Shown: piece after piece, positions 1 to 64,000 of the stretch
Numbering within the stretch: position 1 is the stretch's first letter
Layout of the letters: each line of letters opens with the position of its first letter
The notes under the pieces: model-generated
Seen by the model: only the letters and a program-made list of their open reading frames with translations
Told to the model about the DNA's origin: nothing
Databases searched by the model: none
Source: Qipengyuania gaetbuli
GTDB lineage: Bacteria > Pseudomonadota > Alphaproteobacteria > Sphingomonadales > Sphingomonadaceae
Assembly: GCF_009827315.1 (NCBI RefSeq)
Contig: NZ_WTYF01000003.1
Coordinates: 362,708 to 426,707 of the forward strand
Direction: 5' to 3'
DNA: 64,000 nt
Position numbers and translations under genes: made by a program

Positions 1-38
1 AGGGCACGGTCGACCAGGCGCCCAAGATCGCGTTCTAG
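1..38 (+). CDS. Possible 3' end of an upstream gene (partial)
   Basis: The first 38 bases stay open in one frame and end in TAG at 36-38, giving a C-terminal peptide GTVDQAPKIAF. It could be the tail of a gene that begins outside the window. Nothing identifies the product, and so short an open stretch could be chance. Confidence 0.25.
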   Translation, partial: GTVDQAPKIAF

Positions 39-228
39 CCGGGCTCGACCCACCGCAGCACAGGCCCGAGACACCCCGGGAAAGGTTGCAATCGCAGGGT
101 AACATTTCACTTGCGATTCATGATGCACGAGATATATGCGCCGCTCCCGCTGCCCCAAGGGGACTTCCTAACCGCAAGGCAGCTTGTCGTTTCATGGTCC
201 GCAAGGACTGTTTAGGGGGTCCCTTGAG

Positions 229-1431
229 TTGCAGCATTTCCCTGACGCCTGGTCCGTAGTTCGCGCGCTCCGCCCGGACGAGCCGATCATTCTCAATCGC
301 CCGCACGCCGCAGCGCGTGCTGCCCGCTTCTTCGTCGAGAAGTTCCCGGGCAAGTCGCTCTATGCGGTCAAGGCGAATCCGTCGCCCGATCTCGTGCAGA
401 TCCTGTGGGACAACGGCATCACGCATTACGACGTCGCATCCATCGCCGAAGTGCGCATGGTGCGGCAGGCGCTGCCCGATGCGACGCTGTGCTTCATGCA
501 TCCGGTCAAGTCGCCCGGCGCGATCCGCGAGGCCTATTTCCAGCACGGCGTGAAGACCTTCAGCCTCGATTCGGTCGAGGAACTGGAGAAGATCGTCGAT
601 GCGACCCGCGGCGAAGACGGGGAACCGGCAGCCGACCTGCGGCTGTGCGTGCGCCTGCGCGTCTCGTCCGAACATGCCGCGCTCAGCCTCGCATCCAAGT
701 TCGGCTGCGACCTCACCGAAGCGCCTGCGCTGCTGCAGGAAACCCGCCAGTATGCCGACTGGCTGGGCGTGTGCTTCCACGTAGGTAGCCAGGCGATGAG
801 CCCGTTCGCCTATGTCCAGGCGCTCGACCGCACCCGTGCGGCCATTGCCGAAGCTTCGGTCGTTATCGACATGGTCGATGTCGGCGGCGGTTTCCCGAGC
901 GTCTATCCGGGCATGGAGCCTCCGCCGCTCGAAGACTACTTCACCATCATCCACCAGCACTTCTACGCGCTGCCGATCGCTTACAACGCCGAACTGTGGT
1001 GCGAGCCCGGCCGCGCGCTGTGCGCCGAATACAGCAGCCTGGTGGTGAAGGTCGAAAAGCGCCGCGGAGAGGAACTCTACATCAACGACGGTGCCTATGG
1101 CGCCCTGTTCGATGCCGCCCATGTCGACTGGAAATTCCCGGTCCGTGCGCTGGAAGAAGACCTGATCAAGCCGGCGACCGATTTCGCCTTCTACGGCCCG
1201 ACCTGCGACGATGCCGATTTCATGCCCGGTCCGTTTTCCCTGCCGGAAGACATCCAGGCCGGCGATTACATCGAGATCGGGATGCTGGGTGCCTATGGCG
1301 CGGCGATGAAGACCGATTTCAACGGCTTCGGCGCGGCCGAGCGTATCATCGTGACGGACGAGCCCATGGCGAGCCTTTACGACGGCAGCCGTGCACGTCC
1401 GGCAGCGGACAATGTCGTCAGCCTGCGCTGA
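229..1431 (+). CDS. Ornithine/lysine decarboxylase, fold type III PLP enzyme
   Basis: A PLP-dependent group IV decarboxylase that most likely turns ornithine into putrescine, the first step of polyamine synthesis. The protein is about 400 aa. The PLP lysine lies in YAVKANPSP near residue 48. HVGSQ, the phosphate-binding DVGGGFPS and CEPGRA follow in the expected order, and the C-terminal GPTCDDAD carries the cysteine and aspartate that act on substrate from the partner subunit of the dimer. The start is uncertain. TTG at 229 has AGGGGG at 214-219 and gives the usual N-terminus (QHFPDAWSVVRAL), while an in-frame TTG at 184 would add 15 residues. The gene ends just before a strong shared terminator. 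Ornithine against lysine preference cannot be settled by eye. Confidence 0.9.
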   Translation: MQHFPDAWSVVRALRPDEPIILNRPHAAARAARFFVEKFPGKSLYAVKANPSPDLVQILWDNGITHYDVASIAEVRMVRQALPDATLCFMHPVKSPGAIREAYFQHGVKTFSLDSVEELEKIVDATRGEDGEPAADLRLCVRLRVSSEHAALSLASKFGCDLTEAPALLQETRQYADWLGVCFHVGSQAMSPFAYVQALDRTRAAIAEASVVIDMVDVGGGFPSVYPGMEPPPLEDYFTIIHQHFYALPIAYNAELWCEPGRALCAEYSSLVVKVEKRRGEELYINDGAYGALFDAAHVDWKFPVRALEEDLIKPATDFAFYGPTCDDADFMPGPFSLPEDIQAGDYIEIGMLGAYGAAMKTDFNGFGAAERIIVTDEPMASLYDGSRARPAADNVVSLR

Positions 1432-1452
1432 CGTTAAGCGATAGCAAATGGA

Positions 1453-1486
1453 AAGGGCCGCGCGACCGGATAGTCGCGCGGCCCTT
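1453..1486. terminator. Bidirectional intrinsic terminator
   Basis: A perfect 13-bp stem (AAGGGCCGCGCGA at 1453-1465 with its complement at 1474-1486) closes an 8-base loop. It sits between the convergent decarboxylase and outer-membrane protein genes. The arms begin with AA and end with TT, so either strand gives a short U run. Confidence 0.75.
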
Positions 1487-1503
1487 CCTGTTTCTGCGCT
1501 ACC

Positions 1504-2271
1504 TTACTGGCCGAAACGGTAGAGGATTTGCGCACCGCCGCCGATGTCCGGGCTGCCATCGGCAAGGCCGGTGTAGGCATAGCCCTGCAGGCGCAGCGCA
1601 TCGCTCAGCTTCTGGGTCAGCGAACCGGTAACCTCGCTCCGATTGGGGGCAGTGGGCAAGGATCCGTCGCGCCAGTCGTAATCGAGCCCCACGGTAGTAT
1701 CGCCGAGCACGGCATAGGCGCCTGCTCCTGCCAGCCAGACGTCCTGCAAGGCGAATTCATCGCTGCTGCCGTTGAACCGGCGACCGCCGCGCACGGCTGC
1801 GCTGACATTGCCGAAGACCTGCAGCAGCTCGCCCTGCAGCGTAATGTCGGTCGTGCCCGTTCCCAGCGCCTTTTCGGTCGATGCGGTGGGCAGCTTTACC
1901 TTGCCGGTCACGTCGAAGAAGGTGCTGTCGGACACGCCGAGAGAATAGGTCGCCGCCACGATCACATCGCCGAGGCCGGAGCGGGAAGAAATCTCGGCGG
2001 CGTTGTTGTTGCCGCGCACGCCGCCATCGCCGGGGATGACGTCGGCGGGGCCGGTCACGTCGAGATAGGGGATGGTCACGCGAATGTTGAAGTCGCCCGA
2101 CTGGACCTTTGCCGTCACCGGAATGGCTAGGAAGTCGGTGTCGACGTCCTCGCCATAGTCGCCGGAAGAATAATCCACGCCGGCGGCGATCTGGACATAG
2201 TCCTGCGCGGCAACTGCCTGGGGTACTGCAAGTACGGTTAGCGCGAGCGGGCCCGCGATCATGCGTTTCAT
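1504..2271 (-). CDS. Outer-membrane beta-barrel protein, MetA-pathway/transporter-like
   Basis: A 255-aa exported protein. Residues 1-22 form a signal peptide with a VAAQ-type end, followed by alternating hydrophobic and polar strands typical of a beta-barrel and a C-terminal aromatic (YRFGQ). The run PYLDVTGPADVIPGDG resembles the putative outer-membrane transporter family first named for a phenol-degradation pathway (PF13557-like). Specific cargo is unknown. It is convergent with the decarboxylase across a shared hairpin and lies downstream of, and in the same direction as, the secreted protein at 2350-2775. Confidence 0.65.
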   Translation of the reverse strand: MKRMIAGPLALTVLAVPQAVAAQDYVQIAAGVDYSSGDYGEDVDTDFLAIPVTAKVQSGDFNIRVTIPYLDVTGPADVIPGDGGVRGNNNAAEISSRSGLGDVIVAATYSLGVSDSTFFDVTGKVKLPTASTEKALGTGTTDITLQGELLQVFGNVSAAVRGGRRFNGSSDEFALQDVWLAGAGAYAVLGDTTVGLDYDWRDGSLPTAPNRSEVTGSLTQKLSDALRLQGYAYTGLADGSPDIGGGAQILYRFGQ

Positions 2272-2349
2272 GTCGTTGTCTCTGTTCAGGCGGATCGAAA
2301 CCCGCCCCCGGCCTCCTGAACGACCGGGAGCGGGCCCTTTATCGGGCTG

Positions 2350-2775
2350 TCAGCCCCCGCGGCCAGGTCGCTCGGGGCGTTCCGGCTTTTCGGGCTTCTC
2401 GGGCTTTTCGGGACGTTCCGGCTTCTCCGGACGGTCTGCCTTGGCCACCCGCTCGGGCTTTTCGTGCGTCACGACCGCGCGCTCGCCGTCGGCCTTGGTA
2501 ATCGTGTGGATATTGCCCGAGGGCGTCTCCACGGCCTGGGTAAAGCCGATCTCGACCGTTTCGAACGTGGGGTTCCCGTTTTCGTCGAGAACGGGATTAC
2601 CTTCCTCGTCCAGCACTTCGCGTTGTTCGGTCAGTGCCTCGCGGGTGACGATGGCGCCATTGGGTTCCGCCGTTTCGGTTTCGGTTTCCGTGCCGCCCGC
2701 GTCCTGCGCGAAAGCAGGGGCGACGATGGCCATGGCCAGTGCGGTCGGCATTGCGACCAGATTCAGTTTTTTCAT
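2350..2775 (-). CDS. Secreted hypothetical protein with Pro/Glu/Lys repeat tail
   Basis: A 141-aa exported protein of unknown function. The ATG at 2775 is preceded by GGAGGG with a 6-base gap; an in-frame TTG two codons upstream is less likely. Residues 1-24 form a signal peptide (KKLNLV...APAFAQ). A Thr/Glu-rich stretch comes next, then a middle part with DEEGNPVLDENGNP, and finally about 30 residues built from EKPERPEKP-type repeats ending in RPGRGG. The charged, proline-rich tail suggests an extended wall- or envelope-spanning segment. No enzyme motif is visible. Confidence 0.6.
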   Translation of the reverse strand: MKKLNLVAMPTALAMAIVAPAFAQDAGGTETETETAEPNGAIVTREALTEQREVLDEEGNPVLDENGNPTFETVEIGFTQAVETPSGNIHTITKADGERAVVTHEKPERVAKADRPEKPERPEKPEKPEKPERPERPGRGG

Positions 2776-2958
2776 TTGCAACCCTCCATCAAGCAGGAAC
2801 GCACACCGAGTGCGTCCTGTCTGGGTGGGCGAACGAACTTAATTTCGCGCCAAGAGGCAAGGTTAGTCCGACAGGGCGAACGGCGTTTGCGCCCGACCGC
2901 AAAGCGGCGGGCCTGCGGTCGTATCGATAGTTAAAACCAGCCTGCGGGCCTGCAGGAA

Positions 2959-3654
2959 TCAGTCTTCGAAACCCACGAAGCGCGCCGCCTCGCTCACCTC
3001 GCGGCGGGTAATCTTTACAGGGTTTGCGGGGAAGTCGGGATCGGGCCAGCCCATGGCGACCGCCTTCATGATCACCTGGTCGTCGGGGATGCTGGCATGT
3101 TCGCGCACGACCGGGCTTTGCATGATGCCCTGCGAATTGATCACGCAGCCGAGACCCCGGCTCCACGCGGCATTGACCAGCGCGGTGGTCACGGCGCCGC
3201 AGTCGAAAGCCGTGTCGTCGCTGTCCGAAAGCTCCTTGTCATAGGTCACGATGACGCAGACGGGGGCATCGAACTGTCGAAATCCGCGCAGCACCCAGTC
3301 CTGTCGCTTCTCCTTGTCGTCGCGCTCGATGCCCATCGCCTCGAACAGCTGGATTGCGCAGCCGATCTGCCGTTCGCGGTGGACGCCTTCGAACGGATGA
3401 CCGCGGCGGAATTCACGGCTGTCGGGCACGCCGGCCAGGATGTTCTCGGTATTGCCCTTGCGAATGCGATCGAGCGGTTCGCCGGTAATGACGTGGAAGT
3501 GATAAGGCTGCGTATTCATCGAGGAGGGTGAGCGCATCGCCAGTTCGAGCACTTCCTCGATCAACGCACGCGGGACCGGTTTGTCGAGATATCCGCGGAT
3601 CGAACGGCGGCCGTGCACCACCTCTGCGAAAGTCTGTTCCGGATTGCCGCTCAT
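2959..3654 (-). CDS. Nitroreductase family protein
   Basis: A 231-aa FMN-dependent NAD(P)H oxidoreductase of the nitroreductase fold. It carries the N-terminal RRSIRGYLDKPVP and MRSPSSMNTQPYHF FMN-binding signatures, and later DCGAVTTALVNAA and GLGCVINSQG. The ATG at 3654 has GGAGG six bases upstream, so the 18 extra in-frame codons further upstream are probably untranslated. The physiological substrate (quinone, nitro compound or other) cannot be read from sequence. It is a single gene with no operon partner on its strand nearby. Confidence 0.85.
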   Translation of the reverse strand: MSGNPEQTFAEVVHGRRSIRGYLDKPVPRALIEEVLELAMRSPSSMNTQPYHFHVITGEPLDRIRKGNTENILAGVPDSREFRRGHPFEGVHRERQIGCAIQLFEAMGIERDDKEKRQDWVLRGFRQFDAPVCVIVTYDKELSDSDDTAFDCGAVTTALVNAAWSRGLGCVINSQGIMQSPVVREHASIPDDQVIMKAVAMGWPDPDFPANPVKITRREVSEAARFVGFED

Positions 3655-3725
3655 GATTCCTCCTGCTCTCTCGGTCAGGAGTGCTAGCCCAAGCTTTGCC
3701 GGAGGCAAAATCCCTTACGGCACGG

Positions 3726-4003
3726 TCATGCATCGACCCACTTGCGCGCGGATTCGCGGCGGTGGGGGCACCCCGGCCAGCAGCAGGGGCGCTTCTTGCC
3801 GTCGAGCACTTCCTCGCGAAGGCGCGTGCGGCGCTTTTGCCTTGTGGCCTCCTGCTTGGCGGAGATGGTCCAGCAGATCCACTCGTTCCGCGCGAGCGGG
3901 GTCAGGGCCTGCCATTTGCCCGAAAGCGCTGCATCGCCATCGAGCATGGCCTGGAGCTCGGGAGGGTGGGGTGGCGAAAGTCCGGATCGGCAGCTTTCGC
4001 CAT
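3726..4003 (-). pseudogene. YdeI/OmpD-associated-like gene, apparently frameshifted
   Basis: The 73-aa open frame from 3947 down to 3726 contains the YdeI/OmpD-type signature: an ALTPLARNEWICW helix, then SAKQEATRQKRRTRL and LDGKKRP. It ends in an unusual Cys-rich CCWPGCPHR. A better start is the ATG at 4003, four bases after the hemA stop, but that frame (MAKAADPDFRHPTLP) leaves the YdeI frame near 3956-3961 and then stops. One missing G there would join the two into a coherent protein of about 90 aa (TLPELQAMLDGD). Either the gene is broken or the sequence has an error. Function in this family is poorly known. Confidence 0.5.
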
Positions 4004-4007
4004 CGGA

Positions 4008-5228
4008 TCACGCGGCCTTACGCAGTTCCAGTTCCATGCGGTCCCAGATTTCGACCAGCGCGCCCACCAGCTCGTCCATCATGGCTTCGGTATGGGCAGG
4101 GCCGGGCGTGAAGCGCAAACGTTCCGTACCGCGCGGGACGGTGGGGAAGTTGATCGGCTGCACATAGACGCCGTATTCGGCGAGCAGGATGTCGCTGATC
4201 TTCTTGGCGCGCACCGGATCGCCCACCATCAGCGGGACGATGTGGGTGACGCTGTCCATGACCGGCAGGCCGGCCTCGCGCATCTTCGCTTTCAGATAGG
4301 CTGCGGCAGCCTGCTGGGCGTCGCGCTCGACGCTCGATCCTTTGAGGTGGCGAACGGCGGCCAGCACGCCTGCGACCAGCACGGGGCTGAGCGAGGTCGT
4401 GAAGATGAAGCCGGGCGCATAGGAACGGATGCAGTCGATCACGCGCGTATCGGCAGCGATATAGCCGCCCATCACGCCGAATGCCTTGCCCAGCGTGCCT
4501 TCGATGATGTCTACACGGTGCGCCGCTTCGTCGCGTTCGGTAATGCCGCCGCCGCGTGCGCCGTACATGCCGACCGCGTGGACTTCGTCGATGTAGGTCA
4601 GCGCGTTGTACTTTTCAGCGAGGTCGCAGATCGCGTGGATCGGGGCCACGTCGCCGTCCATCGAATAAACGCTTTCGAAGGCGATCAGCTTGGGCGTGTC
4701 GGGATGTTCCGCCTCGAGCAGTTCCTCGAGGTGGGCGAGGTCGTTGTGGCGGAAGACGCGCTTCTCGCAGCCCGAATTGCGGATGCCGGCGATCATGCTG
4801 GCGTGGTTCAACTCGTCGGAAAAGATCACGCAGCCGGGCAGCAGCTTGGCAAGCGTCGACAGCGTCGCGTCGTTGGAGACGTAGCCGCTGGTGAAGAGCA
4901 GGGCACCATCCTTGCCGTGCAGATCGGCCAGTTCGCGTTCCAGCTGGATGTGAAGGTGCGTGTTGCCGCCGATATTGCGGGTGCCGCCCGAACCTGCGCC
5001 CACGTCGTGCAGCGCCTCTTCCATCGCCTCGATCACCTTGGGGTGCTGGCCCATGGCGAGATAGTCGTTCGAACACCACACGGTGATCGGCTTGGGACCG
5101 TTGTGACCGTGGAAGCAACGCGCGTTGGGGAAGGCCCCCTTGTTGCGCAGGATGTCGATGAACACGCGGTAGCGGCCTTCCGAATGAAGGCGGTCGATCG
5201 CTTCGTCGAAGATCTGGTCGTAATTCAC
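4008..5228 (-). CDS. hemA: 5-aminolevulinate synthase
   Basis: This enzyme condenses glycine and succinyl-CoA to 5-aminolevulinate, the first step of the C4 (Shemin) route to haem and, where present, bacteriochlorophyll. The 406-aa length is typical. It is an alpha-oxoamine synthase with [13 protein letters not shown] near the N-terminus, the glycine-rich [15 protein letters not shown], the [10 protein letters not shown] aspartate that contacts PLP, and [14 protein letters not shown] with the Schiff-base lysine. The C4 pathway points to an alphaproteobacterium. A YdeI-like reading frame begins four bases after its stop, suggesting translational coupling. Confidence 0.97.
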
Positions 5229-5334
5229 GCGGCAAGGGGCCCGTCAGCGCCGCCACGGCGGCCATACATGGGCCGTCACATAAGCGAACGGGGCGGCTTT
5301 CGCCACCGCGATCTTTGCGAACGATTCGCAAGGA

Positions 5335-6129
5335 TTAGAAGCGTTCGAGGCGCTCGATACCGTGCTGGGCGAAGGTGGAGGCGAGCCGCTCGAAATCGGC
5401 CAGATCGCCGGTGGTCACGGCAAGGCCCGGCTCGGCGCGGGTGAAGGGCTGCCCTTCGACGAGATGCGCGATCCGGCGCGCGATACCTGCGGCGCCGTGG
5501 ACGAAGGTCACGTCCTGCCCGAACGCCTCGCGCAGTTCCGGCTCCAGAAGCGGGAAGTGGGTGCAGGCGAGTACCACCGTGTCCATGTTCTCGCCGCCCG
5601 GCTGGAGGACGAGGCCGGACGCGGCGCGCGCGACATCGTCCACGCTGATCGTCTCGCCGCGAAGCTTCGCCTCGCCCAGCGCCACGAGGTCGTTCGCGCC
5701 GTAGCGCAGCAGCACCTTGTCGCTGGCAAATTCCCGCTCGAGATCGTCGACATAGCGCTGGCGCACAGTCGCTTGCGTGCCGAGCAGGCCGATCGTGCCG
5801 GTCTTCGTAACCGCTGCGGCGGGCTTGATCGCGGGAACGGTGCCGACGATGGGCGTTTCCAGCACCTCGCGGACCATGCCGAGCGCAATCGTGCTGGCGG
5901 TGTTGCAGGCGATGCAGATGAGGCGCGGCTGGTAGCGTTCCGCCATGCGCCCCAGAAGCCCGGCGACCCGCGCGGCGACCTCCGCCTCGCTTTTCGCGCC
6001 ATAGGGCAGGCCGGCCATGTCGGCGGCGTAGATGACCGGCGCATCGGGCAGCAGCTTGCGCATTTCGGCAAGGACGGTGAGCCCGCCTACGCCGGAATCG
6101 AACAGCAGGATCGGGGAAGAAGCGTCCAA
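5335..6129 (-). CDS. murI: Glutamate racemase
   Basis: It interconverts L- and D-glutamate to supply D-Glu for peptidoglycan. The 264-aa protein has FDSGVGGLTVL at the N-terminus, the first catalytic cysteine in ACNTAS and the second in ACTHFP, and PYGAKS in between. The start is taken as TTG at 6129 with AGGGGA about nine bases upstream; the frame stays open much further upstream, but that part is antisense to plsY. It is divergent from plsY across a gap of about 115 bp. Confidence 0.95.
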   Translation of the reverse strand: MDASSPILLFDSGVGGLTVLAEMRKLLPDAPVIYAADMAGLPYGAKSEAEVAARVAGLLGRMAERYQPRLICIACNTASTIALGMVREVLETPIVGTVPAIKPAAAVTKTGTIGLLGTQATVRQRYVDDLEREFASDKVLLRYGANDLVALGEAKLRGETISVDDVARAASGLVLQPGGENMDTVVLACTHFPLLEPELREAFGQDVTFVHGAAGIARRIAHLVEGQPFTRAEPGLAVTTGDLADFERLASTFAQHGIERLERF

Positions 6130-6243
6130 AATCGATAGTCCCCTGGCCCCGGCGCTTGTCGAAGGGGCGCGTTTCACATTAGGGCGGTAGAGGTAGAGGG
6201 GCGCAGGCTGCAAGCCAAGTCCCGACAGTCGCGGGGAAAAGCA

Positions 6244-6843
6244 GTGCCGACCGAACTCACCATCAATGTCCTCTGGGCCGCCCTGTTGGGCTACGGCTTC
6301 GGTTCCATCCCCTTCGGCCTGATCCTGGCCAAGCTGGCGGGCAAGGGCGATATCCGGACCATCGGCAGCGGCAATATCGGCGCCACGAACGTCCTGCGCA
6401 CCGGCAGCAAGGGGCTGGCTGCGGCAACGCTGCTGCTCGACCTCGCCAAGGGTTTCGTCCCCGTCTGGCTGGCGGGAATGTGGTTCTGGCAGGACATGGG
6501 CTGGACCGCGCTGTTCGCGGTGATCGGCCATGCCTTTCCCGTCTGGCTGGGCTTCAAGGGCGGCAAGGGCGTGGCGACCAACGCGGGCGTCAGCTTCGCG
6601 CTCGCCTGGCCGATCGGGCTGGCCTACGCCGTGGTCTGGATCGGCATGCTTGCGATCACTCGCATCAGCTCGCTTGCCGGGATGAGCGCGGTGGTCGCCG
6701 CTGCCGTCGCCGCCTTTGCGCTCGGCGTTCCCACCTTCGCCAAGGTGCTGGCGGTGATCGCCGTGCTGGTCATCTGGCTGCATCGCGAGAACATCCGGCG
6801 CCTCGTCGCAGGGACCGAGCCCAAGGTCGGCTCCAAGGGGTGA
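6244..6843 (+). CDS. plsY: Glycerol-3-phosphate acyltransferase PlsY
   Basis: An integral membrane enzyme that transfers acyl groups from acyl-phosphate to glycerol 3-phosphate, making lysophosphatidic acid for phospholipid synthesis. The 199-aa protein starts at GTG 6244. Visible motifs are GSIPFG in the first membrane segment, the phosphate-binding GSGNIGATN, and GHAFPVWLGFKGGKGVAT with the conserved lysines. Several hydrophobic segments follow. Its stop overlaps the GTG start of dprA (GTGA), so the two genes are translationally coupled. Confidence 0.96.
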   Translation: MPTELTINVLWAALLGYGFGSIPFGLILAKLAGKGDIRTIGSGNIGATNVLRTGSKGLAAATLLLDLAKGFVPVWLAGMWFWQDMGWTALFAVIGHAFPVWLGFKGGKGVATNAGVSFALAWPIGLAYAVVWIGMLAITRISSLAGMSAVVAAAVAAFALGVPTFAKVLAVIAVLVIWLHRENIRRLVAGTEPKVGSKG

Positions 6844-7955
6844 ACGAACTCGCCCGGCCGCCAGCGGCATCGCTCACGCAGGAAGAGGCTTTCGCGCGCA
6901 TCCGGCTGCTGCGCTCGCCCAATATCGGTCCGGTCAGTTATGCCATGTTGCTGGCGCGGTTCGGCACGGCCGTCGCCGCGCTCGATGCCCTGCCGGACCT
7001 CGGCAAGCGCGGGGGGCGCCAGTACCGCGCCGCGCCCGCAGACCGGATCGAGCGCGAGGTCGATGCCGTCAGGCGGGCAGGGGCCAAGTACCTCTTCCAC
7101 GACCAGCCCGATTTTCCTGCGCTGCTGGCCGAGGTGGACGGTGCGCCGCCGATCCTGACCTATCGCGGCGACCTGTCGCTGGCCTCTGCACCCTGCGTTG
7201 CCCTGGTCGGCGCGCGCAACGCCAGCGCGGCTGCGGTGAAGCTGGCCCGCGAATTCGGGAAGGGCCTTGCCGAGGCAGGCTTCACCGTTGTTTCCGGCCT
7301 TGCCCGGGGCATAGACGGCGCGGCGCACGAGGGAGCCTTCCCGCGCACCATCGGGGTCATCGCCAGCGGTATCGACATCGCCTATCCGCCGCAGCACGAG
7401 GCCTTGCAGGAGCGGATCGCGAGCGAGGGCCTGCTGATCGCGGAACAGCCCCCCGGCACCGAACCGCGCGGCAGCCACTTCCCCAGCCGCAACCGCATCA
7501 TTGCAGGGTTGGCCAGCGGCACGCTAGTGGTCGAGGCGGCGGTCAAGTCCGGCAGCCTGATCACGGCGCGGCTGGCGGGCGAGGCGGGGCGCGAGGTCAT
7601 GGCAATCCCCGGCTCCCCGCTCGAAGCGCGCAGCCACGGCTGCAATCACCTGATCCGCGAAGGCGCGGTGCTGGTGCAGTCGCCAGAGGACGTGGTGGAA
7701 CTGCTCACGGGCTTCGACGGCACCCCGCGCTCGACCTTCCGCGAGCCGGTGTCGCAATTCGATTTCGAACCGGGCGAAATGGCCGAGGCGCAGCCGGCAG
7801 ACATCGCCGCGCTGCTGACGACCGCGCCGGTCGCTATCGATGAACTCATCCGCCAGTCAGGCGAAAGTGCGGCGGCAGTGCAATTGGCGCTGTTGGAACT
7901 GGAGATTGCCGGTCGGCTGGAGCGGCATGCGGCAGGCCGGGTGAGTTTGGCCTGA
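6840..7955 (+). CDS. dprA: DNA-processing protein DprA/Smf
   Basis: It binds incoming single-stranded DNA and loads RecA during natural transformation. The 371-aa product starts at GTG 6840, overlapping the plsY stop. A helix-hairpin region (NIGPVSYAMLLARFG) precedes the Rossmann-like core with VALVGARNAS, VVSGLARGIDGAAHEGA, EQPPGTEPRGSHFPSRNRII and the SGSLITARLAGE run. A C-terminal winged-helix (DprA_WH-like) domain ends the protein. In many alphaproteobacteria topA follows directly; here two reverse-strand genes and repeat copies intervene. Confidence 0.96.
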   Translation: MNELARPPAASLTQEEAFARIRLLRSPNIGPVSYAMLLARFGTAVAALDALPDLGKRGGRQYRAAPADRIEREVDAVRRAGAKYLFHDQPDFPALLAEVDGAPPILTYRGDLSLASAPCVALVGARNASAAAVKLAREFGKGLAEAGFTVVSGLARGIDGAAHEGAFPRTIGVIASGIDIAYPPQHEALQERIASEGLLIAEQPPGTEPRGSHFPSRNRIIAGLASGTLVVEAAVKSGSLITARLAGEAGREVMAIPGSPLEARSHGCNHLIREGAVLVQSPEDVVELLTGFDGTPRSTFREPVSQFDFEPGEMAEAQPADIAALLTTAPVAIDELIRQSGESAAAVQLALLELEIAGRLERHAAGRVSLA

Positions 7956-7973
7956 CGTCAGCAATTGGGGTGG

Positions 7974-8354
7974 CTAGCTGCCGTTCGGTTCCAGCCGCCA
8001 ATTCTTTGGTAAATCGGCGAAATAACCCCATGATTGCCAGGAATTTTCGCTGCCAGATGGTCGGCTCGACAACCGCCACTCTGGCGGGTCGGGAAAGCCA
8101 TGCCACGCCAGCTGCATCAGCAACAGGTCTTCGCCATTTTCCGTGGCATAATACTCGACATCGTATCCTGTCAGCTTTTCTCTTTCGATACCAAACACCG
8201 ACGATCCAGCTTGTCTTATCGATGCCCAGCGAATGGGCTTTGTCGCTCTTTCTAGAAAACCGGCGAGTTGGGCGTCCGCTATTTCGTCGGAAGCGTCCCA
8301 TGGGTCAGCTTCCCAATCGTTTGCAGCGGAATTCATACGGTCGTCTTGCGACAT
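7974..8354 (-). CDS. Hypothetical acidic protein in the dprA-topA islet
   Basis: A 126-aa acidic, Trp-rich soluble protein with no signal peptide or membrane segment. Recognisable runs include WEADPWDASDEIADAQLAGFLERATKPIRW near the N-terminus (read in two parts) and a C-terminal half with WHGFPDPPEW. I do not recognise the family. It is convergent with dprA with only 18 bp between stops, and a copy of the dispersed repeat lies about 40 bp upstream of its start. Its base composition looks lower in GC than dprA and topA, consistent with acquisition. Confidence 0.6.
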   Translation of the reverse strand: MSQDDRMNSAANDWEADPWDASDEIADAQLAGFLERATKPIRWASIRQAGSSVFGIEREKLTGYDVEYYATENGEDLLLMQLAWHGFPDPPEWRLSSRPSGSENSWQSWGYFADLPKNWRLEPNGS

Positions 8355-8391
8355 TCATGCCTCCTGTCTGACACTAATTCGCCACTCGAAC

Positions 8392-8482
8392 GTCCGCAAT
8401 CGGGTCGTTAGCTGACTGTCGGCTCCTGTCACATCGATAACTCGGAAAATCCTTCATGAACTGGGGTGGGAATCTGCCGTCA
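8392..8482 (-). repeat. Dispersed repeat of about 90 bp, copy L1 (inverted relative to right-end copies)
   Basis: Read on the minus strand this contains the landmarks of the right-end copies: a CCCACCCC block, then CCGAGTTATCGATGTGACAGGAG, then GCTAACGACCCGATTGCGGAC at the 3' end (written here in separate blocks). It lies between the two islet genes and touches the stop codon of the upstream one (8480-8482). Same family as the copies at 62084, 62397, 62784, 63195 and 63925. Confidence 0.8.
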
Positions 8483-9028
8483 GAGTTCAACCGATCCAGC
8501 TAACACCTTTGTGCGATCCACTTGTGGGAATACCCCTATTGCCTCTGCAATTATTCGACGCCCTTCAACGGTCTCGGGCGTTTCGCATTGGGGATCGAGC
8601 ACGGTCAAAGCGGACTTTTCGCCACTTTCAAATCCCACGTAGTATTCGATAGCAGGATGAAGCCGTTCGGGGCATCCGGGCATGGAAGTAAAGAGGTCTT
8701 GTGCGTTGTCGGAACGAAGACGCGCTAAACTTCGACGTAATCGATTGGCGGTAATGGGGAGAAGCTTGCCGTCAGCGCGACTGAGAGTTTCTGGTGGGGT
8801 TTCGTTCCGGTATCCGATGATCTCAATCTGGTAGGAGTTGTCGGGGTGAATTAAGACATTGAGGGTCCTTGAGGGAGACTCCTCGCTTTCCACCTCGAAG
8901 TTCCAACCGAAGCCTACATCGGCCTGAGCGAGCCGCTCATCGCTCCAGACTTCCTCGCCTAGCAAGTTTTGGTCAGAGCATCCGGCCGCGCCAAGAGCGA
9001 GAATCGCAAGGAAAAAAGCGGGTCGCAT
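8480..9028 (-). CDS. Putative lipoprotein in the dprA-topA islet
   Basis: A 182-aa predicted lipoprotein of unknown function. The ATG at 9028 opens a type II signal peptide (MRPAFFLAILALGAAGC) with lipobox LGAAGC and Cys at residue 17. The mature part is acidic and has two further cysteines (MPGCPERLHP, LDPQCETPE) that could form a disulfide in the periplasm. The frame is open 18 codons further upstream, but the signal peptide decides the start. It runs opposite to dprA and topA and is bracketed by two copies of the dispersed repeat. Confidence 0.65.
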   Translation of the reverse strand: MRPAFFLAILALGAAGCSDQNLLGEEVWSDERLAQADVGFGWNFEVESEESPSRTLNVLIHPDNSYQIEIIGYRNETPPETLSRADGKLLPITANRLRRSLARLRSDNAQDLFTSMPGCPERLHPAIEYYVGFESGEKSALTVLDPQCETPETVEGRRIIAEAIGVFPQVDRTKVLAGSVEL

Positions 9029-9055
9029 CGGTCTCAGGATAGTGAAATCCTGAAT

Positions 9056-9080
9056 GTCCGCAAACGGGTCGTTAGCTGCC
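9056..9080 (-). repeat. Dispersed repeat, partial copy L2
   Basis: The minus strand carries the terminal block GCTAACGACCC-TTTGCGGAC of the repeat family. The rest of the unit is missing or too diverged to align by eye, apart from a possible CACCC trace further on. It marks the topA-side edge of the two-gene islet. Confidence 0.65.
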
Positions 9081-9182
9081 ATGCGCTCTCACCCATTCGA
9101 AACCCGCTTGACGCCTTCCGAACCCGGCCCCCATTTTCGCGCGTATACGCATACGTACACGTAAGGGACCGAATTTACCCCC

Positions 9183-11723
9183 ATGCAACTGGTCATCGTA
9201 GAATCGCCGGCCAAGGCGAAAACCATCGAGAAATACCTCGGCAAGGATTTCAAGGTCCTCGCCTCCTACGGCCATGTCCGCGACCTGCCGCCCAAGGATG
9301 GCAGCGTGCGTCCGGACGAGGATTTCGCGATGGACTGGGAACTCTACCGGGACAAGCAGAGCCGGTTCAAGGAAATCGCCGACAACGCCAAGAAGGCGGA
9401 TCGCCTGATCCTCGCCACCGACCCCGATCGCGAGGGGGAGGCGATTTCGTGGCACGTTCGCGAACTGCTGGCCAAGCGCAAGGCGCTGCCCAAGGAAGTC
9501 GACCGCGTGACTTTCAACGCCATCACCAAGCAGGCGGTGACCGATGCGATGAAGGCCCCGCGCGAGCTCGACCAGCCGCTGATCGACGCATATCTCGCCC
9601 GCCGCGCGCTGGATTATCTCTACGGTTTCACACTTTCGCCGGTCCTCTGGCGCCGCCTTCCCGGCGCGAAGAGCGCGGGCCGCGTGCAGTCGGTGGCGCT
9701 GCGCATCATCGTCGACCGCGAGATCGAGATCGAGCACTTCAAGGCCGACGAATACTGGTCAGTCATCGCCAAGCTGGAGCAGGACGGGACGCAGTTCGAC
9801 GCCCGGCTGGTCAAGGTCGACGGGCAGAAACTCGACAAGCTGACTCTCGGTAACGAAGGCAGCGCCAAGGCCGCCAAGAAGGCGGTCGAGGATGCGCGCT
9901 TCACGGTCGAGGATATCGAAACGAAGCCGCTGAAGCGCAATCCCGCGCCACCGTTCACCACCTCGACGCTGCAGCAGGAAGCCGCCCGCAAGCTGGGCTT
10001 TTCGGCCAGCCACACGATGCGCCTCGCCCAGTCGCTCTACGAGGCGGGTGCCATCACCTACATGCGTACCGACGGCGTGCAGATGGACGGCAGCGCCATC
10101 AATGCCTGCCGCAAGGCCATCGCCGATCGCTACGATGCCTATTACCTGCCCGACAAGCCGCGGTTCTATTCGACCAAGGCCAAGAATGCGCAGGAAGCCC
10201 ACGAAGCGATCCGTCCCACCGATTTCAACCGCGACCGCGCGGGCTCGGGAGACGAGGGCAAGCTTTACGACCTGATCTTCAAGCGCGCGATGGCGAGCCA
10301 GATGGCCGCCGCGCAGCTCGAACGCACCACCATCACCCTGCGTGATGGAACCGGCAAGCACGAGCTTCGCGCGACCGGCCAGGTGGTGAAGTTCCCGGGC
10401 TATTTCGCAGTCTACCAGGAAGGCTTCGACGACAAGGACGACGACGAAGACGGCCTGCTGCCGGTAGTGAACAAGGGCGATGCCCCGGCCAAGAAGGCGG
10501 TCGAGGCGAACCAGCATTTCACCCAGCCGCCGCCCCGCTATTCCGAGGCGAGCCTGGTCAAGAAGCTGGAAGAGCTCGGTATCGGGCGTCCGTCGACCTA
10601 TGCCAGCACTATCCAGACCATCCGCGACCGCAATTACGTCAGGATGGAGAAAAACCGTTTCTTTGCAGAGGAATCGGGCCGACTCCTGACAGCATTTCTG
10701 GAACGTTTCTTCCCGCAATATGTCGCGTTCGATTATACGGCCGGGCTCGAGGAAGAGCTCGATACGGTGTCCGACGGGCGCGAGGACTGGAAGCAGCTGC
10801 TCGAGGCCTTCTGGCGCGATTTCAAGCCCAAGACCGAAGAGGTCATGGACAAGAAGCCGTCTGAAGTGACCGAGGTGCTCGACGACTTCCTCGCCGACTA
10901 CCTTTTCCCCGAACGCGCCGACGGCAAGGACCCGCGCCATTGCCCGCTCTGTGAAACCGAGGGGCGCGATGGCGGCAGGCTAGCCCTGCGCGGTGGTCGT
11001 TATGGCGCTTTCGTCGCCTGTGCCAACTATCCCGAGTGCAAGTTCACCCGCCAGTTCGCCAAGCCCGGTAGCGAGGGTGAAGACGGCGGCCAGGACGCGG
11101 TGCTGGGCGAAGATCCGGAAACCGGCCTTCCGGTCGAACGCAAGACCGGCCGCTTCGGGCCGTACGTCCAGCTTGGCGAGGGCAAGGACGCCAAGCGGGC
11201 GAGCATTCCCAAGGACCTCGACGATTTCGATCTGGAGTGGGCACTCAAGCTGCTCGCCCTGCCGCGCATCGTCGGTGCGCATCCGGAAACCGGCAAGGAA
11301 ATCGAAGCGAATATAGGGCGTTACGGGCCATATCTTCGTCATGATGGAAAATACGGAAAGCTGACCTCGACCCGCGAAGTGTTCGAAGTCGGCATGAACC
11401 GTGCTGTGGCGATCCTGTCCGAGGCGGCTAACCGAAAAGGCGGCGCACGCGGCAAGGCGGAACCGATCAAGACGCTGGGCGCGCACCCGACCAGCGGCGG
11501 CGAGATCAAGGTCATGCCGGGCCGCTATGGCCCCTATGTCACCGACGGTACGACCAACGCGACGATCCCCAAGGACGTGAAGCCCGAGGACGTGACCGAG
11601 GAACAGGCCATCGCGCTGATCGATGCCCGCGCAGCCAAGGGACCGGCCAAGAAGAAGGGGCGCAAAAAAGCCGCCCCGAAGAAGAAGGCAGCGCCCAAGA
11701 AAAAGGCCTCGGCGAAGGACTAG
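9183..11723 (+). CDS. topA: DNA topoisomerase I
   Basis: A type IA topoisomerase of 846 aa that relaxes negative supercoils. The N-terminal TOPRIM domain has VIVESPAKAKTI with the catalytic Glu and DPDREGEA with the metal-binding acids. The active-site tyrosine is Tyr293 in ITYMRTDG, and IRPTDF and the GIGRPSTYA block follow. The C-terminal part has a four-Cys zinc ribbon (CPLC...C..YPEC), then repeated GRYGPY-type modules, and a Lys/Ala-rich tail that should bind DNA non-specifically. ATG at 9183 directly starts the TOPRIM strand. Adjacent to dprA apart from the inserted islet. Confidence 0.97.
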   Translation: MQLVIVESPAKAKTIEKYLGKDFKVLASYGHVRDLPPKDGSVRPDEDFAMDWELYRDKQSRFKEIADNAKKADRLILATDPDREGEAISWHVRELLAKRKALPKEVDRVTFNAITKQAVTDAMKAPRELDQPLIDAYLARRALDYLYGFTLSPVLWRRLPGAKSAGRVQSVALRIIVDREIEIEHFKADEYWSVIAKLEQDGTQFDARLVKVDGQKLDKLTLGNEGSAKAAKKAVEDARFTVEDIETKPLKRNPAPPFTTSTLQQEAARKLGFSASHTMRLAQSLYEAGAITYMRTDGVQMDGSAINACRKAIADRYDAYYLPDKPRFYSTKAKNAQEAHEAIRPTDFNRDRAGSGDEGKLYDLIFKRAMASQMAAAQLERTTITLRDGTGKHELRATGQVVKFPGYFAVYQEGFDDKDDDEDGLLPVVNKGDAPAKKAVEANQHFTQPPPRYSEASLVKKLEELGIGRPSTYASTIQTIRDRNYVRMEKNRFFAEESGRLLTAFLERFFPQYVAFDYTAGLEEELDTVSDGREDWKQLLEAFWRDFKPKTEEVMDKKPSEVTEVLDDFLADYLFPERADGKDPRHCPLCETEGRDGGRLALRGGRYGAFVACANYPECKFTRQFAKPGSEGEDGGQDAVLGEDPETGLPVERKTGRFGPYVQLGEGKDAKRASIPKDLDDFDLEWALKLLALPRIVGAHPETGKEIEANIGRYGPYLRHDGKYGKLTSTREVFEVGMNRAVAILSEAANRKGGARGKAEPIKTLGAHPTSGGEIKVMPGRYGPYVTDGTTNATIPKDVKPEDVTEEQAIALIDARAAKGPAKKKGRKKAAPKKKAAPKKKASAKD

Positions 11724-11748
11724 CGCCGGACTTGCTGGCGCGCTCTTC

Positions 11749-13347
11749 CTAGAGGAGCCAGGCGATCGGGAGCTTCGACAGCCCCCGGACGACGAAGCGG
11801 CTGAATGCGCTGGTACCGGGTTCGGTCGTGTGGACCTTTGGCGGATCCCTGTCGGATACGGTCCAGGTCAGCCCGCCGTCCTCGTCCGCGCTGACGCGAT
11901 AAGCGTTGGCGGGAAGGCGCTGGTCGAGCCGCGCCACCATTTCCGACGCCAGTTCCGGAGCGTCGATCACGAAGCCCATCTCGCAATTGAGCAGGGCACT
12001 GCGCGGATCGAAATTGAAGGAGCCGACGAACAGGCGCTTGCCGTCGATGGCGAAGGTCTTGGCGTGCAGGCTCTCCCCGCCGCCGCTGAAGCGTGACGTG
12101 CCCAGCGCCTTCATTTCGAGCCGAGCGTCATCGCCATGAGGCCGCGCTTCGTAGAGTTCGACCCCGGCATCGACCAGCGGCTTCCTGTTCGGGATATATC
12201 CCGCATTCACGATCGGCACGTCGGTTACGCCGATGCTGTTGGTGACGATCCGCGTCTCTACTCCCCTCCGGGCAAGGTCCGCCAGCATATCGGTGCCGCG
12301 CTCGGCAGGCACGAAGTAGCCCGAAAGCAAGTCGAACCGTGTCTGCGCATCCGCGATAATCGGCGCGAGATGCGCTGCAAGCAGGTCCTCTTCGGGAATG
12401 GGGCCTGCTGCCTTGCGCGGATCATCGGCCAGCAGCTCGATTTCCGCCCATGTAAAGCCGCCATCGCGCATCGTGCGCTCCAGGCTGGCGAAGGCATCCG
12501 TAGCAGCGGCGGCATAGGCGCTTGCCAGGTCGCTGTCCGCGTGCCGGGGATTGCGCCAGTTTTCGATCATGCGGTCCTCGACCCCGTCAAGGATCAGTTC
12601 CGCGGGGTAGGAGGCTTCGCTGGCCCAGTAACGCTGGAATTCGGCCGCGACCTGCGGGACCACCGAACCGATGGCGAAGGCGTCTAGGTCGATGAACAGC
12701 CGTTCGCTTGCCGCACCGAAATAGACGTCGCCGACATTGCGCCCGCCGACCACCGTGATCGCGTCGTCGACAGTCAGCGACTTGTTATGCATCCGGCGGT
12801 TCAGGCGGGGAAAGTCGAACAGGTAGTTGATGCCGCGCGGCTTGCGAATGGTCATCGGATTGAAAATCCGCACGTCGATCCGCGGATGCGTGACCACCGC
12901 AGCCCACATCGGGTCGAGGCCGGCGGTGGGATTGTCGTCTATCAGCAGGCGTACCCTTACACCGCGATCGGCGGCGCGGACGATCTCCGCCAGCAGCATC
13001 GAGCCCGACAGATCGTCTTCCCAGATATAGTACTGGGCATCGATGGTGCGTTCGGACTTGCGAACCATGGCGGCGCGCATGGCAAAGGCGTCGAGGCCCG
13101 TGCCGAGGAGCATGACACCCGACTTACCGGGCTGCGTCGCGGCATGTCCGGCCAAGCGTTCGGCAAGGACGCTGTCAGTGGTGGTAACGGCTGCATCGGC
13201 AGGAAACAGGTCACGCGATGGCAGCGGATTGGCGAGTTTCAGGACCAGCCCGAGCACCGCCAGGGCAGTGATTATCGAGACGAGGACTATCGCGATACTG
13301 GCCAGCCTGGACCTGCCTTTCCCCGGTTCGCGGCTTTCCTTGCCCAT
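11749..13347 (-). CDS. Phospholipase D family protein, cardiolipin synthase C-like
   Basis: A 532-aa membrane-anchored enzyme with two HKD motifs: MHNKSLTVDDAITVVGGRN near residue 200 and LHAKTFAIDGKRLFVGSFN near residue 430. The N-terminus has a basic patch, then one membrane segment (about residues 17-40). The spacing and the second motif's NFDPRS match the YmdC/ClsC branch of bacterial cardiolipin synthases, which joins phosphatidylglycerol and phosphatidylethanolamine. Other phospholipase D activities are possible. It is convergent with topA and lies 18 bp downstream of the DUF4010 gene. Confidence 0.85.
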   Translation of the reverse strand: MGKESREPGKGRSRLASIAIVLVSIITALAVLGLVLKLANPLPSRDLFPADAAVTTTDSVLAERLAGHAATQPGKSGVMLLGTGLDAFAMRAAMVRKSERTIDAQYYIWEDDLSGSMLLAEIVRAADRGVRVRLLIDDNPTAGLDPMWAAVVTHPRIDVRIFNPMTIRKPRGINYLFDFPRLNRRMHNKSLTVDDAITVVGGRNVGDVYFGAASERLFIDLDAFAIGSVVPQVAAEFQRYWASEASYPAELILDGVEDRMIENWRNPRHADSDLASAYAAAATDAFASLERTMRDGGFTWAEIELLADDPRKAAGPIPEEDLLAAHLAPIIADAQTRFDLLSGYFVPAERGTDMLADLARRGVETRIVTNSIGVTDVPIVNAGYIPNRKPLVDAGVELYEARPHGDDARLEMKALGTSRFSGGGESLHAKTFAIDGKRLFVGSFNFDPRSALLNCEMGFVIDAPELASEMVARLDQRLPANAYRVSADEDGGLTWTVSDRDPPKVHTTEPGTSAFSRFVVRGLSKLPIAWLL

Positions 13348-13365
13348 GACCCGGTCAACCCGACC

Positions 13366-14619
13366 CTAAAGTCCCAGATAGCCGACTGTCAGGCTGACCG
13401 CCAAGGCTACCATGCTTGCACCCAGCGCAATGGCGGCAGGGCGAGCCTCACGCTTGCCGTAGACGAGCGTGACACCGAGCTTCACTGCCATGTTGGCAAG
13501 GATGGTGCCCGCGATGGCCAGCGCTGCCAGCTCCGGTGCGATCGTGCCCGGCTCCAGCCCTCCGGCAGTGACGATTGCCGCGTCGACATCCATGCTGCCC
13601 ATGAGCAGCAGCAGGATGGCGATTCCCTGTTCGCCGAACTCGCTTTGCGCCCAGCGCGCTGCCACGGCCGCTACGGCGACAAAGGTGACGAAGGTCAGCG
13701 CAGGCAGCAGCGCGATCGGGTTGCCGGGCGGGGCGGGGCCGGTGCTGCTGGGTGCCTTGCGGTAGAGCAAGTAGGCGACCCCGAAACCGACGATCAGAGC
13801 GGGTGCGACAACCAGAACGAAATGGGGCAGCAGGCTGGTTGCCAGCAGCGCCACAAGCACAATGACGCGCAAGTACATGACCGCGCTCGCCAGTGCGATG
13901 CCCGCGTTCTCTGCCCCACCACCAGAACCTGCGCCGATTTTCTGGGCGAAGGAATGGGTCACGGCGGTCGAGCTATAAGCCCCGCCGATGATCGCGGTCG
14001 CGATGGTGCCCTTGCGCGCACCGAACAGCCGGTTGGCGACGTAGCCTGCAAAGGAAAAACCGGTGACGATGATGACCACCAGCCAAAGGGTCTGAGGCTC
14101 CCAGGCATCATAGGGACCGAAGCGGCCCTCGGGCAGGAAGGGGAAGACGGCGAGCGCGATGACCGCATAGCGGGCGAAAGCCTTGATATCGGCTGCATCG
14201 AGCGCGCCGACCCAGCGATGGACCTCGGTTCTCAGCGCGAGCACTGCCGTCAAGACCGCGCCTCCTGCCACAGCCAGCGCCGGCTCGCCGGTTCCGGCGA
14301 GAAAGCCGAGACCGAGCGTGACCATCGCAGCCACTGCCGAGGTCGCGTCTGGCTTTCCGTCCGCAAGGCTGGAGCGGGAGTAACCGATGGCGACGATGGC
14401 TGCCGCGCCCGCCAGAACGACACCTCCGCCGACGGGCTGCCCGGATGCCGCGACCAGGCCGGCGAGACCTGCGGCCAGGGCAAGCAGGGTGAAAGTGCGG
14501 ATCCCGGCAACGCGCTGACCATCTTCGGCCTCGCGCAGCTTCCAGCCGCGCTCGATTCCGACGAGCAGGCCGACGGCCAGCGCCGCGCCCAGTGCAAGGG
14601 CTTCATTCCCCCAGCTCAA
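13366..14619 (-). CDS. MgtC/DUF4010 family membrane protein
   Basis: A 417-aa polytopic inner-membrane protein. The N-terminal third resembles MgtC (LAVGLLVGIERGWKLRE, GIRTFTLLAL), and the rest is the DUF4010 domain with YSSTAVTHSFAQK and MGSMDVDAAIVTAGGL. About a dozen hydrophobic segments can be counted. Its transport role is unknown; MgtC relatives affect magnesium and phosphate homeostasis, but that is family inference. Probably co-transcribed with the downstream phospholipase D gene. Confidence 0.8.
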   Translation of the reverse strand: MSWGNEALALGAALAVGLLVGIERGWKLREAEDGQRVAGIRTFTLLALAAGLAGLVAASGQPVGGGVVLAGAAAIVAIGYSRSSLADGKPDATSAVAAMVTLGLGFLAGTGEPALAVAGGAVLTAVLALRTEVHRWVGALDAADIKAFARYAVIALAVFPFLPEGRFGPYDAWEPQTLWLVVIIVTGFSFAGYVANRLFGARKGTIATAIIGGAYSSTAVTHSFAQKIGAGSGGGAENAGIALASAVMYLRVIVLVALLATSLLPHFVLVVAPALIVGFGVAYLLYRKAPSSTGPAPPGNPIALLPALTFVTFVAVAAVAARWAQSEFGEQGIAILLLLMGSMDVDAAIVTAGGLEPGTIAPELAALAIAGTILANMAVKLGVTLVYGKREARPAAIALGASMVALAVSLTVGYLGL

Positions 14620-14701
14620 GCCTGTCCCATCCCCTCGACCAGCGGCAAAAGTGCCACGGACAGGAATGTCAGTGCCTGAGCCTCAGCGCAAGCAGCGTGG
14701 C

Positions 14702-15070
14702 TTAGGCGCCGGCATCCTGCTTGCCGGACATGACTGCCAGAATGATCCAGTTCAGCGGGACGAGGAACAGGTACACGATGACCAGCAGCAGCGCCGGTCA
14801 GCCGATGTCGCGCGCTCTCTTGCCGATCAGGTTGAGCTGACCGATCGCCACGACGATACCGGCGGCAAAGAAGGCCAGCAGGGTACCGAGGGCAAGTGGC
14901 TGGACACCGGGCGTCTCAGCCGTACCGCCAAGCCGCTCGAACACGCCGATGCCGCCGCCAATCGTCATGGCGAAGACGATCAGAATCAGGCCGAGGCCAA
15001 GTGTAAGCAGAAAAAACTTCCCGCGGCCGACCTTTCCGGTCGTGAATTCCCCGAACATGTCCTGAAACAT
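14702..15070 (-). pseudogene. DUF805 membrane protein interrupted by an in-frame TGA
   Basis: The ATG at 15070 (GGAGG upstream) opens a DUF805-like protein: MFQDMFGEFTTGKVGRGKFF, two membrane segments, then RARDIG followed by TGA at 14800-14798. Past the TGA the same frame continues as PALLLVIVYLFLVPLNWI and closes with MSGKQDAGA and TAA at 14704-14702, restoring a normal third membrane segment and a total of 122 residues. A TGG-to-TGA change (DIGW) explains this simply. It may be a recent nonsense mutation, a sequencing error, or a shortened 90-aa protein still made. Confidence 0.65.
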
Positions 15071-15148
15071 CTGAGCGGTCCTCCCCTAATCGGCCCACCA
15101 TGGGGCGAAGAGGAGATACCACGTTCGCGTGAATGCAAGGAGAAGGCG

Positions 15149-16054
15149 TCAGCGCACCCAGTCGAGGCCCATTTCCTCGAACATTTCCTTGTCCTCCGTC
15201 CAGCGTTCGTCGGCCTTCACGTGGAGGAAGAGGTGGACCTTCTGGCCCAGCAATTCGGACAATTCCTTGCGGGCTGCCTCGCCGATAGCCTTGATCCGGC
15301 TGCCACCCTTGCCGAGGACGATCGCGCGCTGGTTGTCGCGCATCACCACGATCTGCTGGTGGATTTCGACGCTGCCATCGGGACGCTGGATGTATTTTTC
15401 CGGGCGAACCGCGCTGTCGTAGGGCAATTCCTCGTGCAGCTGCTTGTACAGCTGTTCGCGCGTGATCTCGGTTGCCAGCAGGCGTTCCGATGCATCGGAG
15501 ACTTGGTCTTCGGGATACATCCACGGACCTTCCGGCATCAGCGCCGCAAGCGCTTCCTTCATTTCGGGCACGCCATCACCGGTCAGGGCGGAAACGAAAA
15601 ACACGTCCGCAAACTCGACCTTTGCGCTCAATTCCTGCGCCAGAGCGAGCAGCGGTTCCTTCTTCGCCCGGTCGACCTTGTTGAGCACCAGTATCTTGCG
15701 TTCGGGCCGTGCAGCGATCTGTTCGATCAGCGGTTCGAGTTCGTGTCGCCGCTGCTTGATCGGATCGACGAGCAGAAGCACGGCATCGGCCGCCTCGGCG
15801 CCTTCCCAGGCCGCGCTGACCATGGCGCGGTCGAGCCGGCGCTTGGGCGCGAAGATGCCGGGCGTGTCGACCAGGATCATCTGCGTATCGCCCTGCAGCG
15901 CGATACCCATCATGCGTGCGCGGGTGGTCTGCGCCTTGGCGGAGGTGATCGCGACCTTCTGCCCGACAAGCTGGTTCACCAGCGTCGACTTGCCGGCATT
16001 GGGCGCGCCCAGCACGGCGACGACGCCGCAACGGGTGGTGGGGGTATCGCTCAC
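15149..16054 (-). CDS. era: GTPase Era
   Basis: A ribosome-assembly GTPase that binds the 3' end of 16S rRNA. The 301-aa product starts at GTG 16054, overlapping the rnc stop (GTGA). G-domain motifs are G1 GAPNAGKST, G2-region TTRARMMG, G3 DTPG and G4 NKVD, followed by a SAL-type G5 in VSALTGDG. The C-terminal KH domain has VMRDNQRAIVLGKGGSRIK and ends LGLDWVR. It is the last gene of the classical lepB-rnc-era operon, so signal peptidase, RNase III and Era are made together. Confidence 0.97.
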   Translation of the reverse strand: MSDTPTTRCGVVAVLGAPNAGKSTLVNQLVGQKVAITSAKAQTTRARMMGIALQGDTQMILVDTPGIFAPKRRLDRAMVSAAWEGAEAADAVLLLVDPIKQRRHELEPLIEQIAARPERKILVLNKVDRAKKEPLLALAQELSAKVEFADVFFVSALTGDGVPEMKEALAALMPEGPWMYPEDQVSDASERLLATEITREQLYKQLHEELPYDSAVRPEKYIQRPDGSVEIHQQIVVMRDNQRAIVLGKGGSRIKAIGEAARKELSELLGQKVHLFLHVKADERWTEDKEMFEEMGLDWVR

Positions 16055-16722
16055 GCGTATTTCTCCATGAATGCTGCGGCGGCGGCTTTCTCGGCCTCGC
16101 CCTTGCTGCCGGCAGTGGCTTCCGCCTCGCCGACCTTGTGTACCTTGACGCGCACGGTGAACTGGGCCGCGTGATCCGGACCCGAACGGTCGATGACCTC
16201 GTATTCCGGCGGCGCGCGGCGATTGCCGGCAGCCCATTCCTGCAGCGCGCTCTTGGGGTGTTTGCGTTCGCCTGCGCCGCTTTCCAGTGCAGGTCGCCAG
16301 AGCAGGTGGACGAGCTTGCGCGCCTCTTCGAAGCCGTTTTCCACGAACTGCGCGCCCAGCAGCGATTCCATCACGTCGCCAAGGATGTTGTCGCTGTCAC
16401 GCCCGCCGTCGGCGCGTGCCTGCTTGCTGATCCTGATATGCTCGGCAAGTCCGATGCCGCGCGCCACGCCGGCGCACATCTCGCGGCTGACGATGGCATT
16501 GAGGCGCTGGGCAAGCTTACCTTCCGGCGCCTCGCTGCGGTCGAACAGCCACTGGGCGATCGACAGGCCGAGCACGCGGTCACCGAGGAATTCGAGCCGT
16601 TCGTAGTCCTTCTTTTCGCCCATGCTCCCGTGGGTCAGGGCCGCGCGCCATAAGGCCTCGTCCTTCACCGTAAATCCGGTCGTCTCGAGCCAGGCGAGCG
16701 TTTCGGGAGACAGGCCGGTCAA
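16051..16722 (-). CDS. rnc: Ribonuclease III
   Basis: A double-strand-specific endonuclease that processes rRNA precursors. The 223-aa length is normal. The catalytic domain has ERLEFLGDRVLGL and, later, the metal-binding DNILGDVMESLLGA. A double-stranded-RNA-binding domain occupies roughly the last 70 residues (PKSALQEWAAG..., then GSKGEAEKAAAAAFM). The start is taken as TTG 16722, which overlaps the lepB stop (TTGA) and has GGAG seven bases upstream; an in-frame ATG at 16746 lies inside lepB. It overlaps era by four bases. Confidence 0.95.
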   Translation of the reverse strand: MTGLSPETLAWLETTGFTVKDEALWRAALTHGSMGEKKDYERLEFLGDRVLGLSIAQWLFDRSEAPEGKLAQRLNAIVSREMCAGVARGIGLAEHIRISKQARADGGRDSDNILGDVMESLLGAQFVENGFEEARKLVHLLWRPALESGAGERKHPKSALQEWAAGNRRAPPEYEVIDRSGPDHAAQFTVRVKVHKVGEAEATAGSKGEAEKAAAAAFMEKYA

Positions 16723-17618
16723 ATGCCCTCTCCGATACGGTCCCATCGTGCGGCAGTGAACCATGTCCAGGGCAGCAGCCATTCTGCGCTTCCGTCGGTC
16801 GACCAGAGCACCACGCCGGCCCGTCCGACCAGCAGTTCCTGGTCGATTACGCCCACACCCTGTCCGCTAATCGCAGGAAAGCGGCTGTCGAGCGAATTGT
16901 CGCGGTTGTCGCCCATCACAAAGACCTTGCCGGCCGGCACCACGAAGGGTGCGGTGTTGTCGGGATCGATCAGGATGGGCTGGCCGTCGGCACCGACCAT
17001 GAGATTGCCGTCAGCATCGCGTAGCGGCCGGGCGCCGACATTCCCGAAATCGAGCGTCATGTAGCTCTTGCCCGAAGGCAGCGTCTCGCGGAACTGGCGA
17101 TAGCGGCAGAGGTTGTCGATCACCGTCCCGCCGTCCGACCGGCAGGCGGTGTTCGCGCTCATCGGGATGTCGGCATATCGTGCTTCCTCGCGCTTCACGG
17201 GCTCGCCATTGAGGATGAGCTGTCCGTCCTGCACCGCGATCGTGTCGCCCGGCAGCCCGATCGCGCGCTTGACGTAATCGGTGCGGTCGACCGGGTGCTT
17301 GAAGATCACCACGTCGCCCCGTTCGGGCAGGCTGGCGAGGATCCGCTCGCTCGGCCCGGGCAGGCCAAGGGGCAGCGAATTCTCGTTGTAGCCGTAAGGC
17401 CACTTCGCCGCGATCAGGTAATCGCCCGTGCGCAGGCCCGGCATCATGCTCTCGGAAGGGATGGTGAAAAAGCTGGCGACGAAGGTGCGGAAAATCAGCA
17501 CTACCAGCACCAGCTTGAGGCAGAATACCAGGAAGCTGCCCCAGCTTTCCTCTTCTTCTTCCGGCTTGGCCGTATTCGTATCCGTAGCGTTTTCGCGGAT
17601 TGCGGGGTTCTCATTCAT
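16719..17618 (-). CDS. lepB: Signal peptidase I
   Basis: It cleaves signal peptides from exported proteins at the outer face of the inner membrane. The 299-aa protein has an acidic N-terminus (PEEEEESW), one membrane segment, then the catalytic serine in IPSESMMPGL, the catalytic lysine in DYVKRAIGLPGD, and GDNRDNSLDSR. The ATG at 17618 gives a compact N-terminus. It is the first gene of lepB-rnc-era and is divergent from pgi across about 50 bp, so the two promoters must be very close together. Confidence 0.96.
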   Translation of the reverse strand: MNENPAIRENATDTNTAKPEEEEESWGSFLVFCLKLVLVVLIFRTFVASFFTIPSESMMPGLRTGDYLIAAKWPYGYNENSLPLGLPGPSERILASLPERGDVVIFKHPVDRTDYVKRAIGLPGDTIAVQDGQLILNGEPVKREEARYADIPMSANTACRSDGGTVIDNLCRYRQFRETLPSGKSYMTLDFGNVGARPLRDADGNLMVGADGQPILIDPDNTAPFVVPAGKVFVMGDNRDNSLDSRFPAISGQGVGVIDQELLVGRAGVVLWSTDGSAEWLLPWTWFTAARWDRIGEGI

Positions 17619-17671
17619 CGCCGCATTCCCTAGTCGCTGACGCCTGACCACGAAAGGACTTTCGCCCAGCC

Positions 17672-19255
17672 ATGACCAAGACCGCCGCCGACCTGTGGAG
17701 CGATCTCGACGAACTGCCGCAGCCGACCCTGCTCGAACTCTTCAGCACGGTCCGCGACGGGGGCGAGGGTGCGGACGAACCCGGCGGCGAAGAACGCGTC
17801 GCCATGCTCTCGGGCAGGCTGGAGCTGGCAGAGGACGGCACGGACGATCCCATGGCGCCGGGCGGCATCCTGTTCGACTGGTCGAAAACGCACCTCGACC
17901 GGGCGGTCCTCGAGATCTTCGAGCAGCTGGCAAAGGCGATGGACTTTGCCGGGATGCGCGCAAAGTTGTTCGCGGGTGAAGTGGTCAATCCCACCGAAGG
18001 GCGCGCTGCCGACCATGCCACCCTGCGCGGTGTCGGCGACGAGGCAAAGGTCGAAGAAGCCGCCGCACTGATCGACCGCATGGGCATGCTGGTAGAGGCC
18101 ATCCACCAGGGCGCATTCGGCGAAATCGATCACCTGATCCACATCGGTATCGGCGGCAGCGCGCTGGGCCCTGCGCTGGGCGTCGATGCCCTCAGTCGCG
18201 ACCTGTCGCTGTGCGACGTCCATGTTGTCTCCAATATCGACGGCGTGGCGCTGGAGGCCGCCTTTGCCAAATGCGATCCGGCCAAAACGCTGGTTGCCGT
18301 TGCCAGCAAGACCTTCACCACCATCGAGACGATGACCAACGCTGAAAGCGCGCTCAAATGGCTGCGCGACAATGGCGTCTCCGATCCGGGCGGGCGCGTC
18401 ATCGCGCTGACCGCTAACCCCGAGGCTGCCGTCGAATGGGGTGTCGATGAAACGCGCATCCTCCCGTTCCAGGAAAGCGTCGGCGGGCGCTATTCCATCT
18501 GGTCGAGCATCGGTTTCCCCATCGCGATGGCAGTGGGCATGGACGATTTCCGCCAGATGCTGGCAGGCGCTGCGGCGGTCGACCGGCATTTCCGCGATAC
18601 CGACGGGCGCGACAATCTCGTCCTGCGCGCTGCCTTTGCCGACCTCTATTATGCGCGCGTGCGCGGCTGCCAGACCCGTGCGGTCTTCGCCTATGACGAG
18701 CGGCTGGGCCTGTTCCCCGATTACCTCCAGCAGCTGGAGATGGAATCGAACGGCAAACGCGTGACCGCCGACATGAAGCCGGTCGATGGCCCGACCGCGC
18801 CGATTACCTGGGGCGGGGTAGGCACCGATGCGCAGCACGCCGTGTTCCAGCTGCTGCACCAGGGCACGCACCTCATCCCCGTGGACTTCATCGCCAGCAT
18901 CGGTCCGGGTGACGATCTCGACCCGGCGCACCACCGCATCCTGCTGATGAACTGCTTTGGCCAAGGCGCAGCGTTGATGACCGGCAAGAAGGGCGAGGAC
19001 CCGGCACGCAATTACCCGGGCGATCGCCCTAGCGCCACGATTCTGTGCGACGATCTCGACGCGGCCACGCTGGGCGCGCTGATCGCCTTCCACGAGCATC
19101 GCACTTTCGCCAATGCCGTCCTCATGGGCATCAACCCCTTCGACCAGTTCGGGGTGGAGCTGGGCAAGCAGATGGCCAAGGCGATCGAGCAGGGCGGCGA
19201 GAGCTTCGATGCCAGCACCGAAGCCCTGCTCGCGGCTGCGGGGCTGAACGACTAG
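17672..19255 (+). CDS. pgi: Glucose-6-phosphate isomerase
   Basis: It interconverts glucose 6-phosphate and fructose 6-phosphate. The 527-aa protein contains HIGIGGSALGP, the phosphate-binding VASKTFTTIETMTNA, the GRYSIWSSIGFPIA signature (PGI signature 1-like GGRYS), and ESNGK with the acid/base residue environment, followed by the GVELGKQMA C-terminal signature. Its stop overlaps by four bases the stop of the convergent Nramp-like gene, leaving no room for a terminator between them. Confidence 0.96.
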   Translation: MTKTAADLWSDLDELPQPTLLELFSTVRDGGEGADEPGGEERVAMLSGRLELAEDGTDDPMAPGGILFDWSKTHLDRAVLEIFEQLAKAMDFAGMRAKLFAGEVVNPTEGRAADHATLRGVGDEAKVEEAAALIDRMGMLVEAIHQGAFGEIDHLIHIGIGGSALGPALGVDALSRDLSLCDVHVVSNIDGVALEAAFAKCDPAKTLVAVASKTFTTIETMTNAESALKWLRDNGVSDPGGRVIALTANPEAAVEWGVDETRILPFQESVGGRYSIWSSIGFPIAMAVGMDDFRQMLAGAAAVDRHFRDTDGRDNLVLRAAFADLYYARVRGCQTRAVFAYDERLGLFPDYLQQLEMESNGKRVTADMKPVDGPTAPITWGGVGTDAQHAVFQLLHQGTHLIPVDFIASIGPGDDLDPAHHRILLMNCFGQGAALMTGKKGEDPARNYPGDRPSATILCDDLDAATLGALIAFHEHRTFANAVLMGINPFDQFGVELGKQMAKAIEQGGESFDASTEALLAAAGLND

Positions 19256-20493
19256 GTCAGGGCAAAATACATCGCCGCCAGGGCGCCCATCACGGCGATC
19301 GCGATCCAGTTCCACGCCTTGATCACCGCATCGGGGCGCGCTTCAGCCGGCATTTCGCAGCGTGTCACCACGAGGTGGTTGAGCAGCGCCACGACCGGGG
19401 CGATGACGAAGCTGGCAGAGGTCACGAAGTCGAGGAAGCCGGTCAGGTCCCGCAGCAGAGTGAAGATCGTCACCAGCGCGATGACTACGAACAGCAGGCA
19501 GAAACCGGCATATTCGCGGCGGGTGTAGGACACGTCTTCGCGCTGCTGGAAGATCGCCAGCGAGGCGGCCGCGATGCGTGAATAGGCGTCCACCCCTGCG
19601 ATCACCGTGGTCAGCATGACCGACAGTGCCGCCAAGGCGGCGAGCAATGCGGCCCATTCCCCCAGCGCGGCGCGATAGAGGCCGACGAGCTGGTCGGCGA
19701 AACCGGGCGCGTCGGGCAGGGGAGCGATACCGTCGGGGTGCATGACGCCCGCGCCCATGATGCAGAAACACACCGCCATGAACGCCGTCAGCACATAGGG
19801 CCACAGGAAGCCGCTGCGCGCTGCCGAGAGGGGCGGGTGCGCGCCTTGCGGCAATTGCCGGTCGCCCTCGACCTTCCACAGCGACAGCGCGACAGAAACG
19901 TCCATCGGATTGGGCATGAAGCCCGCCAGCGCGACGATGAACAGCAGCGCCGCTGCCTCGCGGGTCCAGCTGAAGTCGACCAGCGTGGCCCACTGCACCT
20001 GCGGCAGGACCGTCGCGGTGGTAATGAGTGTTGCGATAGTCAGGAAGGCGAGCAGCCAAGCGTTCACCCGGTCCAGCAGGCTGTAGCCGCCGATAAGCAG
20101 CAGAGCCGTGGCTGCGAGAATAACGGCGGCTGCAAGGACCGGAATCGGTGCGACCGGACCTACGATCACTGTCAGGATGCCCGCCGTCGCCGCCCCCAGC
20201 GCCGCCCAGATGATCGGCACCAGCGGCGTGACCAGCAGCAGGAACAGGATCAGCGCCCAGTTTCCAAGCTCACGGTATCCGGTAAGCAGCGAACGACCGC
20301 GCGCATGGGCGAAATCGACGCCAAAGCGGTAGGCCGGGTACTTGAGCACATTGGCGAATACGATGACGACGACCAGCGCAAGGCCGAACATGGCTCCTGC
20401 GCGGGTTGATTGGACGAGGTGCGATGTCCCGATCGCCGCACCGGTAAAGATCAGGCCCGGTCCGGCAAGGCGGCGCAGCAGTTCGTTCTTCAT
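19252..20493 (-). CDS. Nramp-related membrane transporter without the metal-binding motif
   Basis: A 413-aa membrane protein with about eleven hydrophobic segments. The first (GPGLIFTGAAIGTSHLVQSTRAGA, read in two parts) aligns with the first segment of Nramp divalent-metal transporters, but the DPGN metal-coordinating motif is absent and GAAIGTSH stands in its place. Later segments (VALAGFMPNPMDVSVALSLW) also lack the classic MPH/MPN core in its usual form, although FMPNPMD is similar. Substrate is therefore unclear; related Nramp-like proteins move other cations or have lost metal transport. It overlaps the pgi stop by four bases. Confidence 0.75.
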   Translation of the reverse strand: MKNELLRRLAGPGLIFTGAAIGTSHLVQSTRAGAMFGLALVVVIVFANVLKYPAYRFGVDFAHARGRSLLTGYRELGNWALILFLLLVTPLVPIIWAALGAATAGILTVIVGPVAPIPVLAAAVILAATALLLIGGYSLLDRVNAWLLAFLTIATLITTATVLPQVQWATLVDFSWTREAAALLFIVALAGFMPNPMDVSVALSLWKVEGDRQLPQGAHPPLSAARSGFLWPYVLTAFMAVCFCIMGAGVMHPDGIAPLPDAPGFADQLVGLYRAALGEWAALLAALAALSVMLTTVIAGVDAYSRIAAASLAIFQQREDVSYTRREYAGFCLLFVVIALVTIFTLLRDLTGFLDFVTSASFVIAPVVALLNHLVVTRCEMPAEARPDAVIKAWNWIAIAVMGALAAMYFALT

Positions 20494-20508
20494 GTTTTCG
20501 GCAGTCCC

Positions 20509-22089
20509 CTAAATGCCAAGGGCGCGCATCGCACGCTCCAGCGTTTCGCGCGGTGCGTCTTCCGGGAAGGGGAAGGCGCGGAAAAAGCTTTCGGTACTCA
20601 GGTCCGGATCATCGCGGAGAGTGTGGGCCAGCCATTCGGCGGCCTTGTCCTTGTCCCCCGCAAGGTGCGCCGTTACTGCGGCGATCAGCTTGATATGCTT
20701 GTGGGCGCCGGGGGTAAGGGCGGCCCGCTCGCCGAATTCGGCTGCCTTCCCGATATCGCCGAACTGGAGATGCGTGAGCGCACGGCTGGAGATCATCGCA
20801 TAGGCCATCGGGTCGAGCGGGCTGAGTTCCAGGGCAAGCGCAAGGTCGCGGTCGGCCTGCTCGGCCTTGCCAGCAATCGTCGCCACGAGTCCGCGGTTGT
20901 AGATGCCTTGCGCGAAGCTCGGGCTGAGGCTGGTCGCGCTGTCGAACCATGCGATGCTGTCGTCCAGTCGCCCCTCGAGCCATGAACAGCGCCCCAGGCT
21001 GAAATGGCCGAACGGATCGAGCCGGTCGGTCTCCACCGCTTTTTGGGCGAGCAGCCTGGCTTGTTCGACATGCCGTTCGGTGTCGTCTTCATACGCCATG
21101 AACGCGCTCTGGAAATGGGTGAACGACAGGCCTGCCATTGCCCGCGAGAAGTAGGGATCGCGTTCGAGTGCCACTTTGAACAGGTGGCTTGCAGAAGCAT
21201 TGTCCTGCGGATTGAACCGGTACATGTGGTCGACGCCGAGGTGGAAGCTCGCCCATGCGTCGAGATCTGCGGTGGGCAGCCCGCGGGCATGACGCACCTC
21301 GTTCTGCGGGATCCGGACGAGCACGCTTTCGATCACGCCGCGCTCTATCTCGGGGCGTAGGCCCTGAAGGTCCTCGACCGGGCCGGAGTACCGTTCGGAC
21401 CAGATGCTGCGGCCATCGCGGGTGTCGACGAGCGCGACCTGCACGGTGACGGTCCTGCCCGCCCTCTCGATGGCGCCGGTCAAGCAATAATTGACCTTGA
21501 GCGCTCTCCCCACGGCGATCGGGTCGCTGTCGGCACCGCGGAACCGGAAACTGGATCCGCGAGCGATCACGAACAGCCAGTTGATCCGTGCCAGGTCCAT
21601 GATGATATCCGCGGGCAGGGCGTCGGCGACGATATCGTGCGACCCGCGCTCCCCCGTCAGCTCGAACGGCAGCACCGCGATGGACGGGCGGAAATCGCGG
21701 ACGGCGTCCGTCGTTTGCACGGGTTCCGGGGCAATCGCTGCTGCAGGCAAGGTCGAGGCATGGGATTGTTCAACGCTGGCCACGAAGCGGAAGCCGCGCC
21801 CGTGAATCGTGCGGATGACGCTTTGCGCCTTGCCATTGTCGCCCACTGCCTTGCGCGCAGCCTTCACTCGTGCGGCTACCGCCGATTCCGATACGATACG
21901 GCCATCCCAGACGGCATCGATGATCTCGTCCTTCGACACCATGCGGTCGCTGTTCTGCGCGAGGAGTAGCAGGAGAGAGAGCACCTGGGGTTCGACATGG
22001 ACGCGTTCGCCATCGCGGCGCAGCTCGAATCCGTGCGAATCGAGCTCGAAACTTCCGAAGCTGACGACCCGGGGTATTGGTCCGTCCAT
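20509..22089 (-). CDS. CadC-like transcriptional regulator: OmpR-type winged helix plus TolB-like and TPR regions
   Basis: A 526-aa regulator. Residues 1-105 form an OmpR/PhoB winged helix (SKDEIIDAVWDGRIVSESAV, TIHGRGFRF). Residues from about 135 to 270 resemble the CadC/TolB-like domain (RPSIAVLPFEL, ALKVNYCLTGAIERAGRTV). The rest is helical with TPR-like repeats (AMAGLSFTHFQSAF, GIYNRGLVATIAGKAEQAD). No membrane segment separates the domains, unlike CadC, so it is likely cytoplasmic. It is divergent from the tautomerase gene and lies 15 bp upstream of the Nramp-like gene, which it may control. Confidence 0.8.
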   Translation of the reverse strand: MDGPIPRVVSFGSFELDSHGFELRRDGERVHVEPQVLSLLLLLAQNSDRMVSKDEIIDAVWDGRIVSESAVAARVKAARKAVGDNGKAQSVIRTIHGRGFRFVASVEQSHASTLPAAAIAPEPVQTTDAVRDFRPSIAVLPFELTGERGSHDIVADALPADIIMDLARINWLFVIARGSSFRFRGADSDPIAVGRALKVNYCLTGAIERAGRTVTVQVALVDTRDGRSIWSERYSGPVEDLQGLRPEIERGVIESVLVRIPQNEVRHARGLPTADLDAWASFHLGVDHMYRFNPQDNASASHLFKVALERDPYFSRAMAGLSFTHFQSAFMAYEDDTERHVEQARLLAQKAVETDRLDPFGHFSLGRCSWLEGRLDDSIAWFDSATSLSPSFAQGIYNRGLVATIAGKAEQADRDLALALELSPLDPMAYAMISSRALTHLQFGDIGKAAEFGERAALTPGAHKHIKLIAAVTAHLAGDKDKAAEWLAHTLRDDPDLSTESFFRAFPFPEDAPRETLERAMRALGI

Positions 22090-22239
22090 CCGAACATCCC
22101 CGATTGCGGCAAATCTCCATGAAAAGGTCAGACATCTTCATGCCGAGGTCAAGCATGGAGGTGCGGCAGGACGTATCAACAGGTCATCGGAACAGACCGA
22201 TCGACACTTAAGAAACGATACTTTCCAAGGAGAATACCA

Positions 22240-22464
22240 ATGCCGCTCGTTACCATCGACGTGATCAAGAACGTTTTCACCGACGACCAGAAGAAGGACC
22301 TCATCGGCAAGGTGACCGAAGCCATGGTCGAAGTCGAAGGCGAAGCCATGCGCCCCGTGACCTGGGTCCGCATCATGGAAGTCGAGCAGGGCGACTGGGG
22401 CATCGGCGGCCAGCTGCTCGGAGCAGCCGACGTGCACGCACTTGCGGGCAAGAAGGCCGCCTGA
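22240..22464 (+). CDS. 4-oxalocrotonate tautomerase family enzyme
   Basis: A 74-aa tautomerase. After removal of Met1 the catalytic Pro1 is exposed ([12 protein letters not shown]). The [16 protein letters not shown] helix follows, and [20 protein letters not shown] is the second beta-alpha half with the usual arginine. Size is slightly above the 62-aa classical enzyme because of a short Ala/Lys tail. A good ribosome site (AAGGAG) lies upstream. There are no catabolic-pathway neighbours, so the substrate is unknown. It is divergent from the CadC-like regulator and ends before a strong hairpin. Confidence 0.88.
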
Positions 22465-22491
22465 CCGCGCGCCCGCCAACCCGTCCCGAAG

Positions 22492-22519
22492 AGAGGCCGT
22501 CCCGTATGGGGCGGCCTCT
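22492..22519. terminator. Bidirectional intrinsic terminator
   Basis: AGAGGCCG at 22492-22499 pairs with CGGCCTCT at 22512-22519, and the inner CCC/GGG lengthens the stem. TTTT follows on the plus strand, and the minus strand ends in a short pyrimidine-rich run. It separates the convergent tautomerase and metallo-beta-lactamase-fold genes. Confidence 0.75.
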
Positions 22520-22528
22520 TTTGGCGCA

Positions 22529-23599
22529 TCAAAGCTGGCGACTGCGTTCGATTTCGCTGCTTCCCGCAGGCAGCGAGAACAGCATGCCGTCCTCGCCCAC
22601 GATTATGGGGCCATCGTAATGCTGGTCCGCATCTTCGAGAAAGGCCGGATAGAGGATCGTGCTGGGCAGGGGCGGGACCAAGTGGGTGAGAACCAGCATC
22701 TTTGCCCTGCTCGCTGCCGCGCTCTGTGCCGCCTGCTTGGGGGTCGTGTGATAATCCATGATATCGGCGAAGATCTGTGCCGCATTGGCATTGCCTTGCT
22801 CGCCCATGGCATCGCCCATCTTGCCGACGAGCGTGGCCTGGAGCGCCTCATGCACGAGCAGGTCGACCCCTTTGCAGACCGCTTCGAGATTGGATGACCT
22901 GACAGTGTCGCCGCTGATACAGGCCGAGCGTCCCTTGTAATCGAAGCGATAGCCGACTGCAGGCTCGACCGGGGAATGGTCGACGCGGAATGCGGTGACG
23001 ACCAGCCCGCCTTCGTCATACACGACCGCGCTGGAGGCCGGCAGTTCGAAAGGCATGGCGGTCCCGCCGCTACCCGTGGGCGGCGCTACCACCTCGCCGT
23101 GATGCGCGATGCGATAGGTCTTGTCGGCCGCGTAGGCAGCGGTGAACCCCTCCACCAGGCCCTCGACACCTGCGGGACCGTAGACAGGCAGCGGTGTCCG
23201 GGCGGCGCCCCGGGTCCAGTGAAACAATTGCAGCGGACCGAGACCGTCGATGTGATCGGAGTGGAAATGGGTCAGGAAAAGTGCGCGGACGTCACCGGCA
23301 TTGAAGCCCATCAGCCCCAGGGTCTCTCCCCCGCCTTCGCCGATATCGACCACGAACAGCCGGTCGCCTGCCACGACGATGTTGCAGGGGCCGGCACGCT
23401 CGAGGTTCGGGAGCGGCGAACCGGTCCCGCACAAGCCGACATGGAGGCCGTCGGGCAGGTCTCTCGCGGTGTCGCGCGTCAGGTTTTGTGCAACCGCCCG
23501 TTCGAACAGGGCCTCGCCCACCTGCCGCTGAAACATCCATCCGAGCAGAAGGGCTGCCAGCACGACCGCCAATACTGTCAATCCGATCCGCTTTGCCAT
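22529..23599 (-). CDS. Membrane-anchored metallo-beta-lactamase-fold hydrolase
   Basis: A 356-aa protein with one N-terminal membrane segment (IGLTVLAVVLAALLLGWMF), so the enzyme domain should face the periplasm. The zinc-binding HxHxDH motif is FLTHFHSDHIDG, with further ligands suggested by VDHSPVEPAVGYRF, ISGDTV and the late VLTHLVPPLP. The layout (LCGTGSPLPNLERAGPC) resembles the RNase Z/arylsulfatase-like branch. The substrate is unknown. ATG 23599 is chosen because it starts immediately before the anchor; the frame is open 22 codons further upstream. Confidence 0.8.
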   Translation of the reverse strand: MAKRIGLTVLAVVLAALLLGWMFQRQVGEALFERAVAQNLTRDTARDLPDGLHVGLCGTGSPLPNLERAGPCNIVVAGDRLFVVDIGEGGGETLGLMGFNAGDVRALFLTHFHSDHIDGLGPLQLFHWTRGAARTPLPVYGPAGVEGLVEGFTAAYAADKTYRIAHHGEVVAPPTGSGGTAMPFELPASSAVVYDEGGLVVTAFRVDHSPVEPAVGYRFDYKGRSACISGDTVRSSNLEAVCKGVDLLVHEALQATLVGKMGDAMGEQGNANAAQIFADIMDYHTTPKQAAQSAAASRAKMLVLTHLVPPLPSTILYPAFLEDADQHYDGPIIVGEDGMLFSLPAGSSEIERSRQL

Positions 23600-23917
23600 C
23601 CGTGCCGCTCGCCCAATTCTATCCCCGAAGCGGCGAAATATTCCCCATCTGCGAAGGCTGGGCAAGCGATGCCTTCGAACCCCGCGAAGCTATGCGCGAC
23701 AGGAATACTTTGACTTTCGTGCCTCCTGCCCCCACATGGCCGCCATCGAAGCGCGCTAGCCAGCGTGAAGCGGCGATGTGAGAGACATCCATTGCCCCGG
23801 CCGCGCCTCGTTGATTTTCCAAGGACTTCCCTTTTCACGCGGGTCGTTTGACACCCGCGCCGCGCCCGGATTCCAAGTGGCATCCGTCTGCGCGCCGCAA
23901 GCATATTGCGAGTACAC
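23600..23917. other. Divergent intergenic region (about 318 bp)
   Basis: This stretch separates the metallo-hydrolase (minus) from the DEAD-box helicase (plus). Short open frames in it overlap each other and have no family features. A TTGACA at 23848-23853 could be a -35 box for the helicase, but the -10 position shows only a weak match (TTCCAA). No RNA gene was recognised. Confidence 0.35.
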
Positions 23918-25309
23918 ATGACACAGTTCACCGACCTCGGGCTTTCGCAGCCCGTCCTCCAGGCCCTCGACATGAAGGGCTATACTGAACCGACGCCTAT
24001 CCAGGCGCAGGCCATCCCGCGCGTTCTGGAAGGCCGCGACCTGCTCGGCATCGCGCAGACCGGCACCGGCAAGACCGCGGCCTTCATGCTGCCGAGCATC
24101 GACAACCTTCGCGAGGCCGACCGGCAGACGCCGTTCAAGTCGTGCCGCATGCTGGTGCTTGCCCCGACGCGCGAGCTGGCAGGCCAGATCGCCGACAGCG
24201 CCAAGGACTACGGCGCGCTCGCCGGTCTCAAGGTCCATTCCATCGTCGGCGGTACCTCGGTCAACAAGGACCGCAACAAGCTGCACCGCGGTACCGACAT
24301 CCTCGTCGCGACCCCGGGCCGCCTGCTCGACCTGATCGACCAGAAGGCGTTCAAGCTCGACGGCGTGGAAATCCTCGTCCTCGACGAAGCGGACCAGATG
24401 CTCGACCTCGGCTTCATCCACGCGCTGCGCCGGATCAGCCAGTTGGTCCCCGAAGACCGCCAGACGCTGTTCTTCAGCGCGACCATGCCCAAGCAGATCC
24501 AGGAACTGGTGGGCAAGTACTGCCGCAACCCGGTCAAGGTCAGCGTGACGCCCGAAAGCACGACGGCAGAGCGCATCGACCAGTATCTCTTCATGGTCCA
24601 GCAGGACGAGAAGCAGACCCTGCTCGAGATGATCCTGTCCGAACGCCATCCGGTGCCGGGCAAGTTCGAGCGCGTGCTGATCTTTGCGCGTACCAAGCAC
24701 GGTTGCGACCGCGTGGTGAAGAAGCTAGGCCAGTCCGGCATTCCCGCCAATGCCATCCACGGCAACAAGAGCCAGCCGCAGCGCGAACGCGCGCTCGACG
24801 AGTTCAAGCGTGCCAAGACCCCGATCCTGGTCGCGACCGACGTTGCCGCGCGCGGGATCGACATTCCGGGCGTCAGCCACGTTATCAATTACGAACTGCC
24901 CAACGTACCGGAACAGTATGTCCACCGCATCGGCCGCACCGCGCGTGCTGGCCGTGACGGCGTGGCGATCGCCTTCTGCGCCGAGGACGAGCGCGATTAC
25001 CTCAAGGACATCCGCAAGAAGACCGATGCGGAGTTCGAGCGCCTGCCGCTGCCGGACAATTTCCGCGCGGTGGTGGAGGGTGTCGGCCCGACCAAGCGCG
25101 AGCAGAAGCCGAAGCTGGCCCGGCCCAAGGTGCGCCCGACCGGCGATGCCGCGAACCGCAAGCCGAAGCTGAAGAACAAGCACCCGAACCGTGCCGGCGC
25201 GCCCAAGCGCGAAGGCGCGGCAGCAGGTGGCGGACGGCCGCAGGGCAAGCGCCCCCCGCGCAACCGCAGCCGCAATCGCCGTCCGGGCGGGGGTGGCGGT
25301 AATCGCTGA
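23918..25309 (+). CDS. DEAD-box RNA helicase, RhlE-like
   Basis: An ATP-dependent RNA helicase of 463 aa. Motifs in order are the Q motif (FTDLGLSQPVL...PTPIQAQAIP), motif I AQTGTGKTAAF, Ia PTRELAGQ, II LDEADQMLDLGF, III SAT, IV LIFARTKHG, V ATDVAARGIDI and VI HRIGRTARAG. The last 90 residues are Lys/Arg/Gly-rich and basic (RPRGNRSRNRRPGGG-like), as in RhlE proteins that bind structured RNA. The ATG at 23918 is preferred over an in-frame TTG four codons upstream. Likely roles are ribosome assembly and mRNA decay. Confidence 0.94.
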   Translation: MTQFTDLGLSQPVLQALDMKGYTEPTPIQAQAIPRVLEGRDLLGIAQTGTGKTAAFMLPSIDNLREADRQTPFKSCRMLVLAPTRELAGQIADSAKDYGALAGLKVHSIVGGTSVNKDRNKLHRGTDILVATPGRLLDLIDQKAFKLDGVEILVLDEADQMLDLGFIHALRRISQLVPEDRQTLFFSATMPKQIQELVGKYCRNPVKVSVTPESTTAERIDQYLFMVQQDEKQTLLEMILSERHPVPGKFERVLIFARTKHGCDRVVKKLGQSGIPANAIHGNKSQPQRERALDEFKRAKTPILVATDVAARGIDIPGVSHVINYELPNVPEQYVHRIGRTARAGRDGVAIAFCAEDERDYLKDIRKKTDAEFERLPLPDNFRAVVEGVGPTKREQKPKLARPKVRPTGDAANRKPKLKNKHPNRAGAPKREGAAAGGGRPQGKRPPRNRSRNRRPGGGGGNR

Positions 25310-25407
25310 TCCGATACCGGCGCGCGGAACGCGCCAGTTACTGGACAGTTCAGCCGTTCGGGCGCATTAGCGCGCCTTCATTCCTCTTGGGGGCAAGCAG
25401 GATCGCA

Positions 25408-26094
25408 ATGGAACCCGCCTTCAAACCCAAGATCACTCCGATCGACCGAATCCAGGAAAACCTCGTCGCCCGTGTGGAACGGCGCGCACTCAACTGGCTG
25501 TGCGCGAGGCTCCCGCGGCGCGTGTCGCCCGATATGCTGACCGCCTTCGGCATGTTCGGCGCCCTCATGGTGTTCGCCGGATATCTCGGCAGCAATGCCG
25601 ATCGCGACTGGCTGTGGCTGTGCGTCGCAGGCTACGTGGTCCACTGGTTCGGGGATTCACTCGACGGGAGCGTGGCCCGCTTCCGCAAGATCGAGCGGCC
25701 GCGCTACGGCTATTTCCTCGACCACAGCTGCGATGGCCTCGCCACCACGCTGCTGGTCGTAGGGATCGGCCTTAGTCCGTACGTGCAGCTGGAAGTCGCA
25801 CTGGTCGCATTGGCAGGATACCTGCTCATGTCGATCCACGCTTTCCTGTCGGTGCGCGTGCTCGGCGAATTGCGCTTGTCCTACATGAATGCTGGCCCGA
25901 CCGAGCTGAGGTTGGTCCTGATCGCGCTGACACTCGTCATGTATTACGCCGGGCCGGAGGCGCCGGTTGTCTGGCATCTCAACGGCTTCGATCTCTTCGT
26001 CGGGGTGGTGGGGTGCATCCTCGTCGGTCTCTTTGTTCTGCAGACCGCGCAGGTCGCCGGGCGACTGGCGGTGGAAGAGCCTCCCCGCAACTAA
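25408..26094 (+). CDS. CDP-alcohol phosphatidyltransferase family protein
   Basis: A 228-aa inner-membrane enzyme with the complete family motif DG(x)2AR(x)8G(x)3D(x)3D, seen as DSLDGSVARFRK and YGYFLDHSCD. Six hydrophobic segments are visible. Members transfer a phosphoalcohol onto or from CDP-diacylglycerol or CDP-alcohol; the lipid made here cannot be told from the motif. ATG 25408 has AGGA upstream and is preferred over an in-frame TTG at 25387. It stands alone between the helicase and the XRE gene. Confidence 0.85.
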   Translation: MEPAFKPKITPIDRIQENLVARVERRALNWLCARLPRRVSPDMLTAFGMFGALMVFAGYLGSNADRDWLWLCVAGYVVHWFGDSLDGSVARFRKIERPRYGYFLDHSCDGLATTLLVVGIGLSPYVQLEVALVALAGYLLMSIHAFLSVRVLGELRLSYMNAGPTELRLVLIALTLVMYYAGPEAPVVWHLNGFDLFVGVVGCILVGLFVLQTAQVAGRLAVEEPPRN

Positions 26095-26121
26095 GAGCGA
26101 TAAAATCGCAATTGAGTGTTG

Positions 26122-26134
26122 CGTTAACATAACG
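26122..26134. promoter_or_regulatory. Possible operator upstream of the XRE gene
   Basis: CGTTA-ACA-TAACG forms a perfect 5-bp inverted repeat centred 26 bases before the XRE start codon. An autoregulatory site is plausible because small XRE repressors often bind such short dyads in their own promoter, but this is inference from position and symmetry only. Confidence 0.35.
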
Positions 26135-26153
26135 ATTTGCGTATCAGGCTCGC

Positions 26154-26399
26154 ATGTCGAGGGTGATACACAATCGAATCGCCATGTTCCGCGCCGATGC
26201 GGGGCTGAGCCGCCGTGACCTTGCCGATGCCGTGGGTGTGAACCCGCAGACTATCGGTTTCCTGGAGCGCGGCGATTACAAGCCCAGCCTCGAACTGGCG
26301 CTCTCGATCGCCGAACAATTCGGCGTTCCGGTAGAGATGGTCTTTTCGTTCGAACCTTTCCCCTCACTGTCGCAGCAATTGGCGAAGGGACGCGAATAA
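26154..26399 (+). CDS. XRE family transcriptional regulator
   Basis: An 81-aa DNA-binding protein consisting of one helix-turn-helix domain: IAMFRADAGLSRRDLADAVG, then VNPQTIGFLERGDYKPSLEL and ALSIAEQFGVPVEMVFSF. It is the small XRE type usually encoded next to membrane proteins. Its stop overlaps the start of the next gene by one base (TAATG), so the three genes 26154-27383 form an operon. It probably represses its own operon; the signal is unknown. Confidence 0.88.
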   Translation: MSRVIHNRIAMFRADAGLSRRDLADAVGVNPQTIGFLERGDYKPSLELALSIAEQFGVPVEMVFSFEPFPSLSQQLAKGRE

Positions 26400-26905
26400 T
26401 GGCTTACGAGGGCAGCAGGATTGCTGAAGGGCTCGACCGCGCAGCGATGCGCGTGACCGGCCGGCAGGTCCATACGGGCAAGATCGGCCCGAAAACGACG
26501 ATCGTGGCCACGCTGATATTCATGTCGCTTACCGTCATGGGCATGTACCTGGCGGTGCAGGGCGCGAAGGTCGGGCAGGGCATCGTCTTTTCGGCGGCCA
26601 TGGGATCGCTCGCGATCAAGCTGTTCAACGACTACAAGGCGCGCGGCACCGGCCCGCTCGATGAGCGGGAACGGGCGATCTACTGGAAGTCCAACGCCCT
26701 CGGCGCGATGGTCCCGCTGGTCGGTGTCGCGGTGTGGTCGCTGTTGCTCGGCAACTTTGCCGACGACGGGCTCTGGTATCCGCGCCAATCCTTCGAATGG
26801 GTCGCACTGTCCTTCTTCCTGCTCGGCCTGATGACCCAGATCGGCATCATCGTGACTGGATGGCTGACGCCGTCCTACGCCGCCGATCTCGACGAAAACG
26901 ACTGA
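26399..26905 (+). CDS. Hypothetical four-helix membrane protein paired with XRE regulator
   Basis: A 168-aa inner-membrane protein with four hydrophobic segments in two pairs. A cytoplasmic loop holds GTGPLDERERAIYWKSNA, whose charged DERE run is typical of membrane partners of small XRE repressors. The C-terminus is TPSYAADLDEND, nearly the same as that of the next gene, so the two are paralogues. Function is unknown. It starts within the stop codon of the regulator. Confidence 0.65.
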   Translation: MAYEGSRIAEGLDRAAMRVTGRQVHTGKIGPKTTIVATLIFMSLTVMGMYLAVQGAKVGQGIVFSAAMGSLAIKLFNDYKARGTGPLDERERAIYWKSNALGAMVPLVGVAVWSLLLGNFADDGLWYPRQSFEWVALSFFLLGLMTQIGIIVTGWLTPSYAADLDEND

Positions 26906-26921
26906 ATACGAGGTGGATCGC

Positions 26922-27383
26922 ATGAGTTACGAACCGAAGGAAGTCCGGCGCAAGCAGTTGCGCATGCTGGCACCTGCGACCCAGATTGCACTTGCGGTGC
27001 TCCTTTTAGCGCTATCGTCACTCGCGCTTTACGCAGCGGCTGCAGGATGGGTCGACCAGACGGTAATGTCTACATTCATAGTGCTGATGACCTTGGTTCT
27101 TTCATCCCGGTCTGCCCTGCGAAGTGGTAATGACAGCCAGCTTGACGAGCATGACCGGCAAATGCGGTACTACGCCATTGCCACGGGCGGAATCGTGCCG
27201 GTTTTAACCCTGGCCGGCTATAGCCTCTTTCTTTCGGCTGGTGACACGCTGTGGCGACCTGTCAGCAAGGTCGAATGGGGTGCGTTCGGGATGTTCATGC
27301 TCGGTGCCACCATCCAGTGCGCAATCATTGCGGCGGCGCGCAAGACGCCTGCTTACGCAGCCGATCTCGACTTCGACGACTAG
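26922..27383 (+). CDS. Hypothetical four-helix membrane protein, paralogue of the preceding gene
   Basis: A 153-aa inner-membrane protein with the same plan as its neighbour: basic N-terminus (EPKEVRRKQLRML), two membrane segments, a loop with SQLDEHDRQMRYYA, two more segments and the ending TPAYAADLDFDD. AGGTGG lies six bases before ATG 26922, favouring that start over the GTG three codons earlier. The repeated YAADLD ending suggests a shared binding function, possibly a partner or protease tag. No known activity. Confidence 0.65.
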   Translation: MSYEPKEVRRKQLRMLAPATQIALAVLLLALSSLALYAAAAGWVDQTVMSTFIVLMTLVLSSRSALRSGNDSQLDEHDRQMRYYAIATGGIVPVLTLAGYSLFLSAGDTLWRPVSKVEWGAFGMFMLGATIQCAIIAAARKTPAYAADLDFDD

Positions 27384-27480
27384 GACCTGAAGGCGAGGAA
27401 ATCCCGGCCGGTGTAACTCCAACCTTGGCAAAAGCGGATCGCATGGCGATATCCCCCGCTCACGCTGACAGGAGCGCCGC

Positions 27481-28836
27481 ATGGCCGATACCGACTACGA
27501 CTACGATCTCTTCACCATCGGCGCGGGGTCGGGCGGCGTCAGGGCGAGCCGCGTTTCGTCCGCGCTCGGCGCTCGCGTCGCCATAGCGGAAGAGCACCGG
27601 GTCGGCGGAACCTGCGTCATTCGCGGCTGCGTGCCCAAGAAGATGCTCGTCTACGGCGCACACTTTGCCGAAGACCTCGAGGATTGCGCCCGCTTCGGCT
27701 GGGAAATCGGCGAGAAGAAGTTCGACTGGAAGGTGCTGCGCGACAACGTGCTGGCCGATGTGGACCGTCTGGAAGGTGCCTATACCGACACGCTTCAGAA
27801 CCACGATGTGACGATCTTCAAGGAGCGGGCCGAGATCACCGGCGCGCACGAGATCACGCTTGCGAGCGGGCGGAAAGTCACGGCGAAATACATCCTTATC
27901 GCCACCGGTGCGCGTCCGCGCGTGCCCGAATGCGAGGGCGCCGAACACGCGATCAGCTCGAACGAGGCCTTCCATCTCGACGAACTGCCGAAGAAGATCA
28001 TCATCGCGGGTGGAGGCTACATCGCCAATGAATTCGCCGGCATCTTCAACGAGTTCGGCTGCGACGTTCACGTGGTCAATCGCGGCGACCGCCTGCTGCG
28101 CAGCTATGACGAGGCGGTGCGCGACCGCTTGCTGCAGATCTCGACGATGAAGGGCATCAAGTTCCGCTTCAACACGACGTTCGAATACATCAAGCCTTGC
28201 GAAGACGGCGGCTACTTCGTGAAGTTGAGCGACAGCGACGAGGAGAAGGCCGACCTCGTCCTCTTTGCTGTCGGGCGCGTGCCGAACACCGAGGGCCTCG
28301 GCCTCGACAAGGCGGGGGTCGAGATGGGCGAGAATGGCGAGATCAAGGTCGACCGCTTCAGCAAGACGAATATCGATCACATCTATGCTGTCGGCGACGT
28401 GACCGACCGCGTGCAGCTCACCCCCGTCGCCATTCGCGAAGGTCAGGCATTCGCGCAGACGGTATTCGGCAAGGGCGACCCGGTCGCCGTCGACCATTCC
28501 TGCATTCCAAGCGCGGTCTTCAGCCATCCGCCTATCGCTGCAGTCGGCATGACCGAGGGTGAAGCGAAGAACGCGCTCGGCTCGGTCAAGGTGTACCTCT
28601 CCGACTTCCGCCCGATGAAGAACGTGCTCGCGGGCCGCAACGAACGCAGCCTCATGAAGATGATCTGCGACGGCGACAGCGGCCGCATCGTCGGCATCCA
28701 CATGATCGCGCCCGAAGCACCCGAAATGATGCAGGCTGCGGCGATTGCCGTGAGGGCCGGGCTGACGAAGGCCGACTTCGATGCGACCACCGCCATCCAC
28801 CCGACCATGGCGGAAGAGCTCGTGCTGATGCGCTGA
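27481..28836 (+). CDS. gor: Glutathione-disulfide reductase
   Basis: An FAD- and NADPH-dependent enzyme that keeps glutathione reduced. The 451-aa protein has the FAD site GAGSGGVRASR, the redox-active disulfide in GGTCVIRGCVPKK, the NAD(P)H site IAGGGYIANEFAG followed by VVNRGDRLL (the NRGDR region suits NADPH), the second FAD segment YAVGDVTDR, and the C-terminal AIHPTMAEELV with the catalytic His. Cytoplasmic. It appears monocistronic. Confidence 0.94.
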   Translation: MADTDYDYDLFTIGAGSGGVRASRVSSALGARVAIAEEHRVGGTCVIRGCVPKKMLVYGAHFAEDLEDCARFGWEIGEKKFDWKVLRDNVLADVDRLEGAYTDTLQNHDVTIFKERAEITGAHEITLASGRKVTAKYILIATGARPRVPECEGAEHAISSNEAFHLDELPKKIIIAGGGYIANEFAGIFNEFGCDVHVVNRGDRLLRSYDEAVRDRLLQISTMKGIKFRFNTTFEYIKPCEDGGYFVKLSDSDEEKADLVLFAVGRVPNTEGLGLDKAGVEMGENGEIKVDRFSKTNIDHIYAVGDVTDRVQLTPVAIREGQAFAQTVFGKGDPVAVDHSCIPSAVFSHPPIAAVGMTEGEAKNALGSVKVYLSDFRPMKNVLAGRNERSLMKMICDGDSGRIVGIHMIAPEAPEMMQAAAIAVRAGLTKADFDATTAIHPTMAEELVLMR

Positions 28837-28922
28837 GAATGGTATTCGCCGCTTCGAATTGCGCACCCCCCGTAATTCTGTAATAAGTAACCAGGTCAAG
28901 AGGTTGCACGGAGAATTCAAAG

Positions 28923-29168
28923 ATGGACAGGGGCGAAAAGAAGCGGGATCGCGGCCTGCTAGTGCTCGCTGTCATGCTGGTCGCGGCCATTCTTGGCGGA
29001 CCGGCAATCTTCTACGGTTTCCTCGCCATGGGTGAGGCCGGCGTCTTCGATAACGCGAAGGACAACTTCTGGCCGATCGTACTGGTCGTACTCGTGCTTG
29101 TGGTTGCGTGGTGGGTCTTCATCCTGTTCCTCGGGAGCCGCGACCTGCGGGCGAAAGACAGCGAATAG
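28923..29168 (+). CDS. Small two-helix membrane protein, unknown function
   Basis: An 81-aa protein with a charged N-terminus (DRGEKKRDRG), two hydrophobic segments (LVLAVMLVAAILGGPAIF and PIVLVVLVLVVAWWVF) and a short charged tail. ACGGAGAA about ten bases upstream can serve as a ribosome site. No family recognised. It is convergent with the FAD oxidoreductase gene. Confidence 0.55.
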   Translation: MDRGEKKRDRGLLVLAVMLVAAILGGPAIFYGFLAMGEAGVFDNAKDNFWPIVLVVLVLVVAWWVFILFLGSRDLRAKDSE

Positions 29169-29182
29169 CCGCGGCAAAGCGC

Positions 29183-30304
29183 TCACCCGCGCGTCGGTAT
29201 CAGCCGCTCTCTCGCCAGCATCTCCCGCGTAACGCCGACGCCGGACAATTCTTCCGGCCATTGTGCCGAAATCGCCAGCGCTTCCGCCGCCAGCGCCATG
29301 GCCGGTGAGGTCTGCAATCCGAAACCGCCCTGTCCCGCCAGCCAGAAGAAGCCGGTTGCTGCCGGATCGAAACCGCACACCGGCAAGCGGTCGGGCGCGA
29401 AGCTGCGCAAGCCCGCCCATTTGCTGGCAAGGCGCGTAATTGTGAGCGTCGTGGCCTCTTCGACCCGCCAAGCGGCGAGGGCGACGTCCTCTTCTTCCGG
29501 CTGCGCATCGCAGGGCTCGCTGTAGTGTTCGTCCATCGGGCAGGCGAGCAGGCGGCCGCGCCCCTCCGGCTCGATATAGAAGCCCGGACCGACAGTCTTG
29601 GTGAAGGGCCAGGGCGATACGTCAAGATCGGCCGGTACATCGAATGTGATCACAGTGCGGCGTAGCGGCCTTATGCCGATGGGCGCGACGCCAGCCAGCC
29701 CGGCAATCTCGTCAACCCAGGCCCCCGCCGCATTGACGATGACCTTGGCGGCATAGCTCTGTCCGGCGGTATCGGCGATCCAGTGGGAGCCGTCATGGCG
29801 CAGCGCCGAGACACTCGCCCGTGTAGCGACTTCGCTACCGGCTGCGATCAGCGAATGCCGATGCCCCTCCAGCATCGCGTGCGCATCGAGCTTGCGTCCC
29901 TTATCGTCGAGCAGGGCGCCGATGATCCCGCCTTCTCCGGCGCGAAGCACAGGCACCAGATCGCGCGCCTCATCGGCTGACAGGCGCCTGACGCCGGGTT
30001 GCCATTTGCGGTAGCCTGCTTCGACGCGATCGAACGCGCCTTCCTGCCCTTCGAGCGCAATGAACAGCGCAGGGTGCCGCTTGGCTGCCGGCTCCTCCAG
30101 AAGCGGGATACTGGCCGCTGTAAGGGCCCTGACCAGCGGCGCGTCCATGTCGAAATGGGCAAAGGCCGCGCTTCGGCCCGAAGCGTGTACGCCGGGTGCA
30201 TCCTCGGCCTCGCACACGACGACGGACCCATGCCGGGCGAGGCGCGCGGCAGCGGACATGCCCGCGATCCCCGCGCCGATGACCAGATAATCGACCTTGC
30301 GCAT
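29183..30304 (-). CDS. FAD-dependent oxidoreductase, DAO family (glycine/D-amino-acid oxidase-like)
   Basis: A 373-aa flavoenzyme. The N-terminus carries the dinucleotide fold YLVIGAGIAGMSAAARLA with E at the end of beta-2 (VVVCEAEDAPG) and ASGRSAAF. Further on are VIVNAAGAWVDEIAGLAG, typical of the DAO family, and a C-terminal LAGQGGFGLQTSPA. Relatives oxidise glycine, sarcosine, D-amino acids or proline derivatives; the actual substrate is not evident. It is divergent from the reductase gene, with about 60 bp between starts. Confidence 0.85.
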   Translation of the reverse strand: MRKVDYLVIGAGIAGMSAAARLARHGSVVVCEAEDAPGVHASGRSAAFAHFDMDAPLVRALTAASIPLLEEPAAKRHPALFIALEGQEGAFDRVEAGYRKWQPGVRRLSADEARDLVPVLRAGEGGIIGALLDDKGRKLDAHAMLEGHRHSLIAAGSEVATRASVSALRHDGSHWIADTAGQSYAAKVIVNAAGAWVDEIAGLAGVAPIGIRPLRRTVITFDVPADLDVSPWPFTKTVGPGFYIEPEGRGRLLACPMDEHYSEPCDAQPEEEDVALAAWRVEEATTLTITRLASKWAGLRSFAPDRLPVCGFDPAATGFFWLAGQGGFGLQTSPAMALAAEALAISAQWPEELSGVGVTREMLARERLIPTRG

Positions 30305-30363
30305 CGAAACTCCGTTGCCCCCTGCAACCGTGCGGCCTAGCCTGCCTGCAAGGGAGGATAGTG

Positions 30364-31389
30364 ATGCCAGGCACAGTACTCGTAACCGGCGGCACGGGCT
30401 ATATCGCGGGCGAACTCATCCGCCAGCTTCTGGCGAAGGGGTGGACGGTTCACGCCACCGTGCGCAGCAAGGCGAAGAGCGAAGCGCGGTTGCGTGCCCT
30501 GATGGGCAATCCGGGCGAGGACCGGCTCAAGATTTTCGAGGCGGAGCTGATGAGCGACGACGGCTGGGCAGAGGCCAATGCCGGCTGCACGCATGTCGCC
30601 CACGTCGCCTCCCCGATCGCTGCCGCCACGCCGAAGGACGAGAACGAGATGATCGTGCCTGCCCGCGAAGGCACGCTGCGTGCCCTGCGTTTCGCAAAGG
30701 AAGCGGGCGTCATACGTTTCGTCCAGACCAGTTCGATGGCCGCCGTCGCATATGGCCGGAATGAGAAGGAATACACGGTCGACGAAAGCGACTGGACCGA
30801 TGTGACCCATCCCGATGTCTATCCCTACGTGAAATCGAAGACGATTTCGGAACGCGCGGCGCGTGACTGGGTGGCGGAGCAGGGCGGGGACATGGAGTTC
30901 GTGTCGGTCAATCCGTCGATGGTGCTGGGACCCGTGGACGATGCGGATTTCTCGCCCTCGGTCGAAGCGGTGAGGCAAGTGCTGGCAGGAGCCATGCCGA
31001 TGGCACCCGACCTAGGGTTTGCCGTCGTGGACACGCGCGACGTCGCCGATCTCCACGTCCGCTGCCTCGAAGAGCCGGGGCTGGGCGGCGAGCGTTTCCT
31101 TGCCGCAGGGCGTTTCCTCAAGATCATCGAGATCGCCGATATCCTGCGCGAACGCCTGCCGGCCGCGCACACCCGCAAGGTGCCGACCAAGGTGATGCCG
31201 AACTGGATGGTTTCGGTGCTCTCGTTGTTCAATCCGGGCGTCAAATCCATCAAGAGCGAGGTCGGCAAGTCGCGCCACGTCGATGCCAGCCACGCGAAGA
31301 ACCGGCTGGGGTGGGAAACGCGTCCGGCCGAGGAAAGCATCGTCGATTGCGCGAAAAGCCTCATCGAACACGGTGTGGTGAAGGTTTGA
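30364..31389 (+). CDS. NAD-dependent epimerase/dihydroflavonol-4-reductase family protein
   Basis: An extended SDR of 341 aa. The NAD(P) motif TGGTGYIAGELIRQLL opens the protein and the catalytic YPYVKSKTISE (Tyr-x3-Lys) lies near residue 157; VQTSSMAAV supplies the Ser. The VNPSMVLGP run is typical of dihydroflavonol-reductase-like and cinnamoyl-reductase-like enzymes. GGAGG seven bases upstream supports ATG 30364. The substrate in bacteria is generally unknown. Confidence 0.85.
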   Translation: MPGTVLVTGGTGYIAGELIRQLLAKGWTVHATVRSKAKSEARLRALMGNPGEDRLKIFEAELMSDDGWAEANAGCTHVAHVASPIAAATPKDENEMIVPAREGTLRALRFAKEAGVIRFVQTSSMAAVAYGRNEKEYTVDESDWTDVTHPDVYPYVKSKTISERAARDWVAEQGGDMEFVSVNPSMVLGPVDDADFSPSVEAVRQVLAGAMPMAPDLGFAVVDTRDVADLHVRCLEEPGLGGERFLAAGRFLKIIEIADILRERLPAAHTRKVPTKVMPNWMVSVLSLFNPGVKSIKSEVGKSRHVDASHAKNRLGWETRPAEESIVDCAKSLIEHGVVKV

Positions 31390-31484
31390 AGCGTCCCGTT
31401 GCGGCATGGTTGGCGCGGCCCGGTTGCCAGCGCGCCGCCGGATAGCCAGAAGGGCATCAAACGAATCGCCTCTGGGGGTTTTCG

Positions 31485-32042
31485 ATGAACGTATTGGCTT
31501 CGCGCGGCCAGCTTCGCGCAAGTTTCATTCGCTGGGCACTGTTCACCGTGCCCCTGTGCGTCCTCCTGGGCTTCCTGGCTGGCCAGCTCGGTGGCCCGAA
31601 CAGCCTGTGGTTCCAGAACCTGGTGAAGCCCGGCATCTATCCGCCCCCGGCGACCTTCGGCATCGTCTGGACAATCCTTTACGTCATGATCGGCCTTTCG
31701 ATTGCGCTGGTTTGCGCCGCCTGGGGCGCGCGCGGTCGCGGCATGGCTATCCTCGCCTTTGCGATCCATTTCCTGCTCAACCTCACCTGGACCCCGGTAT
31801 TCTTCGGGATGAAGGAAATCACCGCCGCGCTGGTCGTGCTGGTCATGATCGACATCACGCTGCTGGTCGTTATCGCGCTGTTCTGGAAAGTCCGCCGGCT
31901 CGCGGCCATGCTGCTGCTGCCGTATCTCGCATGGGTGCTCTTCGCGACCGCGCTCAACTGGCAGTTCTTGCAGCTGAACCCGGATGCCGATGGCGGATTG
32001 CCTGCTGGCGGCACGTCCGAACGCGTGCGCATCGGGAATTGA
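31485..32042 (+). CDS. tspO: TspO/MBR family protein
   Basis: A 185-aa membrane protein with five hydrophobic segments and the family landmarks WFQNLVKPGIYPPPATFGIVW (read in two parts), LNLTWTPVFFG, and AWVLFATALNWQFLQLN. TspO homologues bind porphyrins and tryptophan-derived ligands; in alphaproteobacteria TspO modulates tetrapyrrole and photosynthesis gene expression. Length is slightly above the usual 160 because of N- and C-terminal extensions. It stands upstream of ubiK-like and recO genes, with no tight coupling. Confidence 0.9.
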   Translation: MNVLASRGQLRASFIRWALFTVPLCVLLGFLAGQLGGPNSLWFQNLVKPGIYPPPATFGIVWTILYVMIGLSIALVCAAWGARGRGMAILAFAIHFLLNLTWTPVFFGMKEITAALVVLVMIDITLLVVIALFWKVRRLAAMLLLPYLAWVLFATALNWQFLQLNPDADGGLPAGGTSERVRIGN

Positions 32043-32073
32043 AGCGCGACCACTTCGCGCCTAGATAGCCGCA

Positions 32074-32319
32074 ATGCAAAGCCAGAACCCGCTCATCGCC
32101 GACTTCGTCAAACTCGCCAATTCCGCTGCCGGCACGCTTGCCGGCATGACGCGTGAGGCCCGCGAAAGCGCGCGCGAACGCGCCAAGGAAGCCTTCGGCG
32201 GGATGGATTTCGTCAGCCGCGAGGAGTTCGACGCGGTCAAGGCGATGGCAAGCAAGGCCCGCGAAGAATGCGACAAGCTGGCCGAGCGCATTGCCGCACT
32301 CGAAGCCAAGCAGGGCTGA
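32074..32319 (+). CDS. UbiK-like/BMFP-domain accessory protein
   Basis: An 81-aa, mostly helical protein: an N-terminal amphipathic helix (ADFVKLANSAAGTLAGM), a charged stretch (REARESARERAKE), and the C-terminal coiled coil VSREEFDAVKAMASKAREEC ending LAERIAALEAKQG. This is the BMFP/YqiC pattern, called UbiK in E. coli, where it trimerises and helps ubiquinone biosynthesis under aerobic conditions. The ubiquinone link here rests on family knowledge. Confidence 0.75.
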   Translation: MQSQNPLIADFVKLANSAAGTLAGMTREARESARERAKEAFGGMDFVSREEFDAVKAMASKAREECDKLAERIAALEAKQG

Positions 32320-32389
32320 TCCTCCTACACAAAAGTCAGCTTAGGAACCGGTCGCGGTTGCGTGCGTCACCTGCCTGAAAGGTGACGCC

Positions 32390-32647
32390 ATGCTGACCCA
32401 GCTCGATCCGCCCATTCCTTTGCACGTCCTCGGTCGCGGGGACAGCTATGCGCTCGCCGTCATCGATTACGGGCCGGAGCACAATCTGCTCTGGGTCACC
32501 GCGATCAACGAAACCGGCGAGATCTGGTGTGCACCCAATCCCGAAGTCAGGATGCAGCAGAACTGGTCGATGGGCCGCAAGAAGAGCCTTGCCGTCAAGT
32601 CGTCCCGCGAAGCATTGGCTCGCACGGGGATCGCGCCTAACGGTTAG
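32390..32647 (+). CDS. Conserved hypothetical protein
   Basis: An 85-aa soluble protein of a type I recall as widespread in alphaproteobacteria and uncharacterised. It begins LTQLDPPIPLHVLGRGDS, continues with VIDYGPEHNLLWVTA, and has ETGEIWCAPNPEVRMQQNW followed by a basic GRKKS. Two tryptophans and a proline-rich start suggest a small beta-rich fold. It sits two bases before recO, so the genes are probably translated from one mRNA. Confidence 0.7.
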   Translation: MLTQLDPPIPLHVLGRGDSYALAVIDYGPEHNLLWVTAINETGEIWCAPNPEVRMQQNWSMGRKKSLAVKSSREALARTGIAPNG

Positions 32648-32649
32648 CC

Positions 32650-33249
32650 ATGTACCTGTCCGCCCCCGCGATCCTGCTTGCCGCGCGCCCGCATGGCGAG
32701 ACGGCGGTCATTGCGCGGATGCTGACCGAAGAAAGCGGGGTCATGGCGGCCTATGTCGCCGGGGGCAGGGGCAGGCAGCTGCGCCCTGTGGTCATTCCCG
32801 GCAATCTCGTCGAAGCGGAAATCCGTTCCCGGTCGGATAGCCAGTTGCCCTTTGCCCGGCTCGAACTCGCGCAGAGCCGCGGGCCGTGGCTCAGCGAACC
32901 GCTGCCGGCCTCTGCCATCGCCTGGGTATGCGCGCTGACGGCAAGTGCGCTCCCCGAACGCAATCCCTATCCCAGCCTCTATGCCGCGCTGGCGGCATTG
33001 CTCGATGCGATCTGCAACGCGCCATCGGCGCGCGGCTGGGCGCCTGCATTGGCGAGCTACGAAATCCTCCTGCTGCGCGAACTGGGCTATGGGGGCGAGC
33101 GACCCGAGATAGCGGGGCTTGGCGCGGCTCTGGAAATTCTCGACCGCAACGAGGCCCAAATCGCCCGCTACCTGCTTGCGGACACGCGGGCGGACGTTCT
33201 AGCCGCTAGGACTGTATTGAGGCAGCGGCTGGGACGCATAGGAACATGA
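32650..33249 (+). CDS. recO: DNA repair protein RecO
   Basis: RecO works with RecR (and RecF) to load RecA on SSB-covered DNA. The N-terminal OB fold is recognisable ([22 protein letters not shown], then [12 protein letters not shown] and [10 protein letters not shown]), followed by a helical domain ([29 protein letters not shown]). At 199 aa it is shorter than the usual 230-250 and lacks a zinc-binding Cys cluster, which many alphaproteobacterial versions also lack. Its stop overlaps the leuB start (ATGA). Confidence 0.88.
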
Positions 33250-34313
33250 AGATTGCGGTATTGGCCGGAGACGGCATCGGCCCCGAAGTCACGCGCGAGG
33301 CGCTGAAGGTCCTTGATGCACTGTCCCTGCCGGGTCTCGTCCTTTTTGAAGGCGATGTCGGCGGAATTGCCTACAAGCGCCATGGCCATCCGCTACCCGC
33401 AGAAACGCTCGAAATGGCCCGCGCGGCCGATGCCGTGCTGTTTGGCGCGGTCGGCGATCCCGAATGCGATACCCTCCCGCGCGAACACCGGCCCGAACAG
33501 GCGATCCTGGGCTTGCGCAGCGAGCTGAGGCTGTTTGCGAACCTGCGTCCTGCTGCCGGTTTTCCCGGCCTCGAAGATCTCTCCCCGCTCAAGCCGGAGC
33601 TGGCGCGGGGGATCGACCTGCTGGTCGTGCGCGAACTCAATGGCGACGTCTATTTCGGCAAGAAGGGCGAACGCGATAGTGCCGGGGGGCGCGAAGGGTG
33701 GGACGACATGTCCTACAACGAGGCGGAAGTGCGGCGGATCGCCCACACCGGTTTCCGGGCCGCGCAGAAGCGCCGCAAGAAACTGACCAGCGTCGACAAG
33801 GCCAATGTCCTCGAAACCAGCCGCATTTGGCGCGAGGCGGTCATCAAGGTCGCGGCCGAATATCCCGATGTGGAGCTCGACCACATGTATGTCGACAATG
33901 CCGCCATGCAGATGGTGCGCAGCCCCGGCCAGTTCGACGTGGTCCTGACCGGCAATCTGTTCGGCGACATCCTGTCCGACCAGGCGAGTGCCTGCGTCGG
34001 CTCGATCGGCCTGCTGGCGAGCGCCAGCCTCGGCGAAAGGCAGACCGGCTTCGGTACCTTCGGCCTTTACGAACCGATCCACGGCAGCGCGCCCGACATT
34101 ACCGGGCAGGGCAAGGCCAATCCGATCGCGGCCATCCTCAGCCTCGCCATGCTGCTGCGCCATTCGCTCGGCCGCGAGGAAGAGGCGAACCGCATCGAAC
34201 GGGCAGCCGCGAAGACGTTGGCGAGCGAAATCCGCGGCGCGGACCTCGGCGGAAGTGCCTCTACCGGGGAAATCGGCGATGCCGTGGTTAGGAACCTGCT
34301 AAGCATATCTTGA
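33246..34313 (+). CDS. leuB: 3-isopropylmalate dehydrogenase
   Basis: The third step of leucine synthesis: NAD-dependent oxidative decarboxylation of 3-isopropylmalate. The 355-aa length is typical. Motifs include AGDGIGPEV at the N-terminus, [14 protein letters not shown] with the substrate arginines, [11 protein letters not shown], the catalytic Lys/Tyr region, [32 protein letters not shown] with metal-binding aspartates, and the NAD loop [11 protein letters not shown]. It overlaps recO by four bases, an unusual partner; leuC/leuD are not in the window. Confidence 0.96.
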
Positions 34314-34339
34314 GATTTTCCCGCTAGTCGGGCCATGCA

Positions 34340-35479
34340 ATGGACATGGATCCGCAAACCCAGCCGGCAAGCACCGCAGCGACCGCAAGGCCGCTCGAAC
34401 TGGCCATCATCCTGCCGACGCTCAACGAGCGTGACAATCTCGCCCCGCTCGTCGTCAGGATCGAGGAGGCGCTCGGTCCGGCGGGCTGGGAAGTGCTCAT
34501 CGTCGACGACAACTCCGCCGACGGTACTGCCGACGAGGCGCGGCGCATCGCGCTTCGCGACCCGCGCGTCCGGGTCATCCAGCGGATCGGGCGTCGCGGC
34601 TTGTCCAGCGCCGCGATCGAGGGGTTCTGCGCAACCGCAGCCCCCTATTGCGCGGTCATGGACGCCGACCACCAGCACGATCCCAAGCTGCTCGCCGTGA
34701 TGCTTGCCAGCGTGAAGGCGGGCGAGGCGGACGTCGCTGTCGCCAGCCGCTTTGCCGAAGGGGCAAGCATGGAGGAGTGGGGCAGGCCCGACCGCGAGAA
34801 GCTGTCGAGCATCGCCAACGGCCTTGCGCGCAGGCTCACCGGTGTTGAGTTGTCCGATCCGATGAGCGGGTTCTTCCTGCTGCCGACCGAAATCGCCCGG
34901 CGTCTCGTGCCGAACCTTTCCGGGATCGGCTTCAAGATATTGCTCGACCTGCTGGCGACCTCGAAAACACCGCTCAGGGTGAAGGATTTCCCGATGAATT
35001 TCTCCGCGCGCCGCTCGGGCGAAAGCAAGCTCGACCGTGCCATCGCGCTGGATTTCCTCGCTGGCCTATACGACAAGAGCTTCGGCAGGATCATCCCGAC
35101 CCGCTTCGCGCTGTTCGGCACGGTCGGCGCGCTGGGCGTGCTGGTCCACATGGCCATTCTCTACGTTTTCCTGCTGGTTGCAGGCACGAACTTCAGCTGG
35201 AGCCAGGCCGCCGCGACCTTTGGTGCGATGACCTTCAATTTCTGGCTGAACAATTTCCTGACCTATCGCGACCGCCGCCTGAAAAGCGCGAACCGGATAT
35301 TCTGGGGCTGGGCGAGCTTCATTGCGGCCTGCTCGATCGGCGCCTTTGCCAACGTGGCCGTCGCAACGACACTGCACGACCGCGGTTTCCACGAGCTGGT
35401 AGCAGCATTGGTCGGCATCGGTATCGGTTCGGTATGGAATTACGCTCTGTCGAGCCGCTTCGTCTGGGGCCGGTTCTGA
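34340..35479 (+). CDS. Polyprenyl-phosphate glycosyltransferase (DPM1-like) fused to GtrA domain
   Basis: A 379-aa two-part protein. Residues 20-250 are a family-2 glycosyltransferase of the dolichol-phosphate-mannose-synthase type: LAIILPTLNERDNL, LIVDDNSADGT, VMDADHQHDP and SDPMSGFF. Residues 255-379 are a GtrA-like domain with four membrane segments (FALFGTVGALGVLVHMA, FNFWLNNFLTYRDR, NYALSSRFVW). It should charge a polyprenyl phosphate with a sugar and perhaps flip it. The convergent neighbour is a PMT-type transferase that uses such donors. Confidence 0.87.
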   Translation: MDMDPQTQPASTAATARPLELAIILPTLNERDNLAPLVVRIEEALGPAGWEVLIVDDNSADGTADEARRIALRDPRVRVIQRIGRRGLSSAAIEGFCATAAPYCAVMDADHQHDPKLLAVMLASVKAGEADVAVASRFAEGASMEEWGRPDREKLSSIANGLARRLTGVELSDPMSGFFLLPTEIARRLVPNLSGIGFKILLDLLATSKTPLRVKDFPMNFSARRSGESKLDRAIALDFLAGLYDKSFGRIIPTRFALFGTVGALGVLVHMAILYVFLLVAGTNFSWSQAAATFGAMTFNFWLNNFLTYRDRRLKSANRIFWGWASFIAACSIGAFANVAVATTLHDRGFHELVAALVGIGIGSVWNYALSSRFVWGRF

Positions 35480-35483
35480 CCAA

Positions 35484-36755
35484 TTACTTCCAGCCGTCGA
35501 TCCACGCCCAGGTCGCGAAGCTGTCGGGTCCTGCCAGCGGTTCTGCGGCGAGGATCTCGTAGAAAAATCCGAAAAACAGCGCGCTCAGCACCAGCACGGC
35601 GCCTGAAACTTTTTTCCAGCCCGCCCGCCAAAGGTCGTCCAGCGTGAGTGCCAAGGCGATCAGCAGGAAAGTACTCGGCAGGAAGTAGTGGTAATAGAAC
35701 TGGGTCGATTTCTCCGCGACCAGCCACAGGCCAAGGCTGACGGCATAGAGCACAGCGATGGCACCGTGTGCGGGCGACTTCTGCGAAATGCCGCGCATCG
35801 CACACCAAACCAGCGCCGGCAGGCCTAGCAGCATGGTCAGGGGGTTGCCGACCAGCAAGACGCCGCGCTGCGCACCGTCCACGTTTTCGTAGAGATACCA
35901 GATGGCCCGCAGGTTGAGCATCCATTCGGGCCAGGTGGATTCGTAAGGATGGCTCTGAAGGACCTGCGTCTGGAGATCGAGCATGAGCCTGTGATGCGCG
36001 GCGATGCCCTCGTTTATTCCGTCGACCTGAAATGAATAGGCGGGCCAGAACGTCAGCCAGTAAACGAACAGCGGCAGTATGCCGAGCCACAGGAAAGCCT
36101 CGACCAGCGTCATGCCGGGCACTGGCATCCCGCGCCGCGACAGGAACAGGCGGCGGCGGCCCGCGAACCACCTCAGTACAAGGAAGGCGATACCGGGCGC
36201 CATGGCGAGCGGCACGGCATTCCATTTCGCGCCCATCGCGAGGCCCAGCGCGATCCCTGCCAGGGCAAGGCTGCGGCGGCCGGTTTCCGGCTCGCGCATG
36301 GCGGCGGCCAGCTGCCAATATGCCAGCGCGATCGCGCAGACCATGAAGATGTCGAGCATGGCGATGCGCGAATGGATGAACAGGTGGAAGCCGGTCGCGA
36401 CAAGCGTACCTGCGGCGACAACGGCAAACCGGCTCAGCGTTGCGAACCATGCCGCCCGCATGATTGCGAAGAGTGCCAGCGCGCCGGCGAGAGAGGAAAA
36501 CAGGCGCCAGCCCCAAGGGTTGTCGCCGAAGATCGCAATGCCGAGCGCAATCATCTCCTTGCCGAACATGGGATGTTCGCGATTGGTGAAATTGCCCAGT
36601 TCGAGCAGCTCGCGCGCTGCCGGGAGGTAATGCACCTCGTCGAAATAGGGCGCGCTGGGGATCGCGAGGTTCCACAGCGCCAGCAGCCAGAAGCCGACCG
36701 CAAGCGCGGCGCACCAGGCAATCGGATCGCGGGGCTGCTCAGGTGCGCGGCTCAT
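35484..36755 (-). CDS. PMT/GT39-family lipid-linked sugar glycosyltransferase
   Basis: A 423-aa membrane protein with about ten hydrophobic segments. The first periplasmic loop has PYFDEVHYLPAAREL and NREHPMFGKEMI, where the Asp-Glu and Glu-His-Pro match the catalytic loop of protein O-mannosyltransferases and related enzymes. Further landmarks are HSRIAMLDIFMV and MGAKWNAVPLA. It probably moves a sugar from polyprenyl phosphate to a protein or lipid outside the membrane. ATG 36755 is preferred over the adjacent GTG. Convergent with the DPM1-like gene, with four bases between stops. Confidence 0.85.
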   Translation of the reverse strand: MSRAPEQPRDPIAWCAALAVGFWLLALWNLAIPSAPYFDEVHYLPAARELLELGNFTNREHPMFGKEMIALGIAIFGDNPWGWRLFSSLAGALALFAIMRAAWFATLSRFAVVAAGTLVATGFHLFIHSRIAMLDIFMVCAIALAYWQLAAAMREPETGRRSLALAGIALGLAMGAKWNAVPLAMAPGIAFLVLRWFAGRRRLFLSRRGMPVPGMTLVEAFLWLGILPLFVYWLTFWPAYSFQVDGINEGIAAHHRLMLDLQTQVLQSHPYESTWPEWMLNLRAIWYLYENVDGAQRGVLLVGNPLTMLLGLPALVWCAMRGISQKSPAHGAIAVLYAVSLGLWLVAEKSTQFYYHYFLPSTFLLIALALTLDDLWRAGWKKVSGAVLVLSALFFGFFYEILAAEPLAGPDSFATWAWIDGWK

Positions 36756-36798
36756 CACGCTGCGGCTTAGGCAGCGGCGGCGCGAGCTGCAACCCGCA

Positions 36799-37191
36799 TC
36801 AGGCTTCTGTACGCGCTTCCAGCCAGAAAAGGCGTGCGGCCATGGCGAGCAGGCCGATACTTGCAGTTGCCGCGACGAACAGCAGCCATGGCACTAGGTT
36901 CATCCCTGCCGCACGTGCCCGAGGTGCAATCAGGAAAACCGCGATCCCGACTGCGAACAGCAGGTCCCACCAGACCTGCACGCCCCACAGGTTTTCCGTG
37001 TGATTGGTCCAGACCAGCAGCACGCCCTCGCGCGCGATCGTCACTGCGGTGAAGGCTGCGAACCCTGCCGCAAGGGCGGCTGCCAGAGTGGCGCTGCCGG
37101 TCTTCGGAGAACCTGCGAGGATGTAGCCGAACGCCATGACTATTGAGACGAGGCCGGCGGCGGCGAGGATTTCGTAAGCGGACACAGGCAT
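36799..37191 (-). CDS. Four-helix membrane protein, likely TetR target
   Basis: A 130-aa inner-membrane protein with four hydrophobic segments (EILAAAGLVSIVMAFGYILAG onward) and a polar loop with REGVLLVWTNHTENLWGVQVW (read in parts). No enzyme motif and no family I can name. It is divergent from the TetR gene, and the 65-bp gap is largely filled by two palindromic operators, so its expression is almost certainly under that repressor. Confidence 0.65.
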   Translation of the reverse strand: MPVSAYEILAAAGLVSIVMAFGYILAGSPKTGSATLAAALAAGFAAFTAVTIAREGVLLVWTNHTENLWGVQVWWDLLFAVGIAVFLIAPRARAAGMNLVPWLLFVAATASIGLLAMAARLFWLEARTEA

Positions 37192-37204
37192 TCCCCGATT
37201 CGAA

Positions 37205-37220
37205 TGTAGCAGACGCTACA
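37205..37220. promoter_or_regulatory. Putative TetR operator 1
   Basis: TGTAGC-AGAC-GCTACA is a perfect 6-bp inverted repeat with a four-base spacer. A second site with the same arms lies 28 bp away, and an extra half-site TGTAGC is at 37223-37228 between them. The position between divergent genes fits control of both. Confidence 0.75.
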
Positions 37221-37232
37221 CTTGTAGCCTTG

Positions 37233-37248
37233 TGTAGCAGTCGCTACA
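37233..37248. promoter_or_regulatory. Putative TetR operator 2
   Basis: TGTAGC-AGTC-GCTACA has the same arms as operator 1 and ends nine bases before the TetR start codon. Binding here would block the TetR promoter or initiation region, giving autoregulation. Confidence 0.75.
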
Positions 37249-37256
37249 AGTGGGGC

Positions 37257-37796
37257 ATGAAGACTGGCCGTATGTCGCGCGAAACCCTGCTTCCTGCGCT
37301 GGCTGCCCACGTCATGCAGAACGGGCTGGGAAGCTTGTCGCTTCGGCCGCTCGCCAGGTCGGCCGGCACCAGCGACCGGATGCTGATCTATCATTTCGGC
37401 AGCAAGGAAAGGCTGGTCGAAGCCTTGCTCGACTTCCTCGCGCTGCAGTTCACGCAGGCGCTCGATACGGCCTTTCCAGCCCGGCGATCGGTATCGCGGC
37501 GTGCCTGTGCGCAGACGGTGTTCGACATTACCGGCCAGCCCGAGTTCGCGCCCTTCTTCAGGGTCTGGTGGGACATCGTGGCAGGGTGCGCGGCCGGTGA
37601 CAGGGCCCATCTCGACGCGGCTGGCAGGATAATGGACCGGCTGCTCGATTGGGTCGTCGACCACTTGCCAGAAAGCGATCCCGATCCTGCCGAGGGCGCG
37701 CGCGCGGTGCTGGCAGTGATCGAGGGGGCCCAAATGCTCAGGGCGGTCGGGCGCGGGTCCATCGGCCAAGCGGGGCTTTCCGCCCTCGAAGGCTGA
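37257..37796 (+). CDS. TetR family transcriptional regulator
   Basis: A 179-aa repressor. The N-terminal helix-turn-helix is SLRPLARSAGTSDRMLIYHFGSKE (read in parts), with the usual YHFGSKE ending of the recognition region. The C-terminal ligand domain is all-helical and is not assignable to a ligand class. ATG 37257 is chosen because upstream in-frame codons run through the two operators. It is divergent from the four-helix membrane protein and probably represses it and itself. Confidence 0.88.
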   Translation: MKTGRMSRETLLPALAAHVMQNGLGSLSLRPLARSAGTSDRMLIYHFGSKERLVEALLDFLALQFTQALDTAFPARRSVSRRACAQTVFDITGQPEFAPFFRVWWDIVAGCAAGDRAHLDAAGRIMDRLLDWVVDHLPESDPDPAEGARAVLAVIEGAQMLRAVGRGSIGQAGLSALEG

Positions 37797-37836
37797 GCCG
37801 CTTGCGGCACGCTTTGCGCGTGCTATCCCGCAGGCG

Positions 37837-39042
37837 ATGAAAAAGACCACCGGTACAGATCGCTCGATCACTTCGAAGTGGCGGCCAGCCACGCAGGCCG
37901 TGCGCGGGGGCACCTGGCGTAGCGAGCATGGCGAGACCAGCGAGGCGCTGTTCCTCACCTCGGGCTATACCTACGACAACGCGCAGACCGTCGCCGATCG
38001 CTTTGCCGGCGAGGCGGAGGGCATGACCTATTCGCGCCTCCAGAACCCGACCGTCGCCATGCTGGAAGAGCGCATCGCGCTGATGGAAGGTGCCGAAGCG
38101 TGCCGTGCGCAGGCGAGCGGCATGTCGGCCATGACCACGGCGCTGCTGTGCCAGCTTTCGGCAGGCGACCATGTCGTGGGTGCACGCGCGGCCTTCGGCT
38201 CGTGCCGCTGGCTGCTCGACCACCTCCTCCCCCGCTTCGGTATCGAGACCACCGTCGTCGACAGCGCCGATGATGATGCGTGGGAAGCTGCCATTCGTCC
38301 CAACACCAAGGTCTTCTTTTTCGAGACCCCGGCCAATCCGACGCTCGACGTGGTCGACCTCGCCCATGTCTGCGCTGTCGCCAAGGCGCACGGCATCACG
38401 ACGGTGGTCGACAATGCCTTTGCCACCAGCGCGCTGCAAAGGCCGATGGACTTCGGCGCCGACGTGGTCGCCTATTCCGCCACCAAGCTGATGGACGGGC
38501 AGGGCAGGGTCCTGGCGGGCGCGGTCTGCGCTTCGCAGGAGTGGATCGACGAGGTCCTGCTGCCGTTCCAGCGCAACACCGGCCCGAACATCGCGCCGTT
38601 CAATGCCTGGGTCGTCCTGAAGGGCCTCGAGACGCTGAGCCTGCGTGCCATGAAGCAGAGCGAGAATGCGGTTGCACTGGGCAAGGCGATCGAGGGCCGG
38701 GTGCCGAAGATGCTGCATCCCGGCCTAGCCAGCCACCCGCGTCATGAACTGGCGACACGGCAGATGACCGCGACAGGCCCGATTTTCGCCTTCGATGTCG
38801 GCGACCGCGCGACCGCGTTCCGTGTTCTCGATGCGCTGGAACTGGTCGATATTTCGAACAATATCGGCGATGCGCGCAGCCTCATGTGTCACCCTGCCAG
38901 CACGACCCATGCGGGCATGACGCAGGAAGCGCGCGACGAGATGGGCGTGACAGAGGGTCTGCTGCGTATCAACGTCGGGCTCGAGGACGTGGAGGACGTC
39001 AAGGAAGACCTCGAACGCGCCCTGGGGGCTGCGGGGCTGTGA
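37837..39042 (+). CDS. metZ: O-succinylhomoserine sulfhydrylase
   Basis: It makes homocysteine directly from O-succinylhomoserine and sulfide in methionine synthesis. The 401-aa protein is a Cys/Met-metabolism PLP enzyme with TSGYTYDNAQ, YSRLQNPTVAMLEERIALMEG, FFETPANPTLDVVDL, DNAFATSALQRP, the PLP lysine in YSATKLMDGQGRVLAGAV, and the C-terminal SLMCHPASTTHAGM. Only about 40 bp separate it from the TetR gene, containing a hairpin (GCACGC...GCGTGC at 37807-37823) but no SAM riboswitch. Its stop overlaps the next gene. Confidence 0.94.
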   Translation: MKKTTGTDRSITSKWRPATQAVRGGTWRSEHGETSEALFLTSGYTYDNAQTVADRFAGEAEGMTYSRLQNPTVAMLEERIALMEGAEACRAQASGMSAMTTALLCQLSAGDHVVGARAAFGSCRWLLDHLLPRFGIETTVVDSADDDAWEAAIRPNTKVFFFETPANPTLDVVDLAHVCAVAKAHGITTVVDNAFATSALQRPMDFGADVVAYSATKLMDGQGRVLAGAVCASQEWIDEVLLPFQRNTGPNIAPFNAWVVLKGLETLSLRAMKQSENAVALGKAIEGRVPKMLHPGLASHPRHELATRQMTATGPIFAFDVGDRATAFRVLDALELVDISNNIGDARSLMCHPASTTHAGMTQEARDEMGVTEGLLRINVGLEDVEDVKEDLERALGAAGL

Positions 39043-39770
39043 GCAGGCCTGCCGCCCTTGTCGTCGGTGCAGGCGACGGGCTGGGCGGGGCCATCGCCAA
39101 GGCTTTTGCACGCGAAGGCCTGACTGCCTGCGTTACCCGCCGCCCGCGCCACGAGGACAAGCTTGCTGGGCTAGTGTCCGAAATCGAGGCCGAAGGGGGC
39201 AGCGCCATCGCTTTCGGGGTCGATGCGCGCGACGAGGAGGACACGATTGCCCTGTTCGAACGGATCGAGCGGGAAGTCGGCCCGCTCGAAGTGGTCGTTT
39301 TCAACATCGGCGCGAACGTGCGTTTCGGCATCCGCGACACGACCGCGCAGGTCTATCGCAAGGTGTGGGAAATGGCGGCCTTTGCCGGCTTCCTCGCAGG
39401 CAGGGAGGCGGCAAGGCGCATGGTGCCCCGCGGTCGGGGTTCGATCCTGTTTACCGGCGCAACCGCCAGCCTGCGCGGCGGGGCGGGGTTTTCCGCATTT
39501 GCCGGGGCGAAACATGCTCTGCGGGCCTTGGCGCAATCGATGGCGCGCGAACTGGGCCCCGAGGGCATCCATGTCGCCCATGTCGTGATCGACGGTGCGG
39601 TGGACGGCGATTTCATCCGCGGCCTCTACCCCGATTGGGAGGAAAGGCTGGCGGAAGACCGGCTGCTAGTGCCGGCGAGTATCGCGGAAGAATATGTGCG
39701 GCTCTGGAAACAGCCGCGTAACGCATGGACGAACGAGCTGGACCTGCGCCCGTGGAAGGAGCAATTCTGA
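39039..39770 (+). CDS. SDR-family protein lacking the catalytic tyrosine
   Basis: A 243-aa short-chain dehydrogenase-like protein. The cofactor motif GAGDGLGGAIAKAF is near the N-terminus, followed by VTRRPRHEDK (basic, suits NADP). NIGANVRFG replaces the usual NNAG region, and the active-site segment reads FSAFAGAKHAL: the expected Tyr-x3-Lys is Phe-x3-Lys. The start is GTG 39039, overlapping the metZ stop. The change suggests a non-standard reaction or a binding role. Confidence 0.8.
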   Translation: MSRPAALVVGAGDGLGGAIAKAFAREGLTACVTRRPRHEDKLAGLVSEIEAEGGSAIAFGVDARDEEDTIALFERIEREVGPLEVVVFNIGANVRFGIRDTTAQVYRKVWEMAAFAGFLAGREAARRMVPRGRGSILFTGATASLRGGAGFSAFAGAKHALRALAQSMARELGPEGIHVAHVVIDGAVDGDFIRGLYPDWEERLAEDRLLVPASIAEEYVRLWKQPRNAWTNELDLRPWKEQF

Positions 39771-40381
39771 TGAGCAAGACGGTCGAATTCATTCTCGATC
39801 TGGCCGCGCCCAATGGCTACCTCGCCTGGTATCCGCTGAAGGATATCGTGGCACGCACGGGCGCAGAATTGCTCGTGACACCCGTCTTCCTCGGCGGGAT
39901 GCACAAGCTGACCGGGAACGCGCCGCCGATGATGCGCGACGCGAACGTGAAGGGGAAGGTCCCCTATGCCGCGCTCGAATTCCAGCGCTTTCTCGACCGC
40001 CACGCGATGACGAAATTCCGGATGCATCCGGCGCTGCCGTTCAATTCGATCCTGCTGCAGCGCGTCCTTGTGGCGGCGAAAGACCAGCAGGAGATGCAGG
40101 CGCTCGTCGATGCGTTCCAGCCGGCGGTGTGGGAGCAGAACATCGACTGCTCCGATGTCGAGGCAGTGGGCGGCGTGCTGGCCGAAAGCGGTTTCGATGC
40201 GCAGCGCCTGCTTGGCGCAACGCAGGACGCGGAGGTTAAGCAGCGGCTGGTGGACAACACTTCGCAGGCCGTCGAACGCGGAGCCTTCGGCATCCCGACT
40301 TTCTTCGTCGGGTCCGAGATGTGGTTCGGCAAGGAACGGCTCGGCCAGCTCGAAGAATACCTGACCGGCGGCAAACCCTAG
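39770..40381 (+). CDS. 2-hydroxychromene-2-carboxylate isomerase family protein (DsbA-like fold)
   Basis: A 203-aa kappa-class GST/HCCA-isomerase relative. It begins VEFILDLAAPNGYLAWYPLKDI, with Pro-Asn-Gly where the family usually has S-P-Y/F, then VTPVFLGGMHKLTGN, and ends with the thioredoxin-like cis-proline strand GAFGIPTFFVGSEMWFGKERL. Family members use glutathione to isomerise naphthalene-degradation intermediates, but the neighbours here show no aromatic pathway, so the substrate is open. Its ATG overlaps the SDR stop (TGATG). Confidence 0.82.
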   Translation: MSKTVEFILDLAAPNGYLAWYPLKDIVARTGAELLVTPVFLGGMHKLTGNAPPMMRDANVKGKVPYAALEFQRFLDRHAMTKFRMHPALPFNSILLQRVLVAAKDQQEMQALVDAFQPAVWEQNIDCSDVEAVGGVLAESGFDAQRLLGATQDAEVKQRLVDNTSQAVERGAFGIPTFFVGSEMWFGKERLGQLEEYLTGGKP

Positions 40382-40385
40382 GGCG

Positions 40386-40787
40386 TCAGCTCGGCAGGTA
40401 GATCTGCTTCGTTTCCGTCAGTGTAATCGGCGGGATCATCGCGAAGGGGATGATCGGGCGTAGCTGCACGGTCATGGTCATCGTGCCTGTCTCGGCATTG
40501 TTCACCGTGCCGCGCCGGAAGGTCAGCGTCTGGACGGCGTTGGGATCGACCCCGATCAGCGCAGCGCGCGTGGTCGCGATGACGGTTGCGTCGGTGGCTG
40601 CCGGATCGACCTTGGCCAGTCGCAGTCCTTCTCCCATCGCATTGCGCATCGACCCGTTGGCGTTGAGCACCAGGCCGAAGTTCAGGATGCCGATCATCAG
40701 CGCCACCAGCACGGGCAGCGCGATGGCGAACTCGATTCCGAAGGAGCCTTCGCGGTCGCGGCGCAGGCGCTTGAAAAGATGCGTCAT
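40386..40787 (-). CDS. TadE-like pilus assembly protein
   Basis: A 133-aa minor pseudopilin-like protein. The N-terminus has a basic segment (LFKRLRRDREGSFGIEFAIALPVL) with the Gly-x4-Glu pattern at the start of the hydrophobic helix that is typical of TadE. The rest is a small secreted domain. Its ATG at 40787 overlaps the stop of the preceding gene (ATGA). The trio 42532-40386 encodes TadG-, TadE- and TadE-type proteins; no Tad secretion ATPase or Flp pilin gene is in the window. Confidence 0.75.
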   Translation of the reverse strand: MTHLFKRLRRDREGSFGIEFAIALPVLVALMIGILNFGLVLNANGSMRNAMGEGLRLAKVDPAATDATVIATTRAALIGVDPNAVQTLTFRRGTVNNAETGTMTMTVQLRPIIPFAMIPPITLTETKQIYLPS

Positions 40788-41263
40788 TGCAGCCTCACGA
40801 TGCTGTCGCCGGTCACGGTGGTCGGCGAATAGGGAACGGTGGTCCCGCTGAACATGGCACCCATGTTGCGCCAGTTGAAACCGGTCGACACGGGTTGGTC
40901 GATTGCGACGCTCACGAAGCGCTTCTGGACCTGTCCGGGCGAGCAGTTGCTGTTGAAGCTGTACCCTTGCGTCCCGTCGCATTCGAGGATCAGCTGCACG
41001 CGGATGTCGCTGGTCGGGCGGTTGCTGGCGTTGCGGGCCTCGGCCACGAGATAGCTCGTGTCGGTGGAGGTCGGCCGCTTGGCAAGGGCGAGGTCGGTAG
41101 TCTGCTGCGCAGCCTGCTCGAGATCGATGCGCGTTGCCACGATCACCGACAAATCGACCATGCCGAGGAACAGCAGCGCGAGCAGCGGGGCGGCGAGCGC
41201 CAGTTCGACGAAGCCGACACCCGAAGTGTCGCGATAGAGCTTGCGGAGGAAGTGATACAGCAT
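40784..41263 (-). CDS. TadE-like pilus assembly protein
   Basis: A 159-aa protein with the TadE pattern: short basic start (LRKLYRDTSGVGFVELALAAP) and one membrane helix (LLALLFLGMVDLSVIV). The periplasmic domain has a Cys pair (ECDGTQGYSFNSNC) that could form a disulfide. It follows the TadG-like gene by three bases and overlaps the next TadE-like gene by four, so the three are one operon. Confidence 0.75.
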   Translation of the reverse strand: MLYHFLRKLYRDTSGVGFVELALAAPLLALLFLGMVDLSVIVATRIDLEQAAQQTTDLALAKRPTSTDTSYLVAEARNASNRPTSDIRVQLILECDGTQGYSFNSNCSPGQVQKRFVSVAIDQPVSTGFNWRNMGAMFSGTTVPYSPTTVTGDSIVRLQ

Positions 41264-41266
41264 GGC

Positions 41267-42532
41267 CTACTCCACCACCCTGATCGTGAAGGCGGACGAA
41301 TTGATCGTCGTCAGGTCAGGGTCGCAATTGTTGTCGATGTTGTTCGTCCCGCCGAAGCGCACGCGCTGGGTGACGATCAGCAGGCACTGCGCAGTCTGCG
41401 ACGAATCCCCGTTGTAAATCAGGTCGTTGGTCGGGAAATAGATCGCCCCGTGCAGGTTGATGTCCGAACCGCCGTTGATCGTGTTGCTCAGGTCCGACGC
41501 GATGCGGTCCTGGTAGAACAAGATCCCGCCCCACAGCGGGTCTTCCGCCATGGTTGGTGCGCGAATGTCGATTTCCGCGCTGCCGTTCACCGACAGGGTC
41601 GCGACCTGCGTAGGGTTGTTCCCGGTCAGGATAAAGGTGACCCCCCCGGTCGTGCCGGGAGCCATGAAAACCTCTGCACCCGAGTTGATCGTCAGCGAAC
41701 CGCCATCGATCACGTAGACACCGGGGCGCAGGTAAACGGTGCCCTGGATACGCAGCCCGTTATTGTAGCGGCACGGATCGAGCGTGCGGGTCTGGCCGGG
41801 CGTCACGTTGACATTGTTGAGGTTACAGGTTGGCGACCAGGTCAGGTTGCGGCTCGCCAGCGGATCCTCGACTGGCAGGCCATAGGATACGAGCGAGGCG
41901 TTGGACGGCAAGTTGCCCGATCCGTAGTCGATCCCCCCGACACTCATGACGAGGTCGGTATTGAGGAAGCTCGAACCGCCGAGGTCGACCGAAACGCCCC
42001 CCGGAGAATTGGACGAAACCGGGCAGCCCAGATTGACTTGCGCGCCGCCGAAGACGTCGATGCCCGTGCCATCGGTTGCCAGTGCGCGCACGCACGGATT
42101 GCCGATTGCGACGGCGGTGGCGACGGCGCGGGTGCGTATGGTGGGCGGGGTCGACAGGAAGACGGAAGAGAAGGGCAGGGCGCGGCTGGTGGTCGCGACG
42201 ACTTCGATCGCCCCGCTGTCGCCCGTCCAGGCGCCGCTGGTCGGCGGCGTGGAAACCAGCTCGATCGTGTGGACCGTGTTGGCGGTGCGTCCGACCTCGC
42301 TGGTGACTGCCGTGTTGTGGTCGCGCCCGAAGGACATGGCAAGCGCGCCGGCAACGGCGCCGGTATCGACGGCCTGCTGCATCTGCCGTTTCCAGAGATA
42401 CCACTGGACCGTGTCCACGCTGATCCCCGCGGCCCCGACGAGCGCAGTGATCCCGGCCCCTGCCATAAGCAGCAGGTTTCCGGTCGTGTCCTTCTTCAGA
42501 CGCTGCAGAAATGTTCCGATACGCCTGCCCAT
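41267..42532 (-). CDS. TadG-like protein (Tad domain)
   Basis: A 421-aa protein with the Tad N-terminal pattern: basic start, LKKDTTGNLLLMAGAGITAL helix, then VDTVQWYLWKRQMQQAVDTG with the characteristic run before a large extracytoplasmic part. The C-terminal 250 residues are rich in Gly, Ser, Thr and Asn with beta-strand periodicity and several cysteines (NPCVRAL, NLGCPVS, TCNLNN). TadG proteins are accessory to Flp/Tad pili; a host-surface role is possible. GAGGGG about eight bases upstream supports ATG 42532. Confidence 0.78.
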   Translation of the reverse strand: MGRRIGTFLQRLKKDTTGNLLLMAGAGITALVGAAGISVDTVQWYLWKRQMQQAVDTGAVAGALAMSFGRDHNTAVTSEVGRTANTVHTIELVSTPPTSGAWTGDSGAIEVVATTSRALPFSSVFLSTPPTIRTRAVATAVAIGNPCVRALATDGTGIDVFGGAQVNLGCPVSSNSPGGVSVDLGGSSFLNTDLVMSVGGIDYGSGNLPSNASLVSYGLPVEDPLASRNLTWSPTCNLNNVNVTPGQTRTLDPCRYNNGLRIQGTVYLRPGVYVIDGGSLTINSGAEVFMAPGTTGGVTFILTGNNPTQVATLSVNGSAEIDIRAPTMAEDPLWGGILFYQDRIASDLSNTINGGSDINLHGAIYFPTNDLIYNGDSSQTAQCLLIVTQRVRFGGTNNIDNNCDPDLTTINSSAFTIRVVE

Positions 42533-42865
42533 TGCGTTGCCCCTCGGCTTGAATTTCTCCGAGAATGGAAACTACCCCTCCCTGGCTAAGAGAAAGTCGC
42601 AAACCGCGGTAAATCGATATTAACCATGACATCGGCTCATCTGCGCGCAGCGAGCCAAGTCAGGGGCGCGAATAACTGTTCATCGTCCTGCAAATTTCTG
42701 CGCTTGCGGAACCCATTGCGGCCAAGTCCGCACGCATTCGTGAACGCGAGGCACGCAGCCATTATCTCCGCATTCTGCACCATTCTCGCTGAAAACGGCG
42801 GATAAGTGGGGTTTCTGCAGCCTCCCGGCCTTGTCGTCCGCAGCCGAATTCCTAATTTGGTACAT
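42533..42865. other. Divergent intergenic region between tadG-like and apaG (333 bp)
   Basis: This gap holds the promoters of the minus-strand pilus operon and of apaG. An AT-richer patch (AATCGATATTAACCATG at about 42611-42627) is the only obvious compositional feature. Short open frames on the minus strand show no family features. No hairpin or RNA gene was recognised. Confidence 0.35.
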
Positions 42866-43267
42866 GTGATCAAGGAGCTTTTTCAGCACGCCGCCACGAC
42901 CGACGGGATTACCGTCCGAGTTGCCGTGAATTTCCTTCCCGAACAGTCGCAGCCCGATGCCGACAAGTGGTTCTGGGTCTATCACATCCGCATCGAGAAC
43001 GGTTCGCACGAAAAGGTTCAGCTCAAGACCCGTCATTGGCGCATCACCGATGCGCGCGGCATGGTCGCCCATGTTGATGGCGAAGGGGTCGTGGGCGAAC
43101 AACCACTGCTCGCACCCGGGGCCAGCCACGATTATGTGTCGGGTTGTCCACTGGAAACACCCTATGGCTCGATGGAAGGTTTCTACACCTTCGTGCGCGA
43201 GGACGGCTCGCCTTTCGAGGTGCGAATTCCCTTCTTCCCGCTGGCCGCACCCGCGACCGCCGGCTGA
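42866..43267 (+). CDS. apaG: ApaG family protein (Co2+/Mg2+ efflux associated)
   Basis: A 133-aa beta-sandwich protein. Landmarks are GITVRVAVNFLPEQS, WFWVYHIRIENGS, LKTRHWRITDARG and GVVGEQPLLAPGASHDYVSG, followed by GSMEGFYTFV. The start is taken as GTG 42866 (with IKELFQHAA next), matching the usual length; a TTG nine bases upstream is possible. In E. coli apaG lies beside apaH, which is not present here. Function is inferred from family only. Confidence 0.93.
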   Translation: MIKELFQHAATTDGITVRVAVNFLPEQSQPDADKWFWVYHIRIENGSHEKVQLKTRHWRITDARGMVAHVDGEGVVGEQPLLAPGASHDYVSGCPLETPYGSMEGFYTFVREDGSPFEVRIPFFPLAAPATAG

Positions 43268-43270
43268 GGG

Positions 43271-44809
43271 TCAGTCCTCTTCCTCTTCCTCTTCCAACTC
43301 GTTCGAGAAATCGAACTTGCCGATCTTGATCCTGGGCTTTCGGCCCAGCCATTCGGCGAGGACTTCCAGATCCTTGGTCAGCGGCCAAGTGGCAAGCGCG
43401 GCCCGGCTTTCGTCCATGTAGAGGACAAGTGACTTCTTCTTGAGCCGCAACCTGCTGGAGGCGAGGGCGACTCTTGCGCCTGCGCCCAAGCGGCGGGCCA
43501 GGCGGTAGCCGAGCCCCCAGGTAAGACCTTCGCGAAGGTCCTCGTCGCTTGCGAGGCGGCGCAGGCGGTTAGGAACCTCCGTCGCGCCGAGGCTGCCGAG
43601 AAGCGCGGCACAGATCATCGCACGGTCGCGCGGCGTGCAGTCGATCCATCGCTTGTCCAGCGCCCATTCGGTCGCATGGTTGGACCGCAGGTTAGGCTCC
43701 ACGCGCTGGAGGGCGAGGGCGAGCTGTGCCGCCGCGAGGCGAAGACGCTCGTTCCGCTTGCCGCCCCCGCTGGCGAGATCGACCGTCCAGCCTGCAATGC
43801 GGGTCGCATCGACGATCGGCGCATCGCGCGGTTCGGCAAAGGCGTGGACGCCCGCCAGCAGCGGGTCGAGCGAACGGGTAAGGTCGTTGAGCTGCGAAAA
43901 CAGCAGGCCTTCGCGAATGCCCCAGCTCGAAAAGACGAGGCTTTCCGGCTTCAATTCGGCCAGCAGGGGTTTCAGCAATGCGGCCGCATCGGGAAGGTAT
44001 CCGGCACGCATCGGCGATATGCCCGAAATCTCCATCAGCTTTTCGGGGTCGGCATCGACCAGCCTTCCGGCAAGATCTTGCGCCTCCTCCACCGTCAGGC
44101 AGAACCCGTGGGGGTCGGTCAGCGGATAATCGCATTCACGCATCGCGTAATGTGCCAGCGCCCGCCACGTGCCGCCGATCATGTAGAGCGGGCCTTCGTG
44201 ACCCGAAGCCCAGCCGACGCCGGACAGCGTGTCGTGAACCTGCTGTTCGAAATCGCCGGCCGCGGCACGCTGGGCAGGAAGGCGTAGTGTGCCGAAGGGC
44301 AGGCTGACCGCATCGTGGCATTCGCCATCGCCAATGGAGACGAGTTCGAGACTGCCGCCGCCGAGGTCGGCAATCATGCCTTTCGCACCGGGAAAGGCGC
44401 CGATGGCACCGAAAGCGGAAGCGCAGGCTTCCTCCTCACCCGACAGCAGGCGCGGAGATAGGCCAAGCGCAGCGACGAGGTCGAGAAATTCCCCGCCGTT
44501 CTCGGCATCGCGCGCGGCGGCCGTCGCGACCGTCTGCACATCGTCGATACCGCGGTCACGGATAATCAGGGCGTAGCGGGCAAGGGCGGCCAGCGCCTCG
44601 TCCATGGCCTCTTCGGGAATGCGGCCTGTTTCCGACAGATCGCGGCCGAGGCGTGCGGCGACCTTCTCGTTCCACACGGTTTCCGGCGAGCGGGCCGTGC
44701 CTTCGTAGAGCACGAGGCGGACGGTGTTCGACCCGATGTCGATGACGGCACGGGGCGGATGGATCAGGCGGCGCTGCCACTTGGCGCTGCGCGATTTGAC
44801 GGAGGTCAT
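43271..44809 (-). CDS. ppx: Exopolyphosphatase, Ppx/GppA family
   Basis: It removes terminal phosphate from polyphosphate (or hydrolyses pppGpp). The 512-aa protein has the ASKHA-fold phosphate loops: VIDIGSNTVRLVLYEG near residue 23, ATAAARDAENGGEFL, LLSGEEEACASAFG and MIADLGGGSLELVSI. The C-terminal half is the HD-like helical domain (SNHATEWALDKRWIDC). It ends in an acidic tail, LEEEEEED, encoded by a (TCTTCC)n-type simple repeat at about 43273-43298. Its ATG overlaps the ppk stop (ATGA), so synthesis and breakdown enzymes are coupled. Confidence 0.92.
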   Translation of the reverse strand: MTSVKSRSAKWQRRLIHPPRAVIDIGSNTVRLVLYEGTARSPETVWNEKVAARLGRDLSETGRIPEEAMDEALAALARYALIIRDRGIDDVQTVATAAARDAENGGEFLDLVAALGLSPRLLSGEEEACASAFGAIGAFPGAKGMIADLGGGSLELVSIGDGECHDAVSLPFGTLRLPAQRAAAGDFEQQVHDTLSGVGWASGHEGPLYMIGGTWRALAHYAMRECDYPLTDPHGFCLTVEEAQDLAGRLVDADPEKLMEISGISPMRAGYLPDAAALLKPLLAELKPESLVFSSWGIREGLLFSQLNDLTRSLDPLLAGVHAFAEPRDAPIVDATRIAGWTVDLASGGGKRNERLRLAAAQLALALQRVEPNLRSNHATEWALDKRWIDCTPRDRAMICAALLGSLGATEVPNRLRRLASDEDLREGLTWGLGYRLARRLGAGARVALASSRLRLKKKSLVLYMDESRAALATWPLTKDLEVLAEWLGRKPRIKIGKFDFSNELEEEEEED

Positions 44810-46992
44810 CGTTTCGCCCCGCTCAGCGTGAGGCGCGGGACCTCATGCCGCTGGAGAGCGGAGCCACGCCCGGAAAGCGAAGGGTTCGACATGAAATATT
44901 CGTGGCAGTTGAAGCCGCCGTCGCCCTTGCGCATCCGCAGGTACTGCCCGTCGGGGCCGAGGCGCCAGCTCTGTTCGGTGTCGAGGATATTGGCCAGCAT
45001 GACTTGCCCCAGCATCTGGTCGTGGACCGTTTTGTTGGTGACCGGGACCAGCACTTCCACGCGCCGGTCGAGATTGCGGCTCATGGCATCGGCGCTGGTG
45101 ATGAACACCTTGGCCTGCCGGCTCGGAAGCGCCTTGCCATTTGCGAAGGTCCACATGCGACCATGTTCGAGAAAGCGCCCGATGATCGACTTCACGCTGA
45201 TGTTTTCGCTGAGGCCGGGGATGCCGGGCCTCAAGGAACAGATGCCGCGCACCACCATGCGGATTTCGACGCCCGCCTTGCTCGCTTCGTAAAGCTTGTC
45301 GATCATCGCCTGGTTGGTGATCGAATTGAGCTTCACCCATATGCCCGACGGCTTGCCCGCCCGTGCATTGGCGATTTCGACGTCGATCAGCTCGTACAAT
45401 TTCTCGCGCAGGCCGATGGGCGAGATGGCGATCTTCTCCAGGGCATCCGGCTCGATGTAGCCGGTGATGAAGTTGAACATCTTGGCTGCATCGCGCCCCA
45501 AAGCCGCATCGGCGGTGAAATAGCTGAGGTCGGTGTAGATGCGCGCATTGACCGGGTGGTAATTGCCCGTGCCGAAATGGCAGTAGGTGCGATAGCCGTC
45601 TTCCTCGCGCCGCACGACGAGGCTGACCTTGGCGTGCGTCTTCCATTCGGTGAAGCCGTAGATCACCTGCACGCCTGCGCGTTCGAGCTCGTTCGCCCAG
45701 CGGATGTTGCGCTCCTCGTCGAAGCGCGCTTTCAGTTCGACCACCGCGGTCACGGCCTTGCCGTTCTGCGCGGCCTCCACCAGCGCGGCGATGACGGGTG
45801 ATTGGTCGCCTGCGCGGTAAAGCGTCTGCTTGATCGAGACGACCTGCGGATCGACTGCCGCCTGGTGCAGGAAATCGACCACCACTTCGAAGCTTTCGTA
45901 GGGGTGGTGAATGACCATGTCCTTCTCGCGGATGGCCGTGAAGACATCGCCGTCATGGGCCAGCACGCGCTCGGGATAGCGGGGCGAGAAGGGAGTGAAC
46001 TTGAGGTCCGGACGCGGTTCGTTGCAGATCGCCGAGAGGTCGGACAGGCCCAGCATCCCGCCGGTCTTCACGATCATCGCCGCGTCGACGTCGAACTGTT
46101 CGCGCAGCAGCGCCTCTGCCGAGGCGTCGCATTCGTCGTCGAGTTCGAGCAGGACCGCACGGCCCCGGCGCCGGCGCTGGATGGCGGTGCGGAAATAGCG
46201 CACGAGGTCTTCGGCTTCGTCCTCGACCTCGATATCGCTGTCGCGCAGGACGCGGAAAATGCCGTCGCCGAGGATCTTGAAGCCCGGGAAGAGCTGGCTG
46301 GCGAACCGGGTCACCAGCTGTTCGATGGCGACATAGATCGCCTTTTCGCCGGGCACGCGCACGAAGCGCGGCGCGCCGCTGGGGATCAACACCATTTCGA
46401 CCAGCTCGCCCTTGCGGCGACCGCGCTTGAGGCGGAACAGCACGCCCATCCCGCCGCTGGCAACGAAGGGGAAGGGATGCGAAGGGTCGATGGCCTGCGG
46501 CGTGATCAGCGGCAGGATGTCGGTGGTGAAATAGTCTTCGAGCCAGTCCTGCTGCTGCTTGTCGAGCTGCTCGACCAGCGCGATCAGTATGCCTTCGTCG
46601 GCCAGCAGGCCGCGCAGTTCGTCGAGGCTGTCCTGCTGGCGGTGCTCCAGCTGAAGGACCTGTTCGCGGATCGCGTCGAGTTGCTGGCGCGGGCTCAGCC
46701 CGTCGATCCCCGGCGTTTCGATGCCGCGATGCACCTGCCCTTCGAGGCCGGCGATGCGTACCATGGTGAATTCGTCGAGGTTGCTTCCGGAAATCGACAG
46801 GAAGCGAAGGCGTTCGAGCAGCGGATAGCGGGCGTTTTCGCTTTCCGCCAAAACGCGGCGGTTGAAGCTCAGCCAGGACAGTTCGCGATTGGTATAGCGG
46901 TCTTCCAGCGCCATCGGCTCCTGCGGGGTGTCCGCATGGGAATCGCCGGTTTCGGCCTCGGGGCCGGAACTGGGGGCATTGCCTAACGTCAC
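44806..46992 (-). CDS. ppk1: Polyphosphate kinase 1
   Basis: It polymerises ATP gamma-phosphate into polyphosphate. The 728-aa protein has the N-terminal RYTNRELSWLSFNRRVL and SISGSNLDEF blocks, a middle domain, and the catalytic phospholipase-D-like part: TLYRAGDQSPVIAALVEAA, the autophosphorylated His in THAKVSLVVRRE, CHFGTGNYHPVNARIYTDLS and the second His in LHQ/GRFLEHGRMW region. The start is GTG 46992 with GAGG seven bases upstream; the frame is open further upstream but overlaps the next gene. It overlaps ppx by four bases. Confidence 0.95.
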   Translation of the reverse strand: MTLGNAPSSGPEAETGDSHADTPQEPMALEDRYTNRELSWLSFNRRVLAESENARYPLLERLRFLSISGSNLDEFTMVRIAGLEGQVHRGIETPGIDGLSPRQQLDAIREQVLQLEHRQQDSLDELRGLLADEGILIALVEQLDKQQQDWLEDYFTTDILPLITPQAIDPSHPFPFVASGGMGVLFRLKRGRRKGELVEMVLIPSGAPRFVRVPGEKAIYVAIEQLVTRFASQLFPGFKILGDGIFRVLRDSDIEVEDEAEDLVRYFRTAIQRRRRGRAVLLELDDECDASAEALLREQFDVDAAMIVKTGGMLGLSDLSAICNEPRPDLKFTPFSPRYPERVLAHDGDVFTAIREKDMVIHHPYESFEVVVDFLHQAAVDPQVVSIKQTLYRAGDQSPVIAALVEAAQNGKAVTAVVELKARFDEERNIRWANELERAGVQVIYGFTEWKTHAKVSLVVRREEDGYRTYCHFGTGNYHPVNARIYTDLSYFTADAALGRDAAKMFNFITGYIEPDALEKIAISPIGLREKLYELIDVEIANARAGKPSGIWVKLNSITNQAMIDKLYEASKAGVEIRMVVRGICSLRPGIPGLSENISVKSIIGRFLEHGRMWTFANGKALPSRQAKVFITSADAMSRNLDRRVEVLVPVTNKTVHDQMLGQVMLANILDTEQSWRLGPDGQYLRMRKGDGGFNCHEYFMSNPSLSGRGSALQRHEVPRLTLSGAKR

Positions 46993-47092
46993 TGCGTTTC
47001 CTCTGCTGGCTTGCCGGTCAGCGTAAAGCGAGCGTGCGCTATTGGAAAGGGTTTCGCGTTGCCACCCGATGCGCAGGCGTGTCGGAATTCCG

Positions 47093-47890
47093 TCATAAAT
47101 GCGCGTAAAGCGCCGCCAATTCGTCCCACAGCGTGGGGCTGGAGGCACCAAGGAGGCCGGTGCGCCTATGTTCGTCGACCCGGTAGGGGGAGCCGTCCGG
47201 GCGGGCCGCCTTGCCGCCGGCTTCTTCCAGCCACAACACGCCTGCCGCATGGTCCCAGGCCAGCGTGCGCTCGAAGATGGAAACGTCGTTTTCGCCCAGC
47301 GCGAGGCGCGGATATTGTTCGGCAGCGCAATAGGGGATGTCGACAAGCGCGTATGCCGGCTCGATATGCCGTTTGGTTGCCTCGCGACGCGCTTCTTCCA
47401 TGTAGACGAGCGAGATTGCCGCGACAGGCGGCGTCCGTCCGGTGCCCTTGGCGGTGACGCGCTCGCCATCGACGAAGGCACCCTTGCCGCGATGGGCGGA
47501 GCAGAACCGGCCCGTCAGGCAGTCGTAGATCCAGCCGGACTGAGTGAACCCGCCTTCAGCGCGGGCGACGAGGACGCCGAACGGGCCGTGGCCGTTGGCG
47601 AAATTGCGCGTCCCGTCGACCGGATCGACGATCCAGCATGGCTGGTCGAGCCGGTCTAGCACCGAAGGGTCTTCATGCGCCGCCTCCTCACCGACGAAGG
47701 CGATCGTGCCATCGATGCGCGCCAGTCCTTCGCGCAGGAGCTTTTCGGATTCGCGGTCGGCGATGGTGACGGGATCGTTGCCGCCCTTGTCCTCGACTTC
47801 GCCCGCCGAAAGATTGCGAAAGCGCGGCAGGATTGCCGTTTCCGACACCTTCCGCAGCAGGGCGAGTATCTCGGCGTCGAGCGCACTCAA
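47093..47890 (-). CDS. Inositol monophosphatase family phosphatase
   Basis: A 265-aa Mg2+- and Li+-sensitive phosphatase of the IMPase/HisN/CysQ superfamily. Metal ligands are seen in VGEEAAHED, WIVDPVDGTRNFANG and the C-terminal WDHAAGVLWLEEAGG. The start is TTG 47890, overlapping the argJ stop (TTGA), which fits the family's N-terminus. Possible substrates are histidinol phosphate (its argJ neighbour is an amino-acid gene), inositol phosphate or PAP; sequence alone does not decide. Confidence 0.87.
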   Translation of the reverse strand: MSALDAEILALLRKVSETAILPRFRNLSAGEVEDKGGNDPVTIADRESEKLLREGLARIDGTIAFVGEEAAHEDPSVLDRLDQPCWIVDPVDGTRNFANGHGPFGVLVARAEGGFTQSGWIYDCLTGRFCSAHRGKGAFVDGERVTAKGTGRTPPVAAISLVYMEEARREATKRHIEPAYALVDIPYCAAEQYPRLALGENDVSIFERTLAWDHAAGVLWLEEAGGKAARPDGSPYRVDEHRRTGLLGASSPTLWDELAALYAHL

Positions 47891-49113
47891 GAACGGTAAT
47901 CCGCGTTGATATCGATATATCCGTGCGTCAGGTCGCAGGTCCACACGGTCGCACGGCCTGCGCCAAGGCCAAGGTCCACGTCGATGCGGATGTCCTGCCC
48001 TTCGAGGTGGCGGGCCACCGGAGCCTCGTCGTAATCGGGCAGGGGCTGGCCGTCGCGCGCGGCCCAGGTGCCACCGAAACCGATGGAGAGACTGTCGCGG
48101 TCGGCGGGTTCGCCTGCCTTGCCTACCGCCATGACCACACGGCCCCAATTGGCATCGCCGCCGGCAATCGCGGTCTTCACGAGCGGCGAGTTGGCGATGG
48201 ACATGGCGATCTTGCGCGCGCTCGCATCGTCGGTTGCGCCGGTCACCGCGATCTCGATGAACTTCTGCGCGCCTTCGCCGTCGCGAACGACAAGCTGTGC
48301 AAGTTCGCGGCACACTTCGAGGAGCGCGGAATAGAAAGCGTCCGCGCCGGCGCTTTCCCAGCCGGAAAGAACCGGATTGCCAGCCTTCCCCGTAGCGAAG
48401 AGCATCACCGTGTCGCTGGTCGAAGTGTCGCCATCCACCGTGATGCAGGAAAACGTCTCGCTGCTCGCGCGCGAAAGCATCTGCTGGAGGAAGGCCGGTT
48501 CCACCGCCGCATCGGTGAAGATGTAGCCGAGCATGGTCGCCATGTCGGGCGCGATCATGCCGCTGCCCTTGATGATGCCGCACAGCTCGACCCGCGTACC
48601 CCCGACCAGCGCCGATGCATGCGCGCCCTTGGTGAAGGTATCGGTCGTGCCGATGGCGCTCGCCGCCTCTTCCCAACTGCACGGCTGCGCTTCGAGGGCG
48701 GCGGCCACGCCTGCGCGCGCCTTGCCCTTGGGCAGCGGAACGCCGATCACGCCGGTCGAGGACACGAAGACCTGTTCCGCCGGGCAGCCGAGCGCTTCGG
48801 AAACCTGCTCCATGATCTGCACCACCGCCTCGCGCCCGCGGTATCCGGTGAAGGCATTGGAATTGCCGGCGTTGACCACGAGCGCACGTGCATGGCCGTT
48901 GGCGACGTTTTCCCGGCCCAGTTCCACTTCGCTCGAGGCGCAGGCGCTCTTCGTGAATACGCCGGCGACGCTGGTGCCTTCGGCCAGTTCGGCAAAGGTC
49001 AGGTCGGCGCGGTCCCATTCCTTGTAGCGCGCACGTGCCACCCGCAGCACGGCACCGTCGATGGCGGGCATGGCGGGGAAGGGCTTCGCGAGCGGAGAAG
49101 GGGTCAGGTCCAT
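47887..49113 (-). CDS. argJ: Bifunctional ornithine acetyltransferase/N-acetylglutamate synthase
   Basis: It transfers acetyl from N-acetylornithine to glutamate in cyclic arginine synthesis. The 408-aa precursor self-cleaves before a threonine in GMIAPDMATMLGYIFTDA, giving alpha and beta chains. Other signatures are VVNAGNSNAFTG, SSTGVIGVPLP, FSCITVDGDTSTSDTV and ANWGRVVMAVGKAG, with the C-terminal THGYIDINADYRS. It is coupled to the downstream phosphatase gene and divergent from the TonB-type gene. Confidence 0.96.
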   Translation of the reverse strand: MDLTPSPLAKPFPAMPAIDGAVLRVARARYKEWDRADLTFAELAEGTSVAGVFTKSACASSEVELGRENVANGHARALVVNAGNSNAFTGYRGREAVVQIMEQVSEALGCPAEQVFVSSTGVIGVPLPKGKARAGVAAALEAQPCSWEEAASAIGTTDTFTKGAHASALVGGTRVELCGIIKGSGMIAPDMATMLGYIFTDAAVEPAFLQQMLSRASSETFSCITVDGDTSTSDTVMLFATGKAGNPVLSGWESAGADAFYSALLEVCRELAQLVVRDGEGAQKFIEIAVTGATDDASARKIAMSIANSPLVKTAIAGGDANWGRVVMAVGKAGEPADRDSLSIGFGGTWAARDGQPLPDYDEAPVARHLEGQDIRIDVDLGLGAGRATVWTCDLTHGYIDINADYRS

Positions 49114-49226
49114 CCCGTGCGGATTATTGGGATGGCCGGTTGCGTCAAGTTCTATCGCCCTTTATCCCGTCCCGCGACGCAAGCAGGCCCGACCGATCCG
49201 GACGGTGCCCGCTTTGGGGGGACGCA

Positions 49227-49841
49227 ATGAAATATCCGATCGCATTGATTTCGCTCGCCTTTGCTCCGCCACTCGCGGCGCAGGTTGTGGAACTGAACCC
49301 GACCAGGCGCGAGGTGGTCGAGGATCCGGCCGAAAAGGCCGAGCCTGCCTCGAACCCGGGTACATGGGTGACGACGGACGATTATCCGAGCTGGGCCGCA
49401 CGGGCTGGTACCAAGGGCCGCGTGGTCACGAACCTGACGATCGAAGCGACCGGCCGGGTAAGCCGGTGCGAGATCGTCACCAGCAGCGGAGTCTCCGAAC
49501 TCGACCGCACGGCGTGCGAGAAACTGATGGAACGCGCGCGGTTCAAACCGGCCCGCGACAACAAAGGCGTGCCGGTCGCATCACTGTATGAACAGGCGGT
49601 TCGGTTTACCCTGCCGAGCGCGACGCAGCTGCCCGAGGAATTCGATCTGGTGATGGAATTCGTCATCTCTCGCGACGGTTCGGTGCGCGAATGCCAGATA
49701 ACTGGCGCACCGAAGAACACGGAGAAGAACCCTTGCGAGAACGCGCCCACTTTCGAACCTCCGCGGGCCGAAGACGGCACGCTGGAAGAGCGCCGCTATC
49801 GCATGACCCACAAGATCGAGCGCCTGCCGGTCGGTGACTGA
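49227..49841 (+). CDS. Exported TonB C-terminal-domain protein
   Basis: A 204-aa periplasmic protein. The signal peptide is KYPIALISLAFAPPLAAQ. The central domain reads YPSWAARAGTKGRVVTNLTI, ATGRVSRCEIVTSSGVSELD and ACEKLMERARFKPARD, the classic TonB C-terminal layout. A second, related half follows (EEFDLVMEFVISRDGSVREC), which looks like a degenerate second copy. There is no N-terminal membrane anchor with a proline-rich linker, so it is not a standard TonB. Function unknown. Four cysteines may form disulfides. Confidence 0.72.
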   Translation: MKYPIALISLAFAPPLAAQVVELNPTRREVVEDPAEKAEPASNPGTWVTTDDYPSWAARAGTKGRVVTNLTIEATGRVSRCEIVTSSGVSELDRTACEKLMERARFKPARDNKGVPVASLYEQAVRFTLPSATQLPEEFDLVMEFVISRDGSVRECQITGAPKNTEKNPCENAPTFEPPRAEDGTLEERRYRMTHKIERLPVGD

Positions 49842-49918
49842 GCCCGGCCCGTTCAAGAAAGTTTCATATTCGGCAGGCAATTCTCCTCGCGGGTAAATCC
49901 GACAGCGGGGTGGACGGC

Positions 49919-50215
49919 ATGACGATCAGCACTTATCTTAGCCGCACGATGATCGCCCGTTTCCTCGCCTTTCTTGCGCTCCTGACCGGCCTTGCCGCGC
50001 TGGGCGCGCCTGCGCAGGCGTTCGAAGGATCGGTCGGCGTCGGCGTCGAACAGCGTGCCGACCAGGACGATGCCAAGGACGCGCAGTCGCAATGCGCGGA
50101 ACGGCAGCGCAAGCAGAAGTCGCGTACCGACAAGCTGACGCCCTGCAAGCCGCAGCAGCCGGTCGTGATCTACATTCCGACGGTGATGTTCGGCCCCGAC
50201 CGCGCTTTCGAATAG
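49919..50215 (+). CDS. Small exported hypothetical protein
   Basis: A 98-aa protein with a signal peptide (RFLAFLALLTGLAALGAPAQAF) and a charged mature part (VEQRADQDDAKDAQSQCAERQRKQ) that ends in CKPQQPVVIYIPTVMFGPDR. Two cysteines. ATG 49919 is preferred because GGGGTGG lies upstream; an internal ATG at 49949 would still keep the signal peptide. No family recognised. It ends just before a terminator that isolates it from secA. Confidence 0.55.
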   Translation: MTISTYLSRTMIARFLAFLALLTGLAALGAPAQAFEGSVGVGVEQRADQDDAKDAQSQCAERQRKQKSRTDKLTPCKPQQPVVIYIPTVMFGPDRAFE

Positions 50216-50240
50216 CGTCTTTCCGGACCTGACGGTTTCC

Positions 50241-50272
50241 TGCCCGGCACCACCTGCGTGCGCGGGCATTTT
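50241..50272 (+). terminator. Intrinsic terminator upstream of secA
   Basis: TGCCCGGCAC at 50241-50250 pairs with GTGC and CGGGCA at 50258-50268 (one bulged G), closed by a short loop and followed by TTTT at 50269-50272. It ends the small exported-protein gene, so secA must have its own promoter in the following 65 bp. Confidence 0.6.
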
Positions 50273-50338
50273 CCTTACATTGGCGCGTCCGATCGACGCC
50301 CGCACTCCATCATTCGTATCCGAGGCTGTTGCCCCACC

Positions 50339-53101
<2,763 letters not shown>

Positions 53102-53115
53102 TCGTCAGGTAATGG

Positions 53116-53143
53116 GCCGCGCGGCGTTCAGGCGCTGCGCGGC
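53116..53143. terminator. Hairpin between convergent secA and GNAT genes
   Basis: GCCGCGCGGCG at 53116-53126 pairs with CGCTGCGCGGC at 53133-53143 (one G-U pair) around a six-base loop. It spans the stop codon of the GNAT gene. No T-run follows on either strand, so termination efficiency is uncertain. Confidence 0.45.
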
Positions 53144-53742
53144 TCGCGCACCATCGGCACCAGGGGCGGGGCATCGGGTGTCGGCCTGATTTCTCCGCAC
53201 ACCACGAAGCCGAGCGAACCGTAGAACCCTGCATTGGCCGGGTTCGAATTCTCCAGATACGCAGGAACACCCAAGCGGTCGCAGGCGGCGAGTATGGGCG
53301 CGATAAGCTTGCGTCCGAGCCCCTTGCCCTGCGCGCCGGGGCGCACGGCAATGCTGAACAAATAAGCATGCTCGAAATCGGGGTGGACCTTGTCCATCGC
53401 CTCACCGGTCATGATGCCGCGCCGCACCGCGCCCGGTCCGCATTTCAACAGCGTGGGCAGGGCGAAGGCCGCGTAATCCGCCGTGCCGAAGCTCGCGTCG
53501 CCGCCCGGCAGCATCCACATGCAGGCGCCCTCATCGCCGTGGGTATAGCAATAGCCGCGGGGTGCGTAGATGCGCCGTGCCTGCAGGTGAAACAGGTGGC
53601 TGATGCCCGCGAAATTGCCGAACAGCCAGTGGTTGAAGGGATCGTTCCTGAAACCGTCTGCGGTGATATCGCCGAGCTTGCGCGCCTCTGCGGGGCCTGC
53701 GCGAACCAGCCCCTCGTTCAGTACGATATCGCTGCTTTTCAT
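53128..53742 (-). CDS. GNAT family N-acetyltransferase
   Basis: A 204-aa acetyl-CoA-dependent transferase. The cofactor-binding motif A is YLFSIAVRPGAQGKGLGRKLI, followed by VPAYLENSNPANAGFYGSLGF, which is motif B. The N-terminal substrate half (GDITADGFRNDPFNHWLFGN) resembles the branch with eukaryotic- and actinobacterial-type GNATs of unknown substrate. It is convergent with secA and divergent from the TauE-like gene. Confidence 0.87.
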   Translation of the reverse strand: MKSSDIVLNEGLVRAGPAEARKLGDITADGFRNDPFNHWLFGNFAGISHLFHLQARRIYAPRGYCYTHGDEGACMWMLPGGDASFGTADYAAFALPTLLKCGPGAVRRGIMTGEAMDKVHPDFEHAYLFSIAVRPGAQGKGLGRKLIAPILAACDRLGVPAYLENSNPANAGFYGSLGFVVCGEIRPTPDAPPLVPMVREPRSA

Positions 53743-53803
53743 GTGGTCCTGCCCCTCGATGCGCGATGCTAGCCTGCAGCGGTGAAGCGGTCTAGGCAGG
53801 GTT

Positions 53804-54541
53804 ATGGCCGCGCTCGCCCTTGCATTCCTGATCGTGGCCTTGCTCTACGCCAGCGTGGGGTTCGGTGGCGGCTCCACCTACAATGCCTTGCTGGCCTTGT
53901 CGTGCGTCGACTACCGCATCCTCCCGCTGATTGCGCTGGCCTGCAATATCGTGGTCGTGGCGGGCAGCACTGTCCGTTTCGCGCGGGCAGGCGTCACGCC
54001 CTGGCGCGGCGCGCTGCTGCTGACCGCCATTGCCGCGCCCGCGGCTTTCCTCGGCGGGCTTACGCCGATCGGCGAAAGCGAATTCCTGGCCCTGCTGGGC
54101 GCTGCCCTGCTGCTGACCGCGCTGACCATGTTGCTGCCTGTAGCGATGAATGACGGGGAGCCTGCAGGCTTCGCGCGATTCATGCCGCTCGTGGCTGCAC
54201 CGCTCGGTTACTTGGCGGGCATCGTGGGCATCGGAGGCGGCATTTTCCTTGCCCCGCTGCTGCACCTTGCACGCTGGAATTCGGCGCGTGCCGTGGCCGC
54301 GACGGCCAGCCTGTTCATTCTGGTCAATTCGCTGTTCGGGTTGGCGGGCCAGGTGCTCAAGGGCGGGGAGGGCCGCTTTGCCGCTGCCGTCGATATCGGC
54401 CTGCCGCTGCTGGTGGCGGTAGCGATCGGGGGGCAGATCGGCAGCCTGCTGGCGCTCAAATACCTGCCGCAACGCTGGATACGCTGGGGCACCGCCGCGC
54501 TCACCGCATGGGTGGGGCTGCGCCTACTGACTGGAATGTAA
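53804..54541 (+). CDS. TauE/SafE family sulfite/anion exporter-like protein
   Basis: A 245-aa membrane protein with seven or eight hydrophobic segments and the duplicated family motif: VGFGGGSTYNALLAL near residue 20 and GIVGIGGGIFLAPLLHL near residue 145. Family members export sulfite or organosulfur anions. No sulfur-metabolism neighbour is present in the window, so the substrate is not certain. It is the last gene before the integrated element, whose left junction should lie in the following 170 bp. Confidence 0.85.
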   Translation: MAALALAFLIVALLYASVGFGGGSTYNALLALSCVDYRILPLIALACNIVVVAGSTVRFARAGVTPWRGALLLTAIAAPAAFLGGLTPIGESEFLALLGAALLLTALTMLLPVAMNDGEPAGFARFMPLVAAPLGYLAGIVGIGGGIFLAPLLHLARWNSARAVAATASLFILVNSLFGLAGQVLKGGEGRFAAAVDIGLPLLVAVAIGGQIGSLLALKYLPQRWIRWGTAALTAWVGLRLLTGM

Positions 54542-54712
54542 GAGAATAGTGGCTCCCCGAGTTAGACTATAACTATTGTCTACCGGAATCGATGGTGGTG
54601 CATATACGGTAATGATTCCAGTCGATTATTTGGGGATTTGTGCTTCACGGTGCATTGACGTCTACCCAAATCGAGCCCAAAATGTGGGAGCGTTTGTGGT
54701 AAGGACACGCCG
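54542..54712. other. Probable left junction region of the integrated element
   Basis: A 171-bp AT-richer stretch between the TauE-like gene and the integrase. It contains TTGGGGATTTG at 54630-54640, an inverted near-match of the AAACAATCCCC units found just after the integrase. No tRNA 3' end could be recognised, and no direct-repeat attachment core was found by eye. Confidence 0.4.
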
Positions 54713-55933
54713 ATGGCAATTCACAAATTGAAGCCGCTCCAAGTCGAAAAGGAAAAGAGGCCGGGCCGCTACGGTGACGGGAATGGCCTTTATCTTCTCG
54801 TGTCCGATACTGGCGGGAAGTCATGGCTGCTGCGGGTCATGGCCTACGGAACCGACAGGCAGGGCCGAATGAAATGGATGCGCCGAGACATAGGCTTAGG
54901 ACCTCTCAGTCTCGTGAGCCTTGCTGAGGCGCGGGAAATGGCGCGCGAGTTGCGGAAGGCCGCCCGCGATAAGAAAGATCCAACGCAGGTGCGCGATGCG
55001 AAAGAGGAGATCGCACCCACTTTCCGACAGGCGGCCCAGCAATGCCACGAGGCGAAGGCGTCGGGTTGGTCGGACAAGAACGCTGCCGCTTTCCTTTCGT
55101 CGCTTGCGCTGCATGTATATCCGAAGATCGGAGACAAGCCGGTCAGCGACGTTGATGCAAAGGACGTTGCCCTTGTCCTCGGCCCAATCTGGCAAACCAA
55201 AATTGCCCTTTCCAAGAAAATCCGCGCCCGCATCGGGCTTGTGCTTGACTACGCCCACGCAATGGCTTGGCGGACTGATGGTGCGCCGCGTCAAAGCCTC
55301 TCGGCCCTGCTCGCCAAGCAAGCGGAGGGCGGAAACTTCGCCTCGATGCCATACGAAAGCCTGCCCGCATTTATTCAGAAGATTGAAGGCGAGCCGGAAA
55401 CGATGGGTCGCCTCGCCCTGCTGTTCACGATCTACACGGCTGGGCGTAACGGTGAGGTTCGCGGCGCTCGTTGGTCGCAAATCGATTTCGACAAGAAGCT
55501 TTGGAACCGTCCTGCCGATTTGATGGGAAAGACAGGGACGCCGCACACCATCACGCTCTCGCCAGAGGCACTGGCCATACTTGAGCGGGCCAAGGCGTGG
55601 CGGCGGTTGGATGGGGATGGGCTTATATTCGAGGGGAAAGGCGGCAAGCGCCTGTCCGACATGACAATCGGAAAGATCGTGAAGCCTACGGGCTACACGG
55701 TCCATGGCTTCCGCTCAACGTTTCGGACCTGGGCCGCCGAGAAGATGCCGAGTGTGCCGGAAGCGGTCGCTGAGGCGGCTCTGGCCCATACCATCCCTGA
55801 TAAGGTAATCCGCGCTTACAATCGGGCGAAGTTCCTCGAAATGCGGTTCGCGCTGCTGGAGGCTTGGGGGCGTTACGCAGCTGGAAGATCTGGCGAAGTG
55901 ATCCGGTTGCCGCTGAAGGTGCGCGAAGCCTGA
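54713..55933 (+). CDS. Tyrosine-type site-specific integrase (DUF4102 N-terminus)
   Basis: A 406-aa integrase of the P4/prophage-CP4 kind. The N-terminal arm-binding domain (GRYGDGNGLYLLVSDTGGKSW) is the DUF4102 type. The catalytic domain shows the first Arg in TAGRNGEVRGARW, HGFRSTFRTWA with His and Arg, and the last His and nucleophile Tyr in LAHTIPDKVIRAYNRAKF. It should integrate and excise the element that follows. Just downstream are tandem AAACAATCCCC units that could be arm-type sites. Confidence 0.93.
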   Translation: MAIHKLKPLQVEKEKRPGRYGDGNGLYLLVSDTGGKSWLLRVMAYGTDRQGRMKWMRRDIGLGPLSLVSLAEAREMARELRKAARDKKDPTQVRDAKEEIAPTFRQAAQQCHEAKASGWSDKNAAAFLSSLALHVYPKIGDKPVSDVDAKDVALVLGPIWQTKIALSKKIRARIGLVLDYAHAMAWRTDGAPRQSLSALLAKQAEGGNFASMPYESLPAFIQKIEGEPETMGRLALLFTIYTAGRNGEVRGARWSQIDFDKKLWNRPADLMGKTGTPHTITLSPEALAILERAKAWRRLDGDGLIFEGKGGKRLSDMTIGKIVKPTGYTVHGFRSTFRTWAAEKMPSVPEAVAEAALAHTIPDKVIRAYNRAKFLEMRFALLEAWGRYAAGRSGEVIRLPLKVREA

Positions 55934-55940
55934 CTTCGCG

Positions 55941-55964
55941 AAACAATCCCCAAACAATCCCCAA
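55941..55964 (+). repeat. Tandem 11-bp repeats, candidate integrase/Xis sites
   Basis: AAACAATCCCC is repeated head to tail at 55941-55951 and 55952-55962. A related inverted copy lies upstream of the integrase at 54630-54640. Their position at both ends of the integrase gene suggests recombinase or excisionase binding. Confidence 0.45.
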
Positions 55965-56053
55965 GAACAGGAGGAGAACGCCTAGCGTGATTCGCGAAGA
56001 TCAGCTATGCACGTATAAGCTCCTGACCGGAGTGTAGCAGTAGAGGAAATCTG

Positions 56054-56257
56054 ATGCAACAAGAAGTTTCACCTGGAGGAATGAAGACGATCAGCCAGTT
56101 CTGCGCCGACAATGGCTGTAGCCGCTCGTTCGCGTACATCGAACACCGTGCAGGTCGTCTGACCTTCACGAAGCTGGGCCGTGCTACGCGCATCAAGTTG
56201 GAGGATGAACAGGCCTGGCGTGACAGCCTGCCAGTAGTGACGGTTGAGGCAGCTTAA
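56054..56257 (+). CDS. AlpA-like/excisionase-type DNA-binding protein
   Basis: A 67-aa protein with a MerR-like winged helix: TISQFCADNGCSRSFAYIEH, then GRLTFTKLGRATRIKLEDEQAWRDSL (read in two parts). This is the pattern of excisionase/AlpA proteins beside P4-type integrases, which bend DNA and activate excision or integrase expression. A strong hairpin follows. Confidence 0.8.
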   Translation: MQQEVSPGGMKTISQFCADNGCSRSFAYIEHRAGRLTFTKLGRATRIKLEDEQAWRDSLPVVTVEAA

Positions 56258-56276
56258 ATGTCGGCCTCAAACGGAA

Positions 56277-56309
56277 GGACCCTCGCTCCGTAAGGAAGAG
56301 CGAGGGTCC
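56277..56309. terminator. Hairpin after the excisionase gene
   Basis: GGACCCTCGCTC at 56277-56288 pairs perfectly with 56298-56309 around a nine-base loop. GAAAAG, not a T-run, follows, so it may be a structured terminator or processing site. It separates the int-xis unit from the small genes that follow. Confidence 0.5.
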
Positions 56310-56433
56310 GAAAAGCCGCTTGGAAGCAGACTCCTTTAGTACGACCGCATTAGCCGAACTTTACGCTTACGTCAAGTCGGCAGCGGTATTTGGTCAGCTT
56401 CCTTGCGTCGAAAAATGACGGAAGGAACAAAAG

Positions 56434-56631
56434 ATGAACCGTGTGATTCTAACGCGCCGCGATCCCGGCGTTGAGAAGCTGCTGGGCGGTCTGCCCCAAT
56501 ATGCAATCCCTGACCGGCTGGAGCCTTTGCGGCGCTGGGCGGTGTCCATGATGGCTGACGCGTCGGCTTGGCAAATGGCCCGCCGCCGCAATGGTCTCTT
56601 CGGAGCAAGAGGGGGCCACGCGCATGGATGA
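56434..56631 (+). CDS. Hypothetical small protein of the element
   Basis: A 65-aa basic protein (RVILTRRDPGVEKLLGGLPQ, then DRLEPLRRWAVSMMADASAW and RRRNGLFGARGGHAHG in part). AAGGAACAAAAG precedes its ATG. No family known. Its stop overlaps the next gene start by eight bases. Confidence 0.5.
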   Translation: MNRVILTRRDPGVEKLLGGLPQYAIPDRLEPLRRWAVSMMADASAWQMARRRNGLFGARGGHAHG

Positions 56632-56833
56632 ACGGGCCAAGCTTCGGGCGCTGGCTCTAGCGCTTCTCACGAACGGTCAGGGCATTAACCGAAGGAGCGG
56701 CCAATTTCTGGGCCAGCTCTGCGCGCCTGATCACTACCCCCTCACGCCACGGCAGCATCACTGGCTTGGCCAGCTTGCCGACAGAGGGGGCATGGGTGAA
56801 CAATTTGCGGGGATTGAGTATGTCGAAGGATAA
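56624..56833 (+). CDS. Hypothetical small protein of the element
   Basis: A 69-aa protein starting MDERAKLRALALALLTNGQG. The rest is polar with LGQLCAPDHYPLTPRQHHWLGQLADRGG. It overlaps both neighbours (8 bp upstream, 14 bp downstream), a layout typical of compact phage-type operons. An in-frame ATG at 56591 is also open. Function unknown. Confidence 0.5.
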   Translation: MDERAKLRALALALLTNGQGINRRSGQFLGQLCAPDHYPLTPRQHHWLGQLADRGGMGEQFAGIEYVEG

Positions 56834-57170
56834 CTGCGAGAAGGCCCATTACGGGCGCGGCACGGCTGCGGGAAGCAAGGGTAATACGCCCACAGCGAAG
56901 GCGAACAGCGTGGCGGCGGCTTCACAGGTCACTCAGACCTTACCGCGTCGTCATCGTCAGGTCGTCGAGGCTTTCGCCAGCTACGGCGCTTTCGGTGCAA
57001 GGCCTGAGGACGTTGCCAACGATCTTGAATTGCCTGTCCATGTGGTCCGTCCACGTTGCGGTGAACTGCGCAAGCGCGGATTGCTGCATGAGGTTGGCAA
57101 GCGTCCAGGCTTGTGGGGATGCGATGTAACGGCGTTTTCGGTCGTGAAGCCTGACGACGAGGCCGCATAA
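56820..57170 (+). CDS. Putative winged-helix protein of the element
   Basis: A 116-aa protein. After a polar N-terminus, residues 50-110 read RRHRQVVEAFASYGAFGARPEDVANDLELP and VRPRCGELRKRGLLHEVGKR (in parts), a winged-helix pattern with a predicted recognition helix and a wing. It may regulate element genes or assist replication. The next gene starts in its stop codon (TAATGG). Confidence 0.6.
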   Translation: MSKDNCEKAHYGRGTAAGSKGNTPTAKANSVAAASQVTQTLPRRHRQVVEAFASYGAFGARPEDVANDLELPVHVVRPRCGELRKRGLLHEVGKRPGLWGCDVTAFSVVKPDDEAA

Positions 57171-57361
57171 TGGATCGCGGCGAGGTCATCTTGTCGCGGG
57201 ACGAGGGTGGCGAATATGTCGTTACCCTCGCTCCTCCTGATCCCGGCAACCTTCACCCTACGGAGCAGCGCTTCGCGGATATTCGACAAGCTCCCGGCGC
57301 TTGGGGAGGTCTTCGCCTTTGCCTCGGTCGCCGCAAGGTCGATTTGACGGAGGAGGGGTAG
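57170..57361 (+). CDS. Hypothetical small protein of the element
   Basis: A 63-aa protein (MDRGEVILSRDEGGEYVVTL, later RQAPGAWGGLRLCLGRRKVD). It overlaps the preceding gene by one base and ends three bases before the prim-pol gene. GAGGAGG, the ribosome site of the next gene, lies at its 3' end. No family recognised. Confidence 0.5.
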   Translation: MDRGEVILSRDEGGEYVVTLAPPDPGNLHPTEQRFADIRQAPGAWGGLRLCLGRRKVDLTEEG

Positions 57362-57364
57362 GCG

Positions 57365-58444
57365 ATGGGCATTTTTGCGGATTGGCAGCCTGCCTATGCC
57401 GAAGCAGGGTTAATCACATTGCCGCTCGACGGGAAAAAGAAAGGCCCCCCAGGTTGGAATAAGATGGGGTTGCCGCGTTCCGCTGCCCTTGCAGCGGATA
57501 ACGACGACTGCGACGTTTTCGGTGTCCTTACTGGCCGTGGCAGGAAGAAGGGTGTCTCTCATCCCGGCGTCACGGTCATTGACTATGACGGCACCGATGA
57601 AAACCAACTCGGGGATCTGATTGGGATACACGGCAGGCCGGGGGCGCTGATCCGCACTGCCAGCGGAAAATTCCACTTGTATTATCGGAATTGTGGCGAG
57701 CGCCGCAAACTTCGCATTCATGGGAAGGGGCAAGGCGACCCGCTTGTCGATCTCTGCGGCTATGGTGGGTACGTCGCCGCTCCTCCCTCCCGTCTCGGCT
57801 CCGGCTCGTATGACTTCCTGGAGGGTTGTTTCGATGACATCGCCAGCGGGCACCTACCCAAGTTAATCGGTCTTCGATCGGAACACTACACTAACAGCGC
57901 CTTCAATCCCCGTGCCGCGCTCACCGAGCCCGACGCCACAGCCCGGAACAAGACGCTTTTCGAAAACGCCCTCCAGTTCCTCGCCTCAACCCCGGATCTA
58001 CAGGCCATGTCTATGCATCTCGATATTTTGAATGGCGATTACGCCAAGCCCGTATCGTCGAATGAGTTGGAGACCATCAAGGCGAATGCATGGAAGGCGC
58101 AAATTGAAAACCGCAATGGCTATGCAGCACCATACACTCAGCTCGACAACCAAACCCTCGACGCGATCACGGCGCACCGAAATGCCAAACTCTTTCTATC
58201 GATCTTCATGCACATCAAACGGCATTGTGGCGGGCGGCGTATATTCTTCATTGCGAACAAGATGTCTCGGGTGATTGGCTGCAAGGATGAGATGATTTCC
58301 GCGGCCCGAAAATTTTTTGAGGACATCGGAGCGATTGTTTTGGTGGCCGAACACACGAACACCCGGCCTGCCGTTTACCGTTGGGCTTGGGTGCCAGAGC
58401 AAACTGCCTTCGAAGAGCTGCTTGACTTGGATTTGACTGCGTGA
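57365..58444 (+). CDS. Primase-polymerase (prim-pol) domain replication protein
   Basis: A 359-aa protein. Residues 1-180 match the bifunctional DNA primase/polymerase N-terminal domain: metal-binding VIDYDGTD near residue 73, RTASGKFHLYY, and VDLCGYGGYVAAPPSR. The C-terminal half is helical (a PriCT-like linker) with no Walker motif, so no helicase is attached. Such proteins start replication of plasmids and phage satellites. GAGGAGGGG lies upstream of the ATG at 57365. This is the element's most telling gene after the integrase. Confidence 0.82.
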   Translation: MGIFADWQPAYAEAGLITLPLDGKKKGPPGWNKMGLPRSAALAADNDDCDVFGVLTGRGRKKGVSHPGVTVIDYDGTDENQLGDLIGIHGRPGALIRTASGKFHLYYRNCGERRKLRIHGKGQGDPLVDLCGYGGYVAAPPSRLGSGSYDFLEGCFDDIASGHLPKLIGLRSEHYTNSAFNPRAALTEPDATARNKTLFENALQFLASTPDLQAMSMHLDILNGDYAKPVSSNELETIKANAWKAQIENRNGYAAPYTQLDNQTLDAITAHRNAKLFLSIFMHIKRHCGGRRIFFIANKMSRVIGCKDEMISAARKFFEDIGAIVLVAEHTNTRPAVYRWAWVPEQTAFEELLDLDLTA

Positions 58445-58490
58445 TGGGCCTTACTCCCCAAGTCCCCCCTCCCCGGTTGGTTATATTACT

Positions 58491-58507
58491 ACCCCTTTTA
58501 GGGGGGT
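58491..58507. terminator. Hairpin after the prim-pol gene
   Basis: ACCCC at 58491-58495 pairs with GGGGT at 58503-58507, within a strongly C- then G-biased stretch (58463-58520). It is a weak candidate terminator in the 200-bp gap before the secreted-protein gene. Confidence 0.35.
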
Positions 58508-58643
58508 CCAAATTTCGGGGGCAACCTTGTGCCCCACTTCTCTGTAATTCCGTAATGAGCCCTAGATAACCACTCTTAAACTAAGGCTGGTAGTTGAGTA
58601 TTGTTTCGTAGTCGCGCAAAAGGAGCGAGAAGGGGGAAACTTG

Positions 58644-59219
58644 ATGAATAAGAACTATCGCGATTTCTCGTCCGTTGGGTTGCTTGCCATTTTGCTTTCG
58701 TCTCCTGCTATTGCGCTTGCCCAGACAAGTGAGGATAGACAGGCGAGCGCCTCTGCTCCGGACAAAGATAAGTCGCTTGAGGCCGGAGGTCGGCTGGATT
58801 TAGTCTGTGGCGGAGCCGGGACGGCGAACAAAACCACTGTTCTAACCGGTAATTCCAGTTCGACTTACAGCGGTTCCGGCGGCTTTGTCACCGGCTCGAC
58901 GAATGCCACCGTCTATGGAACTCGACAGCAAGGCTTCGGCGATCAGGTCGCGCTGTTTATAGAGAACGGAGAGGGTCGTGTTCGCATGCCTCGCGCAATG
59001 CTGCCAGTGTTTCGTGGCGGAGAAGACGGGTGGTTCAAGCTCGGTGACATTGAAGTGAAGGAAAACGAGATCACGGCGACTGTGCGGGTCAATTTCATTA
59101 ACAACCCAAAGCTGCGGGTAGATCGCTACACCGGCGCAATTTCGATCTCAGGCAAGGCCGGTGACTACTCCGGTCAATGCCAGCGCTTCGTCCCCGAAGA
59201 GACCGAGCGCCAGTTCTAA
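58644..59219 (+). CDS. Secreted hypothetical protein of the element
   Basis: A 191-aa exported protein. The signal peptide includes SVGLLAILLSSPAIALAQ. The mature part begins with a charged stretch, then a Gly/Ser/Thr-rich section (GNSSSTYSGSGGFVTGSTN) and a globular half with FIENGEGRVRMPRAMLPV and VNFINNPKLRVDRYTGAISI (in parts). Two cysteines could pair. It lies two bases before a small nuclease gene, so the two are co-expressed. Function unknown. Confidence 0.6.
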   Translation: MNKNYRDFSSVGLLAILLSSPAIALAQTSEDRQASASAPDKDKSLEAGGRLDLVCGGAGTANKTTVLTGNSSSTYSGSGGFVTGSTNATVYGTRQQGFGDQVALFIENGEGRVRMPRAMLPVFRGGEDGWFKLGDIEVKENEITATVRVNFINNPKLRVDRYTGAISISGKAGDYSGQCQRFVPEETERQF

Positions 59220-59220
59220 C

Positions 59221-59574
59221 GTGCTGAACGTCGTTGCCTCTGTCGCGCTATCCGTCTGCGCTCCAGGTCCACACGATAACTGCGTTGTCGATGGTGATAC
59301 GTTTTGGATCTCCGGTGAAAAGGTCCGCATTGCTGACATAGACGCGCCAGAGATGGATGGGCGCTGCCCTTACGAAAGCCGCCTTGCCGTTACGTCGCGT
59401 GATCGCCTGCGCCAGCTTCTCAACTCGGGCGAGTTCAAGCTGCATAGAGAAGGGCGGGACCGTTACGGGCGAACGCTCGCGGTCGTCACCATCGACGGCT
59501 ATTCTGTTGGCGATGCGCTCGTTAGCGAGGGGTTGGCGAGGACATGGACGGGTAGGCGGGAGCCGTGGTGTTAG
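59221..59574 (+). CDS. Thermonuclease-family (SNase-like) protein
   Basis: A 117-aa staphylococcal-nuclease-fold protein. It begins at GTG 59221 with a short hydrophobic segment (LNVVASVALSVCAPG), then CVVDGDTFWISGEKVRIADI, DAPEMDGRCPYESR and HREGRDRYGRTLAVV; these carry the Asp/Arg/Glu/Arg residues expected of the active site. It is likely exported and cuts DNA or RNA outside the cytoplasm. It follows the secreted protein gene by one base. Confidence 0.85.
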   Translation: MLNVVASVALSVCAPGPHDNCVVDGDTFWISGEKVRIADIDAPEMDGRCPYESRLAVTSRDRLRQLLNSGEFKLHREGRDRYGRTLAVVTIDGYSVGDALVSEGLARTWTGRREPWC

Positions 59575-59588
59575 CAAGGTGAGGCATA

Positions 59589-60071
59589 ATGCGGGGTAAA
59601 GTGGAGCATACTGACAAGGAGGCGCGAGCATGGGCCCTTGAACGGATATTCGGGCGGCTCAAAATGCTACTCGCTTGGATAGCCCTGTTGGTTTCAGCGC
59701 CTCTAACCCTCTTTCTCGGTGCGAAGGGAATAGCAGCTGCACTGAACGGAATCCGCGATTGGTGGCACTATGTCGAACCGACTCCCGATCCAGACGCGTG
59801 GATTTACCTTGGCTTGTTCTTCGGTGCAGGGTTCGTGTGGCTGCTTTCATATCACTACGTTGATGCTTCCGCGGTGAGCGAGGATAAACGCTTTAACGAT
59901 TTCATCCGCCGCCGCAGGAACGCCAACGAAGCATTCGAAAGGGCAGCGGAGAGGGAGCGCCTGCGAGAGAAGACTTTGTGGGACAAGGTGAAGGCAGTTT
60001 TTGTCATCATCTACGGCTCAGCGATGCTCCTAATGCTAGTTGCGCTTTTGCTTAAGAGCCTACTGGCCTAG
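59589..60071 (+). CDS. Hypothetical membrane protein of the element
   Basis: A 160-aa protein with three hydrophobic segments: LAWIALLVSAPLTLFLGA, IYLGLFFGAGFVWLLSY and a C-terminal VIIYGSAMLLMLVALLLKS. A long basic helical region in between (NDFIRRRRNANEAFERAAER) should be cytoplasmic. No family known. Confidence 0.55.
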   Translation: MRGKVEHTDKEARAWALERIFGRLKMLLAWIALLVSAPLTLFLGAKGIAAALNGIRDWWHYVEPTPDPDAWIYLGLFFGAGFVWLLSYHYVDASAVSEDKRFNDFIRRRRNANEAFERAAERERLREKTLWDKVKAVFVIIYGSAMLLMLVALLLKSLLA

Positions 60072-60299
60072 CCCCGGTCCGATGCGGTCCGGCCTCGATC
60101 CGCACTTCAGGCACTTTAGCCGCCTAGCCAATCCCTCCAGGCTGTAACTTGACCAGCCGCGCGCCATGATGGTGGCAAGCAAGCCGTGGGGGTCGAGCAC
60201 GACCACGCGCCCGCAACGGCAGTCCAGCCTCAGCTTGTAATTATGTCTCGCATAGTCGGCCAATGTGTCTAGGCGCTTGCTGCTCATCGTGCGGAACAT
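60060..60299 (-). CDS. Small putative zinc-binding protein
   Basis: A 79-aa protein containing two Cys pairs: LDCRCGRVVVLDP and LKCLKCGSRPDRIGPG near the C-terminus. The four cysteines could bind one zinc, as in small transcription- or nucleic-acid-binding proteins often found in alphaproteobacterial elements. The start is uncertain (ATG 60299, ATG 60287 or TTG 60323), and no clear ribosome site was seen. It overlaps the 3' end of the convergent membrane-protein gene. Confidence 0.5.
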   Translation of the reverse strand: MFRTMSSKRLDTLADYARHNYKLRLDCRCGRVVVLDPHGLLATIMARGWSSYSLEGLARRLKCLKCGSRPDRIGPGLGQ

Positions 60300-60427
60300 G
60301 GCGGGAACATATGAGTCGGGCAAGAGGGTCAGACACTTTACGAGCCAGCCAAAATATGCTATGCGCGGCCCTCACTTCGCGGGAAATCGTGAGGCATTCC
60401 ATCGTCGTGAGATTGAGGGGAAAGAGA

Positions 60428-60562
60428 ATGCAGGCTGCACACATTAGGTTTGGGGCCAGTCCGCCTATCGTGGCGACGCTGGCTCTTTGTGCGCAAGGGG
60501 CAGGTCGCTCGGTGTCCGAATATTTCCGCGCGATGGTGCGTGAGAGGGTGGGGCTTCAGTGA
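60428..60562 (+). CDS. Hypothetical 44-aa protein
   Basis: A 44-aa open frame starting at ATG 60428 with GAGGGGAAAGAG just upstream. It reads MQAAHIRFGASPPIVATLAL then SVSEYFRAMVRERVGLQ. The frame is open further upstream, but the ribosome site favours this short form. The C-terminal helix resembles ribbon-helix-helix ends, weakly. Confidence 0.4.
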   Translation: MQAAHIRFGASPPIVATLALCAQGAGRSVSEYFRAMVRERVGLQ

Positions 60563-60704
60563 TCGCGGACGTTCCCGAAGGCGATCTCCTGCACATATTC
60601 TTTCCCAGCTACTACGGCGCGCCGGTTCTCGGGGGCGCTCGTTCGGCTGGCCAGCACAATCGAAGCGAGGGCATCCCGCCGCCGTACCCAAGCTACAAGG
60701 TGCA

Positions 60705-61142
60705 ATGACGATGGCAGGCGGACCGAAAAGAAGCGGGCGAAAATCGGATGGTACGTTCGCGCCAGGTAACTCTCTGGGCGGGCGAACGCCGGGTTCGCGC
60801 AACAAGACGACAATAGCTGTCGAAGCGCTGCTAGAGGGCGAGCATGAGGCGTTGACGCGTAAGGCTATCGATAAGGCGCTTGAGGGGGACGTTACCGCGC
60901 TGCGACTGTGCTTGGATCGGATTGCACCCGCTAGGCGCGATGCGCCCGTTTCGTTTGTCCTCCCGCCCATTGCCTCGGCAGAGGACGCGGTGAAAGCCTC
61001 GTCCGCGATCTTGGCTGCTGTAGCGGCTGGCGAGGTCACGCCTGATGAAGGCGCAAGGGTTATGTCACTGCTCACGGCTCACAAGGCCCTCGTGGAAACC
61101 TGCGACCTAGAAACGCGCATTGCTGCGCTGGAGGCCAAATGA
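60705..61142 (+). CDS. DUF5681-like protein
   Basis: A 145-aa protein with an N-terminal basic segment GRKSDGTFAPGNSLGGRTPG followed by SRNKTT, matching the DUF5681 signature (FxPGxSGNPxGRPxGSRNKTT-like), then a helical region (ALLEGEHEALTRKAIDKALE, RLCLDRIAPARRD). Such proteins occur in phages and integrated elements and may act like terminase small subunits, though that is unproven. Its stop overlaps the next ATG (ATGA). Confidence 0.65.
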   Translation: MTMAGGPKRSGRKSDGTFAPGNSLGGRTPGSRNKTTIAVEALLEGEHEALTRKAIDKALEGDVTALRLCLDRIAPARRDAPVSFVLPPIASAEDAVKASSAILAAVAAGEVTPDEGARVMSLLTAHKALVETCDLETRIAALEAK

Positions 61143-61381
61143 ACAGATTGGAAAAACGGCTCGACGCGTTGGAGGCAGGAGGACGCAAAGCCCGCGCTCA
61201 ACCCGCCATGAGGCGTTGGCTTGGCATAGCGCTCACCCCGGCAGAGGAAATAGAGGCAGACGCCTATGTCGCGCCTGACTTTTCCAAGGTCGATTGGTCG
61301 CAATACTCGCAGGAGGTTCGCGAGTGGCTGCAAGTGGGCAGAACTGGCGAAATGGATAGGATAGGGCACGATGCGGCTTAG
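61139..61381 (+). CDS. Small protein with N-terminal coiled-coil start
   Basis: An 80-aa protein starting MNRLEKRLDALEAGGRK, a short heptad pattern, followed by an acidic part (AEEIEADAYVAPDFSKVDWS). It overlaps the previous gene by four bases and the next by eleven. The first of three small genes with similar starts. Confidence 0.5.
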   Translation: MNRLEKRLDALEAGGRKARAQPAMRRWLGIALTPAEEIEADAYVAPDFSKVDWSQYSQEVREWLQVGRTGEMDRIGHDAA

Positions 61382-61574
61382 AAACCGGGTAGAAGTGCTG
61401 GAGAAGAAGGACCGCGGGGATTTCGTTCCCTTCGTTCGTATTATCCAGCACGAAGGACAGAGCGAGGAAGAAGCAACAGCGGGGCACGAAGCTGAGCACG
61501 GCCCGTTGGGCAACTGCGCCCGCATCCTGCGTGTCATCATCCGCGAACCCAAAGCCCTAGATGCCTCGGCTTAG
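61371..61574 (+). CDS. Small protein with N-terminal coiled-coil start
   Basis: A 67-aa protein starting MRLRNRVEVLEKKDRGDFVP, later EGQSEEEATAGHEAEHGPLG. It has the same short heptad start as its two neighbours and overlaps both. Function unknown. Confidence 0.5.
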   Translation: MRLRNRVEVLEKKDRGDFVPFVRIIQHEGQSEEEATAGHEAEHGPLGNCARILRVIIREPKALDASA

Positions 61575-61746
61575 CGCGCGGGTTTCCAGATTGGAGCAGG
61601 CAAAGGGCGGCAATGAACGACGCCCCGTTCTGATGATAACACCTGGAGCCGAAGTAGAAGCGGAGCTTGCTGACTGGCAATCACGATATGGGCCGTGTGA
61701 TGCTGAACCTGTCTTGATCCAGCTTGTCGGATTCACGCCTTCCTAA
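61561..61746 (+). CDS. Small protein with N-terminal coiled-coil start
   Basis: A 61-aa protein starting MPRLSARVSRLEQAKGG, later RRPVLMITPGAEVEAELADW. It is the last gene read in the operon direction; the dispersed repeat block starts 19 bases after its stop, so this may be close to the element's right edge. Confidence 0.5.
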   Translation: MPRLSARVSRLEQAKGGNERRPVLMITPGAEVEAELADWQSRYGPCDAEPVLIQLVGFTPS

Positions 61747-61764
61747 TCCAAAACCCGACATTCC

Positions 61765-61785
61765 GCTAACGACCCGATTGCGGAC
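61765..61785 (+). repeat. Dispersed repeat, partial copy R1
   Basis: GCTAACGACCCGATTGCGGAC is the complete 3' block of the repeat. The 5' part of the unit is not recognisable, so this is a truncated copy. It is the first unit of the right-end array. Confidence 0.75.
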
Positions 61786-61811
61786 ACGGCTGATGCGGCT
61801 ATCCTACCCCA

Positions 61812-62057
61812 ATGGATGACGAAGGCTATACTGGACGCTCTACAGAAGAGAGGTGGGGTTGCATCGCTTCAACTCTCGTCGGTACGCCAATCTTCTTGTT
61901 CTTGCTTGTCGCTGACGCGCTTGGAGACTGTGCGCCTGGCACCTCATGTCAGAAGGGATTTTTGACGCAAGTGCTGCTCCCCTCTTTCGCTATTGCCGCT
62001 ACGGTCGGTCTCATCGTTTGGGGGACCATTAAGATTGGTCGCCGGAGGGGCCGATAG
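61812..62057 (+). CDS. Small membrane protein between repeat copies (array gene 1)
   Basis: An 81-aa protein with two hydrophobic segments (STLVGTPIFLFLLVADAL and VLLPSFAIAATVGLIVWG) separated by a loop with two cysteines (DCAPGTSCQKG), and a basic end (GRRRGR). No family known. Exactly one gene lies between repeats R1 and R2. Confidence 0.5.
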   Translation: MDDEGYTGRSTEERWGCIASTLVGTPIFLFLLVADALGDCAPGTSCQKGFLTQVLLPSFAIAATVGLIVWGTIKIGRRRGR

Positions 62058-62083
62058 GGACGATTGGGAAGGGCTTGGCAGAC

Positions 62084-62165
62084 GTCCGCTTTCCACCCAG
62101 TTCTCGCCTAATTTTCGGAGCATAGGTTATGCCAAGAGCGGACGGACAATGATCGACCCGATACC
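62084..62165 (+). repeat. Dispersed repeat, diverged copy R2
   Basis: It begins GTCCGCTTTCCACCC and includes GAGCGGACGGACAATGATCGACCCGAT (read in parts). The middle is diverged (TTTTCGGAGCATAGGTTATG). Same orientation as R1 and R3-R6. It ends about 12 bases before the next gene start. Confidence 0.65.
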
Positions 62166-62177
62166 GGTCATTGCCCA

Positions 62178-62387
62178 ATGAAGATATATGCACCGGATAT
62201 GACTACTTTGGTAAGCAGCGCGATCGTCCTTTTCCTTGGAGTTTTGGCTGTCCGGTTGGCGAAGTTCTCCCGCACGAGTGTGCGATTGCGCGACTGGACA
62301 GTCGCCATTCTCGCAGGCCTCTTTGCCCTTACGTCCGCTGTTGGGGCGGCTATGACAGTTCTTGATCTTCTTGGACTCGTAAGGTAA
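62178..62387 (+). CDS. Small membrane protein between repeat copies (array gene 2)
   Basis: A 69-aa protein with two hydrophobic segments (TTLVSSAIVLFLGVLAVRL and VAILAGLFALTSAVGAAMTV) joined by a basic loop (KFSRTSVRLRD). Function unknown. Its stop is about ten bases before repeat R3. Confidence 0.5.
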   Translation: MKIYAPDMTTLVSSAIVLFLGVLAVRLAKFSRTSVRLRDWTVAILAGLFALTSAVGAAMTVLDLLGLVR

Positions 62388-62396
62388 TCTTGTTAG

Positions 62397-62482
62397 GTCA
62401 GCTTGCCACCCCTCTGACGACGCTTTCACCGAGTTGACGATGTGCTGGTAGCGGACCGACGGCTATCTGCCCGTATGCGGAC
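62397..62482 (+). repeat. Dispersed repeat, copy R3
   Basis: Contains GCTTGCCACCCCTCTGACGA, CTTTCACCGAGTTGACGATGTG, TAGCGGACCGACGGCTATCTG and ends in ATGCGGAC. It lies between convergent array genes 2 and 3, and its last base is the first base of gene 3's stop codon complement. Confidence 0.75.
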
Positions 62483-62760
62483 TAGAAAACCAAGAGCACA
62501 GCGGGAGAAATCAGCAGAGCTCCCAAAGCCCAATGCCACCAGCGGGCGTTTTGGATATTAGGGAGTGCTCGGGCGAAGGCAGCTCCAATCCCGGCAAAAA
62601 CCAAGAGACCCGCTCCCACTAGTTTCGCATTCTCCGCTTGCGAGAACATTCCTAGCGAAAACGCCGCAAGGATACATATCGCTACGCTCAGCCAAACGTA
62701 GACTTGGGCTATCCAGCGCCAGCTCCTCAGCGATTCTTCGTTACGATAGGGCGGAATCAT
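62482..62760 (-). CDS. Small membrane protein between repeat copies (array gene 3)
   Basis: A 92-aa protein with three hydrophobic segments, starting MIPPYRNEESLRSWRWIAQV and ending LGALLISPAVLLVF. The order of a short polar head and then helices resembles small inner-membrane proteins. Its stop codon abuts repeat R3, and its start lies 24 bases before repeat R4. Function unknown. Confidence 0.5.
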   Translation of the reverse strand: MIPPYRNEESLRSWRWIAQVYVWLSVAICILAAFSLGMFSQAENAKLVGAGLLVFAGIGAAFARALPNIQNARWWHWALGALLISPAVLLVF

Positions 62761-62783
62761 GCAGCAAACCTAGTTTTGACGGC

Positions 62784-62868
62784 GTCCGCTTTCCACCCCT
62801 CTGAAGCCGCTTTCACCGAGCTAGCGCGGTGCCAGGAACGGACATCCAGTTAACGAACCGATTGCGGA
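62784..62868 (+). repeat. Dispersed repeat, copy R4
   Basis: One of the most complete copies: GTCCGCTTTCCACCCC, TTTCACCGAGCTAGCG, GTGCCAGGAACGGACATC, then AGTTAACGAACCGATTGCGGA. Orientation as R1-R6. It ends four bases from the stop codon of array gene 4. Confidence 0.8.
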
Positions 62869-62871
62869 AGT

Positions 62872-63174
62872 TCAGCGCCTCAATCCTTCCACGTAGGAGC
62901 GGAGTTCCTCAGTGACTGTCACGGCTCGCTCGCGAAATCCGGGCATCGCGCTGAGCCCCATATGCTCGGTTTCCATTTCGACAAGGTAGTCAGCAACATC
63001 GGCATTTGATTGCCCATTCCAAAGCTTCGCAGCTGCTTGGAGCAAATAGGAATCGTATTCGTCTGCGGCCTCCTCAGGCCAGCTGCCATTTGGTCCAGCA
63101 ATCCCAATGGGGTCCCAATGCCCCCATCCGATGTCGCGCAGACACGAGAGCTTGAAAGTCGGAATAGAAGTCAT
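62872..63174 (-). CDS. Widely distributed small protein family (array gene 4)
   Basis: A 100-aa soluble protein. It matches a widespread bacterial pattern I recognise but cannot name with certainty: WDPIGI near residue 21, ADEYDSYLLQAAAKLWNGQS, and DYLVEMETEHMGLSAMPGF. The family often sits in variable regions beside toxins or other cargo; an immunity-like role is speculation. Its stop is four bases from repeat R4, and its start is about 20 bases from repeat R5. Confidence 0.65.
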   Translation of the reverse strand: MTSIPTFKLSCLRDIGWGHWDPIGIAGPNGSWPEEAADEYDSYLLQAAAKLWNGQSNADVADYLVEMETEHMGLSAMPGFRERAVTVTEELRSYVEGLRR

Positions 63175-63194
63175 TGTTTTAGTCTACTTCGCGA

Positions 63195-63282
63195 ACGGCA
63201 AGTTTCCACCCACTTCGTGACCGTTTCACCGAGCTAACGATGAGCCAGGAGCGGACGGGCGGCTAACGACCCGGTTGCGGAC
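63195..63282 (+). repeat. Dispersed repeat, copy R5
   Basis: Near-consensus copy: TTTCCACCCACTTCGTGACC, TTTCACCGAGCTAACGATGA, GCCAGGAGCGGACGGGCG, GCTAACGACCCGGTTGCGGAC. Two GCTAACGA...GCGGAC modules lie in tandem here (63234-63255 and 63262-63282, approximately). Confidence 0.85.
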
Positions 63283-63306
63283 ACAATTTTATCGACATCT
63301 TCCGCG

Positions 63307-63804
63307 TCAAAGTGCCGCAAGCCACCGCTTGAGCTCTTTTGGTCCGCGCAGGCGAATTATCTTGGCCTGATGACCTTCTAGTGCCTGCTCTGTGCGAGGA
63401 CGCGGGCCCCGGTTCCAGAACAAGACGTAGAGGAAAAACTCTAGGTCAAAGCGTTCCGGGCAGCCTTCGGTCATGTCCGGACGTGTGGTGCCACGGTGTC
63501 GGAAGACTCTCAGCATCAGGCGCCAAAGGCAGAGGCCGATGGGAAAGTCGAGGTAGATTATCGCGTCTGCTCTCGGAAGACGGAGATCGAGCGTGCTGCC
63601 GTAATTACCCTCGATCAGCCAGCGATCAGTCGCTACGAGCGCACCCAGTTTTTCTCTCAACTCGTGTTTGTCGGTCTCTACCCATCCGGGTAGCCAGCCC
63701 AAGTGGTCCATATGGTAAATCGGAAGATGAAGCCGACCCCCAAGTTCCCGGGAAAGGGTGGATTTGCCTGAGCCACAGGGTCCAATGATCAAAACGCGCT
63801 GCAA
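63307..63804 (-). CDS. P-loop kinase, FlaR/topology-modulation-like (array gene 5)
   Basis: A 165-aa ATP-binding protein. The P-loop is GPCGSGKSTLSRELG at the N-terminus, followed by LPIYHMDHLGWLPGW, WLIEGNYGSTLDLRLPRADA, IIYLDFP and a C-terminal LRGPKELKRWLAAL. This is the adenylate-kinase-like family annotated as topology modulation protein or FlaR. The start is TTG 63804 because no ATG precedes the P-loop. The substrate is unknown. It lies between repeats R5 and R6. Confidence 0.8.
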   Translation of the reverse strand: MQRVLIIGPCGSGKSTLSRELGGRLHLPIYHMDHLGWLPGWVETDKHELREKLGALVATDRWLIEGNYGSTLDLRLPRADAIIYLDFPIGLCLWRLMLRVFRHRGTTRPDMTEGCPERFDLEFFLYVLFWNRGPRPRTEQALEGHQAKIIRLRGPKELKRWLAAL

Positions 63805-63924
63805 ATTGACCCCCGGTTAGAATGGTTTTGGACGTGATGGACGTGCCGACTCGTTCGACCTGCCATCCCCTACGCGTGCAATCCAACATCTATAGCAGTC
63901 AACTTCAGGCCCCGGCTGCCCAAA

Positions 63925-64000
63925 GTCCGCTTTTCACCCATCTAGCGACAGTTTTGCCGAGTTAGCGATGTGCCAGGAGCGGACGGGCGGCTAACGACCC
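63925..64000 (+). repeat. Dispersed repeat, copy R6 (cut by window edge)
   Basis: GTCCGCTTTTCACCC, GCCGAGTTAGCGATGTGCCAG, GAGCGGACGGGCGGCTAACGACCC (read in parts) match R5 closely. The final TTGCGGAC would lie just outside the window, so the array probably continues. Confidence 0.85.

Follow-up and report, generated by a model that had tools for sequence, protein, structure and literature searches.

The right end of the window (the whole 64,000-nucleotide stretch of DNA from the marine bacterium Qipengyuania gaetbuli analysed here) carries a row of single small genes separated by an 85-bp repeat, and comparison with related sequences indicates that this is probably an integron-like cassette array whose recombinase and sites differ from those of integrons. 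The textbook example of how bacteria capture genes in cassette arrays is the integron. A gene-capture array had been proposed in a sequence-only reading of this DNA, and this view is supported: units are common to different arrays and genera, and for the most part they break at two set positions in the repeat, namely site A (directly after CCACCC) and site B (directly after CGACCC); a putative mechanism is given below. The array in the window consists of the following features:

61748..61785, + strand: R1, 3' half of a repeat (columns ~50-85; nhmmer match 61749-61784, E 2.9e-4), array start; site B at 61775/61776
61776..62098, + strand: unit 1, GATTGCGGAC, gene 61812-62057 (+, 81 aa), GTCCGCTTTCCACCC; limits by analogy with other units
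62084..62167, + strand: repeat R2; site A at 62098/62099, site B at 62159/62160
62160..62411, + strand: unit 2, gene 62178-62387 (+, 69 aa)
62397..62481, + strand: repeat R3; site A at 62411/62412, site B at 62472/62473
62473..62798, - strand (of the gene): unit 3, gene 62482-62760 (92 aa), no Pfam match
62784..62868, + strand: repeat R4; site A at 62798/62799, site B at 62859/62860
62860..63211, - strand (of the gene): unit 4, gene 62872-63174 (100 aa), no Pfam match
63197..63281, + strand: repeat R5, first 6 columns diverged (nhmmer match 63203-63281); site A at 63211/63212, site B at 63272/63273
63273..63939, - strand (of the gene): unit 5, P-loop kinase-like gene 63307-63804 (165 aa)
63925..64000, + strand: repeat R6, ending at column 76 (nhmmer)

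Six copies in the same orientation had been reported. Five of these (R2-R6) stand, all on the + strand with nhmmer E-values of 1e-16 to 4e-22, but R1 is a 3' half only and R6 is incomplete, as contig C3 ends where the window ends. The reported length is likewise correct (R2-R5 are 84-85 bp), but the description of the repeat as palindromic had to be abandoned: among 23 copies, whose mean column identity is 80%, RNAalifold found no conserved base pairs, and ten single-strand folds did not surpass their shuffled counterparts (z -1.69 to +1.74). The repeat ends have a short inverted arm in common (GTCCGC...GCGGAC). As had been read from the sequence, each of the five intervals holds one plausible short gene. 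All five stops lie close to a repeat, at 0-26 bp (62057 at R2, 62387 and 62482 at R3, 62872 at R4, 63307 at R5). The top NCBIfam and Pfam matches of the kinase-like gene of unit 5 are under the cut-off. No Rfam family reached the gathering threshold in the window, and no tRNA anchor of the arrays was seen in the eight sources scanned.

The search of the whole genome and of relatives with a repeat profile, which that reading had recommended, was productive in both. In Q. gaetbuli, where a sequence-only model was applied to 150 out of 1004 first-look candidates, it gave 45 matches at E<=0.1, of which 33 were below 1e-9; copies at contig ends partly duplicate each other in these counts. The strong copies fall into two array zones, one at 745-793 kb of contig C4 and one formed by C1, C2 and the ends of C3 and C4, and one lone spot at C3:371.1 kb. 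Unit X, the kinase-like gene with its repeats, is identical over 795 bp at the C3 end, the C1 and C4 starts and, reversed, the C2 start, while unit Y (538 bp) is found at the C1 and C4 ends, the C3 start and, reversed, the C2 end. We infer that unit X is present in two copies; the contigs would break in the array zone because units X and Y are present twice. Both units look recently copied, and C1 and C2 may be neighbours within one larger zone.

The lone copy is the - strand repeat at 8393-8478 of the window and is part of a second array, which lies between two genes that we take to be dprA-like (ending at 7955) and topA-like (starting at 9183):

7968..9065, - strand: second array, two units
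9065/9066: half site B, with a unit whose gene ends at 8480 and a full repeat at 8393-8478
7967/7968: end site A, with a unit whose gene lies at 7974-8354

Ten congeners were searched for this second array; one was without any match, and in the nine with both flanks matched (46-797 bp spacing), no match to the units was found.

The pattern of breakage is an indication of how these units move. The usual moving unit is B-gene-A, without the 61-bp repeat core; it starts with GATTGCGGAC and ends with GTCCGCTTTCCACCC, and the core that lies between units runs from AGTTCGTGAC to GGCNGCTAACGACCC. Therefore, each 85-bp repeat contains two junctions, A and B, in direct orientation. Within Q. gaetbuli, the duplicated units X, Y, and Z diverge directly after CCACCC or CGACCC. 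A change-point analysis yielded 28 rows that are not independent, 12 of them restating unit X; among the 16 others, the support intervals of the shared-left rows include column 16 in nine of nine cases (five units and four shared chromosomal array flanks), and those of the shared-right rows reach columns 70-76 in six of seven. Two results count against this pattern: the change-point of C4m:25359/L198 is broad (16-55), and the left boundary of C1/C4m is at 52-60. Unit X has moved together with its cores, in contrast to the other units, and repeat cores are mostly not common to arrays, even though the genes that they flank are 87-97% identical.

The comparisons of arrays, which are between species and genera, provide several examples of relocation. 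Q. intermedia (L164) and Q. nanhaisediminis (L193) share a 925-bp block that differs at 2 positions, and the two part directly after CCACCCA, where L164 continues with a repeat core and L193 with the terminator region that also lies beside the recombinase remnant of Q. gaetbuli. In another case (REARRANGEMENT), three consecutive units of Q. xiamenensis (L198, 3239-7516) correspond to three separate places in the Q. gaetbuli genome, C1 720-1145 (94% identity; a second copy at C4m 25361-25830 has 93%), C2rc 5452-6924 (87%), and C4m 64489-66959 (79%). A 1.7-kb unit, 91% identical, adjoins what is presumably groESL in one genome (G208) and what is presumably folE in another (G303), with identity stopping at column 16. 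Gene content varies among genomes at three places: beside groESL, beside folE, and in the interval from the dprA-like to the topA-like gene. Against 160 B and 124 A sites, there are 12 candidates for fused unit-unit junctions and 11 for core-core junctions, several of them borderline and some from overlapping loci. Finally, a contig of Q. xiamenensis 1XM1-15A (contig 5, L189) is 3,749 bp long and carries five repeats and units. Its first 77 bases recur exactly as its last 77; they are not repeat sequence, and the repeats of this contig alone match elsewhere in that genome. Its coverage is 73.8 versus 218.9 and 228.1 in the two largest contigs. Judged from the contig record, there is thus a hint that contig 5 might be a free circle, which would measure 3,672 bp. 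The ends of contig 4 of the same species (L211, low coverage) match other contigs at 91-94% only, and no heterogeneity was shown there.

Arrays of the repeat occur in the Erythrobacteraceae, with the greatest density in Qipengyuania and Croceibacterium. The repeat was matched at E<=1e-4 in 27 of 249 family genomes, with at most 18 candidates scored per genome, which makes the per-genome counts lower bounds. A degenerate pattern, scanned against one genome per species, gave 49 stretches; all but 5 of them also match a profile at E<=1e-3, and four of these 44 (L179, L187, L201, L203) are half-repeat matches only. With the exception of one labelled as a Salinicola metagenome bin, the 44 are from Sphingomonadales, mainly Qipengyuania, Croceibacterium, and Erythrobacter, and the same pattern gave no stretch in viral contigs. 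Dense arrays are present in Q. aquimaris (L174, ten repeats in 6.5 kb), Q. xiamenensis, Q. gaetbuli, and Croceibacterium salegens (G232). By the approximate counts of a simple gene caller over the loci collected, 65 of 96 intervals hold one gene, and the remainder hold two (15), three (9), none (5), or four (2). Adjacent repeats lie on one strand in 101 of 104 pairs; genes are on the same strand as the repeat in 82 cases and on the opposite strand in 48. Arsenic- and metal-transport genes occur in array cargo. Homologues of the kinase-like and unit-4 genes elsewhere were not seen as cassettes, because 12 kinase-like loci (L084-L090, L092, L093, L096, L097, L100) have no repeat in the fetched flank and a match to unit 4 (L091) has one weak repeat match (E 0.075) about 1.1 kb away.

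A candidate for the enzyme is a tyrosine recombinase of 210-212 aa that is encoded within the arrays beside groESL in G078 and G208. It matches PF00589 (Phage_integrase) alone (69.5 and 78.5 bits; cut-off 27.1), it matches XerH (E 8e-6) and XerD (E 4e-5) in the PDB, and R, HxxR, H, and Y, the catalytic motif of tyrosine recombinases, are visible. Sites like those of the repeat accompany its gene. At the best 20 loci returned, repeat-only profiles placed the top B-like site 56-63 bp upstream of the start codon 14 times and the top reversed A site 76-81 bp downstream of the stop 12 times, counts of fixed distance that are inflated because the recombinase flanks share ancestry; relative to 440 control windows, eight A sites reach p<=0.011 and six B sites p<=0.009. 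By pattern search, a reversed A site is found 45-81 bp past the recombinase stop at array loci in 9 of 12 tblastn rows, the gene of G078 that served as query being an exception without a downstream A site. Furthermore, the A end of the array faces the 3' end of the recombinase gene in all seven loci that also have a full repeat within 3.5 kb (G246, G126, G208, Q. intermedia L175, G232 C12, Q. gaetbuli C4, Q. aquimaris L196); on C4, an additional repeat of opposite strand lies beyond the recombinase remnant. The Q. gaetbuli genome has no intact 210-aa recombinase and two remnants only, one of which retains an A site at the place expected from G208 and the flank table (GTCCGCTTACCACCC followed by A).

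We infer that the 210-aa protein is the cognate recombinase of the repeat sites. Matches to it occur in 98 of 249 family genomes, in 16 of the 27 with the repeat versus 82 of the 222 others (a weak co-occurrence), and many are without a repeat in the fetched flank. Among 72,556 plasmid records, 437 match it at E<=1e-20. Four plasmid loci were read by eye; two from Sphingopyxis have a reversed A site, one from Rhizobium has an upstream B-like site only, and one from Croceicoccus has neither. An integrase with an arm-binding domain on C1 (1676-2821) was also considered as the array recombinase and was set aside, as nothing linked its ends to the repeat. The earlier impression of gene capture with an unfamiliar repeat is supported, and the candidate recombinase carries like sites.

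These results have led to the following model. The small (~210 aa) tyrosine recombinase would act on the A and B junctions, such that a unit would leave as a circle with a fused site, GTCCGCTTTCCACCC joined to GATTGCGGAC. The circle would then enter at a core-core junction, at a half site, or through exchange of A with A or of B with B; B would be equivalent to the attL of a phage and A to its attR. New units would be captured at the A junction adjoining the recombinase gene, which would then be the counterpart of the attI next to an integron integrase, and Q. gaetbuli would either use a recombinase supplied in trans or have lost its own recently.

Another way to account for the arrays is an old MITE-like mobile repeat, whose units are exchanged by homologous recombination or gene conversion with no dedicated recombinase. 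The similarity of the repeats would allow some exchange, Q. gaetbuli is without an intact cognate recombinase, the co-occurrence of repeat and recombinase is weak, and unit X, which takes in whole cores, fits homologous exchange above all. However, breakpoints concentrate at two short points rather than across 85 bp, cores mostly differ where the genes beside them are nearly alike, and such sites lie at fixed distances from recombinase genes; this explanation is consequently considered unlikely, although it is the least improbable of the rivals. REP/BIME and MITE elements are short noncoding repeats, mostly extragenic, and the present repeat resembles them in being short, noncoding, and mainly outside genes, but it is non-palindromic, clustered, and bounds genes that relocate. 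The simple alternative offered at the outset, a mobile palindromic repeat spread in gaps, fits poorly because there is no conserved palindrome and the strong copies in Q. gaetbuli are clustered. It is also extremely improbable that the arrays are static, with a repeat that inserts only between genes in an ancient gene order: just 6 of 166 repeats in the loci collected overlap a called gene by >40 nt, which favors that idea, but units are rearranged between genomes and content differs at the three chromosomal places named above.

The likeness to integrons extends to mostly one-gene units, a variable same-strand repeat near gene stops, units that rearrange, and, in some arrays, a terminal tyrosine recombinase gene. 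Nevertheless, a true integron, or an integrase-less attC cluster (CALIN) with odd attC sites, is scarcely credible. The repeat has no conserved hairpin and has two junctions, whereas attC sites are conserved in structure according to the part of the source available (PMC9024848). Genes lie on both strands, the repeat core is usually left behind when a gene moves, and the recombinase, with a Phage_integrase domain only, has its 3' end facing the array. An IntI match (TIGR02249, scored piecewise) was over the cut-off in none of 13 genus genomes; with this model the 210-aa recombinase reaches 19-22 bits (cut-off 265), and a 315-aa frame in G306 has two pieces of 93.8 and 86.7 bits. The array works like an integron but fails on two defining features, an IntI over the cut-off and a folded attC. 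Very improbable, too, is movement by XerC/XerD at dif-like sites. Putative tyrosine recombinases of XerC/D size (frames of 308 and 342 aa) are present in Q. gaetbuli, and one-gene modules between tyrosine-recombinase-type core sites are known from the pdif/Xer modules of Acinetobacter plasmids, but the sites there are mostly in opposite orientations, as far as the available portion of the source goes (PMC7399989). Here nearly all share one orientation, the core is 61 bp, and similar sites go with another recombinase, which scores 57 bits for XerC and 41 for XerD versus cut-offs of 335 and 330. The FimB/FimE invertases are also tyrosine recombinases of about 200 aa, with weak NCBIfam similarity (16-23 bits vs cut-offs of 221-222), but here the sites bound gene units in long arrays. 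Simple tyrosine recombinases have been grouped by Smyshlyaev et al. 2021, and none is described with such arrays in the part of that paper available (PMC8138268); likewise, the open-access literature, in the portions accessible, gave no description of the array in these organisms among the matches listed.

The cassette array with its own recombinase and sites, which we favor, could belong to a second, independently evolved bacterial gene-capture system, and we would put the chances of this as even. Such a system would consist of a 210-aa recombinase, single-gene units, and double core sites used as duplex DNA, with superintegron-like arrays in the Erythrobacteraceae and plasmid-borne relatives, and it would lie outside IntI/attC software. 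For a relative that may or may not have these repeats, Erythrobacter litoralis HTCC 2594, IntegronFinder is reported to have given no integrons (PMC5770381). A clean test is feasible, needing no more than a short recombinase gene and a pair of short sites. If the interpretation is true, cassette capture has more than one origin, this one relying on another recombinase and on sites that do not fold; a system of this kind would be missed by tools that seek IntI and attC, and its arrays would give access to a store of small genes that have been little studied.

The array units carry genes of several kinds, and a tyrosine integrase lies in the array zone:

L011:4410-7083, equivalent to 764.4-767.1 kb of contig C4 of Q. 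gaetbuli: arsenic-type operon, flanked by two repeats
Contig C44 of Croceibacterium salegens (G232), 6446-6694 and 11392-11640: 82-aa gene, two copies in one array, 94% identical, both adjoining repeats
L014:1676-2821, on contig C1 of Q. gaetbuli: tyrosine integrase with an arm-binding domain, within the genome's array zone

The arsenic-type operon encodes an ArsR-like protein, a glyoxalase, a member of the LMWP phosphatase/reductase family, and an SBF transporter; a P-type ATPase and a cation efflux protein are also found as cargo. An additional Phage_integrase match is present at about 55370-55831 of the window (forward strand), approximately 6 kb upstream of the array. In a congener (G306:C13:39672-40496), a 315-aa frame matches pieces of the integron-integrase model at 93.8 and 86.7 bits, both of which are sub-threshold.

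A block that is almost identical in Q. nanhaisediminis (L193:5521) and Q. intermedia (L164:7076) has a different neighbor in each species: in Q. nanhaisediminis it adjoins the terminator region of the recombinase, in Q. intermedia a repeat core. In Q. xiamenensis, the first 77 bases of L189 (contig 5, 1-3749) are the same as its last 77, and these matching ends hint that the contig may close into a 3,672-bp circle carrying five repeats. The stated coverage of L189 is about one-third of the figure stated for the large contigs of Q. xiamenensis. For Q. gaetbuli itself, the graph of contigs C1-C4, with two copies each of the duplicated end units X (795 bp) and Y (538 bp), would be compatible with a single chromosome, and equally with a chromosome accompanied by a ~60-kb circle composed of C1 and C2.
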